From: Planctomycetaceae bacterium
GTDB taxonomy: Bacteria; Planctomycetota; Planctomycetia; Pirellulales; Pirellulaceae
NCBI GenBank assembly: GCA_005798335.1
Contig: SYJV01000199.1
Span: 1 to 41,009, forward strand
Direction: 5' to 3'
DNA length: 41,009 bases
This document shows positions 1 through 41,009 of this stretch, in pieces. The position numbers and the translations under genes were made by a program. The notes beneath the pieces are model-generated. The model ran no database searches and had not been told where the DNA came from. It saw only the letters and a program-made list of their open reading frames with translations. The stretch's first letter is position 1; each line of letters begins with the position of its first letter.

Positions 1-1299
1 GACGGTATCGTTCCACGAGACTTTCTGTTTGCTCGATTGGCTGAGAAACGCGTCAATCGCAGGCTTGAGAGCTATCGCGCGATCGACGTTGGCACTGCTG
101 CCACGCTGGTACGCTCCGATAGTGATCAAGTCTTCGTTTTCTTGGTACGAAGATATCAGCGAACGAATTTTGGTCGCGGCCTCCAGATGTTTGGCGTCGA
201 CGAGATGGCTTTGCAGACGGCTGAGGCTTCCCAAAACATCGATGGCTGGATATCGACCGCGATGCGCGATCGATCGAGACAGCACCACGTGGCCATCCAG
301 CAAACCGCGCAACGTATCGCTGATCGGTTCGTTCGTATCGTCTCCCTCGACCAGCACGGTGTAGATTCCGGTGATGGTTCCGCGCGGGCCTGTCCCAGCG
401 CGTTCCACCAATCGCGGCAACATGGAAAAGACACTAGGTGGGTAACCGCGCGTGGTCGGCGCTTCACCAGCCGCCAAACCGATCTCGCGTTGTGCCATCG
501 CGAAACGTGTTACCGAATCCATCATCAACAATACGTTTTTGCCGGTATCGCGAAAGTACTCCGCAATCGCCGTCGCAGTCATAGCCGCTTGAACTCTTCG
601 CAACGCCGGTTGATCGCTGGTGGCAACGACCGTAATACACTTTCGACGCCCTTCTTCTCCTAGCTCCCTTTGCAAGAACTCTTGCACTTCGCGTCCGCGT
701 TCGCCGACCAGTCCGATCACGACTATATCGGCGCTGGTGCCGCGCGCCATCATGCCCAGCAGTGTGCTCTTGCCGACTCCCGAACCTGCAAATATACCTA
801 ATCTCTGACCTCGACCGAGCGTCAGCAGTGCGTCGATCGTGCGTACGCCGGTGGCCGAAATTTCATCGATCGTTGGACGCTGCATCGCAGAGATCGGCGC
901 ACTATCCAGCGTGATTTTGGCCACAGCTTCGATCGGTGGCAAATCGTCCAGAGGATTGCCAGCCGCGTCGACAACGCGTCCTAACATAGCAGGACTAACG
1001 CTGACTAGCGGTGCGGCTTGCATCAGCAAAACGCGATCTCCGGGCGATACACCATCGGCGCCATCGAGCGGTGCCAACAATGTAATCGAACCTTCAAAGC
1101 CGATCACTTCGGCGAGCAGAGCGTCGCCACCGCGCGTCCGAATTTGGCAGACCGCGCCCATGGGAGCTGGCATGGCAACGACTTTCAGCGCGTTGCGGCC
1201 TACGGACCAAACGGTCCCTTCAATGCGGCTGGACATCGCCTTGTGAATCGTCCGGCGCATCGCCGCCAAATCTGGAATCGTCGGGAAACTGGATGCCAT
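1..1299 (-). CDS. fliI: Flagellum-specific ATPase FliI, cut by the left edge of the window
   Basis: This frame is open from an ATG at 1299 to base 1, giving 433 residues without the C-terminal end or stop. FliI is the cytoplasmic ATPase that energises unfolding and export of flagellar type III substrates and works with FliH. The translation has the Walker A motif GSGVGKST at residues 172-179, the Walker B aspartate at 261 (LLMMD), the GERGREV motif near 199-205 and the AGEAPTTRGYPPSVF stretch typical of FliI/YscN ATPases rather than F1 beta. An N-terminal beta-barrel region (about 25-95) precedes the nucleotide-binding core. It begins 13 bases after the fliH stop, in a fliG-fliH-fliI order that is standard for this operon. 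Family assignment is secure; only the extreme C-terminus is missing. Confidence 0.95.
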   Translation of the reverse strand, partial: MASSFPTIPDLAAMRRTIHKAMSSRIEGTVWSVGRNALKVVAMPAPMGAVCQIRTRGGDALLAEVIGFEGSITLLAPLDGADGVSPGDRVLLMQAAPLVSVSPAMLGRVVDAAGNPLDDLPPIEAVAKITLDSAPISAMQRPTIDEISATGVRTIDALLTLGRGQRLGIFAGSGVGKSTLLGMMARGTSADIVVIGLVGERGREVQEFLQRELGEEGRRKCITVVATSDQPALRRVQAAMTATAIAEYFRDTGKNVLLMMDSVTRFAMAQREIGLAAGEAPTTRGYPPSVFSMLPRLVERAGTGPRGTITGIYTVLVEGDDTNEPISDTLRGLLDGHVVLSRSIAHRGRYPAIDVLGSLSRLQSHLVDAKHLEAATKIRSLISSYQENEDLITIGAYQRGSSANVDRAIALKPAIDAFLSQSSKQKVSWNDTV

Positions 1300-1312
1300 G
1301 CGTATCGGCTTT

Positions 1313-1987
1313 CTATTGCAGTTGTTCTGCCAAGCGGGCAATTTGCGAAGTTAACTGCTGATCGATTTGCCCGTGCTTGCTTTTCACGACACAACCTCCC
1401 AACTCGATACTTGGATCGGGAATTACCTCAGCGTGTTGAGCTTGAGGCACTTGTTTGCTCAACTGTTGCAAGTATCTTCCAGCAATTGTAAAGTCGTCCG
1501 GGTGAACCAGTATGCGCAGCTCGCGCGACTCGCGCATCATACTGAGCGCTTCCTCCATCCACACCTTCAAGACCTCGGTCTGATCGTTCATCGTGTGCCG
1601 CACCAGTCGCTCGGAAATCGATTGAGCCAATCCGATCGTAGTATCACGCCATTGCTGGAGCCAGTTAATAGTCTCAGTTGTCAATTGCTCCATGGCTTGC
1701 TGACAAGCCGATGTGGCCGAGCGGCATCGCTGGTCAGACAACTGCATCGCTTTCTCTTCTACTTGCCGCGCAAAATCCTGCCGGGCTAGCTCCTGTCCGC
1801 TCTTGTAAGCGTCCTGGCGAATTTTTTCGGCCTGCTGATTCGCCTCGACCAGCAATTGCTTGGCCTGCTCGCGCACCTGGCCAATGTAGGCTTCAGCGCG
1901 TACGTAGACGTCCTCAACATTGAACGCGACAAAACTGCACGTTTCTGCGGATGCAGATAGTCGATCGTTCTTGAGAATGGTTGCCAT
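1313..1987 (-). CDS. fliH: FliH-like negative regulator/stator of the flagellar export ATPase
   Basis: About 224 residues from ATG at 1987; an in-frame TTG four codons upstream (1999) is also possible, and no clear ribosome-binding site decides between them. The protein has the FliH/YscL layout: a long charged coiled coil in the first half (roughly residues 25-90, rich in Q, A, E, K) and a C-terminal half resembling the FliH/V-ATPase E-subunit fold, with a motif like LRILVHPDD near residue 150. FliH dimers bind FliI and dock it at the export gate. The position between fliG and fliI strongly supports the name, since FliH sequences alone are weakly conserved. The start is 29 bases after the fliG stop. 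Confidence 0.85.
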   Translation of the reverse strand: MATILKNDRLSASAETCSFVAFNVEDVYVRAEAYIGQVREQAKQLLVEANQQAEKIRQDAYKSGQELARQDFARQVEEKAMQLSDQRCRSATSACQQAMEQLTTETINWLQQWRDTTIGLAQSISERLVRHTMNDQTEVLKVWMEEALSMMRESRELRILVHPDDFTIAGRYLQQLSKQVPQAQHAEVIPDPSIELGGCVVKSKHGQIDQQLTSQIARLAEQLQ

Positions 1988-2016
1988 CGATTGATCCAAT
2001 TGTGTTTCTTACAATT

Positions 2017-3438
2017 TCAAGCGGCCAGGGCACGAGTTCTTCTGGCCTGCGTGGCGGAATAGACTCGCCACGGCGCTTGCTGATGCTCCAGCTTGCAGGA
2101 AAATTCGATAATGCGACGCTGAGCTTCGTCGATGTCGCGCAGATGGATCGGGCCAATGTTGCGCAGCCGACGCTGCAAATCGCGCGAGTCGTGCCGATTC
2201 AACATCCCCAGAAAACGATCCATGAACGATGGCGATGCGCCCGCCAAAGCGAGCAGAATTGATTCGGCGTCCACTGAATTTAGTACATGTGCCAGCACCT
2301 GCAGCGGTAAGTCCAGCAACTGTTCAAACTCGATCGCTTGCAACGAACGATCATTCGTTGTCAGATCATGCTCTCTTTCAAAAGGGAGAATTGTGGGAGA
2401 CGCTTCGTCCGCAGAGCTGCTGAATTCCTCCGATTGCGACATTGGATTTTCAACAGACACCGCCTCCGAATTCTCTTGAGCATTGAGCAAGTCTTGGTTG
2501 AAATTCGGCGGTGGTTGATTGTCGGGACCAGCACCATATCGAACGACTTCAACGAGTGTGGTACTTGTCGACTGAGATTCCCACGTGGTTGCCATTCCCT
2601 GCAGACCCAAACGTCCAGCCAGTTCGGCGTCGTCTCGCGTCAATTCGCTTATCCACTTCTGCCTTAGCTCTAAAGGTGCGGCCGATAGAATGCCTCCCAT
2701 ACGCAGTAAGCTCTCGCTGGTCGAAGTCAGCTCGTGCTGATAATCTCTGAGTTTGCTAGCCAAATGTTCATCAATCGCTAACATGGCATCTTCGTCGATC
2801 TCGCCCAATCTCCCCAGCCGCGCTAGAATATCTCGATGCTGTTCGGGAGGTAACTGATCCATCAAATTTACTGCCAATTGCGGACTCAGTTGACTGACCA
2901 CTACCGCGACCACCGCTGCGCGTTCGCCGCGCAATAGATGAGCGAGCGATTCGGTATTCAATTTCTTCCAAGTTAGGTCCACCGAGGTTCCTGCCGTAGT
3001 CTCGGTTTGCCAACCGGATTGTTTGTTCGTCAAGTTGGGAAGTGGAGCCAACGTATCATTAGAATTCGAGTGCGTCGGCTGCCCATTATCCGGCGATCTG
3101 CTGGTGGCATTAGGCGATTCGGATTTGAATTGGCCAGGGCTGGAGGCCAGCGGTTTTGCCAGCAACGTGGAATAGGTTGGTGAATCCGAGGAGCCATCCG
3201 CTGGCGTTAACTTGACTGCCGCACCCGTGGATTGGCCAGCGACACGACGAAAGTCCGCGAGGATGCGTTGTTGTTCCGCTGGATCGATGCGACCGAGACT
3301 TGCCATCGCGCGGCGAACTTGCTTTGCCAATTCGGTTGGCATATGTAGCAATAATTGTCGTGCCGCAACCGCATCCAGGCTAGTTACCAGGATAGCAATA
3401 CGTCGAAGATTCGTCGTTGTCGACTCGCCTGCCGCCAT
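2017..3438 (-). CDS. fliG: FliG-like flagellar motor switch protein, unusually long
   Basis: A 473-residue protein, about 140 longer than usual FliG. FliG sits on the cytoplasmic face of the MS ring and converts stator force to torque. The C-terminal domain (about residues 370-455) is the clearest match: LLDLPLQVLAHVLN, then a GAS turn, then GPIHLRDIDEAQRRI, which follows the family pattern GPVRLSDVEEAQ. A middle domain (about 165-265) resembles the FliG armadillo repeats. Two low-complexity linkers rich in S, T, P, N and Q (about 70-160 and 290-365) explain the extra length. The position where most FliG proteins carry a lysine (ALKGAS) reads ALAGAS. It heads the fliG-fliH-fliI run; ATG at 3438. 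Confident by context plus C-terminal motif. Confidence 0.85.
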   Translation of the reverse strand: MAAGESTTTNLRRIAILVTSLDAVAARQLLLHMPTELAKQVRRAMASLGRIDPAEQQRILADFRRVAGQSTGAAVKLTPADGSSDSPTYSTLLAKPLASSPGQFKSESPNATSRSPDNGQPTHSNSNDTLAPLPNLTNKQSGWQTETTAGTSVDLTWKKLNTESLAHLLRGERAAVVAVVVSQLSPQLAVNLMDQLPPEQHRDILARLGRLGEIDEDAMLAIDEHLASKLRDYQHELTSTSESLLRMGGILSAAPLELRQKWISELTRDDAELAGRLGLQGMATTWESQSTSTTLVEVVRYGAGPDNQPPPNFNQDLLNAQENSEAVSVENPMSQSEEFSSSADEASPTILPFEREHDLTTNDRSLQAIEFEQLLDLPLQVLAHVLNSVDAESILLALAGASPSFMDRFLGMLNRHDSRDLQRRLRNIGPIHLRDIDEAQRRIIEFSCKLEHQQAPWRVYSATQARRTRALAA

Positions 3439-3654
3439 GTGAGGTCAATTCGTCCGTTCACTAGAGACCAAAACTTTTTTGTAATAGTGATGTACATGCT
3501 GCGCGGCATTGGTGTCGAGACAGAATCTCCCATTTAGTAATTTGCTAGCATGCATGGAGAGTAACAAGAGTAGAGCAATTGTCCTCAATCGCTCCGCGAA
3601 CCCTCAATCGCTCGGAAAGCTGTCCTCAAATGCCTAGAAACTGTAATCGCTCAG
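3439..3654. other. Intergenic region upstream of fliG with short repeats
   Basis: No gene is seen. The minus-strand promoter of the fliG run should lie here, but no convincing -35/-10 pair was picked out. Three copies of aatcgctc occur between about 3585 and 3653, the first two inside a longer shared ctcaatcgctc. Their role is unknown. Confidence 0.4.
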
Positions 3655-3677
3655 AAAACGATTGGGACAATCGTTTT
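3655..3677 (-). terminator. Hairpin terminator behind the sulfatase gene
   Basis: Perfect 10-bp arms (aaaacgattg and caatcgtttt) around a 3-base loop lie 11 bases past the sulfatase stop. A-rich and T-rich flanks fit an intrinsic, possibly bidirectional terminator, though the stem has few G:C pairs. Confidence 0.55.
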
Positions 3678-3687
3678 ACTCTCTTTT

Positions 3688-5211
3688 TCACACTTTCGAT
3701 GATTGCTTCTTCTTGTTTCTCTGCTTCTTGGGTTGCTCCGCTGGAGTCTTCTTGGCACTGGCAGCAGCGATAGATGGTTTGGCCTCAGGCTGCTTCGCGA
3801 GGATTTCCAATAATTTCTGCACCATTTCGGGATGGTCACCGGCCAGGTTTTTCGACTCAAGTGGGTCCTCTTGATAATCGTACAGTTCGAATTCTGCGGT
3901 CGTGGAAGATGCCCCCGGTTTCTTCCACTCAACCATTCGATAACGCTGTGTTCGTATTGCACGGCCAAGTAATTGATTGCGGGGATAAACGTGAGTGACA
4001 CTGTCGCGATGCGAGGAATTAGCATTCTTGAGAACCTGTCCGAAACTTCGACCGTCAATTCCATCAGGTGCCGGCAGGCCGGATAGTTCGGCCAGCGTGG
4101 GATAGATGTCGACGGTTTCGACCAAAGCGTTCGCAACGCCGCTGGCATGTCCGGGTGCAGAAACGATCAGTGGAATTCGCGCCGCTTGTTCGTAGTTGCT
4201 GTGCTTGCACCACATCCCATGGTCGCCCAAATGCCAACCATGATCGCCCCACAAAACCACGATCGTGTTCTCTCGGAGCTGTAATTCATCCAGAGCTGCG
4301 AGGACGCGACCAATTTGTGCATCGGTGTAACTTGTTGCCGCATAGTATCCGTGGATTAAGCGACGCGACGAATCGATATCGACCGGCCCTTGCTCGGGCA
4401 TATCGGCGTAGGACCTTAATTCGCCACTGTTGGTCGGGGCATACGTTGGCGCGCCCAGGGGAGGAACCTGCAATTCTGGCAAGGGCAGAGATTGCCGATC
4501 GTGCAAATCCCAATATCGCTTGGGAGCAACAAACGGCAGATGTGGCTTAAGAAACCCTACTGCAAGAAAAAAAGGGGCGCTGGTTCCACCATCTGAATTT
4601 AGCTTTGCAGCAGCCTTCAGCCTCACGATGGCCTCGGTTGCGATCTGGCCATCTGCATACGTGTCGTCGGGAACATCTGCCGCTTCGGTAGCAACGCCCC
4701 GGTTTTGGCCATCTGGCCGCAGCCGCGTTGACGATGTACTCTGCTCCAGAGCGTAGTTCGACGCCTTAGGACGCCAACTCGGAACTGACCAGGAATCGGC
4801 GTCATCATGATTACCGTGTCCGGTATGGAAAATCTTGCCTAGCGAAGCAGTATCGTATCCATTCCGTCTAAAGTGGCCAGCGACCGAGATTGCATCGGGC
4901 GCTCCATTGCGAAAGTGCGTGGCCAAATCGTAGATTCCCAAAGTCTGTGGCCTCAACCCTGTCATTAGCGCATTGCGCGACGGCGAGCAAACGGCTTGAT
5001 TACAATAAGCTGCACCGAAACGAACTCCGCGCGACGCCAGCCGGTCGATGTTGGGCGACTTTGCCAAAGCATCTCCATAACACCCGAGCGTTGGCTTTAA
5101 ATCATCAATGCAGATCAGCAATACGTTTGGGCGAATTTCAGCCGCGCAAGCGAAACTGAGCCAGAACAGTGTAAAGCAACCTAACCCGACGATGATGCGC
5201 TGAAGATTCAT
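3688..5211 (-). CDS. Secreted S1-family sulfatase, iduronate-2-sulfatase-like
   Basis: A 507-residue precursor with an N-terminal signal peptide (hydrophobic residues 5-22, probable cleavage after ACAA). The sulfatase core starts at PNVLLICIDDLKP, where D36-D37 are metal ligands. The CSPSR motif holds C75, the residue matured to formylglycine, so an activating enzyme must be encoded elsewhere. A GDHGWHLGDHG stretch supplies further metal-site residues; this combination is typical of the iduronate-2-sulfatase branch. The C-terminus ends in a lysine-rich tail (AKKTPAEQPKKQRNKKKQ), perhaps for surface or polysaccharide binding. Planctomycetes use such enzymes on sulfated marine or algal polysaccharides; the actual substrate cannot be read here. 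It is transcribed alone, with a palindrome upstream and a hairpin downstream. Confidence 0.93.
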   Translation of the reverse strand: MNLQRIIVGLGCFTLFWLSFACAAEIRPNVLLICIDDLKPTLGCYGDALAKSPNIDRLASRGVRFGAAYCNQAVCSPSRNALMTGLRPQTLGIYDLATHFRNGAPDAISVAGHFRRNGYDTASLGKIFHTGHGNHDDADSWSVPSWRPKASNYALEQSTSSTRLRPDGQNRGVATEAADVPDDTYADGQIATEAIVRLKAAAKLNSDGGTSAPFFLAVGFLKPHLPFVAPKRYWDLHDRQSLPLPELQVPPLGAPTYAPTNSGELRSYADMPEQGPVDIDSSRRLIHGYYAATSYTDAQIGRVLAALDELQLRENTIVVLWGDHGWHLGDHGMWCKHSNYEQAARIPLIVSAPGHASGVANALVETVDIYPTLAELSGLPAPDGIDGRSFGQVLKNANSSHRDSVTHVYPRNQLLGRAIRTQRYRMVEWKKPGASSTTAEFELYDYQEDPLESKNLAGDHPEMVQKLLEILAKQPEAKPSIAAASAKKTPAEQPKKQRNKKKQSSKV

Positions 5212-5259
5212 TGAACCTCGACTCCTGTTTCAAGGCGAGCGGCAGATAGTTTCTTACCA

Positions 5260-5327
5260 ATACAAGCCCGAAGCGCAAGCGAGTGTATGCCAGGATTGAC
5301 GCACTCGCTTGCGCTTCGGGCTTGTAT
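5260..5327. repeat. Palindromic repeat, family A (acaagcccgaagcgcaagcgagtg), copy 1
   Basis: Perfect 26-bp arms at 5260-5285 and 5302-5327 around a 16-base loop. The element lies between the end of the Mo-subunit gene and the start of the sulfatase gene. Related copies are at 8307, 14101 and inside the composite at 30467. A further 15 bases (ttggtaaattcccat at 5339-5353) are shared exactly with the flank of copy 2. Confidence 0.9.
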
Positions 5328-5396
5328 TCGCTTAGGCCTTGGTAAATTCCCATCTGGGCTCGCCCAATTGCTGGTTCGACCTGACCAAAAGCAGGA

Positions 5397-7676
5397 TTAC
5401 TGTTTGCCAGCAAGAATATTGCGTAATACGTTCTGTGGCGTCATCGGCAGGCTGTTCATTCGCACGCCAATCGCATCGTAGATTGCGTTTGCGATCGCTG
5501 CAGGAGGTGGGCAGATCGGCACCTCCCCTACGCCTCGCACACCGTAGGGATGCTGAGGATCTGGCACTTCGATCAAAATGGTTTCGATCATCGGTAGATC
5601 GTAACAAGTAGGAATACGATAGTCCAAGAATGTCGCATTCTTCATCGTCCCTTGCTCGTTGTACCAGTACTCTTCGTTCAATGCCCAGCCGATTCCCTGG
5701 ACCGCTCCGCCTTGCAATTGCCCTTCAACGTAGCCGGGGTGAATGGCAGTTCCAACATCTTGGGCGACCGTGTACCGTAGCAGGGTAACTTTACCGGTAT
5801 CAGCATCGACTTCGACATCGGCACAGTGAGTTCCGAACGCGCCGGCTTGTGTGGCCGCGCTGGACGTGCCGCTGCCGATCACCGGTCCGCCCGTATGATG
5901 TATCTTGCCGGCCAGCTCGCCAAAGGTCATTCGATTCGAACTCGGCCCAACGATGGCTCCGTCCTCGTAGCGTACTTGACTGGGATCGACATCCCAGATC
6001 AGCGCCGCTCGCTCGACCAATTGACGTTGAATGTCCCGAGCGGCTTCGACAGCGGCGATGCCGGTGGCAAACGTGATGCGACTGCCCCCGGTAACGTCAC
6101 TGTACCCAACACTGCCAGTATCGACGACGCTGGGCGAGACGTCTTCGGCACGAATGCCGAGCGTTTCGGCCAACTGCATTGCGATACTCGTTCGCGTGCC
6201 GCCGATATCTGGGCAACCTTCGACCAGCGCTACTGTTCCGTCGGCGTTGACTGTTGCAGTGACCGACGATTTCATGCCTACGTTAAACCAAAACCCTGAG
6301 GCAATTCCACGTCCTTGATATTTCCCCGACTTGGTCGAAAGATAGTGCTGGCTGGTTCGAATTGCTTCTACTGTTTCCGTCATACCGATACGAGCAAACA
6401 CTGGTCCATCGACGCGTCGCGTGCCTTCTTTGGCTGCGTTGTGCAATCGAAACTCGGCAGCATCCATGCCGATCGTGCGACATAATTCGTCGACCACGGA
6501 TTCGATCGCAAACGCAACCTGCGTTGAACCCGGAGCGCGATAGGCATTGGTTCGAGGTTTGTTGACGCAAACATCGAAACCCTCCACGCGTGCATTCGGG
6601 AAGTCGTAACAAGCAAAGATACACATGCAACCTGGTGCGATCGGTGAACCTGGAAATGCACCCGCTTCGAACGCAATCCACGCTTCGCCTGCCGTGAGCT
6701 TGCCGTCCTTGGTCACTCCAACTTTGACGCGAATGTGTGACCCAGGAGTCGGCCCAGTCGCTTCGAAAACTGCATCGCGGGTCATGATGATTTGAACGGG
6801 CAGACCGCATTTCTTGGACAACAGCGCTGCTACCGGTGGTAGATAGACCGATATTTTTCCGCCGAAACCGCCACCGATTTCCATGGGCACAATCTTGACC
6901 GTGGAAACGGGAATGCGCAACAGTTCGGACATCTGCAATTGGACCGAGAACGATCCTTGCGTGCTCATCCAAACCGACAGTTTGCCGTCGGCGTTCCAGA
7001 ATGCAGTCGCGTTGTGTGGTTCGATGTATCCCTGATGGACCATGGTAGTATCGAATTCGCGTTCGATCACCACGTCGGCTAGTGCAAACCCTGCCGCGAT
7101 GTCGCCTTTTTCAAACAAGAAGTGTTTGGCAACGTTGCTCGGTACCAAGTGTTTCTGTTGGTCGGCAGTTGCACCGATCGACTCGGTAAAAACGTCGTCG
7201 TTCAGTACTGAGGCATCTGAACGCATAGCTTGGCAAACATCGAGCACGACTGGCAACTGTTCGTAGCGCACTTCGATCAGCTTGATCGCTTGTTGAGCAA
7301 TGTGTATTGAGTCTGCGGCAACACCGGCAATGGCATGCCCTTTGTAGTGGACTTTGCCACGCGCCAAGATATTCGCGCTCAAGTGTGGCATATAGGCTGC
7401 GCCTTCTCCCAATTCAACCGTGCGCGATTCCTGGTCGGGCAAATCGGCTGATGTAACGAGTGCGCGGACGCCCGGCAATGCGGCCGCTTTGGACGTATCG
7501 ATGCTCAGTATCTTCGCATGCGCGTGGGGACTGCGCAAAATGGCGCCTTGCAGCATGCCCGGCAGTTTGACGTCAGCTCCATATTTTGCGCGGCCGGTTA
7601 CCTTATCGACTCCATCGTGTCGAATCGGTCGCGTGCCAATGACTTTATATTTCTTGGGTGTGGCCGAAGTACTCAT
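5397..7676 (-). CDS. Molybdenum hydroxylase large (Mo-cofactor) subunit, xanthine dehydrogenase family
   Basis: A 759-residue large subunit of a three-subunit molybdenum hydroxylase, which would hydroxylate an aromatic, purine or aldehyde substrate using water and pass electrons to the 2Fe-2S and FAD subunits. Residues about 20-135 form the aldehyde oxidase/xanthine dehydrogenase a/b hammerhead; the rest is the molybdopterin-binding domain. Visible motifs are GGGFGGK at 268-274, AYRAPG at 378-383 and GVGE at 715-718, whose E718 matches the catalytic glutamate. The active-site loop is neither the AYxCSFR of form I CO dehydrogenase nor the AYRGAGR of form II, so CO oxidation is unlikely. The ATG at 7676 has a good ribosome-binding site (aaggaa) and lies 33 bases past the 2Fe-2S gene. 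No signal peptide is seen. Substrate unknown. Confidence 0.93.
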   Translation of the reverse strand: MSTSATPKKYKVIGTRPIRHDGVDKVTGRAKYGADVKLPGMLQGAILRSPHAHAKILSIDTSKAAALPGVRALVTSADLPDQESRTVELGEGAAYMPHLSANILARGKVHYKGHAIAGVAADSIHIAQQAIKLIEVRYEQLPVVLDVCQAMRSDASVLNDDVFTESIGATADQQKHLVPSNVAKHFLFEKGDIAAGFALADVVIEREFDTTMVHQGYIEPHNATAFWNADGKLSVWMSTQGSFSVQLQMSELLRIPVSTVKIVPMEIGGGFGGKISVYLPPVAALLSKKCGLPVQIIMTRDAVFEATGPTPGSHIRVKVGVTKDGKLTAGEAWIAFEAGAFPGSPIAPGCMCIFACYDFPNARVEGFDVCVNKPRTNAYRAPGSTQVAFAIESVVDELCRTIGMDAAEFRLHNAAKEGTRRVDGPVFARIGMTETVEAIRTSQHYLSTKSGKYQGRGIASGFWFNVGMKSSVTATVNADGTVALVEGCPDIGGTRTSIAMQLAETLGIRAEDVSPSVVDTGSVGYSDVTGGSRITFATGIAAVEAARDIQRQLVERAALIWDVDPSQVRYEDGAIVGPSSNRMTFGELAGKIHHTGGPVIGSGTSSAATQAGAFGTHCADVEVDADTGKVTLLRYTVAQDVGTAIHPGYVEGQLQGGAVQGIGWALNEEYWYNEQGTMKNATFLDYRIPTCYDLPMIETILIEVPDPQHPYGVRGVGEVPICPPPAAIANAIYDAIGVRMNSLPMTPQNVLRNILAGKQ

Positions 7677-7709
7677 GGGAAATTCCTTGCTCTGGCTGGT
7701 GAGTGATTC

Positions 7710-8198
7710 TCAGGTCGCGGCAGCATGGCGACGCATTTGGGCAGCATTTAGCACAGCTTTGACGATTTTGTCGTAGCCCGTGCAGCGGCACAAGTTTCCG
7801 GCTAAGTAGAATCGCACTTGTTCTTCGGTTGGGTCTGGATTTTCTGCAAGCAGAGCTTCCGCTTGCATGATGAAGCCAGGTGTGCAAACGCCACACTGTA
7901 GTGCCGCACCTTCCAAAAAAGCGCGCTGCAATTCGTCGAGCTGCGGACCGCGCGCGACTCCTTCAATCGTGCGGATGTTGCTCCCCTGTGCTTCCATCGC
8001 CAGCACCAAACAGCTAACCACGGGCCGTCCATCCATAAGGACAGTACAGGCACCGCAATTACCATTGGCACAACCTTCTTTTGTGCCGGTCAAATCCAGT
8101 GTTCCTCTGAGGACCTCCAGCAACGTCTGCCGCGGTTCACACAGGAACTCGACTTCGTGGTCATTGATCGTGGCCGTGACAATCTTCTTCTTGGACAT
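7710..8198 (-). CDS. Molybdenum hydroxylase 2Fe-2S subunit
   Basis: A 162-residue iron-sulfur subunit when read from the ATG at 8198; a longer frame to 8264 adds 22 residues unlike the family and is not preferred. The plant-ferredoxin-type N-terminal domain carries C43, C48, C51 and C63 (the GCANGNCGAC block), and the helical C-terminal domain carries C102, C105, C137 and C139 (QCGVC and CRC). Both [2Fe-2S] clusters therefore look complete. It would shuttle electrons from the Mo site to FAD. The gene lies between the FAD subunit and the Mo subunit on the same strand and is probably co-transcribed with the latter. A palindrome sits just upstream. Confidence 0.93.
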   Translation of the reverse strand: MSKKKIVTATINDHEVEFLCEPRQTLLEVLRGTLDLTGTKEGCANGNCGACTVLMDGRPVVSCLVLAMEAQGSNIRTIEGVARGPQLDELQRAFLEGAALQCGVCTPGFIMQAEALLAENPDPTEEQVRFYLAGNLCRCTGYDKIVKAVLNAAQMRRHAAAT

Positions 8199-8306
8199 GA
8201 ATCTCTCTGTGCTAGTTATGGATTTATGCGAAACCATTCTTGGTTGTGGAGGAAACTCTCGCAATGAGTAATTCCCAGCCCATCGTCAGTGTCCCGTTAG
8301 GTCAAC

Positions 8307-8374
8307 ACAAGCCCGACGCGCAAGCGAGTGCGTGCCTGCCTGGATTGACGCACTCGCTTGCGCGTCGGGCTTGT
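8307..8374. repeat. Palindromic repeat, family A, copy 2
   Basis: Perfect 27-bp arms (8307-8333 and 8348-8374) around a 14-base loop. Compared with copy 1 the arms read gacgcgcaagc in place of gaagcgcaagc, and both arms changed together, so the pairing is kept. It lies inside the apparent molybdenum hydroxylase operon, between the FAD and 2Fe-2S genes, where a hairpin could alter relative expression. Confidence 0.9.
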
Positions 8375-8405
8375 ATTGGTAAATTCCCATTGCCGTTCGC
8401 CTAAA

Positions 8406-9302
8406 CTAGTGTCCCGTCTTCCAATTCAAAGCTTCACCGCGAGCACGCGTCACCGCAGCCATCAGAACGCGCTGGGTCAGAACGCCGGTGAGATGCGTGC
8501 GGTATTCTCGCGTTCCGCGCATGTCAGAGATCGGCGAAATAATTGCCTTCGCAGCCTCCGCCGCTCGCAAAATAGTCGCGTCGTCAATTGATTGGCCAGC
8601 TAGCAGCGATCCGGCGTGTTCGGCTAATAACGGCGTCGGTGCCACCGCGCCTAAGGCGATTCTGGCCGACACAAAATGTTTACAGTCAGCGTCCAAAACC
8701 ACTGATGCCGCCACGCCCACGACGGCGATGTCCATCTCATTGCGAGGAATAAAGCGTCGGTAGTGCGACCCACTGCTGGGCGGACAAGGCGGAAATCGGA
8801 GCTCGACCAATAGCTCTTTTTCTCCCAGCACATTCTTGCCAGGACCGGAACAAAATTTCTCTACAGGCACCTCGCGGCGTCCGTTTGGACCAACGATAAT
8901 GCAAGTAGCTCCCAGTGCAATCAGACTCGGTGAGGAATCCGCCGCGGGTCCAGAATTGCACAGATTTCCACCCATACTAGCGCGAGTTTGAATTTGAATT
9001 CCGCCGATGATGTGACAACTGTCCGCCAAAGCTGAGTAATCCCTCACGATTGCCGCATTGCCATAAACCTGATAACAAGGGACCGCAGCACCAAGCGTTA
9101 ATCCACTCGCATCGCATCGCATCACATTTAATTCGGGGATTTTCTTGATATCCAAGAGTACGCTGGGCAGGTGAGTCCCCAAACGCATCTGGTCAATTAG
9201 ATCGGTGCCTCCTGCCATCGGTTTGACGGAGTTACCGTATCGCGCCATCAAAGCCACGGCATCATCAAGTGTACTTGGAGCCGAATAGTCGAATTCATGC
9301 AT
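8406..9302 (-). CDS. Molybdenum hydroxylase FAD-binding subunit
   Basis: A 298-residue medium subunit (CoxM/CutM family) that oxidises the iron-sulfur subunit and passes electrons to NAD or another acceptor. The N-terminal PCMH-type FAD domain shows the PMAGGTDLIDQMR block near residues 28-40 and ASMGGNLCNSGPAAD near 108-122, both pyrophosphate-binding segments of the family. The C-terminal part (about 180-285) matches the CO-dehydrogenase flavoprotein C-terminal domain. ATG at 9302 begins MHEFDYSAP, a typical start for these proteins. It is the first gene of a FAD, 2Fe-2S, Mo order on the minus strand. Confidence 0.93.
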   Translation of the reverse strand: MHEFDYSAPSTLDDAVALMARYGNSVKPMAGGTDLIDQMRLGTHLPSVLLDIKKIPELNVMRCDASGLTLGAAVPCYQVYGNAAIVRDYSALADSCHIIGGIQIQTRASMGGNLCNSGPAADSSPSLIALGATCIIVGPNGRREVPVEKFCSGPGKNVLGEKELLVELRFPPCPPSSGSHYRRFIPRNEMDIAVVGVAASVVLDADCKHFVSARIALGAVAPTPLLAEHAGSLLAGQSIDDATILRAAEAAKAIISPISDMRGTREYRTHLTGVLTQRVLMAAVTRARGEALNWKTGH

Positions 9303-9527
9303 AGCGGCAACTCATCTTGTGCAAACATCAGTCCTGGATGCTTCCCTCGACAGCGCGATGGAAGCAAATGCGAGGTCGTCCCAGTATCAACAACCATAAA
9401 ATCAATTCACTGGGTGCGGCGATTATACATAAAACACGGCGCTGCCAACAACCACGCGACGGACAACTTTCTTGCACCTCTTGGAGCATACGCCAGACAG
9501 TCCTTCTCGAATTCTTGTGAGCGATTC

Positions 9528-10406
9528 TCAACCAACTCGCTTTGACCCTTGTTCGTCTACGGCGCTGATGTACAGAAAGTTACTATGCGATTCCGCGGGT
9601 GGGTCCATCAGATGGTAGGCGCAATTAAGAATATCGCGGCGGCTGACAATGCCTACCAACTGGCCTCCATCCAAGACCGGCAACCGACGATAAGGAGTCG
9701 TCTGAAACACTTCTGCAATCGTCAACATGTCGTCCTCCGGCGAAACAGTGCGAGCGGCTCGGTCAACGAAGTCGGCGACGGTTGCATTTGGCAATTCAAC
9801 GCGAGTCTTCAGCAAGTTGCCGCGATTGACGAGGCCAACAACTTTATTGTCACGAATCACCGGTAGCCGACGAAATGGCGTATCGGTGAATGTGCGTGCG
9901 ATTGCGGCCAGCGGCGTCTGTTCATCGATCAATCGGCTGCGATCGGTATCCATAAACGCAGCCACTGTTGCAGACGGCAATGAATCGTAGGCAGCACCGA
10001 TCAATACGCGCATGCTAGTTTTCTCCGAAAACATGCCGCGAAAAGTATGATCCTTGTCCGTCACTGGTGCTCCCGAAACTTTGTGTTTGATCAGGCCACC
10101 GATGGCCTGGATGGCGTCTTCATCGGGTGTCAGGCAGAAGAGCTTGGTTGCCATCGCTCCAGAATCGCGAATCGACACATTCGCCCAGCGCTGCATCGTA
10201 GCGGTGTCCCGCAGGGCTCGCAAACAACATTTCTCGGAAAAGACGCCGATGTAACTTCCGGCGCTATCTACCACCGGCATCCCCGAGTGCTGCTGAGTAA
10301 TCAACTGCGTCAGTCCTTCGGTAACACTCAAAGTTGGCGACAGAGTGCGCGTTTTCTTAGACATCAGTTCGCGCGCCACAGGGACATGCTGAGAGCTGGA
10401 AAACAT
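9528..10406 (-). CDS. Protein with four CBS domains (two Bateman modules)
   Basis: A 292-residue soluble protein built almost wholly of four CBS domains at about residues 10-70, 88-148, 160-212 and 222-276, each ending in a pattern like RRLPVxxxxxVVGxVxRxxLL. Such modules bind adenine nucleotides (AMP, ATP, SAM) and act as energy sensors, but there is no attached catalytic domain, so the partner is unknown. The start at 10406 is chosen because taggag lies at the right distance upstream; the longer frame to 10445 would place that site inside the coding sequence. It appears monocistronic. Confidence 0.88.
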   Translation of the reverse strand: MFSSSQHVPVARELMSKKTRTLSPTLSVTEGLTQLITQQHSGMPVVDSAGSYIGVFSEKCCLRALRDTATMQRWANVSIRDSGAMATKLFCLTPDEDAIQAIGGLIKHKVSGAPVTDKDHTFRGMFSEKTSMRVLIGAAYDSLPSATVAAFMDTDRSRLIDEQTPLAAIARTFTDTPFRRLPVIRDNKVVGLVNRGNLLKTRVELPNATVADFVDRAARTVSPEDDMLTIAEVFQTTPYRRLPVLDGGQLVGIVSRRDILNCAYHLMDPPAESHSNFLYISAVDEQGSKRVG

Positions 10407-10678
10407 AATCGCTTCTCCTAGACCTTCAATCGTAATGGATGGCACCAGAAACGTTTAATTCGTGACAGAACTGTAGCGATCAACGACCGAATATAGCACA
10501 CTTCCTGCCGTCCAACGAAAATTCTCATTTTTTTCCGTCGCGCTTGTCGATCTACAATTCGCGAGCTGGCAAGCCGTGCAGAACGCGGATCGACGCTGAG
10601 ATCCACTGAAGCGATGAGAGCAGATCTTTGAGAACTTGGGCAGGGATCGAAAAGAGGGACAACAGTTCTCAGCGTGAC

Positions 10679-12550
10679 TCACGCAGCCTGTTTTTTGTGT
10701 TGGATCGGGTGCTTGAGGTTGAACAAGCCAAAGATCTCATCTTGGCTGAGCCCAATCGTTCGCGGTGCCGCCGTTTCGGCGAACAATTGATTGAACAGTT
10801 CGCGCTTTTGTTCCAATACGTCATGAATGCGTTGCTCGATCGTCCCTGCCGCCATCATGCGAGTCACCGTTACGGGGCCAGAAACTCCAATGCGATGAGC
10901 TCGATTGACCGCTTGGTCTTCGACAGCAGGATTCCACCAACGGTCAAACAGAAACACGTACTGGCAGAATTGCAGATTGAGCCCGACGCTGCCCGCACCG
11001 TAGCTCATCAAGATCACATGCTTCGAAGGATCTTGTTTGAATTGAGCGATCACGCCATCTCTTTTTGCCGATGGAATGCGTCCGTGATATTGCAGTGGTC
11101 CAAAGCGATCGAGCGCGACGCCGAGTTTCTCGAGAGTCTCGACCCACTGGCTAAAAACGATCGCCTTCTGCCCGCTGGTAGCAATCTCTTCCAGGTCTGC
11201 TTCCAATCGCTCGAGTTTGCAACTGGCACCGGTCTTAGGATCGAAATTGCAAATTTGCTTCAAGCGGAGGACCAGTTCGAAGACGTGCTGGATCGTTAAC
11301 GTGTCTCCCATTTCGCTCAGATGAACAATGCCCTCGTCTTCCGCTGTGCGATAGCTGTCAATTTGCGATGGAGTCAAATCGAGTTGCTCGTCGCGGAACA
11401 TTTTGGGAGGCATCTCCGTCAGTACTTTGTCCTTGGTGCGTCGCAGGATGTAATCTCGAGTCGCTTTGCCAATGCTCTTCAGATGCATATCGTCGCGCAA
11501 GTAACCGGGCGACAGAAATTCAAAGATGTTCACCAGGTCTTCTACTGAATTCTCGATCGGCGTACCGGTTAACGCCCAAGATCGAGTGCGCGGTAGCGCG
11601 CGTACAATCTGTGCCGTTGTACTATTGCGATTCTTGATGCGCTGTGCTTCGTCGAGTATCACCAAATCGAAGTGCGAATCGGGATTTTCCAATAACTCGC
11701 GATCGCGCATCATCAGTTCGTAGTTCGCAATGCGGACTGGGATCGACGTCTGCTGCCAATTGTATTGGCGTTTGGCTTGATCGCCTTCCACCACGGTAAT
11801 CGGAATCTCGGGCGCCCATAGATGAAATTCACGAACCCAGTTGGTGACCAACGGCTTGGGGCACACCAGCAGCACATTGCGCAGTTGCCTAGCCAATAGC
11901 AGCATGCGCACCGCCGTGATCGCTTGCATCGTTTTCCCTAGTCCCATTTCGTCCGCCAGGATCGCCATTTCTCGCGGGAACAAAAACGCGATGCCTTCAT
12001 ACTGGTATGGGAATGGCTTGAATGGAAAATCCAATTTGGCTGAACTTAGCAACGTCTCCAAAGGCGGCTGCAACAGAAAATACAAACGATCTTCTAACTT
12101 CACCAAATCTTTGGGAGGCCGGAAACGAGTTCGGCCGCTTGCCTTACCACCAGCAGAAGTGGTTCCAGAGGCATTATTTGCCGGTGGAGTACCGTCGGGT
12201 AGAGCCGCTTCCTTTTGTTCGGGCACCAGAAAGTTGGGCGATTCGGGGAAGGTAAAGCCAATGGTCTTGAGCGCTGAAGTTGGCAATCGAATGGGAATGA
12301 CCGAGACCTCTGGTGCATCTAATTGCAATGTATGCAAGTGAATTGATGGCGCATTTGCCAGCGAAGCCTGACAGGCTGAGCCAAAATTCTCATCGACCGA
12401 CACAAGCGAGTCGTCAGGCGCGAGCGTCAGCGAATCAACAAACTCGATGCCTGCCCAATTATGTGTAGGCGTAATCGAAGCTGCAGCAATGCGATCGGCG
12501 TTCGATTGTGGCGACTTTGGAGATCTAGTTGAGAATGATTCCACAAACAT
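10679..12550 (-). CDS. SNF2-family DEAD/H ATPase (Swi2/Snf2 helicase-like)
   Basis: A 623-residue SNF2-type ATPase, which would translocate on double-stranded DNA and displace bound proteins rather than unwind strands. After a poorly conserved N-terminal 140 residues, helicase motif I is DEMGLGKT (200-207), motif II is DEAQ (300-303) and motif III is TGTPIEN (328-334). The C-terminal RecA-like lobe contains GSVGLNLQ and the arginine-finger motif QAVNRAHRIG near 555-565. No SWIM zinc finger is seen on this chain. The ATG at 12550 directly follows the TAG of the upstream 186-aa gene, implying translational coupling and a shared job. Bacterial SNF2 proteins are linked to RNA polymerase recycling or DNA repair; the role here is unproven. 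Confidence 0.92.
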   Translation of the reverse strand: MFVESFSTRSPKSPQSNADRIAAASITPTHNWAGIEFVDSLTLAPDDSLVSVDENFGSACQASLANAPSIHLHTLQLDAPEVSVIPIRLPTSALKTIGFTFPESPNFLVPEQKEAALPDGTPPANNASGTTSAGGKASGRTRFRPPKDLVKLEDRLYFLLQPPLETLLSSAKLDFPFKPFPYQYEGIAFLFPREMAILADEMGLGKTMQAITAVRMLLLARQLRNVLLVCPKPLVTNWVREFHLWAPEIPITVVEGDQAKRQYNWQQTSIPVRIANYELMMRDRELLENPDSHFDLVILDEAQRIKNRNSTTAQIVRALPRTRSWALTGTPIENSVEDLVNIFEFLSPGYLRDDMHLKSIGKATRDYILRRTKDKVLTEMPPKMFRDEQLDLTPSQIDSYRTAEDEGIVHLSEMGDTLTIQHVFELVLRLKQICNFDPKTGASCKLERLEADLEEIATSGQKAIVFSQWVETLEKLGVALDRFGPLQYHGRIPSAKRDGVIAQFKQDPSKHVILMSYGAGSVGLNLQFCQYVFLFDRWWNPAVEDQAVNRAHRIGVSGPVTVTRMMAAGTIEQRIHDVLEQKRELFNQLFAETAAPRTIGLSQDEIFGLFNLKHPIQHKKQAA

Positions 12551-13111
12551 CTAAGCAGCTCGCGCAGCGGGATGAGCTTCGAGAAGCGCTTCGGCGATCC
12601 GTTCAAAGGGTTCATGCAGGTCCACGTCCAGCTTTAGTTCGTGCCACCGCTGCTTAAAGATCGCCTCGTCGCCAGCAAACCTCGATGAGACGCTCAGATC
12701 GTAATCGCCAAGCCGAAAGTGAGCGAGGTTATCGGCCGCTGAAATCGGAATCGCCAGCCCAGGCTCTGCTTGACTGGAATCGGCGCGGGGTTGGAGCATT
12801 GCGATTGGATGATCGCTGACCAGTCGACTGGAGATTGCAGCCATGCAGTCAGTAAAGATGAGGTTAGTGTTGAGTTTCGCTTTAGAGACCAATGCTTTGG
12901 TGATTTGTTCACCACAAATGAAATCGTCGAGAGTACGGCCAAACAGAATTTCTTGCGCGCGACTCGGTTTGACGGGCAAAGTACAGTGAAATTCCAGAGG
13001 CCTGCCATGGAAGTTGACAATTAGATAGCCCCCAAAATAACCGTGCTCCGCACTGCGTCGGACCGTGACAAAGCCAACGCACCCAGCCGATTCTCGTTTT
13101 GGTTCCGCCAT
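12551..13111 (-). CDS. Unknown 186-aa protein coupled to the SNF2 ATPase
   Basis: Not recognised. The soluble 186-residue product has no signal peptide or membrane segment. Its first half (GYFGGYLIVNFHGRPLEFHCTLP) looks like a small beta-rich domain and the second half is helical, with acidic patches. The TAG stop abuts the SNF2 start codon with no spacer, so the two proteins are made together and may form a complex. The start ATG at 13111 faces a divergent plus-strand gene across a palindrome-bearing intergenic region. Confidence 0.75.
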   Translation of the reverse strand: MAEPKRESAGCVGFVTVRRSAEHGYFGGYLIVNFHGRPLEFHCTLPVKPSRAQEILFGRTLDDFICGEQITKALVSKAKLNTNLIFTDCMAAISSRLVSDHPIAMLQPRADSSQAEPGLAIPISAADNLAHFRLGDYDLSVSSRFAGDEAIFKQRWHELKLDVDLHEPFERIAEALLEAHPAARAA

Positions 13112-13518
13112 TCGACAATTTCAAATGATAGCAATGGGAATTTCGCTTGACAGTCAGTCAGGTCCTATGCTGATAAATAGTGAACCGTTGGCGCTAGCCA
13201 CGGGCAGCGAAGGTGTGGCGACGCAAAAAAATCAAGACGTTCCAACATCTAATGATTTCGTCCACCGATTGGCGATTCCCATCGCCACATCTCCGGCAGC
13301 ACGTGGCGAGCGCCAACGGTTCACTTTCTATCAGCCCATTCAGGTCCTATGCACAGTGTCGGAATTCCGATTGTGGCGACTTGAGCGATGATTCTGCGTT
13401 TTACGGCTCACAACATTTTTCTCCAGATTGCCCACTGTCGCTTTATCGACGAGAGTACCATCACTTGACTATACTGGGTGGACGGTTTCAGCACGCGGCA
13501 CCCCCAGGGAGTTCATTC
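13112..13518. other. Divergent intergenic region holding a palindromic element
   Basis: This 407-base stretch lies between two divergent genes and should contain both promoters. Its main content is the inverted-repeat element bounded by 13-base direct repeats at 13158 and 13340. The plus-strand frame that opens at 13213 runs through the element and is not believed to be coding before 13519. Confidence 0.7.
13158..13352. repeat. Inverted-repeat element flanked by 13-bp direct repeats
   Basis: The sequence tcaggtcctatgc occurs at 13158-13170 and again at 13340-13352. Between them is a 169-base segment whose strongest arms are 13180-13202 and 13302-13324 (22 of 23 bases pair; core gtgaaccgttggcgct). 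Weaker pairing extends outward (gctgata/tatcagc) and inward (gtggcga/tcgccac). It resembles a small non-autonomous mobile element or a repeat-family unit. A 13-base duplication is longer than most insertion duplications, so the direct repeats may belong to the element. Confidence 0.75.
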
Positions 13519-13983
13519 GTGGCTCACGATCCTTCTCACTTTTCCCCAATTTTTCGCATCGATGTGTCTGCTGAACCAGGGGCTGGCGCTCCAGGAACAC
13601 AGCCTGGCGATGCTTCTGCAATCACGATTGCCTTGCTGCGCCAGATGGTCATGATGCAGGAAAAGCAGAATCAATTGCTGGATCAGTTAGTGCAAGGCAC
13701 GATCAACGTCCAAAAACAGCGCGCCGCTGAATTGCAGCAATGGAAAGACGCGAATCCGGATTTGGCCAAATCATGCCGACGAGCCGCAGAAGCGCTCTCG
13801 CGCGTGCAAGCACAATTTCTGGAAAACTTAACTGAAGAAATCGCCGACAACGAAGAATCATTTATGGATGGCGAATTTATGTTGAGCGAGTTCGTTGATC
13901 GCTTTGGGCCAAGATTGGCCCATTTGAATGGAGTTCTTCAGGTTTTGGCTCAACTCGGCAACGGCGTTCCCATCCAGATGTAG
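13519..13983 (+). CDS. Hypothetical protein with a central coiled coil, 154 aa
   Basis: Start chosen at the GTG of 13519, which has agggag seven bases upstream; the longer open frame upstream lies within the repeat element. The product has a proline- and glycine-rich N-terminus (about 1-32), then a long glutamine-rich helix (about 35-78; RQMVMMQEKQNQLLDQ) likely to be a coiled coil, and a helical acidic C-terminus. No signal peptide or known enzyme motif is visible. It is followed on the same strand, after a palindrome, by another small protein gene. Function unknown. Confidence 0.75.
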   Translation: MAHDPSHFSPIFRIDVSAEPGAGAPGTQPGDASAITIALLRQMVMMQEKQNQLLDQLVQGTINVQKQRAAELQQWKDANPDLAKSCRRAAEALSRVQAQFLENLTEEIADNEESFMDGEFMLSEFVDRFGPRLAHLNGVLQVLAQLGNGVPIQM

Positions 13984-14100
13984 GCGCGCCAATTTCAGAT
14001 TGGAAATGTGACCTGGACTTGATTTCGCAGACTGACTAGAAGATTTACTGACGCGGGATGATTCGCTTCCAGAGTCGTTAGACGAGCGGATCTTACCAAA

Positions 14101-14188
14101 TACCAGCCCGAAGCGCAAGCGAGTGCGTGCCAAGCTTGACACACTCGCTTGCGCGTCGTGCTGGTAGTATCGAAGTCGTGCTGGTAGC
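14101..14188. repeat. Palindromic repeat, family A, copy 3, with a duplicated end
   Basis: Arms 14101-14125 and 14142-14166 pair at 23 of 25 positions. The right end gtcgtgctggtag (14155-14167) is repeated at 14176-14188 after an 8-base spacer, a partial tandem duplication not seen in the other copies. The arms start taccagcc rather than tacaagcc, so this is the most diverged copy. Confidence 0.85.
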
Positions 14189-14220
14189 CGACAGTTCCAC
14201 ACTTTAAAAGGATTTATCAA

Positions 14221-14475
14221 GTGAGCGGAATCAACTTTTTTTCTTGGATTCGCGACGGAGTGCGGCAATCGGTCATGTTGGGTGTCAGCGACGCGATTGA
14301 GCAACTGGGCACTCCCGCAAATACGGAAGAATTGCACCCCAGTGTAGTTGGGTTCTTGAACGCAGATCGATCTGCTGCCACACAGCCAAAAGCTATCGGG
14401 GGCATCGCGGGAAACGACAAGTCTCGCAAACGTCTGGGGCGATCGCTGCAGGAAATCGAAGCTCAGTCGCAATGA
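14221..14475 (+). CDS. Small hypothetical protein, 84 aa
   Basis: GTG start at 14221 with aaagga upstream at suitable distance. The product begins MSGINFFSWIRDGVRQSVMLGVSDAIEQLG, a hydrophobic-amphipathic segment, and ends in a basic, polar tail. No known domain is recognised. The ribosome-binding site, codon pattern and placement between like-oriented genes favour a real gene over a chance frame. Confidence 0.6.
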   Translation: MSGINFFSWIRDGVRQSVMLGVSDAIEQLGTPANTEELHPSVVGFLNADRSAATQPKAIGGIAGNDKSRKRLGRSLQEIEAQSQ

Positions 14476-14873
14476 TGGGCGTCGTAAGGCTGGTACACCC
14501 GGGAAAGCCAATCATGGCCGTCGTCCAATTGACAGTATTCGCGGCGACCCTGAAATCAGCCTTCACCAACCCTAATTGACTGCCTTCGGCTGGACCGTCC
14601 CAGTCTCTAACCTTGACGATAATTCGTATCAGTATCAGGCGAATGATCGCGCGACCGATATTTGCTTGCAAAGCAAGAAATTCACTCATTCGCATTTGGA
14701 TAAGAGCCGAAAGTTCCCAATGAATATTTGTTGGCGAGCGTACATAGGCTTTACCTTGACAAAAGGTTGAATCGCTCGCGGCGAGTAAGTGACTGCCAAA
14801 ATAATCGGTGGGCGCCGCCGGCTTTGGCTGGCATGGCGATCCGTTGACAGCTATAGTGCGAGGAGATATTCGC
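14476..14873. other. Intergenic stretch, about 400 bases, no supported gene
   Basis: A minus-strand frame crosses this region but has no ribosome-binding site and reads as low-quality sequence overlapping two plausible plus-strand genes. A short palindrome (ttgcttgcaaagcaa, near 14663-14677) is the only structure noticed. Confidence 0.45.
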
Positions 14874-15140
14874 GTGTGGCGAGCTTTCTTTTTGGCTGTC
14901 GGCACAATGCTGGTGATTCTCGGGATCGAATGCCTGTTGATCGACAGTGCGACGATGGCTGCGAGTGAAGAAGTGGTCCAACCGGTCCAGCAGAGCATTT
15001 TTGCGGCAGCACCTCAAATCGTCGAAACGAAAAAAGTCATTCGGCCACCCGAGTGGACTCCGTGGAGTTTCATCGCTTCGGGAGCAGTCGTCCTGCTGTA
15101 TGCCTATACTCTGCCAAAGCGCTGGGGCGCGGGAGACTGA
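14874..15140 (+). CDS. Small two-helix membrane protein, 88 aa
   Basis: GTG start at 14874, chosen because gaggag lies eight bases upstream; a frame opening at 14808 adds non-hydrophobic residues and buries that site. Two membrane segments are visible: residues about 4-22 (AFFLAVGTMLVILGIECLLI) and about 62-80 (WSFIASGAVVLLYAYTL), joined by a polar loop rich in V, Q and A. It lies 27 bases upstream of the nucleotidyltransferase gene on the same strand. Function unknown; the type is common in planctomycete genomes. Confidence 0.72.
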   Translation: MWRAFFLAVGTMLVILGIECLLIDSATMAASEEVVQPVQQSIFAAAPQIVETKKVIRPPEWTPWSFIASGAVVLLYAYTLPKRWGAGD

Positions 15141-15167
15141 CGTTTACCAGCTTGAAGCCCGACATGA

Positions 15168-16445
15168 ATGAACCCATCCGGCTCGAACTTGCCAGAATTG
15201 CACCGCGCTTTTGCTACTGAAGTCGTCTTGCGCCTCAAGGAAGCAGGGTTCGAAGCCTTGTGGGCCGGAGGCTGTGTTCGGGACTTGTTGCGCGGTCAAG
15301 CGCCCGTCGATTACGATGTAGCTACGTCAGCACTTCCCGAACAAGTGCGCACGCTCTTTGGGCACCGTCGAACATTGCCGGTAGGAGCTTCGTTTGGAGT
15401 CATTATCGTTCTGGGACCGACCAAGCAACACGGCCAGATCGAAGTCGCGACGTTTCGCACCGACGCAACGTACAGTGACGGGCGACATCCAGACGCAGTG
15501 TCGTTTTCAACTCCCGAGCACGATGCTATGCGCCGGGATTTCACGATTAACGGAATGTTCTACGATCCCGTTCACGCCGAGACGATCGACTTTGTCGGAG
15601 GTCGTGAAGATCTGCGCAATCGTACCATTCGAGCGATTGGCAATGCGGACCATCGAATCGCCGAAGATAAACTGAGAATGCTGCGCGCGATACGTTTTGC
15701 AGCTAGGTTTGAGTACGACATCGATGCCGCAACGTATTCAGCCATCTGCCGTCATTCCGGCCAGATCGCTGTAGTCAGTCGCGAACGCATGGCGACGGAA
15801 ATGCGCAAGACGCTGGTCACCGCACGCGCTGCTTGGGCCGTCGACCGCTGGTCCGAAACCGGTTTATTGAAAGTGCTCATGCCCGAAGTTGCGCACGCTT
15901 GGTCGGATCATCGGCAGTTAACCATGGCGATCATTGAACAACTGCGCGATTGTCAATGGACTGTCGCGATGGCCGGCTTATTGCTCCCTCTGACCGAGAA
16001 TCTATCCCAGCAACAATCGAATGAACTGGTCTGCACCGTCGGAACGAATTTGCGATTGGCGAATGAGGAAACTGCCGAAGTGGCTTATATACTGCGTTCG
16101 CAAGCAGACTTGCATCGGGCGGATCAGCTCGCATGGTCGTTGGTCCAGCCGACCTTAGCCGACCGTCGGGCTTCTCTGGCAGTGAGTTTACTTGAGGCCC
16201 GCGCTGGCGCCGGTTTATTTCCGGTCCACGTCTATCGTTGGCTGCGCCAAAAACTGTCATTGCCATCGGAGCAACTCAATCCACCGCCGCTGGTCACCGG
16301 TCAAGATCTGATCGCCGCGGGTCTGCGTCCGGGACCAGAGTTCAAGAAGCTGATACAACACGTGCGCGACCTTCAACTCGACGGCCAACTAGCCAATTCT
16401 CGCGACGCGCTCGACTGGATTTCTCGTGTACGAGACGACCACTAG
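15168..16445 (+). CDS. cca: CCA tRNA nucleotidyltransferase / poly(A) polymerase family protein
   Basis: A 425-residue class II nucleotidyltransferase, which adds CCA (or only A or C residues) to tRNA 3' ends using CTP and ATP. The head domain has GGCVRD at 34-39, the catalytic metal pair D48 and D50 (DYD), and RRDFTINGM at 122-130, all hallmarks of the family. The RNA-binding domain follows (EDKLRMLRAIRFAARF near 163-178). The C-terminal half is weakly conserved and has no HD domain. Whether this copy makes full CCA, only part of it, or poly(A) tails cannot be told from motifs alone. It converges with an ABC permease gene, with a large palindrome between. Confidence 0.9.
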   Translation: MNPSGSNLPELHRAFATEVVLRLKEAGFEALWAGGCVRDLLRGQAPVDYDVATSALPEQVRTLFGHRRTLPVGASFGVIIVLGPTKQHGQIEVATFRTDATYSDGRHPDAVSFSTPEHDAMRRDFTINGMFYDPVHAETIDFVGGREDLRNRTIRAIGNADHRIAEDKLRMLRAIRFAARFEYDIDAATYSAICRHSGQIAVVSRERMATEMRKTLVTARAAWAVDRWSETGLLKVLMPEVAHAWSDHRQLTMAIIEQLRDCQWTVAMAGLLLPLTENLSQQQSNELVCTVGTNLRLANEETAEVAYILRSQADLHRADQLAWSLVQPTLADRRASLAVSLLEARAGAGLFPVHVYRWLRQKLSLPSEQLNPPPLVTGQDLIAAGLRPGPEFKKLIQHVRDLQLDGQLANSRDALDWISRVRDDH

Positions 16446-16476
16446 CCATCCGGCTGTCAAACCAGGCGCAGTCAAA

Positions 16477-16718
16477 CTAGATGGACAGCGCTACTTTCAT
16501 TTGCAGTGGAAAGAACAAGCCGTTGCAGCGAAATCGTTTAACGAACGTGGGATAAGCTTCCAGCTTGTCAACCTGTAGCGGAGTTTCGCCATTGCTTGCA
16601 CAAGATATTGACAAGCTGGAAGCTTATCCCACGTTCGTTGAACGGCATTGGGGTTAAACGACGAAATGGCTAGGGCCAAAAGCCATGCCTTGCACACAAA
16701 ATGGCGCTGTCCAACTAG
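16477..16718. repeat. Nested palindrome: outer family-B arms around a 36-bp-arm hairpin
   Basis: Outer arms ctagatggacagcgct (16477-16492) and ggcgctgtccaactag (16703-16718) pair at 14 of 16. Inside, arms 16535-16570 and 16609-16644 pair over 36 bases with one mismatch and share the core cgtgggataagcttccagcttgtca. The element lies between two convergent genes and overlaps the stop codon of the minus-strand one. It may serve as a bidirectional terminator. Confidence 0.9.
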
Positions 16719-17878
16719 GCTTGCCTTAAACTATCAATGATCTTCATGCGCACAGCACGCATCGCGGGAAAGAGCCCGCCCAGCAAACCCATGACCAGTG
16801 CCATGATGACTCCACGAGCCAGCACCCACGGGCCAAAACGAAACGAAAATGTGATCTCGCTGAAGGTGGCCCAGTTCGCAGTCCCGGTGGACAATCCGTT
16901 CAATGGCAAAGTGGCTAGACAGCCCAGCGCGCCTCCCAGAGAACACAGAATGACCGATTCGATCAGAAACGACGCCAATACACTCGTCCGGCTAAATCCA
17001 ATGGCTCGCAACGTCCCAATCTCGCGCGCTCGACTCGCCACGGCCGCGTACATCGTATTAGCGGCCGCGAACATCGCCCCAAACGTAAGAAAGCCGCCAA
17101 TCAGATAACCCACAAATTGAATTGCATAGGAGGCGCTCATTTGATCTTCGAAATACCTTACTTCGGTGACCGCCTTCAGCTTGAATCGCTCCTCTTCTTG
17201 TAACTGTTGAATCAACCGATTGCGTGAGTTCACATCGGTCGCGCGGAAATTGACAATTGAGATCGCTCCCTGAATTCTTCGCGCACCAGTAAGATCATTC
17301 AGATCGGTCCAGACTTCTGATTCGGCAGCACTGCCTCCAGCCTCGAAAAAGCCGACGACCTTGAATGCAATCTTGTTGATTTCTAGTTCCTCGCCGATTG
17401 CCAAATTCTCAAATCGCTTGGCCATCGAGCGGCTAGTGACAATCTCATTGACGCCGAGCTGAATATCGCGGCCTTCCACTATCCGAAACTGGGGACGCAA
17501 CAACTTGCCGATTGGCTTGACGCCGCGGACGATCATGTTGGTCGTTCCACCCGCATTCCTCCGCGGTTTTGTGAGAATCGTCACGAATTCTGTCGAACAC
17601 AGAGGCTGTCCGTCCGGGCTCTTGGATATTCCCGGTAAATTGGATACTTCGCGAGCCGTCTGCGCAGTAATTACACTGGACGTTTCAGCATCGGCTCCCT
17701 TGCGCATCACGATCACGTCCAACGGGTCGCCACTAATCCGCAGGGCATGTTGAATTCCATCGCTCAGCCCAAACGTCAGCACTGTGGCCCACACGACCAA
17801 GCCAGACGCCAATACCGTCATCACGGTCGTGACCCAACGGACTCGAAGATTGCGAAGATTATAGGTAACTGGAATCAT
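16715..17878 (-). CDS. ABC transporter permease, FtsX/MacB type (second of two)
   Basis: A 387-residue permease with one N-terminal membrane helix (about 18-38), a large periplasmic MacB-like domain (about 40-255) and three C-terminal helices (about 262-290, 310-335, 352-375). The segment SRAREIGTLRAIGFSRTSV just before the third helix is the coupling region typical of FtsX-like permeases. It follows its paralogue at 17905 with a 26-base gap and probably forms a heterodimer with it, using the ATPase at 19059. The TAG stop lies inside the end of a repeat arm. Cargo unknown; this class usually acts in efflux or lipoprotein and mechanical signalling. Confidence 0.9.
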   Translation of the reverse strand: MIPVTYNLRNLRVRWVTTVMTVLASGLVVWATVLTFGLSDGIQHALRISGDPLDVIVMRKGADAETSSVITAQTAREVSNLPGISKSPDGQPLCSTEFVTILTKPRRNAGGTTNMIVRGVKPIGKLLRPQFRIVEGRDIQLGVNEIVTSRSMAKRFENLAIGEELEINKIAFKVVGFFEAGGSAAESEVWTDLNDLTGARRIQGAISIVNFRATDVNSRNRLIQQLQEEERFKLKAVTEVRYFEDQMSASYAIQFVGYLIGGFLTFGAMFAAANTMYAAVASRAREIGTLRAIGFSRTSVLASFLIESVILCSLGGALGCLATLPLNGLSTGTANWATFSEITFSFRFGPWVLARGVIMALVMGLLGGLFPAMRAVRMKIIDSLRQA

Positions 17879-17904
17879 CCATTCGCCTCAAATACAGCAA
17901 AAAT

Positions 17905-19062
17905 TCATATGACTCTTCGTAATCCATCGACCACCGAAAACTGCGCTGCTCGAATCGCTGGTACCAGTCCGCTGACCAAACCGATTACCACAGCCAGCGC
18001 TAATAAAAGCAGCAGCCACACGCCCGCGAGATCGATGACCGAGACAGGTACAAATTGGGACGCGACAATGTGCATTCCCTGCAGGAATGCACAACCCAGT
18101 GCGATACCCATGAGCCCTCCCAGAGTCGTAATCCAACACGATTCGCCCAGCACAAATAACAACACGTTCCACCGGGAGAACCCAATCGCTTTAAGCACTG
18201 CAACTTCCGTGGTCCGTTCTCGAATCGACATGGCCATAGCCGTAGCCGCTACTAGAGTCAGGGCAAATACAACAGCCATCCCAATGACGAAAATGTACAG
18301 TCGCAGATTGCCAAGCATGTCGGCAAACATCTGTGCAAACGCAGCTTCGGTTTGGGTACGCGTCGGATGGTCGGAACTGGCGAATCGTTCATCAATGGCT
18401 TTGCAAGTTACAGCCATTGAATTCGCATCTTTCGTTTTCGCAAAAATAGTCCCCGAGTTACCCGACAGCGGCTCGTCCTTGGCTCGCAAGCCTTCATCCA
18501 AGTAGTACCAATTGAACCACAACGAATCTGTATTCTGTGGTGCGTCAAACAAACCGACTAGTTTCAAATCTAGGTTGAATGTATAGAACGTACCCTGCAG
18601 CGGAATTCGTTCGCCAATTTTCCATTGCATCCGTTCGGCAAGACGTCGATCCGCAATACACGCTTGCCGATCATCCTGAAAAGCCTTGAGTTGTGCAGGA
18701 TCGATTTTGAATTCGCTCCAAACATTGAATACATGATTCGGGTCCGTACCAAACTGAGCAAACGCCATTTGTTGCTCTTTGTACATGCCGCCATACCAGG
18801 CATAAGGTACCGCCGCGCTGATTCCTTCCATTGCGCGCAAGCGATCGACGTAAGCGATGGGTACTTCACCGGAAAACCCCATCGTGCTCATGACGACGAT
18901 GCGATGATATTTTTGAGCTTCATTTCCCCATACGTCTTGCAGCGCGATGTAGCCGCACAAAATCGTCATCAGTGCGAGGCTGAAACCGATCGACAGAATG
19001 GTGAGCATGGATCGGAGCTTGTTGCGCATCACATTGCGCCAAATGTACTTCAGCGATTTCAT
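17905..19062 (-). CDS. ABC transporter permease, FtsX/MacB type (first of two)
   Basis: A 385-residue paralogue of the neighbouring permease. One N-terminal helix (about 15-35), a periplasmic MacB-like domain (about 40-250) and three C-terminal helices are visible; RERTTEVAVLKAIGFSRWNV precedes the third. The ATG at 19062 overlaps the ATPase stop by four bases, a tight coupling that supports a common complex. The two permeases share topology but little identity outside the cytoplasmic coupling segment, so they are likely to pair as a heterodimer. Confidence 0.9.
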   Translation of the reverse strand: MKSLKYIWRNVMRNKLRSMLTILSIGFSLALMTILCGYIALQDVWGNEAQKYHRIVVMSTMGFSGEVPIAYVDRLRAMEGISAAVPYAWYGGMYKEQQMAFAQFGTDPNHVFNVWSEFKIDPAQLKAFQDDRQACIADRRLAERMQWKIGERIPLQGTFYTFNLDLKLVGLFDAPQNTDSLWFNWYYLDEGLRAKDEPLSGNSGTIFAKTKDANSMAVTCKAIDERFASSDHPTRTQTEAAFAQMFADMLGNLRLYIFVIGMAVVFALTLVAATAMAMSIRERTTEVAVLKAIGFSRWNVLLFVLGESCWITTLGGLMGIALGCAFLQGMHIVASQFVPVSVIDLAGVWLLLLLALAVVIGLVSGLVPAIRAAQFSVVDGLRRVI

Positions 19063-19778
19063 GCGGTCGCTCCAACTGGCGTCGCGTTAGTATTGACCAG
19101 CACACCCTTCTCCAAGTGAACGATTCTTTTGGCGCGAGAGGCCGCATTGGGGTCGTGCGTGACCATAATGATCGTCTTGTGAAATTCTTCGTTCAAGCGG
19201 CGCATCAACTCCAGGATCTCGCCACCAGATTTCGCATCCAAATCCCCGGTCGGTTCGTCCGCCACGATCAGCGTTGGATCGGTCGCGATCGCCCGCGCAA
19301 TCGAAACACGTTGCTCTTGGCCACCCGAAAGTTGCCGCGGATAGTGGTCCAGGCGATCCGACAAGCCGACCACCTCCAGCGCCGCGCGCACATGTTCGTC
19401 TCTTTGCCGACGCGTAAGTCTGGTAAGCGTCAACGGTAACTCGACATTCTCATACGCAGTCAACACGGGAATCAGATTGTAGAGTTGGAAAATGAACCCA
19501 ATATGTTGGGACCGCCATCGCGCTAGTTTGCTCTCCGATGAAACTCCCAAGTTGGTACCACAGACGATGACTTCCCCCGAGGTAGGTCGATCCAGGCCAG
19601 CAATCAGATTCAACAAAGTCGATTTGCCTGAACCCGAGGGCCCCATCAGCGCCAGGTAGTCCTGCCGTGCAAGCTGTAAGTTAATGCCCAACAGGACCGG
19701 AATCACAAAGGAATCTCGCCTAAATTCCTTGGTTACGTTATTCACGACAACTAACGCATCACTCTGGTTTGCAGCCAA
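19059..19778 (-). CDS. ABC transporter ATPase, LolD/MacB family
   Basis: A 239-residue nucleotide-binding subunit with Walker A GPSGSGKS (46-53), the ABC signature LSGGQ (150-154), Walker B LIVADE (170-175) and the H-loop near residue 205 (MVTHDP). It energises the two FtsX-type permeases directly downstream. The start is a TTG at 19778 with aaggag eight bases upstream; no ATG fits. Such ATPases usually sit beside a HlyD-like adaptor, but here that gene is 2.7 kb upstream, beyond two plus-strand genes. Confidence 0.94.
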
Positions 19779-20184
19779 GAAACAAACTCCTTCATCGATC
19801 GATCACGAACTGCCTCAACAATCATGCTTTGTCACAGCAAGTCCGACTGTCAGGCGCCGAAGCCCTAATAATATCAGCTTGTTTTACAAGTTGTTTCGAG
19901 CGGTGCAACCGGGCAGTTCAATTAGAGGAAAATGGCAAATTACTTTGAGTCAAATGACACATCGCGATCAAAGAGAATCTCAGCGATGCAGTTCAGGTGG
20001 CGATTGATTGCTCTTGATTCGAGAATCGATATTCAGGCCACGATAAAAATTTCTTCGAAATTCAAAAATTTTTCTTGACATGGGGGTGACCGTTAGTAAA
20101 ATCCGGGCACCATCAGCTCGCGAATTCAAGCTACGTAGAGTTGGTGCTCCTGGGAGTTGGAATCACTCTTGAGGAGACCGTATC
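19779..20184. other. Divergent intergenic region, AT-rich
   Basis: This 406-base stretch separates the minus-strand ABC genes from a plus-strand secreted-protein gene. It contains the plus-strand promoter at 20075-20102 and visibly AT-rich sequence around 20030-20075. No gene is supported. Confidence 0.6.
20075..20102 (+). promoter_or_regulatory. Sigma-70-like promoter for the secreted protein gene at 20185
   Basis: TTGACA at 20075-20080 and TAAAAT at 20097-20102 are separated by 16 bases, near-consensus for sigma-70. Transcription would start near 20110, about 75 bases before the ATG. The upstream A/T tracts could act as an UP element. Confidence 0.6.
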
Positions 20185-20685
20185 ATGAAGTTACGACGCA
20201 ACGCGGTAACAATTCTATTTCTCGCCGCCGCTTTACTGCTCGGATCAGCAGTAAACTCTGTACACGGCCAAGGGATAACTTACGCCGGCCAGGCCTTTGT
20301 TCAAAAGGTACAGAGTGGTACGGGCCCCTGGGAGGAGACGAATATTTACCTAAATCAAGGTGATTCGCTTCTCACGACTGGCGCAGTATTTGCGACGAAT
20401 ATGAACACCTATTTGGTTAAGATCAGGTCTATCATGAACCAACGCGATGCAACCGGTGCGATTGTGGCTAGTGCCAACCCGGAAACAAAATTTATCACTC
20501 CTAACAATCAAGTGTTTTTCTTCCAGTCAATTCCAGTATGGAACACGAACACATCTTCTGGTACCCTTCCCGTAGATTGGAAGTTTTATATAAGTGAAGA
20601 TCTCAATGATGATGGAGACTTCAACGACGCTGGAGAAGCGGAGCAGGAAATCACACGGGCGAGTGGTATATATCAAGAATGTTAA
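20185..20685 (+). CDS. Secreted protein with a calcium-loop-like segment, 166 aa
   Basis: The ATG at 20185 has a strong ribosome-binding site (gaggag, eight-base spacing). Residues 1-29 form a clear signal peptide (KLRRN, hydrophobic core, cleavage after VHG-QG). The mature part is polar and N/T-rich, with a D/N-rich loop DLNDDGDFNDAGE near residues 138-150 that resembles a dockerin or EF-type calcium loop. No PEP-CTERM or anchor is visible and the protein ends abruptly, so it could be a shortened member of a longer family. It lies on the opposite strand within an otherwise minus-strand transporter cluster. Confidence 0.78.
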   Translation: MKLRRNAVTILFLAAALLLGSAVNSVHGQGITYAGQAFVQKVQSGTGPWEETNIYLNQGDSLLTTGAVFATNMNTYLVKIRSIMNQRDATGAIVASANPETKFITPNNQVFFFQSIPVWNTNTSSGTLPVDWKFYISEDLNDDGDFNDAGEAEQEITRASGIYQEC

Positions 20686-20752
20686 TAATTGCTAGAGTTG
20701 GTTTCCGCTAGTGCTCGTTATCCCTTGCAATGACAGAAACGGCGCTGAATCG

Positions 20753-20778
20753 CACCCAATTGTGCAAAACATTGGGTG
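20753..20778 (+). terminator. Hairpin between the two plus-strand secreted-protein genes
   Basis: Perfect 8-bp arms (cacccaat and attgggtg) flank a 10-base loop, 68 bases past the upstream stop. There is no T-run, so an intrinsic terminator is only possible. Confidence 0.35.
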
Positions 20779-20827
20779 TCGTGTGTAAAAATTAACCCAA
20801 ATAAATTTTCTATTGCGATGATATAGC

Positions 20828-22159
20828 ATGAGAAACAAGAATCACCTTGTGTTGGCGATAGGAATTGTCTACCTGCATTTTGGCTTTGAACCGCATGCCG
20901 TTGCCCAAGCCGAACGGGCAAGTTCAATCGCAAAAGCGTATCTAGAGCAATTTGAGCGCGGCAATACTTTTGGAGGGCAGAGTCTACAGAAGTTCGTTGA
21001 TGAATATGCGGCGCGAATCTTTCTCAAGCAGTCTGTTCCGACCTTTTCGACAATGACGGAGAAGCTCGCTTTGCTGAGCAACCTAATCATTCGCGATGAG
21101 TTGGGATTTCCCGCCGAAAAACTCAAGGAATTTGAAATATTCCAGCGTGAGATTCGACAACAGCCTAGCGGCAGCGCAGGATCTAGAATTAAGCAAGAGA
21201 ATATCTCGAAATTCCTTTCTGCCACACAACTCGAACGACTTGAACAGTTGGTGTTCCATGTTGACATTGCATACCGTGGCTTGGATCAATCGCTGATTGA
21301 GGGAAAACTCGGTAAGTCACTAGATCTGTACGAAAACCAAAAGTCCGAATTGTTTGAGAAAGCAACTGGCATTGTAAACGCCGCAGAGCGTCAAATACTT
21401 GAAATAAAAAAGAACGTGTACACTCAATCGTTGAAATTGCTCGACGAGCAACAGCAACGTACCGCGTCAGAGTTACTTGGCCCTTACTTCGAGTATTCGG
21501 ACGTAACGCTCGAAGGACGCAGGTTATACGTCTTGGCTTCCGAGCGTACACTACCCGCCGAACGCGACCAGGCCATCATTACGAATTCACGCGAGAAGAA
21601 TCGCGTACTAATGACCGTTCCTCACTTCAACTTGGATTCGGAAGTGTTGTCGTTATTACGTAACCGCTGGGTCAGGGATGAATTGGGATTGACCCCTGCA
21701 CAATACGCAGCCTTCAAGATCTTGAACGATAAATTGAATGCACCTGGGAAACCTCGGCCGATTCCTGGTGCCGATCTAGTTGCCGATGAGATTTTGCTGC
21801 CGCGCCAGATGGCGAGACTAAAACAGATTACCTACTACGTAGAGATTGCCTATCTGGGTCTCGACAAAGCCATCACCGCTGGAAATCTTGCTTGGAAAGT
21901 TGGTGTCATGGAATCGCAAATACCAATGCTTAGCGTCGACGTGAAACGCTTTGTCGAAGTTGCTCAATCGCAGATTCGCGACATCCGCGTTAGTACGCAA
22001 GAAAAAGTTCTGCTTGAGCTCAGCTCGGAGCAGCGTGCTCATGCTCGACAATTGTTAGGAAATTATTTCGAATATCGTGATCCCAGTGTTCTTGCTTCCA
22101 AGGCAATATATATGGATCTTCTTGAGTACGAAGTCGAGCGAAACGTAGCGGCACAATAG
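20828..22159 (+). CDS. Exported protein with two copies of a roughly 150-residue helical domain
   Basis: A 443-residue protein with an N-terminal signal-like segment (hydrophobic 6-19, possible cleavage after AVA near 26). The rest contains a clear internal duplication: residues about 79-228 and about 272-422 align throughout, each with a VRDELG or IRDELG start, an IAYRGLD or IAYLGLD centre and an ending LLGPYFEYSD or LLGNYFEYRD. Both halves are predicted to be mainly helical. The LSATQLERLEQL segment recalls planctomycete exported proteins of unknown function. No ribosome-binding site is obvious before the ATG at 20828. Function unknown. Confidence 0.8.
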   Translation: MRNKNHLVLAIGIVYLHFGFEPHAVAQAERASSIAKAYLEQFERGNTFGGQSLQKFVDEYAARIFLKQSVPTFSTMTEKLALLSNLIIRDELGFPAEKLKEFEIFQREIRQQPSGSAGSRIKQENISKFLSATQLERLEQLVFHVDIAYRGLDQSLIEGKLGKSLDLYENQKSELFEKATGIVNAAERQILEIKKNVYTQSLKLLDEQQQRTASELLGPYFEYSDVTLEGRRLYVLASERTLPAERDQAIITNSREKNRVLMTVPHFNLDSEVLSLLRNRWVRDELGLTPAQYAAFKILNDKLNAPGKPRPIPGADLVADEILLPRQMARLKQITYYVEIAYLGLDKAITAGNLAWKVGVMESQIPMLSVDVKRFVEVAQSQIRDIRVSTQEKVLLELSSEQRAHARQLLGNYFEYRDPSVLASKAIYMDLLEYEVERNVAAQ

Positions 22160-22505
22160 ACCTGGCAAGCACAATTGGCGTGCGCCCGATAACGCACTTT
22201 GCCGGACACCTCCGCAGTGTTGCGATAGGGCTCGATTGCCTGGAACATGTCATATACTTCGGCAATCCCGTTACCTTCAGGAAGCTACGCATCGCGAACG
22301 GATTTTTCCCGTGGGGAGAAGGTAAGTGGGCTCGCATTTCCGCAAGTATCGCTAGCGATCGAATGGATGTTGGGTTGAGATCACTTCGATCTTCATGCTG
22401 CCAACTGTCTCGAACTGAAACGGCTTCTGTAGTGAAATCTCCCTCTTCGATCGCACTGGCTGGGCCAGGTGGCACACACCATGAATGCACTCATGCCGAG
22501 GTCAT
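22160..22505. other. Intergenic region between convergent genes, no gene supported
   Basis: 346 bases between the convergent exported-protein and HlyD-like genes. Open frames here lack ribosome-binding sites and recognisable products. No strong hairpin or repeat was found. Confidence 0.5.
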
Positions 22506-23828
22506 CTATTCCGAGATTTTAACGAGCTGCCCTTCGGTCAGTTCGACTGAACTGGCGACTACCAGTTCATGGCCTGTTAGACCGCTGACGATTTCGATGC
22601 GATTGTCGGTTCGTTTGCCTGACTGAACTCGAGTTTTCTTTGTGCGTTCTTCGTCATCAATGACCCATACAAACTCGGACTCGGCGTCGGACTTGATCGC
22701 TTCTGCGGCGCAAAAAACTCTGGGTGAGTTCCCAATCGACTCGCTTGCAGGAGAATCGGCAGGAAGAAAGTAGACCGTGCTGCTCATTTCGGGAAACAAT
22801 CGCGAATCGGCGTCCGCGATGGTGACTTTTACTTTGATCGTGGCGCGAGCGCGATCGCCCATCGGTATGATCTTGCGCACTTGACCGCGGTAGCGACGAT
22901 CGGATACCGCATCGACAGCGACTTCGGTCCGCTGGCCCGGAAAAACGCGACTGATGTAATCCTCTTTGACGTCGCACTCCACTTCGAGATTGTCCAGGTC
23001 CGCGATAGTTACCGCTGACCCTCGACCGGAGGCTTCGCCCATCCCGCCGGGTAAGATGGACTCGCCTACTTCAGCATCCTTAGAGATCACCGTGCCATCA
23101 AAGGGAGCTCGAATGTGCATGTTTTCTTTGACCTGTTGCGCTTCCCGGAATCGCGCTTCGGCCAATTGTACATCGGCATTCATCGACTTCAGTCGCGCGA
23201 CGGCGCTATCGTATTGAAACTTGAACTCATCGTGCTCTGCGTCCGAGATGCTTTTAGTTGCGTGCAGATTGCTGGCACGATCATACTCACGCTTTTTCTG
23301 GTCGATCAACACCTGCTGTTCATCAACAGCCGCACGCGCTCGAACTACGTTGGCTTGTGTGGCTGCTAGTGAAGCATCCAAATCCGCATGTTCCAATACT
23401 GCCAGCACATCGTCCTTCTTCACTCGAGTGCCTTCTTCGACGGCAACCGATTGAATTCGGCCAGGAGCGCGTGCGCCAATTTTGGCTTGACGACGGGATT
23501 CGAGGTAGCCAGTGGCGACCACGGTCGCATCGGCGGATTGCCCCGACTCGACAATCGCTCGAATCACTCGCACCTCTGGACGTTGCTTAAGCACATCTGG
23601 GACAGCGATCCAGTTACCCAGCGGCGCTCCACCCTTAGACACTAGGCCGAATCGACTGACCAGCAGGTACACCGCAGCCGCAAACACGGCAAGCAAGACG
23701 GAGAATTTTGCGACTCGCGACCAACCTTGAGAAGGGGCCGCGTGCTGCGCCGTTCGATCGATGCGTAGCGCAGATAGGGCATCGCGAGCAGGTTCGTTCG
23801 GGGTGGTTTGCATAACTAAGGTTTCCAT
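22506..23828 (-). CDS. HlyD-like periplasmic adaptor (membrane fusion protein)
   Basis: A 440-residue adaptor anchored by one N-terminal helix (about 42-64). It shows the usual order: a lipoyl-like half (ARAPGRIQSVAVEEGTRVKKDDVLAVLE, about 132-160), a long coiled-coil hairpin (about 165-240, rich in Q, A, K, E), the returning lipoyl half (IRAPFDGTVISKDAEVGE) and beta-barrel plus membrane-proximal domains. It would link an inner-membrane ABC transporter to an outer channel. The start may be the ATG at 23828 or the one at 23813. It follows the TPR lipoprotein gene by 42 bases and is separated from its likely ABC partners (19778-16715) by two plus-strand genes. Confidence 0.9.
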   Translation of the reverse strand: METLVMQTTPNEPARDALSALRIDRTAQHAAPSQGWSRVAKFSVLLAVFAAAVYLLVSRFGLVSKGGAPLGNWIAVPDVLKQRPEVRVIRAIVESGQSADATVVATGYLESRRQAKIGARAPGRIQSVAVEEGTRVKKDDVLAVLEHADLDASLAATQANVVRARAAVDEQQVLIDQKKREYDRASNLHATKSISDAEHDEFKFQYDSAVARLKSMNADVQLAEARFREAQQVKENMHIRAPFDGTVISKDAEVGESILPGGMGEASGRGSAVTIADLDNLEVECDVKEDYISRVFPGQRTEVAVDAVSDRRYRGQVRKIIPMGDRARATIKVKVTIADADSRLFPEMSSTVYFLPADSPASESIGNSPRVFCAAEAIKSDAESEFVWVIDDEERTKKTRVQSGKRTDNRIEIVSGLTGHELVVASSVELTEGQLVKISE

Positions 23829-23870
23829 TGGATACAGTTGTCTACTGTATCATAACCTGGAAACCTCAAA

Positions 23871-24926
23871 TTACAGTCCGGAGTTCGTCGTTGGTAGGGT
23901 CAATCCGGCCTGACCAATCGGTGCAGTTATCCCTTGACCGGTCGGCTGGGAATTTGGGGCGGCGACTCCTTGAACTGTCTGCATGATGTTGCCGGCCATT
24001 TGGTAAGCGTTCACAGCGGTCTGGACCCCTTGGCCGCCCCCCAGGCGGTTCATCAAATCGCGCGCTTGCTGAAGGTTGGGGTCGATTTGCAGCGCGGTCT
24101 GGAGATGCTGCTGAGCTGCTGGAATGTTTTGCTTAGTAAAATGCAGGTAGGCCACGTTGTAATTGGCGATCGCGGGTGACAGAACTTGTTCCAATTGTTT
24201 AACAGCGTCAGTGGATTGACCGTTTTCCACCAGTACAGTCGCAAGATTATTGTGGTAGCGAACGTTCTTCGAGTCGATAGCGATCGCTTTTTGGAGATTA
24301 TCCTTGGCGGCTGGCAACTTGCCCTGTTTTTGATAGGCCAACGCTAAATCGTTGTAAATTCCGGCATCGTCACTTTTGGCAGTGACCGCTTTTTGATAGT
24401 ACTCGATCGCCCGATCCGCTTGTCCTTGACGATCGTACAACCGCGCGGTACTGACTAGCGCAGACGCATTGGTCGGATCTTTCTCTAGAGCTTTGGTGTA
24501 ATTGTCCAGCGCCTTTGCGAATTGTCCTTGAGCTTCATAGTATTGGCCGTTGGTAACCCACAGCTCAGGCGCAATCGCAGTAGGCATATTTGCCAAGCTG
24601 GTCGGATCGTCTTTATCTGGGGTTGCTGGTTTTGTCAATGTCGTCGAGACAGCAGTTTTGGCTTTGCCATACATGCTGCCAACTGCTGTGCCCACCGATG
24701 CAAATTGGCCTCGAATTCCTTTCGCCGCGCCGCTCATTTTGCTCGTCAGCGAAGATTCGCTGCTGGTCGTCGATGTTGCCGCACTTTTATTCGGCAGCCA
24801 ACTCTTGAACCAACCGGTCCCTCCGTTCTTGGTCAAGCTGCAACCACTGATAAAGCAAATCAGTATCGTTCCCAACAGTGCTGATCGCACCATCTGAAAA
24901 TCTCTGAACGAAGCAGGCATAATCAT
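23871..24926 (-). CDS. TPR-repeat lipoprotein
   Basis: A 351-residue protein with a lipoprotein signal: a hydrophobic stretch and lipobox ISGC, with the lipidated cysteine at residue 29 (residue 18 if the true start is the internal ATG at 24893). After a serine/threonine-rich linker (about 30-110), at least five tetratricopeptide repeats run from about 120 to 300 (patterns such as AKALDNYTKALEKDPTNASAL). The C-terminal 40 residues are glutamine/glycine-rich. It is a scaffold for protein contacts, likely on the inner face of the outer membrane or the periplasmic side. It precedes the adaptor gene by 42 bases and may assist the same export complex. Confidence 0.88.
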   Translation of the reverse strand: MIMPASFRDFQMVRSALLGTILICFISGCSLTKNGGTGWFKSWLPNKSAATSTTSSESSLTSKMSGAAKGIRGQFASVGTAVGSMYGKAKTAVSTTLTKPATPDKDDPTSLANMPTAIAPELWVTNGQYYEAQGQFAKALDNYTKALEKDPTNASALVSTARLYDRQGQADRAIEYYQKAVTAKSDDAGIYNDLALAYQKQGKLPAAKDNLQKAIAIDSKNVRYHNNLATVLVENGQSTDAVKQLEQVLSPAIANYNVAYLHFTKQNIPAAQQHLQTALQIDPNLQQARDLMNRLGGGQGVQTAVNAYQMAGNIMQTVQGVAAPNSQPTGQGITAPIGQAGLTLPTTNSGL

Positions 24927-25132
24927 ATTCCGATCAAACAGCGACTTTAACGGTTTATCTAATTATTCGGTCCCGGTAGGCTGTCCGCTCCAGGCGAATC
25001 GAACAGTTTGCCTAGATGGTTGCGCTCGCCCTAAGGAACCTCGAACTACGGCCGGAGAAAAACAGGGCCTATTGCTAGCTTGCGAGCATTTTTTCCATCG
25101 CGAGGAAAAATAGACGATGGCCACAAACGAGT
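24927..25132. other. Intergenic stretch before the TPR gene
   Basis: No supported gene. This would hold the promoter of the TPR-adaptor transcript; no clear -35/-10 pair was identified. Together with the small Tat-leader frame at 25133 it forms a 430-base region of low coding content. Confidence 0.4.
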
Positions 25133-25261
25133 CTAGATCGAATACGCCTCTTCGGCAGTCAGGCGGTGAGGTTCGTCTGACCAAGCACAATCGTGGGCAG
25201 CAAGAAACGAGCCTGCAGCCCCTGCCAAGGCTAGGAATTTTCTGCGCCTGGGTTGGTCCAT
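25133..25261 (-). pseudogene. Orphan twin-arginine leader, likely remnant of an exported protein
   Basis: From ATG at 25261 the frame encodes only 42 residues. They start MDQPRRRKFLALAGAAGSFL, a textbook Tat signal (RRxKFL followed by a hydrophobic, alanine-rich core), then DEPHRLTAEEAYSI and a stop. No mature domain follows in any nearby frame. The simplest reading is the 5' stump of a deleted Tat-exported protein; a genuine small Tat substrate is the alternative. Confidence 0.4.
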
Positions 25262-25357
25262 ATTAACATCCACCGTTGGAATGCCGATTTGGCTTGACAG
25301 CGAAGCAGCACCTGTCAATTCCACTTTCTTGATCGTGATCGCAGTGGTTCTCGCGTG

Positions 25358-26353
25358 TTATTGTTTCTCAGCTTTCAGTTTGTCTACCAGATAGTCGATA
25401 ATTTGTGGATGCTTGACATCGGATGCGTTGGGGTAAATGAGTTCACAAGGGACGCCTACTGCCTTCAGCCGCTCTTGCAACTTCACTCCAAAATTCGCAG
25501 AGTGTGTTGGGTCGGTTTGATTCTGCCCCAGTGCTGGAGGTGCGCCATAAAACAAGTAGATAGGTGGGTCGTCTGAAGAGACCAACGCATAGGGTGAGTA
25601 CTCGGCTATCCACGGCAGGATCTGGTCGCGCTGTTCCAAAAACGCTGCGAAATCTAACACATTGCGCCCATCAACCTGTTTGTAGATTCCAAACGCATGG
25701 CTGCCGTAAGTGCTATTGGGTATCCACTCTTTCATTTGAGCGGGATCGAGCGTGGTCTGCGCTCCCGTGACGGCCGCGCACCACAGTCTAGTTGACTCGC
25801 GAGCGATCGGGTCGGAACTATTTCGATCGGCTAGGTCGTCATGAAAAGCCAGCCACAAACTCGAACAGGCACCCGCCGAGCCACCCGATGCGCCGATTCT
25901 TTGCTTGTCGATATTCCATTGGCCGGCGCGCGCACGAACAAACTGAAGCGCTCGTGCAGCGTCATGCAGCGGAGCTTTCACAGGTGGCTTAATTCCCGCT
26001 GCGTGTGCCTGAGGAACATAACGATAGTTAATCGAAACGACAGAGATTCCTTGAGCAAGATACTTGTCTAAGTTCGCCACGCGCGATTTGTCTCCACCAT
26101 TCCAGCCTCCACCATGTATGAAGAACATCAATGGTGTCGGCTGCGCAGATTCCGCTCGCCAAAAGTCCATTACTTGACGATCGTGATCGCCGTATCGGAC
26201 ATTCGCTTCAGTGGGCGGTCGTTGAGGCTCGACGTTGGCATTCTTCTTTTCAGCGCGTGTAGCCTTACTCTGCTTTTTCTCTTGCGCCGGTACTTCCCAC
26301 GCAACTGATGTTATCAAAGACAATACTGCCAGCCAGATGAATGTGAATCTCAT
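25358..26353 (-). CDS. Secreted alpha/beta-hydrolase, esterase/lipase (BD-FAE/HSL-like)
   Basis: A 331-residue precursor with a signal peptide (hydrophobic 4-18, cleavage around VPAQ near 24) and a lysine-rich linker. The alpha/beta-hydrolase fold starts near residue 50: oxyanion motif HGGGW at 80-84, nucleophile S159 in GGSAG (157-161), and a plausible catalytic histidine in DVKHPQ near residue 319. These motifs fit carboxylesterases that remove acetyl or feruloyl groups from polysaccharides. The acid residue is not obvious, because the usual HGxxD turn reads YGAPPALGQNQTD. A separate promoter is likely. Confidence 0.9.
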   Translation of the reverse strand: MRFTFIWLAVLSLITSVAWEVPAQEKKQSKATRAEKKNANVEPQRPPTEANVRYGDHDRQVMDFWRAESAQPTPLMFFIHGGGWNGGDKSRVANLDKYLAQGISVVSINYRYVPQAHAAGIKPPVKAPLHDAARALQFVRARAGQWNIDKQRIGASGGSAGACSSLWLAFHDDLADRNSSDPIARESTRLWCAAVTGAQTTLDPAQMKEWIPNSTYGSHAFGIYKQVDGRNVLDFAAFLEQRDQILPWIAEYSPYALVSSDDPPIYLFYGAPPALGQNQTDPTHSANFGVKLQERLKAVGVPCELIYPNASDVKHPQIIDYLVDKLKAEKQ

Positions 26354-26521
26354 GCAAGTCGCCCTCTGATTCGGAATAATCTCTAATCGACGTCGCTACG
26401 GTAACATCAAAATACGGCGTTCCGACAACGAATACAAGCTCCATTGCGACCAGGACGCAAGCCATGGCGTAGAAGCACACGAATCGGCTCCCGTGTCATC
26501 TCAACAAATCTGTCGCGATGG

Positions 26522-26977
26522 TTACTTTCGGTGCCAAATGTAACTAAGAATTTTCCAAAGCACGGGACGGCCTGGAGAGGCGGACACTTCTTCATCCGGT
26601 AATTCGCTATCGCTTGTCTCCGGCACGTCGACATAGCTCTTGCACTTGGGACAAACTTCAACACCTCCAGCTCGGCTTTGGGCAAACTCGATCACTGCAT
26701 CGCATTCCGAACAGCGAAAGCGAAGCGTTCCTGACTGGTTGAGTTTGTCGGAATCTCGCGTGAGAAAGCGTTCGTTGAGGATTAGCAGGGCTCGGTCAGC
26801 ATCTTCAACAGCGACCTGTAGCTTGATACCACCAATCGCATTGCTGAGCAGCCAATCGGTCGCCACCATATTGCCGTCCGTCAGCACAGCAACGAGTCCA
26901 TCTTGATTAAGTAGGATTCTTGCCATTTCGGCTTTGGGCAAGTTATCGAATGTCGCAACTGTCACGAGTGAATTCAT
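26522..26977 (-). CDS. DUF2007-type signal domain fused to a zinc ribbon, 151 aa
   Basis: The start at ATG 26977 is preferred because the protein then begins MNSLVTVATFDN, the usual opening of DUF2007 proteins; an upstream frame adds 14 unlikely residues. Residues about 3-70 form the DUF2007 fold (AEMARILLNQDGLVAVLTDG and the paired ADRALLILNE helix), a small ACT-like module proposed to signal but of unproven function. Residues about 80-118 carry two CxxC pairs (RCSECD and CPKCK) of a zinc ribbon. The C-terminal tail is acidic then basic. Function unknown. Confidence 0.82.
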   Translation of the reverse strand: MNSLVTVATFDNLPKAEMARILLNQDGLVAVLTDGNMVATDWLLSNAIGGIKLQVAVEDADRALLILNERFLTRDSDKLNQSGTLRFRCSECDAVIEFAQSRAGGVEVCPKCKSYVDVPETSDSELPDEEVSASPGRPVLWKILSYIWHRK

Positions 26978-27157
26978 GGTTACTACTGCTCTATCGCTTT
27001 CGATCTGCAAACCGCCCAATGGACTTTGTTACGATCGAACTGCTGGTTTCAGTGTAGCCTCGAATATTCGGAGCCACAATAAAGCACACAAGGTCTCGAT
27101 TGTTATAATGCACGAGCGTCTTAGTCTCTTTCTCGAACTGCGTTTTAAAGGCAAATC

Positions 27158-29647
27158 ATGAACGGGCCGTATTTGCGCGGATTCGCTCGGACCGCGTTGA
27201 CTGCTTGCATCATGGCAATGTCGGCTCAGTCGGCAAACTGCCAGCTAGGTACGGCGGCTGCTGCGGATCTGGTTCAACCGTTGGCGGCTAACGTACAGAG
27301 ATTGATTCAATCGCTAGAGTATCTCGGCTGGCCATTGCCTCGCGAGAGTATGTTGGAGCTCAAGGGAGCAATGCAGCGCGGCGACATTTCGGCGATACAG
27401 ACAGCGTTGGATCGACACGTGTTATGTAATATCGGCATCAATCCAGAGCAACGTGTGCGAGTCGCGCGCGGCGGTGGAGCGGCAGTCATCCAGCAAGGAG
27501 GATACACACCGCTGATTGTGAAGGTATCCAATGACGCAACCGTGACTCAAAAATTGAGAGTTGCTAGCCCGCAAGCTGGGGCGGTGTTTGGTGGTGCTGC
27601 GGATGGCAGCCTCCAGCGCCAGCAACAAACGGAACTAGGCAAGGATCAGTTGACGAACGTGGGACCGGACCGGTTCCTGCACGTAGAAATGTTCAACTCG
27701 CCACCCATGACCGAGTCGCTGAGCGGTTTGCCAGTCGAGTACGCAATCTTGTTGGTGTCTAGCACACGGTCTGGCAAGTTCGAAGCCAGCATCTCATTCG
27801 ACGTTGGCCAGGGTACGCAAGATATCGGCTTTCGAGCGGAGACTTCAGTGTTGTTCGACGTCCGCCCCACGCGCGCGGTCCAGCTAAAGATACTCGATGT
27901 CGACGGCAGCCCCACGGTAGCACGCCTGACGTTTCGCGATTCGCAAGGACGCGTTTATCCTCAACAAGCAAAACGATTGGCTCCGGATTTCTTTTTCCAG
28001 TCGCAGATCTACCGGCGCAGCGGCGACGTGATTCATTTGCCACCCGGCCAATACACGCTCACTTCATGTCGTGGTCCTGAGTATCGCGAAATCAAACAAG
28101 CTGTCATGGTCTCCGATGCTGGTACTAACGAGTTGTTGGTCCAGCTCCAGCGGTGGATTGATCCAATGAAATTTGGTTTCTATTGTGGCGACCACCATAT
28201 TCACGGAGCCGGTTGCTCGCACTACACAATGCCAACCGAAGGCGTTAGTCCGGAAGATATGTTCCTGCAGATCAAGGGTGAAGGACTCAACGTCGGTTGT
28301 GTGCTGACGTGGGGGCCGTGCTATGACTTTCAACGCCAGTATTTTTCGCCTCGCGCTGCCGATATCAGTGAGCCATTCACCGTAATGAAGTACGACCTAG
28401 AGATCAGCGGTTTTGGTTCGGCGGCAATGGGACACGTGTGCCTTCTAAGGCTAAAGGATCAAACCTATCCCGGGTCGGAAGGGACCAAGGTCAAAGGTTG
28501 GCCAACTTGGACCATACCTGCTCTCCGCTGGGCAAAACAACAAGGAGGTGTGACGGGCTATCCCCATTCCGATATGCGCACGACTCCCGAAGAGACCTCG
28601 CGCTGGATGATCCGTCAAGCTGACTCGAATAACGACGAATTGGTCGACGCGACTGAAGCGACCAAGCTGCTACTTCCTGCCACGATGTCAAGCATCGATG
28701 TTGATGAAGATCGCAAGCTGAGCCTGCGCGAGTTGACGATGGCCTGTGATCGCCATGCAGATGCGCTGCCCAATTACGTACTGCCATCGATGGCCGGCGG
28801 CGGGGCCATGGAGATTTTCGTCAGCGTGCCTGAAGGTGTGTGCGATTTCAACAGCTCGATGGATACCGGACGCATTGGTGAATGGAATGTCTGGTACCAC
28901 CTGATGAATTGTGGCTTTCCTTTGAAAACCAGCGGCGAGACCGACTTTCCGTGCATGAGCAGTACGCGTGTCGGCCAAGGGCGAACCTACGTTTGGCTTG
29001 GTCAAGTCGAACGCGTTGATTTTCACGAATGGTGCGAGGGTATCAAACTGGGACAGTCCTATGTTTCTGATGGTTTCGCGCACTCGCTGGAATTTACGGT
29101 CGATGATCAGCGGCCAGGAACGAGTTCCGTCAATCTTGAACAACCGGCGACGGTAACGGTGCATGCCAAAGTTGCGTTCGCCAGCGAAACTCCGGCAGCG
29201 GTCTCGCATGGAACCTTGGCCAGCGATGTTCCGCGGCGCGAAGTCGGTGATACCAGGGTGCTGCATGCACCTCGCTCGCAGGCTATCTCGGCGGGTGGAG
29301 AACGACTAGTCGAAATAGTCCGCAACGGCGAGGTCGTTGCCAAGAAAATAGTTCCGGCAGACGGCCAAATCCACAACCTCGAATTCCGCGTTCCCGTTGA
29401 GCACAGCAGTTGGATTGCGTTGCGACATTTCCCACAAATGCATACCAATCCGGTATCGGTATTGGTGGCCGGCAAACCGATTCGCGCATCGCGGCGCAGC
29501 GCTCAATACTGCCAAGCGGCCGTCGAACTGCTGTGGCATAATCGACAACGTTTCATAACTGAGTCCGAGCGTCCTGCAGCGCGAGCCGCCTACGACCGAG
29601 CGATATCAACTTATAAGCAGCGGGCTGCCGAAGCCGTTGCTGAGTAA
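27158..29647 (+). CDS. Secreted CehA/McbA-like metallohydrolase with embedded EF-hand pair
   Basis: An 829-residue protein with a signal peptide (about 1-28, ending SANC-Q). The N-terminal third (about 100-330) is beta-rich. The catalytic module resembles the CehA/PHP family: GDHHIHG at 344-350 gives three metal-binding histidines (346, 347, 349), with further candidates GYPHSDMR near 467-474. Between them and the C-terminal part are two canonical EF-hand loops, 489-500 (DSNNDELVDATE) and 514-525 (DVDEDRKLSLRE), which should bind calcium. The C-terminal region (about 640-800) is beta-rich. Such proteins are planctomycete hydrolases of unknown substrate. The ATG has a weak upstream aaaggc; the gene stands alone. 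Confidence 0.85.
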   Translation: MNGPYLRGFARTALTACIMAMSAQSANCQLGTAAAADLVQPLAANVQRLIQSLEYLGWPLPRESMLELKGAMQRGDISAIQTALDRHVLCNIGINPEQRVRVARGGGAAVIQQGGYTPLIVKVSNDATVTQKLRVASPQAGAVFGGAADGSLQRQQQTELGKDQLTNVGPDRFLHVEMFNSPPMTESLSGLPVEYAILLVSSTRSGKFEASISFDVGQGTQDIGFRAETSVLFDVRPTRAVQLKILDVDGSPTVARLTFRDSQGRVYPQQAKRLAPDFFFQSQIYRRSGDVIHLPPGQYTLTSCRGPEYREIKQAVMVSDAGTNELLVQLQRWIDPMKFGFYCGDHHIHGAGCSHYTMPTEGVSPEDMFLQIKGEGLNVGCVLTWGPCYDFQRQYFSPRAADISEPFTVMKYDLEISGFGSAAMGHVCLLRLKDQTYPGSEGTKVKGWPTWTIPALRWAKQQGGVTGYPHSDMRTTPEETSRWMIRQADSNNDELVDATEATKLLLPATMSSIDVDEDRKLSLRELTMACDRHADALPNYVLPSMAGGGAMEIFVSVPEGVCDFNSSMDTGRIGEWNVWYHLMNCGFPLKTSGETDFPCMSSTRVGQGRTYVWLGQVERVDFHEWCEGIKLGQSYVSDGFAHSLEFTVDDQRPGTSSVNLEQPATVTVHAKVAFASETPAAVSHGTLASDVPRREVGDTRVLHAPRSQAISAGGERLVEIVRNGEVVAKKIVPADGQIHNLEFRVPVEHSSWIALRHFPQMHTNPVSVLVAGKPIRASRRSAQYCQAAVELLWHNRQRFITESERPAARAAYDRAISTYKQRAAEAVAE

Positions 29648-29674
29648 GAACCGATGCTGCTGCCAACCGACGAT

Positions 29675-30228
29675 TTACTTTTTCAAATTAAGGTCAAATG
29701 GTTTATCCGCGGTTGGGTCATAGTCGATTTGTATCGTCGATTTCTGATTGAACTTAACGGGCAGATCTTCGACGATCTCGTCTTTCGTATCACCAGGACC
29801 TCCGTCACGGTCGGGGACCTTGCGACCCGTGGCACGTGGCGAGGAAATCTCCACGCGATATTTCCCCGCAGTCATTCCTTGAGCAGCGGGAGGCTTATCG
29901 AGCACATTACTTTTCAACCGCTCTTCGCGAGCGTCTTCATCAATTTCGATGCCTCCTGAATATAGCGTGTCATTTCCGTTTTTCTTGCACCCAGAAATCC
30001 AGTAATTCAGCCCCGCATCGATATCGAAATAGTCAGTCTTGTATCCAGAACCATTGAGGGATTGTAGTTTCCGACCACGGTTCGGCGCGAATGCGAAAAT
30101 CGTACGCGCCCAATCCTCGCATAACCGGCGATCCCCGGTTTCTCTTCAATGTACATTACATCGCAGTGTCGCTCTGGCATTGACTGGGAGTCTGCACAAT
30201 TCGAGTTTTGAATTTCCTGATTCTTCAT
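29675..30228 (-). pseudogene. Chimeric pseudogene: frameshifted small planctomycete protein joined to the tail of a lipoprotein
   Basis: Two frames tell one story. From 30228 a frame reads MYIEEKPGIAGYARIGRVRFS, which matches the start of a roughly 100-residue planctomycete family often misnamed 1-deoxyxylulose-5-phosphate synthase. That frame then fails. In the frame one base over, the family continues (LQSLNGSGYKTDYFD, then YWISGCKKNGNDTLY, EIDEDAREE) without any start codon, so one frameshift lies near 30075-30095. The second frame runs without a stop into AGKYRVEISSPRATGRKVP and LPVKFNQKSTIQIDYDP, the C-terminal half of a carboxypeptidase-regulatory-like lipoprotein, ending at 29675. Family recognition is from memory and moderately sure. 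Confidence 0.6.
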
Positions 30229-30466
30229 TGGGCTATTTCACGCAACGAAAGGCACCATTCATCTGGCCGCTGGGGCGGCGCGAACCTGTTCGATAACGGA
30301 CGCATTCATTTGAGTCCGTTCCCAACATATCAAATGGAGTACAGGTCGTCGGTAGTCCTATGCGAATCCTATTTGAATGGTCAGTCCTAGTGGTGGATTC
30401 TCTCGCATCCTCGTTCAACTGTTGCCAAATGTCGAAGAAAGTCACCAGTCGTATTGAGGCGTAAAG
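30229..30466. other. Intergenic region upstream of the pseudogene
   Basis: No credible gene; open frames on both strands are short and unlike any recognised protein. It lies between the chimeric pseudogene and the large composite palindrome. Confidence 0.45.
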
Positions 30467-30604
30467 CCTAGTTGGACAGCGCCACTTTCTTGCGAAATAC
30501 AAGCCCGAAGCGCAAGCGAGTGAATTGTCGTAATCGTCGCAAGTTATTCACTCGCTTGCGCGTCGGGCTTGTATTCCGTAAGAAAGTGGCGCTGTCCAAC
30601 TAGG
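30467..30604. repeat. Composite 138-bp palindrome: family-B arms enclosing a family-A hairpin
   Basis: Arms of 59 bases (30467-30525 and 30546-30604) pair at 56 positions around a 20-base loop. The outer 22 bases (cctagttggacagcgccacttt) are family B; the inner part (tacaagcccgaagcgcaagcgagtga) is family A. At its right end the sequence ctag supplies the TAG stop of the minus-strand membrane protein. Confidence 0.92.
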
Positions 30605-31338
30605 ATTGCGCGATTCCGACGGCAGTACTCAGCAGTTTACGAGTCACGAAAATATGTCCTGAAATCGCGATCGTCACCAAGATGCTAGGTAGCCACACAT
30701 ACGGAAAATGAAGCACCCAAGTATTCACGTTGCTTGGATCGTCACCGAATAAACGTACCATGGGCGACGTTGTAATGGCAATCAATAAGATCATCAGCAA
30801 GCAAGCCCCGCCCCAAAATGTTCCAGCACCAGAGGAGCCGGCTGCTGACACGCCAGTTGAGCGCAAGAGCTGCTGAAATTACTGCTGCCGACAACCCCGT
30901 GAGAATGTCCAAGTTATAGCCAGAATACGATAGCTGAACCGGCATTATTCCTTCCGTTGCGGCGTGGTGCATGATCAGCTCCAGGGGAAGTCGAAATGCC
31001 TGAAGACCAACGAGCGCTGCGAACGATAGGTTTCCTGCAGCGAATTTACCTAATGGCGAAAATCCGATTAGGACCGAAATCGCGATCACGCCGGCAATCA
31101 TTAGCGCCATGGGAGGCGGCATGACATCGAGTCGAGTCAACCATCCTGACGTCGCTGCTGTTCCATTGGCGGCGAACCAGGAGATGACGCCCAGTCCTAG
31201 CCACTTTGCTCGGTGCGGTTTGCCAAGCGACATTTGCCCTAACCAAACCAACGCCACCAGCACTGCCAAACCGCCGATTCCTAACTCGCAAATCCAATTT
31301 GGCTTTGGTGGTAGAACAACGAATACTCCATCTGGCAT
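30600..31338 (-). pseudogene. Conserved membrane protein interrupted by a single-base frameshift
   Basis: One frame (31338 to 30742) gives 198 residues with about five hydrophobic helices and the segment LELIMHHAATEGIMPVQLSYSGYNLDILTG; it then loses hydrophobic character after WNILG. A second frame (open from 30866 to 30600) continues in register as GGACLLMILLIAITTSPMV and further helices. Removing one base from the ttttgggg run (plus-strand 30811-30818) rejoins them into about 245 residues with seven or so helices. It could be a sequencing error in a homopolymer or a real lesion. It lies 53 bases after the dehydrogenase gene. Function unknown; the HHAATEG segment is conserved in uncharacterised integral membrane proteins. 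Confidence 0.75.
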
Positions 31339-31391
31339 CGTGACACTTCCGAAATCGTAGACGAAAATCGGCAGGCTCGCACCCAGCTTGT

Positions 31392-32333
31392 TTACGCGCC
31401 AATTCTCTTGAGAATCGTGTCGAGCGTTGGCCGAAGCGCGGTGGCACTGCTGCGAATACCTTGTAGTTCTTTGGGCCAGAGTTCTAACTCCAGCCGATCC
31501 AGCGAGCCGGCGCGCCCAACTACTGTCGGAACGGACAGCGCAACATCGCGAATTCCGTAACAGCCTGCCTGTACGGTACTAACCGGCAAGATACGGCGCT
31601 GATCGAGGATCACCGACTCGATCACGTCGCGAATGGCGATGCCGACAGCAAACCCGGCGCCTCCTTTCTTTGAAATCACTTCGGCCCCAGACCCCTTTGT
31701 GCGTGTAAAAATCTGATTACCGACGTTGTGATTCCAATTCGCAAATTTTTCAAGTGGCAGTCCTCCCACCGTGGCACTCGACCAAATCGGAACCATGCTG
31801 TCACCATGTTCACCCAAAATGAGCGCTTTGGTTTGCGTGGGTGGGACTTTGAGATTGTCCGCAATCAAGCTGCAAAAACGAATGGAGTCGAGCTGCGTTC
31901 CCAAGCCCAGAACTTGGCTGTTGGGTATTTTTAGCTTCTTGGCGGCGACATAGGTCAAGATATCAACCGGATTGCTGACAACCAACACAATTGCGGATGA
32001 TTTCAAGCCGACAGCGTTGATCTGAGCCAGTATCTGCACAAACAAGTCGGTGTTTCGGTTGATCAAATCTAAGCGAGATTCATCAGGTTTGCGGCGCAAG
32101 CCGGCTGTAATGCACACAACGTCACTGGTCGGAATATGCTGTTCGTAAGTTCCGGTTGCGATCACTTGATCAGCGACACTCGGCCCGCCATGCAGAATGT
32201 CCAGCGCTTGCCCGGCAACGAGGTTCTCGTTTACGTCCAGCAAGGCCAATTCACGAGCTTTTCCGCCGCATTGGAGCGCAAAAGCAGCGCAGGAACCTAC
32301 TAATCCACCACCACCGATAATGCTGACTTTCAT
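31392..32333 (-). CDS. Malate/lactate-type NAD dehydrogenase of the microcompartment locus
   Basis: A 313-residue LDH/MDH-family enzyme with the NAD-binding GGGGLVGS loop (7-14), D33 ending the second beta strand (NAD over NADP), D149 and R152 in LDSIRF, and catalytic H176 in GEHGDSM. At the substrate-specificity position the loop reads AGLRRKPDESR, with R81 where malate dehydrogenases have arginine and lactate dehydrogenases glutamine. In PVM-type loci this gene is usually described as a lactate/malate dehydrogenase that recycles NADH. No obvious encapsulation peptide is present. It is the last gene of the microcompartment run and follows the aldolase across a hairpin-bearing gap. Confidence 0.88.
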   Translation of the reverse strand: MKVSIIGGGGLVGSCAAFALQCGGKARELALLDVNENLVAGQALDILHGGPSVADQVIATGTYEQHIPTSDVVCITAGLRRKPDESRLDLINRNTDLFVQILAQINAVGLKSSAIVLVVSNPVDILTYVAAKKLKIPNSQVLGLGTQLDSIRFCSLIADNLKVPPTQTKALILGEHGDSMVPIWSSATVGGLPLEKFANWNHNVGNQIFTRTKGSGAEVISKKGGAGFAVGIAIRDVIESVILDQRRILPVSTVQAGCYGIRDVALSVPTVVGRAGSLDRLELELWPKELQGIRSSATALRPTLDTILKRIGA

Positions 32334-32380
32334 AATTGACCTGTAAATTGCAAATGAGACGTTAGGTTCGGAGTAGAAAT

Positions 32381-32440
32381 AAGTGGCATAGGCTTCCAGC
32401 CTGTGAGTCGCAAAACACAGGCTGGAAGCCTATGCCACTT
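32381..32440. repeat. Palindrome with perfect 25-bp arms between aldolase and dehydrogenase genes
   Basis: Arms 32381-32405 and 32416-32440 (aagtggcataggcttccagcctgtg) pair perfectly around a 10-base loop. The core is related to the inner hairpin at 16541 (cgtgggataagcttccagcttgt), at about 18 of 23 bases. As an RNA hairpin it could end or protect the aldolase transcript before the dehydrogenase gene. Confidence 0.9.
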
Positions 32441-32548
32441 TGCAAATCCGACATATATTCTTGCGCTGATCCTTAGTCGTGAAGACTCCACACTGAATTC
32501 CTGGTTGCCTCCGCGCGATGCACTGGGCACCTGCGAATCTTTGGTTCG

Positions 32549-33448
32549 CTAAGACTTGAGTTGTGCCATAACTTGATCGGTAATCAGCTTCACCAATTGT
32601 TCCATGTCCATTCCACTGGTCCCCGAGGCAGGTTGACCGGCAACTGCTTGCGATACAGCAGCCTGGACAGCTTGAGTTGCGGCCGGGCTCATCGCAGGTG
32701 GGTCGGGGAAGGCGTTGCGCTGGACGCCCGATGCGGCCCAACTGTCGCGAAAAATGTCGTTCGCACAGATGTCGCAGTTCTTGTATTCGTCGGTATTGCG
32801 CGGATCTGCGAAGCCCCACTTGTCCTTCAGAGCTAGTAGTTCTCGCTCTTCTTTCTCGCTGAAGTAGTTCACGCGCCCGAGCTGCCTGGATAGCATCAGA
32901 ATGCGGCAATACGCATCGAGAATCTCGGTCCACCAGTAAGCCCGTTCAACATCCTCGCCAAAGCTGACTGTGCCGTGATTGGCCAAGATGACGACGTTGC
33001 TCTTCTTGACAAAAGGAATAATTGTGTCGGCAAACGCTTGACCGCCAGGAGTTTCGTACTTGGTAATTGGCACATCGCCGAGGAACACTTCGACTTCTGG
33101 CAGTACACATTGCGGAATTGGTTCACGTGCTACTGCAAACGCCGTCGCATAGGGTGGATGGCAATGAACCACACTCTTGACGTCTGGCCTTTGCCGATAG
33201 ATTTCCAAGTGCAACAACGCTTCACTGCTGCGTTTTTTGCGCCCGGCGATTTGCTTGCCAGTCATATCAACCGTGCAAATATCATCGGGTTTGAGAAAGC
33301 CCTTGGAATGCATGGTGGGCGTGCAGAGAACTTCGTTGTCGCCGATGCGCACGGTGATGTTTCCATCATTCGCGGCGGCAAAGCCTTTGTTGTAGATGCG
33401 CCGTCCGATATCGCAAATGTCGAGTTTAATTTTGTGTGCGTTGACCAT
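32549..33448 (-). CDS. Class II aldolase (fuculose-phosphate type) with C-terminal encapsulation peptide
   Basis: A 299-residue zinc aldolase. It would split a 6-deoxyketose 1-phosphate (fuculose- or rhamnulose-1-phosphate) into dihydroxyacetone phosphate and lactaldehyde. The core (about 1-215) shows NDGNITVR, RSSE with E76, the zinc ligands H95 and H97 in HCHPP, and H158 in ANHGT. After the core comes an alanine-, glutamine- and proline-rich linker (about 245-280) and an amphipathic final helix, MEQLVKLITDQVMAQLKS, typical of encapsulation peptides. That tail places the enzyme inside the shell. PVM microcompartments of planctomycetes are known to process fucose and rhamnose through such an aldolase. 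No kinase or isomerase is present in this window. Confidence 0.93.
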   Translation of the reverse strand: MVNAHKIKLDICDIGRRIYNKGFAAANDGNITVRIGDNEVLCTPTMHSKGFLKPDDICTVDMTGKQIAGRKKRSSEALLHLEIYRQRPDVKSVVHCHPPYATAFAVAREPIPQCVLPEVEVFLGDVPITKYETPGGQAFADTIIPFVKKSNVVILANHGTVSFGEDVERAYWWTEILDAYCRILMLSRQLGRVNYFSEKEERELLALKDKWGFADPRNTDEYKNCDICANDIFRDSWAASGVQRNAFPDPPAMSPAATQAVQAAVSQAVAGQPASGTSGMDMEQLVKLITDQVMAQLKS

Positions 33449-33565
33449 TGTTTCTAAACAGTTAAGGATTTATGTGACTTCGAACAACTCACCAAGTACT
33501 ACACTACTTTGACACTACTTTCAACAAATCGTTGACCGAAATGTTGGCGGCTCGGACGCTGTCTG

Positions 33566-33880
33566 TTATGGGCTCCAGCGTACGGTCTTGACCACTTCCG
33601 GAGCAAACTGGACTTCGTCGAGGATGGCCGAGTTATAGGCGTCGACCGCTTTCGGTTGGGGCCGAAACGGCTGTGCCGCTTCGGCTCCGTCAGCAACTGC
33701 GATCAACGACTCCGAGCCAGCACCCAGATCATCCCAAACAACCACCAAATCGGGATCGATTGGCTCTGGGCCACCCATAACCGACGCGCCAACTGGCACT
33801 GTCGCCAGCAGTCGCGCACCGGTGTAGCTGGCGTGCGATCGACTGAGCGTGACGTTGCCGATTACTTTGAAAATCTGCAT
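33566..33880 (-). CDS. BMC-P pentameric shell vertex protein (EutN/CcmL family), copy 1
   Basis: A 104-residue vertex protein from ATG 33880, which has aggagt at good spacing; the longer frame to 33937 overlaps the upstream gene. It begins MQIFKVIGNVTLSRSH and contains VVVWDDLGAGSESLIAVADGAEA, the family pattern of a GAG turn followed by a V-x-x-GxxA stretch. BMC-P pentamers cap the corners of the icosahedral shell. The C-terminal VDAYNSAILDEVQF resembles EutN-family ends. Its start lies two bases past the stop of the unknown 232-aa gene, so the two are translationally linked. Confidence 0.92.
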   Translation of the reverse strand: MQIFKVIGNVTLSRSHASYTGARLLATVPVGASVMGGPEPIDPDLVVVWDDLGAGSESLIAVADGAEAAQPFRPQPKAVDAYNSAILDEVQFAPEVVKTVRWSP

Positions 33881-33882
33881 GA

Positions 33883-34581
33883 TTAACTCCTGCGCATCCA
33901 GGCTCGCACCAAGTTGCACACCGCTGCAACCGTCCAATTTCGAGCATTGACGATAATCAATTCCGCGCCAGTCTCATCGAGCGCACATTCTAGATCCGCC
34001 AGCACCGTTATTTGCGCAAACGCGTGTCCATTTTTGCTCGCTTGGCAGGCTGCTGCGAATGGTCGATCCGCAACCCACAAGACTCGATTGCCCGCGCACT
34101 GCAAATGCCGACTGATCGACTCCAGACAATTCGTTTCGCAACCAATCTTGACATCGACCAGCGAAGGAATTTGTTTGGCAACGCTGTTCAGCCACGTCGC
34201 CGTACCGCAAACTAGCGCCGGCCTTGATCCAGAAGTTACCATTGATTGCGAGCCAGCTCGTTGGGGCATTCGTTCGACTCTGGAAATCGCAATTTGTTTT
34301 CCGCGCAGCAGATCCTTGACCGCAGGTGTGACAACCGATTGGATCGGCACGCATACCTGCTTGATCCCCGCCAAGCGATCTTGGATGGTCGCAACGCTGA
34401 TCACCGGATCGTTTAATACAAGTAGAGCTGTGTCCGAAATCTTGTGCTGAGTAACTTGCTCGGCTTGTGCAGCAGAATTCTGTTCAGCAATACCTTGGCT
34501 CGTCAAAGGCGCGAAATCGCGCAGTCGCTGAAGCACGACTTGTACGACTCGTTCAATCTCTTCGGAGCTGGTGGTATTCAT
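33883..34581 (-). CDS. Unknown microcompartment-associated protein with N-terminal encapsulation-like helix, 232 aa
   Basis: Not a recognised enzyme. The N-terminus (SEEIERVVQVVLQRLRDF, residues 6-23) is an amphipathic helix much like those that target cargo into shells, followed by a Q/A/S-rich linker to about residue 45. The remainder looks alpha/beta, with LLVLNDPVISVATIQDRL and VTPAVKDLLRGKQIAISRVER; the latter resembles segments seen at the head of other microcompartment proteins. No nucleotide- or metal-binding motif is clear; C125, C148 and C152 are the noticeable cysteines. It lies between two BMC-P genes, 21 bases after one and 2 bases before the other. It is probably a cargo or assembly protein of the PVM compartment. 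Confidence 0.85.
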   Translation of the reverse strand: MNTTSSEEIERVVQVVLQRLRDFAPLTSQGIAEQNSAAQAEQVTQHKISDTALLVLNDPVISVATIQDRLAGIKQVCVPIQSVVTPAVKDLLRGKQIAISRVERMPQRAGSQSMVTSGSRPALVCGTATWLNSVAKQIPSLVDVKIGCETNCLESISRHLQCAGNRVLWVADRPFAAACQASKNGHAFAQITVLADLECALDETGAELIIVNARNWTVAAVCNLVRAWMRRS

Positions 34582-34602
34582 AAATGTTCAAACCGTAACG
34601 GA

Positions 34603-34869
34603 CTATCGCTGGTCGTCGACAATTCCCAGTACAGCCCAGCGAATCGGCGAATTTTCGACGCCAAACATTTGCCTAATTGCCGAACCATCGCTGGTCAACA
34701 TCACTCGATCTCCGGCGCCTGCTCCAAAACGGTCAACTGCCAAGATCGGCGGTCCGTCGGGACTAGCACCATCAGCCAACATCGGCTGAGTGAGTAACAG
34801 TTTCTGCGAATTTAAGGTCGGGTGCTTTACTGTCGCGTGAGCAAACCCAACTACCAAAGCAACTTGCAT
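34603..34869 (-). CDS. BMC-P pentameric shell vertex protein, copy 2
   Basis: An 88-residue EutN/CcmL-family protein, the shortest of the three. It opens MQVALVVGFAHATVKHPTLNSQKLLL and holds ILAVDRFGAGAGDRVMLTSDGSAIR, an excellent match to the family core (AVDxxGAGxGDxVLxxxGSSAR), and ends VLGIVD. Pentamers form shell vertices. It lies between the aldehyde dehydrogenase and the unknown 232-aa gene. Confidence 0.95.
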   Translation of the reverse strand: MQVALVVGFAHATVKHPTLNSQKLLLTQPMLADGASPDGPPILAVDRFGAGAGDRVMLTSDGSAIRQMFGVENSPIRWAVLGIVDDQR

Positions 34870-34949
34870 AGGTGTTTCAGTTTTTGTCTTTGAGCTAAAT
34901 TATCGAACCACGGGTACACGAATTTACACTCAGATTTTACGTGCGGATT

Positions 34950-36419
34950 TCAGTGATCATTCAGTCGTGGATCTCCCAAGATCCACAGATCCTCGATCAA
35001 GCTGCAGCGGCGCTCGCGCGTGAAAGTCAGCGGTGTGGTTACGCCTTCGCCGGTCGGACCAGCGATCGAGAACGACAGGTATCCTTCTCCTCCCAAACCG
35101 AGCGCGGCCATGCATGGTCCATTCTTAACGAACAGGGTCGTGTCCATCGCACGCGCCATTTTGGTCATGTTGCGCACGTCGCGCGAGTGAATCATGCTGG
35201 TATGGCGATACCCGTGTTCATATTGCTTGGCCAATTCGATACCGTGATCGACGTCGCGGCAGCGCACAAAGGGGACGAACGGCATCATTTGCTCGATGGA
35301 AACAAAAGGATGATCCTCCCTGGTTTCACCGAACACCAATTCGACTTTCGGGTCGATGGTCACGCCTGCGGCTGCGGCTAGTTTGGCCGCGTCCTGCCCC
35401 AGCAACTCTTTGGATGGCGCGAGATGTTTGTGAGTACCTTCGCCGACTTCGGTGAAGGCCGCAGCCGTCAGTTTGCTGATTTGCGAGTTGTTCAACGCCA
35501 CTGCGCCGGCGCGCTCCATCGCCGCCATCATTGCATCAAACACTTCGGCAACGACAAAGACCTCTTTTTCGGCAATGCACAGCAAATTATTGTCGTAGGC
35601 GGCGCCTTGAATGATGCAGCGTGCGGCTCGATCCAGATCGGCGGTTTGGTCGACAACTACTGGCGGATTTCCCGGTCCCGCCACGATGGCTCGCTTGCCG
35701 CTGTTGAGTGCGGCACGCGCAACGGCTGGTCCGCCCGTGACGCAGATCAACGCTACATCGCGGCTCTTGAAAATCGCGGCTGCAGATTCCAGCGACGGTT
35801 CGCGAATAACGCATATCAGATTGTCGACTCCAATGTCTTCGTAAATCGCTTGATTGAATCGCTTGACACCTTCGGCAGCGACTTTGCGACCACTGGGGTG
35901 CGGATTGACGACCAGTGTGTTGCCACCAGCGATCATGCTGACCGCGTTTCCGGTAATTGTCGGCAACGAGTGAGTTACCGGTGTGATGGCGCCGATCACT
36001 CCGAAGGGAGCGTGTTCGATCACGGCCAAGCCCTTATCACCGCTGAACGCTTGCGTAGTTAGAAATTCCGTTCCGGGAGCGCGTTCACCGAGCGTCTTGA
36101 GCTTTTCAATTTTATGGGGCAAGCGTCCAATCTTGGTTTCGTTCATCTCCATCGTGCCGAGTTCGACTGCTTGAGAAATGGAAATGCGACGAATGTGGTC
36201 GATAGCCTTGCGGCGGTCTTCCATGGGGCGAGTGCGCAGTAACTCAAAAGCGTCGCGCGCGGCAGCGACCGCTTGGTCGGCATTGTCAAACTGCCCAAAT
36301 TTTCCGGCGAAACCACGGGAGCATGTCGACCCACTGGCTGTAGTTTGGCCGACTTGCCCGCGAACCTCGCGAATGACTTGGGTTACGACACTGCGAATAA
36401 TGTCTTCACTAATTTGCAT
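34950..36419 (-). CDS. CoA-acylating aldehyde dehydrogenase with N-terminal encapsulation peptide
   Basis: A 489-residue enzyme of the PduP/EutE group, which oxidises an aldehyde (lactaldehyde here, by pathway inference) to its acyl-CoA with NAD. The catalytic cysteine is C281 in NNLLCIAEKEV, the PduP-type active-site block. The N-terminus MQISEDIIRSVVTQVIREVR is an amphipathic helix followed by a flexible linker (about 22-40), the usual arrangement for shell targeting of this family. Other landmarks are the VTGGPAVARAAL loop near 227-237 and AGPGNPPVVVD near 247-257. The start overlaps the upstream BMC-P gene by 11 bases, so they are translationally coupled. Confidence 0.95.
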   Translation of the reverse strand: MQISEDIIRSVVTQVIREVRGQVGQTTASGSTCSRGFAGKFGQFDNADQAVAAARDAFELLRTRPMEDRRKAIDHIRRISISQAVELGTMEMNETKIGRLPHKIEKLKTLGERAPGTEFLTTQAFSGDKGLAVIEHAPFGVIGAITPVTHSLPTITGNAVSMIAGGNTLVVNPHPSGRKVAAEGVKRFNQAIYEDIGVDNLICVIREPSLESAAAIFKSRDVALICVTGGPAVARAALNSGKRAIVAGPGNPPVVVDQTADLDRAARCIIQGAAYDNNLLCIAEKEVFVVAEVFDAMMAAMERAGAVALNNSQISKLTAAAFTEVGEGTHKHLAPSKELLGQDAAKLAAAAGVTIDPKVELVFGETREDHPFVSIEQMMPFVPFVRCRDVDHGIELAKQYEHGYRHTSMIHSRDVRNMTKMARAMDTTLFVKNGPCMAALGLGGEGYLSFSIAGPTGEGVTTPLTFTRERRCSLIEDLWILGDPRLNDH

Positions 36420-36744
36420 AATTCACACTCTGTTCATCTTTGCGGCTGTATACCGATTGTTTTTCAATGTTGACTTGATCGACGATACCAATGATCACGG
36501 TATCGATGGGTAATTTGTTGGTCTCAGGCGTAAAACGAGCACTGCTGCCTTGCACTATCAGCACCATGTCACCGACTCCGGCTCCGAGCATATCGACGGC
36601 CACGAAGGTGCGTCCCGTGGTGACTAATTTGTCTCGGTGGGTCGAGTCCAGTCGATAGGGCTCGACCACTAGCAGTTTGTGCCCTTTCATCGAGTCGACT
36701 TTTTGCGTTGCCACGACCGTTCCGGTCACTTTGGCGACGAACAT
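36409..36744 (-). CDS. BMC-P pentameric shell vertex protein, copy 3
   Basis: A 111-residue EutN/CcmL-family protein. It starts MFVAKVTGTVVATQKVDSMKGHKLL and holds FVAVDMLGAGVGDMVLIVQGSSAR, the consensus core of the family, then TVIIGIVDQVN. A C-terminal 15-residue polar extension (KQSVYSRKDEQSVNYAN) is not typical of short vertex proteins. Its 3' end overlaps the aldehyde dehydrogenase start by 11 bases. Confidence 0.95.
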   Translation of the reverse strand: MFVAKVTGTVVATQKVDSMKGHKLLVVEPYRLDSTHRDKLVTTGRTFVAVDMLGAGVGDMVLIVQGSSARFTPETNKLPIDTVIIGIVDQVNIEKQSVYSRKDEQSVNYAN

Positions 36745-36807
36745 GCTGTTACCCTCGTAGTTACTGATCTGCCGAACGCGCTATCACGTACAGTCGATCT
36801 GGTCACG

Positions 36808-37992
36808 TTACTTCACGATGCCGAGCGTCTGCCGCGCGACAACCAATTCTTCGTTGGTAGGAATGCACCATATTTGTGCTTTACTGGTCGCGGCGTCCAG
36901 CCGCGACTCACCCTTGCCCAATTGATTCTTGCTTTCGTCTAGGTCGATGCCCAGTTCACTGAGTCCCGAACAAACTGCGGATCGAATGCGTTTGCCGTTC
37001 TCACCGATCCCTCCGGTGAACACAATTGCATCCAAGCCTCCTAACGCGACCAGCATCGAGCCAAGTTGCCGACGAATCTCAGCGACATACACGTCCAGCG
37101 CCAGGCGAGCGTCCGCGTTGCCAGCGTCGGCGGCCATCTCCAGGTCGCGAATGTCGCCACTAACTCCGCCGGACAAGCCCAACAATCCGGCTTGTGTGGA
37201 TAGGTGTTTCAACACATCTTCGAGATTCATACCACTGTGTTGCATAAGCATTGGTAAGCAATACGGATCGAGATCGCCAACTCGGTTATTGTGGGGCAAG
37301 CCAGTCTGCGGGCTCATGCCCAACGAGGTCGCCACACTCTTCCCAGAATGGATCGCACACAAACTGCTCGAACCGCCAAGATGCAACGAAATCACGCGCG
37401 CGTTTTGACGATTTAATAGCTCGGCCGATCTTCCAGCGATGTAACGATGGCTAGCTCCATGGAAACCCCATTTGCGAATCGGCAGCGCATCCGACCAAGC
37501 TTTGGGCAACGCGTAATGTCGCCAAGCTTCGGGAATTGTGCGATGAAAATCTGTTTCAAACGCAGCCACCAGCGGAATGTCAGGAACTGTGGCGGCCAGT
37601 TGCCGCATTGCGGCTAGGTACGGCGGATTGTGGGCTGGAGCGACGGAATTTACTTGCTCCATCGCGTCGAGCACTTCATCGTTGATGCGAAACACGCCTT
37701 GCAGTCGGCCGCCATGCACCGCCTTGAACCCAATCGCTGAAATATCGTGAGCACTTGCGATACATCCCTGCTGCTTGTCAGTCAATTGCTCGACGCACGC
37801 CCGAACTGCGACGCCGTGGTGTGGCACTGCCATCTCCATTTCGCCACGATAGCTGCCGATTTCGATCGCGCACTTGCTCAAAGGCGAGCCGATGCGCTCG
37901 ACCGATCCTCGCGCCATTTGACGCTCGTCCGACATATCGAACAAACGATATTTGAAGCTCGTCGATCCGAGGTTCGCTACCAGTATTTTCAT
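36808..37992 (-). CDS. ackA: Acetate (propionate/lactate) kinase
   Basis: A 394-residue acetokinase from the ATG at 37992, which has aggagc upstream and gives the family start MKILVANLGSTSFKYRLFDM; a frame open to 38133 adds 47 residues unlike the family. Landmarks are FETDFHRTIPE, WGFHGASHRYI, HLGGSSSLCAI and FTGGIGENGKRIR. In this locus it would take the acyl-phosphate made by PduL and form ATP plus the free acid (lactate if the substrate is lactaldehyde). No encapsulation peptide is seen, as expected if the kinase works at or outside the shell. A degraded palindrome separates it from the BMC-H gene upstream. Confidence 0.95.
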   Translation of the reverse strand: MKILVANLGSTSFKYRLFDMSDERQMARGSVERIGSPLSKCAIEIGSYRGEMEMAVPHHGVAVRACVEQLTDKQQGCIASAHDISAIGFKAVHGGRLQGVFRINDEVLDAMEQVNSVAPAHNPPYLAAMRQLAATVPDIPLVAAFETDFHRTIPEAWRHYALPKAWSDALPIRKWGFHGASHRYIAGRSAELLNRQNARVISLHLGGSSSLCAIHSGKSVATSLGMSPQTGLPHNNRVGDLDPYCLPMLMQHSGMNLEDVLKHLSTQAGLLGLSGGVSGDIRDLEMAADAGNADARLALDVYVAEIRRQLGSMLVALGGLDAIVFTGGIGENGKRIRSAVCSGLSELGIDLDESKNQLGKGESRLDAATSKAQIWCIPTNEELVVARQTLGIVK

Positions 37993-38022
37993 CCTTGCTC
38001 CTAAGTGGGTGGACAGCGATTG

Positions 38023-38162
38023 ACTGTGGCTAGCCACAGTTGAATCCAACGACCGAACGTGGGATAACGAGCCAGTCAGCGCGCTAGTGCCGAAGCTCTC
38101 TGTTGAAGGTTCAACGTCAAGCTTCGTTGGCAATAGTCCAACCGCTGGCGCGTCCCACGTTA
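38023..38162. repeat. Degraded palindromic repeats between ackA and the first BMC-H gene
   Basis: A perfect 18-base palindrome (actgtggctagccacagt, 38023-38040) precedes a looser inverted repeat. The left part, cgaacgtgggataa (38054-38067), is identical over 14 bases to 16542-16555. The right end (cccacgtta, 38154-38162) contains the TAA stop of the BMC-H gene. This appears to be an eroded copy of the 16535 hairpin family. Confidence 0.65.
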
Positions 38163-38429
38163 GCCGAAAAAAGCTGTAGCCAAGCCTTCGGCGGGGCGCG
38201 GAATTACATGGCTGCCGACCAACTCGCCGACTTGCGATGCCGCGCTTGCTCCGGCATCGACTGCCGCGCGAACGCTACCTACATCGCCACTGACAATCGT
38301 CGTGACTAAGCCGCCGCCGATATCGACGCGCTTGACTATTTCGACGCTGGCCGCTTTAACCATTGCGTCAGTCGCTTCGACTAGTCCGATCAAACCCTTA
38401 GTTTCAATTAAGCCAATTGCTTTCTGCAT
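38160..38429 (-). CDS. BMC-H hexameric shell protein, copy 1
   Basis: An 89-residue single-domain BMC protein (PduA/EutM type). It begins [27 protein letters not shown], the canonical start, and has [17 protein letters not shown], the classic loop and helix, ending HVIPRP. Hexamers tile the shell facets and their central pores admit small metabolites; the pore loop reads VSGDVGSV, without the usual KVRGDVG arginine. The ribosome-binding site aagg is seven bases before the ATG. It follows the second BMC-H gene across a 234-base gap containing a strong hairpin. Confidence 0.97.
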
Positions 38430-38510
38430 GGTGCTACCTTATTCGTGTGTTCTTTTTACAGAGTGATTTAGTATCGCGGATGCTGGTAAGCATCGACAGG
38501 TTTTTTATTG

Positions 38511-38567
38511 TCGTCTTTCGCTCCGCGAAAGAATGATGTAACGCTACTTTCGCGGAGCGAAAGGCGA
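38511..38567. repeat. Hairpin between the two BMC-H genes (ctttcgctccgcgaaag)
   Basis: Arms 38511-38531 and 38547-38567 pair at 20 of 21 bases (the exception can be a G-T pair) around a 15-base loop. Each arm is itself a small palindrome (ctttcgc-tcc-gcgaaag), so two alternative folds exist. It lies in the transcript between the two shell genes and could attenuate or stabilise one of them. Confidence 0.85.
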
Positions 38568-38663
38568 CACTCATTGTTCGCCCGATGCTAAGTGGAACCG
38601 GGACGCATCTTTGGAGAGCCAATGTTGACTGAACTCGCGATGCGGCCTACGGTAGGCACTGTT

Positions 38664-38966
38664 TTACGAAACGCTGCTGGCCGGGCCGGTGACTTTGAGA
38701 ACCTTGCACAGATCTTCGTGGGGTCGCGCGATGACTTGCACGCTGACGACTTCTCCCACGCGTCCGGCGGCAGCGGCTCCAGCATCGGTGGCAGCTTTGA
38801 CGGCGGCGACATCACCAGTCACAAATGCGGATACCAGTCCACTGCCCACTTTGTCCCAACCTAGGAATTGCACGTTGGCAGCTTTCATCATGGCATCGGT
38901 CGCTTCGACCAAGGAAATGAATCCCTTGGTCTCGATCATGCCTAGAGCTTCTGAAATCTTAGCCAT
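38664..38966 (-). CDS. BMC-H hexameric shell protein, copy 2
   Basis: A 100-residue single-domain shell protein. It begins [30 protein letters not shown] and contains [20 protein letters not shown], ending [13 protein letters not shown] plus a short polar tail. It differs from the other BMC-H by a longer N-terminus and C-terminus, so the two are likely to occupy different positions or form mixed facets. A strong ribosome-binding site (gaggag) precedes the ATG. It lies 166 bases after pduL. Confidence 0.97.
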
Positions 38967-39132
38967 TCTTTAGTTTCTCCTCATTTCAAGGTGAATTCGT
39001 TGGCTGGATTGCCAACTGGTTATCGGATCGTTCTGCGTCTGGCCTCAAGGACTCGGCGAGTGCGATTGAGATATCACTTTCGACGAAGTCTTTTGGCCGG
39101 TCATCAGACGATGGAATTAACGAATCAACGGT

Positions 39133-39846
39133 TTAGTGCTCGTGGCACTTACAGGGTTGCCCCTGTGGTTTGAGCGAAATCTCGGTCGCGGCGTCCAAGT
39201 TGCACGCGTTGCCTTCATCGGTATCGATATGTACTTCCAACTTACTGGTCGCGTCGGCGCGTACGAGCAAGTCTTCGAACGCTACGCTACATTGTGGACT
39301 CTTGATGCTCAGCGTCATGAAATCGCCATTCTTGACGCCGTAGTTCTTGGCGTCATCGTGGCTCATGTGAACGTGTCGCGCGGCGCGTATGACTCCAGCG
39401 GATAACTCAACGGCACCAGCCGGCCCAACTAAGATGCAGCCAGGCGTTCCTTGGATATCACCACTGTGCCGCACCGGCGTTTCGATGCCAAGCGAAATCG
39501 CATCAGTCAGCGCCAGCTCGACTTGACTATGTTTGCGAGTCGGTCCCAGCACACGTACTTGCGGCAACATCCTGCGACGAGGTCCGACGATCATGACGGT
39601 TTCTTCCGCAGCGTAGAATCCGTCTTGGTAAAGCGCTTTGCCAGGCGTTAACTTTCGGCCAGGTCCAAACAGCTTTTCGACATGTTCGTCGGTCAAATGT
39701 ACGTGCCTTGCCGAAATACTGACCATCAGCTTGGAGGGTCCGCCGCGCTGTTCATTAGTAGTTAGCGGCATATACTCCGCCAGCGACTTGTGGACGATTT
39801 GGCGGACCAAAGATTCGATTTGCGATCGGTCGACGATTGTTGTCAT
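39133..39846 (-). CDS. pduL: PduL-type phosphotransacylase with N-terminal encapsulation peptide
   Basis: A 237-residue PduL-family enzyme, which exchanges CoA for phosphate on an acyl group to regenerate CoA inside the shell. Two copies of the metal-binding motif are visible: ARHVHL with H48 and H50, and ARHVHM with H158 and H160; H206 in [11 protein letters not shown] is a further ligand. The first 25 residues ([18 protein letters not shown]) form an amphipathic helix and linker, the usual PduL encapsulation peptide. The C-terminus ends CKCHEH, an extra Cys/His cluster not needed by the family. The gene is the first structural gene after the regulator, 25 bases past its stop. Confidence 0.95.
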
Positions 39847-39871
39847 AGGATTGGTTTATTAATACCGTGTG

Positions 39872-40714
39872 TCATGCGCCCGGAACTGAATCCTCAAGCG
39901 AACTCTCTTTCTCTTTCGATTCTGCGATCACCAAATTCACGCCCAGATTTCTGTATCGTTCATGCCAGTTTGTCGGCAACCCGTCGTCGCTGACAACTGT
40001 TTTGACCTCGGCCAAAGAACACAGGCGTGCCAGCGAACTACGACCGAATTTGCTGCTATCCGCGACAACGATCGTCTGGTCGGCCGCATTCATCATCGCT
40101 CGTTCGGTTTCGACGAGCAGTAAATTGCTGTTGTAATAACCGCGTTGGTCGGCGCCAGCGATGCTTAAGACTGCCTTTTGTACATTCAAGGATGCCAGCA
40201 TTTGATTGGCGTAGGGCCCCAAGGACACGCCGGTCCGACTGTGCACATAACCTCCCAACATCACCAAATCCACTTGGTCGCTGGACGCAAACAAATTTGC
40301 CAGCGGTAGCGAATTGGTCACTACCTGCAAAGGCCGTCCAACCAATTGCCGAGCCAGTTCATACGTCGTGCTGCCGCCATCCAGTAACACTGTATCGTGA
40401 TCATCGATCATTCGGCTGGCCGCAACAGCAACTTGTCGTTTCTTCTCCCATTGCCCTACTCGGCGATCTTCAAAAATACCCGCCGCCGCAGTTGGACCCG
40501 TATAAAAAACTCCGCCATGCGTGCGTTGCGCTTCGCCGGTTTCTTCTAGGAAGTCGAGATCCCTCCGAATTGTGGATTCACTGACCTCCAAAGCTGATCT
40601 CAAGTCCGGAATGGACGCAAATCCTTGTTTGCGAATCAACTCCTTCAATCGCACTCGTCGTTGGTCAGTGCTCGCCCCGTTGCTCACAGATTTACCCGCA
40701 TTGCTTGAAATCAC
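39872..40714 (-). CDS. DeoR-family transcriptional regulator of the microcompartment locus
   Basis: A 280-residue regulator. The N-terminal winged helix-turn-helix (about 18-72; IPDLRSALEVSESTIRRDLDFLEETGEAQRTHGGV) is the DeoR signature, and the C-terminal sugar-phosphate-sensing domain (about 90-260) has DGGSTTYELARQL and VADSSKFGRSSLA. DeoR-type repressors respond to phosphorylated sugars, which fits control of fucose/rhamnose breakdown genes. The frame starts with GTG at 40714, with no strong ribosome-binding site. It heads the microcompartment genes on the same strand, so it may be autoregulated. Confidence 0.93.
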   Translation of the reverse strand: MISSNAGKSVSNGASTDQRRVRLKELIRKQGFASIPDLRSALEVSESTIRRDLDFLEETGEAQRTHGGVFYTGPTAAAGIFEDRRVGQWEKKRQVAVAASRMIDDHDTVLLDGGSTTYELARQLVGRPLQVVTNSLPLANLFASSDQVDLVMLGGYVHSRTGVSLGPYANQMLASLNVQKAVLSIAGADQRGYYNSNLLLVETERAMMNAADQTIVVADSSKFGRSSLARLCSLAEVKTVVSDDGLPTNWHERYRNLGVNLVIAESKEKESSLEDSVPGA

Positions 40715-40767
40715 TTTAGAGCTGTGCGAAATCCGCCGCGATCATGATCGTAATCTACCACACTGGC

Positions 40768-40796
40768 GATAGAATTCAATCAACCACTACCGTCAA
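40768..40796 (-). promoter_or_regulatory. Candidate promoter of the regulator and microcompartment genes
   Basis: On the minus strand TTGACG (40796-40791) and TCTATC (40773-40768) are 17 bases apart. The -35 is good, the -10 only fair. Transcription would begin near 40760, about 45 bases before the regulator's GTG. Confidence 0.35.
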
Positions 40797-40805
40797 AATG
40801 CACAT

Positions 40806-40825
40806 TTTGTGTATATTAACACAAA
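40806..40825. promoter_or_regulatory. Candidate operator: inverted repeat tttgtgt-atatta-acacaaa
   Basis: Two perfect 7-base arms around a 6-base A/T centre lie 10 bases upstream of the candidate -35 box. The size and symmetry suit a dimeric DNA-binding protein, and the nearest regulator is the DeoR-family gene it precedes. No second copy was noticed. Confidence 0.4.
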
Positions 40826-40984
40826 TCTCTGCGGATTGAGCGACCTTGTTGATTGGAATCAGGAAGCACAGCACCTGCCTAGCTAGGGATGGCTTGACGA
40901 TTGCGTACCCATTGGGTTGGTGCACCGAGTGTGGACAAGTGTTGGTTTCTGCGCTGTAGACATTTTATTTTTCTTACGAGAATA

Positions 40985-41001
40985 TAGTTGGACAGCGCCA
41001 C
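40985..41001. repeat. Single arm of a family-B palindrome at the window edge
   Basis: The sequence tagttggacagcgccac matches the outer arms at 30467 and (inverted) 16703 and 30588. The partner arm, if present, lies beyond the right edge. Confidence 0.8.
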
Positions 41002-41009
41002 CTTTTGGC

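Follow-up and report, generated by a model that had tools for sequence, protein, structure and literature searches.

A 138-bp palindrome in which one repeat family is nested inside another raises a simple question: do the two repeats insert into each other copy after copy, or has a single composite element spread as a unit? The palindrome lies in the 41,009-nt stretch of planctomycete DNA analysed here (the window) and comprises an outer module (the shell, family B) around an inner hairpin (the core, family A). A preliminary description of the locus had suggested that such repeats insert into each other's loops or share a mobilising enzyme.

Anatomy of the palindrome and related repeats in the window

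The arms of the palindrome (30467-30525 and 30546-30604) are mismatched at 3 of 59 positions, an inverted-repeat search lengthens them to 62 nt (94% complementary, spacing 20 nt), and the DNA fold of 30464-30607 (-73.2 kcal/mol, z -18.7) was equalled by none of 200 shuffles. The 138-bp palindrome with 59-base arms and three mismatches of the preliminary description is borne out. Copies of the shell start with TTGGACAGCGCC and finish with its complement, and short direct repeats lie outside. The element proper is the 128-bp segment 30472-30599, and the CTAG that flanks it on each side is a target duplication. The features of the locus are as follows.

30472-30599: 128-bp element, probable chimeric MITE with IS701-type ends around an A hairpin (inverted-repeat search, fold, flank analysis)
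30468-30471: target duplication CTAG, left copy (sequence reading)
30600-30603: target duplication CTAG, right copy (sequence reading)
30472-30488, forward strand: left terminal inverted repeat TTGGACAGCGCCACTTT (sequence; ends common to IS701 elements of relatives)
30583-30599, reverse strand: right terminal inverted repeat (sequence; ends common to IS701 elements of relatives)
30496-30522, forward strand: A half-unit (REP-like), left arm of the core (inverted-repeat search, genome-wide pattern count)
30523-30548: loop AATTGTCGTAATCGTCGCAAGTTATT with the shell-specific TTGnCGTAA (loop comparison, held-out loop test)
30549-30575, reverse strand: A half-unit, right arm of the core (inverted-repeat search)

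Elsewhere in the window, the following related features were found.

16481-16714: second element, 234 bp, B2 shell and C core (inverted-repeat search, sequence comparison)
16535-16571 and 16608-16644: core arms of the second element (inverted-repeat search)
16477-16480 and 16715-16718: CTAG duplication of the second element (sequence reading)
40988-41009, forward strand: third shell end, cut by the contig end, with ATAG before it at 40984-40987 (inverted-repeat search)
5259-5328: free A palindrome without shell (inverted-repeat search)
8304-8377: free A palindrome without shell (inverted-repeat search)
14099-14166: free A palindrome without shell (inverted-repeat search)

The claim that the same outer module recurs at 16477-16718 holds for the ends, which are the same module and enclose a different hairpin, but not for the sequence just inside them, which is that of another shell subfamily, B2. 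The outer module was found once more at 40984-41009, where the contig end cuts it.

Other repeats were noticed in passing. A free hairpin, AAGTGGCATAGGCTTCCAGCCTGTG (32381-32440, 25-nt perfect arms), resembles the C core of the second element; an inverted repeat at 13169-13335 (40-nt arms, 88%), which includes GTTGGCGCTAGCCACGG, resembles by eye the shell cores of genome G003; and CGCTCCGCGAA occurs at 3578-3600 and 38507-38569, where 38509-38569 form a hairpin, and a shell (L230) in genome G007 has a similar repeat next to it. The genes at 31392-39846 match lactate/malate dehydrogenase, class II aldolase, aldehyde dehydrogenase and phosphate propanoyltransferase, a set reminiscent of a planctomycete microcompartment cluster.

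Copy number and distribution

The host genome (8,462,909 bases in 558 contigs) contains 85 matches to the 144-bp palindrome, both strands of the same sites being counted. The shell-end pattern, with one mismatch allowed, was found at 165 places in the host, against 0 for the reversed control; the count of 323 obtained with two mismatches was discarded because the reversed control gave 280, which marks most of it as noise. Several host contigs end within shells. Across genomes, the end pattern was matched in 50 of the 147 searched, host included, many with only one or two matches, and the reversed pattern itself gave single matches in eight. Paired ends with 98-127 bases between them were recovered in one contig scan as 30 stretches in 13 genomes: 15 in RI_301, 3 in bin.5, 2 in H1_MAG_00040 and one in each of ten others. 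Eleven of these 13 genomes are assigned to planctomycete groups, among which we count Gemmataceae and Singulisphaera.

The shell ends match those of IS701-family elements

Target duplications were assessed on 91 short elements, namely those with both flanks among the genomes gathered for this count. Identical 4-bp flanks were observed in 61 of the 91, compared to 15.9% after re-pairing of the flanks, and 85 had 4-bp flanks that were exact or one mismatch off. Registers 2, 3 and 5-8 each gave 0/91, and register 1 gave 7/91, which is the chance level. The 61 exact flanks were CTAG (16), TTAG (16), CTAA (15), TTAA (7), TTAC (3), ATAG (2), TTGA (1) and CTGA (1), so that 54 conform strictly to YTAR. 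Twenty-four of the 30 elements without exact 4-bp repeats are one base off, and at least one of the remaining inexact cases is a chance pairing within an IS701 locus (L294). In the window, the stop codon of the reverse-strand ORF 16715-17878 lies in the right CTAG (16715-16718) of the second element, and 3 of 20 host elements (L013, L044, L048) adjoin an ORF stop in the same way; YTAR carries TAR on either strand, so the duplication restores the stop codon.

A candidate source for these ends was found in relatives of the host. The PF13546 profile matched in 6 of 16 genomes (15 picked for shell ends, plus the host). In one of them, G038, a 1632-bp element is present twice, its ends being exactly those of the MITE, with CTAG on both sides and a PF13546 gene inside. 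This gene is split across two frames, and its open halves match NCBIfam IS701 (7.5e-37 and 3.2e-38) with scores of 127 and 132 bits, which are under the whole-protein cut-off of 150. A homologue of the IS701 gene half was present in 29 of 241 genomes of the family. At 9 of the 30 homologue loci returned (in 8 genomes, none the host), the gene lies between both ends, which are 1.6-1.8 kb from each other; the flanks of these nine are identical 4-bp repeats in seven cases, match at 3/4 positions in one and are cut by a contig end in the last. The other 21 loci are without both of these ends: three (L300, L301, L303) are bounded by TACTACAGCGCTA or other related ends, with CTAG on either side, several of the rest are one-ended, and others have no convincing pair. 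In the host draft (558 contigs), neither the PF13546 profile nor the homologue search yielded an IS701 match, and among the ORFs of three single-ended shells (L032, L040, L056) no hidden transposase was recognised by eye. The host's own IS701 partner is either missing from this draft or lost. A MITE does not strictly require an autonomous partner in the same genome.

These observations compare well with the description of the IS701 family in PMC2266710, where 4-bp duplications are given for almost all elements: ends and duplications are alike, and full elements with the same ends occur in relatives. The shell ends fit 5 of the 7 defined positions of the published IS701 end consensus by our own reading, a consensus which the same source describes as unrepresentative of the family as a whole. 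The elements described here are longer (1.62-1.79 kb versus the 1400-1550 bp listed there), and the MITE has a REP-like core, unlike IS701-family elements. As judged from sequence, the outer ends belong to an IS701-family DDE element that makes 4-bp duplications.

Could the ends come instead from another DDE family, the link to IS701 being indirect? IS630/Tc1 was tried first as their source because CTAG contains TA, and IS5 also makes YTAR duplications, as stated in PMC10359306. However, the 2-bp register was seen in 0/91 elements, none of the four host PF13358 loci has paired ends, and neither has any of the five host PF01609 loci, a profile that covers only part of IS5-type transposases. Furthermore, the IS701 elements of relatives have the ends on both sides, which mostly refutes such an origin, and we regard it as extremely improbable. 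The short non-coding Correia and RUP elements, IS630-derived MITEs with inverted ends that are thought to be moved in trans (PMC2817692), are alike in being short, non-coding and bounded by inverted ends, but their transposase family and ends are different, and the 2-bp register is not that of the elements studied here.

The inner hairpin and a RAYT-like gene

A search for a RAYT, as proposed in the preliminary description, did turn up a RAYT-like gene between A units, with a marginal Pfam score. The gene (G000:C3:9339-9827, host locus L074) encodes a RAYT-like HUH/Y1 protein and is flanked by A units on both sides. It scores just over the cut-off with Pfam Y1_Tnp (23.8 bits versus 23) and under it with NCBIfam IS200 (20.2 bits versus 55); HxH and Y are invariant in the 6 aligned homologues, and Y----Q is found, by our own reading, in 4 of the 6. 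The host has 17 Y1_Tnp matches, and L074 is the only one with A units around the gene. Three other host Y1_Tnp loci were considered and set aside: L069 has a single A half-unit far from the gene, L072 has a D-type palindrome about 1.3 kb off, and at L073 (1-540) a B2 shell end with a D core continues, close to a contig end, into a fragment of a Y1_Tnp gene.

RAYT-like homologues were matched in 9 of 20 genome entries, among them the host; two of the entries, G030 and G154, are the same genome. Of 10 RAYT-like loci examined for inverted repeats, three (the host's and two of G153) lie between clean palindromes and two (in G003 and G158) between untidy ones, and none were detected at L270, L274, L275, L277 and L278; at L270 (G007), A-type units in direct orientation flank the gene. 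The idea that free A palindromes occur only alongside a RAYT-like gene was abandoned: RI_301 agrees with it (neither homologue nor free A was seen), but G155 contradicts it, having free A palindromes and no matched homologue.

The foot of a REP is of the GTAG type, or CnGA for class 3; the A unit, by reading, is without GTAG and contains CCGA. Class 3 TnpAY1 has the Y----Q motif and is reported mainly from Planctomycetes, according to PMC6006769, and the arrangement described there for REP/REPIN with RAYT, in which palindromes in high copy number surround an HUH/Y1 gene with the Y----Q motif, is also that observed here. The in-shell hairpin differs from REP/REPIN in that it is enclosed by IS701 ends and has its own loop. 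The free A hairpins may well be moved by the RAYT-like enzyme. Two transposition systems are involved, IS701-family DDE for the outer ends and one that goes with an HUH/Y1 gene for the inner family; the shared mobilising enzyme envisaged initially is not supported.

Modularity of shell and core

The 37 complete host shells (both flanks present) contain A (19), D (10), C (4), C and D together (2), A' (1) or no core (1), the coreless one (L201) being 35 bp long, just the two ends. Conversely, the host genome contains the A half-unit 730 times (none for the reversed control), and the host loci examined, which were chosen largely for shells, contain 33 half-units inside complete shells and 50 outside, some of the latter sitting in shells cut by contig ends. 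Shell and core are therefore separable, and the earlier proposal of two modular repeat families is supported, since they occur both together and apart. A single fixed repeat, with outer and inner parts always together, is not what the host genome contains.

The 116 distinct shell ends at the host loci examined comprise 54 that open onto A, 48 of the B2 type (30 right, 18 left), 13 others (some with further core types and some by chance) and one that is cut. The B2 shell exchanges cores: it measures 209 bp around D, 234 or 243 bp around C, and 341 bp when it contains the two of them, and in the 341-bp shells C and D occur in either order (L035, L037). In other genomes, at least five kinds of core were distinguished by eye across the 13 with paired ends; G007 and G003, which belong to the window's genus, have another core type in the shells examined, and G061 has four identical 101-bp shells without recognised core. 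A 92-bp shell in G007 (L228, 324-415) is without a 48-bp piece of the 140-bp form (L086, 2710-2849); since this piece sits between two GGCTAA repeats, the 92-bp shell is a deletion derivative or an empty form.

The extent to which A is found in shells varies. In RI_301, 15 of 15 A palindromes seen sit in shells; 11 of them were gathered only via the shell pattern and the other four were reached by the arm pattern, one of these being in a shell only with two mismatches allowed in the ends. Among the loci returned for other genomes, arm-pattern sites fall inside a strict shell in 3/6 cases for G155, 1/4 for G152, 1/5 for G030 and 0/6 for G007.

One composite lineage or repeated nesting

The loop of the A hairpin distinguishes most in-shell copies from free ones. 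In-shell A loops of several genomes have TTGnCGTAA in common, and the loop pattern, although drawn from the same data, is present in 39 of 54 in-shell or half-shell A loops versus 0 of 29 free ones. Five of the 14 half-shell A loops escape this simple pattern: one departs from it through point changes only, and another, that of the host half-shell L053, is plainly of the free type. We also scored loops with a matrix trained on in-shell loops from six other genomes (threshold, 95th percentile of shuffled loops), the motif having been noticed in these data before this held-out test: all 18 host in-shell loops (14 distinct) passed, versus 2 of 29 free loops and 0 of 12 free host loops. The scores differ between in-shell and free loops (Mann-Whitney p 7e-9; within the host, 2e-6), with p values that are too small because the copies are related. 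When 11 composites from seven genomes were aligned, ends and arms were conserved and linkers variable. The A arms are of the local REP variety: CAAGCCCG in the host, CAAGCACG in RI_301 and CAAGCTCG in L104.

Direct traces of insertion were also sought. None of the 37 complete host shells was recognised as an A-type shell that lacks its core yet preserves the insertion point. In 14 same-genus genomes, the query for an orthologous empty site matched in its repeat parts only, plus a 44-bp match to the neighbouring ORF. As for paralogous empty sites, 276 BLAST matches were obtained for 89 joined flanks, 6 of which span the junction: five are the element's own locus and one is weak (L230 versus L268).

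The shell-specific loop suggests that one old composite was amplified as a unit, and the half-shells with free-type loops make core exchange likely too. We therefore favour an A composite that is old and forms one chimeric MITE lineage, with occasional core exchange being likely, over repeated fresh insertion into loops; the other cores are best seen as separate MITE families. The competing account is the Russian doll of the preliminary description, in which a RAYT-like enzyme would place a pair of local REPs at the centre of an existing IS701 MITE again and again, lineage by lineage. It would accommodate the local REP type of the arms, the several core kinds within one genome, the free-type loop of L053 and the end-core linkers, whose variation between genomes is what separate origins would also give. 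However, it is at odds with a loop motif that is common to in-shell A of different genomes and absent from free ones, and with the 37 host shells, among which the only coreless one, L201, consists of ends alone. We consider it improbable. Insertion into loops, as first suggested, was never directly seen, and the common in-shell loop favours amplification as a unit, although the free-type loop of L053 suggests that cores may also exchange.

A possible structural role for the palindrome

The palindrome might also be kept for a structural or regulatory role, as a terminator or mRNA stabiliser, its mobility being incidental or past. The very stable fold speaks for such a role, and so does the likeness between left-arm and right-arm linkers among 20 host copies, which is higher within a copy than between copies (0.852 versus 0.781; 0 of 2000 permutations), the relatedness of the copies being uncontrolled in this comparison. 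Hairpin-templated repair would explain this likeness as well as selection would. Moreover, the linkers of the RI_301 shells are non-complementary by eye, which indicates that one continuous hairpin is unneeded for spread; the distribution is patchy, as the 50 of 147 genomes above show; and the preference for convergent intergenic sites that was looked for is not seen, crude ORF calls placing the 20 host elements in tandem (11), convergent (4) or divergent (3) contexts or inside a called ORF (2). Taken together, these points make retention for a structural role very unlikely.

Proposed origin and significance

We conclude that the palindrome is probably a chimeric MITE made of IS701 ends and a REP-like core, and that the A composite probably arose once and spread by IS701 transposition. 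An IS701 transposase would recognise TTGGACAGCGCCACTTT at both ends of the MITE and insert it at YTAR-like sites, thereby producing the 4-bp duplication; this action, like the mobility of the chimera as a whole, is deduced from the anatomy of the elements. The inner part would be a family A REP-like hairpin from the population served by the RAYT-like HUH/Y1 enzyme. The A-type composite would have a single origin, in which IS701 ends came to surround a REP-like pair, and it would have spread among planctomycete genera via IS701 transposition, ends and TTGnCGTAA loop being retained while its arms came to resemble the local REP variety. IS701-type MITEs with unrelated palindromic cores exist alongside. 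A further scheme, in which IS701 spreads the composite by its ends and the REP arms exchange with RAYT-served REPs, is possible but tentative; if true, the shell would be a carrier with fixed ends whose palindromic core is replaced or converted.

The closest precedent is provided by PMC3733652 (2013), which describes REP dimers within palindromes in A. variabilis (GTAG-15) and H. neapolitanus (CGTC-1): as here, a REP pair lies inside a longer palindrome that is repeated in the genome. There the outer palindrome is left unidentified and REP-less palindromes were not found in those two species; for the shell described here, by contrast, a transposon source can be named, direct repeats are present and other cores occur. 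What is new is the IS701 identity, the shell-specific loop and the core swapping. In the titles and abstract openings of the open-licence PMC literature, we recognised no IS701 MITEs with REP cores. The same hybrid is present in several related bacteria: it is real and fairly unusual, similar nestings having been glimpsed before.

The outer element now has a likely source, with partner transposons in relatives, and a loop motif that separates most in-shell from free hairpins; the finding offers an annotation marker for such elements in planctomycete drafts. It also raises a testable question, namely whether one non-coding element is a meeting point of two unrelated transposition systems, of which one may carry the other between genomes.
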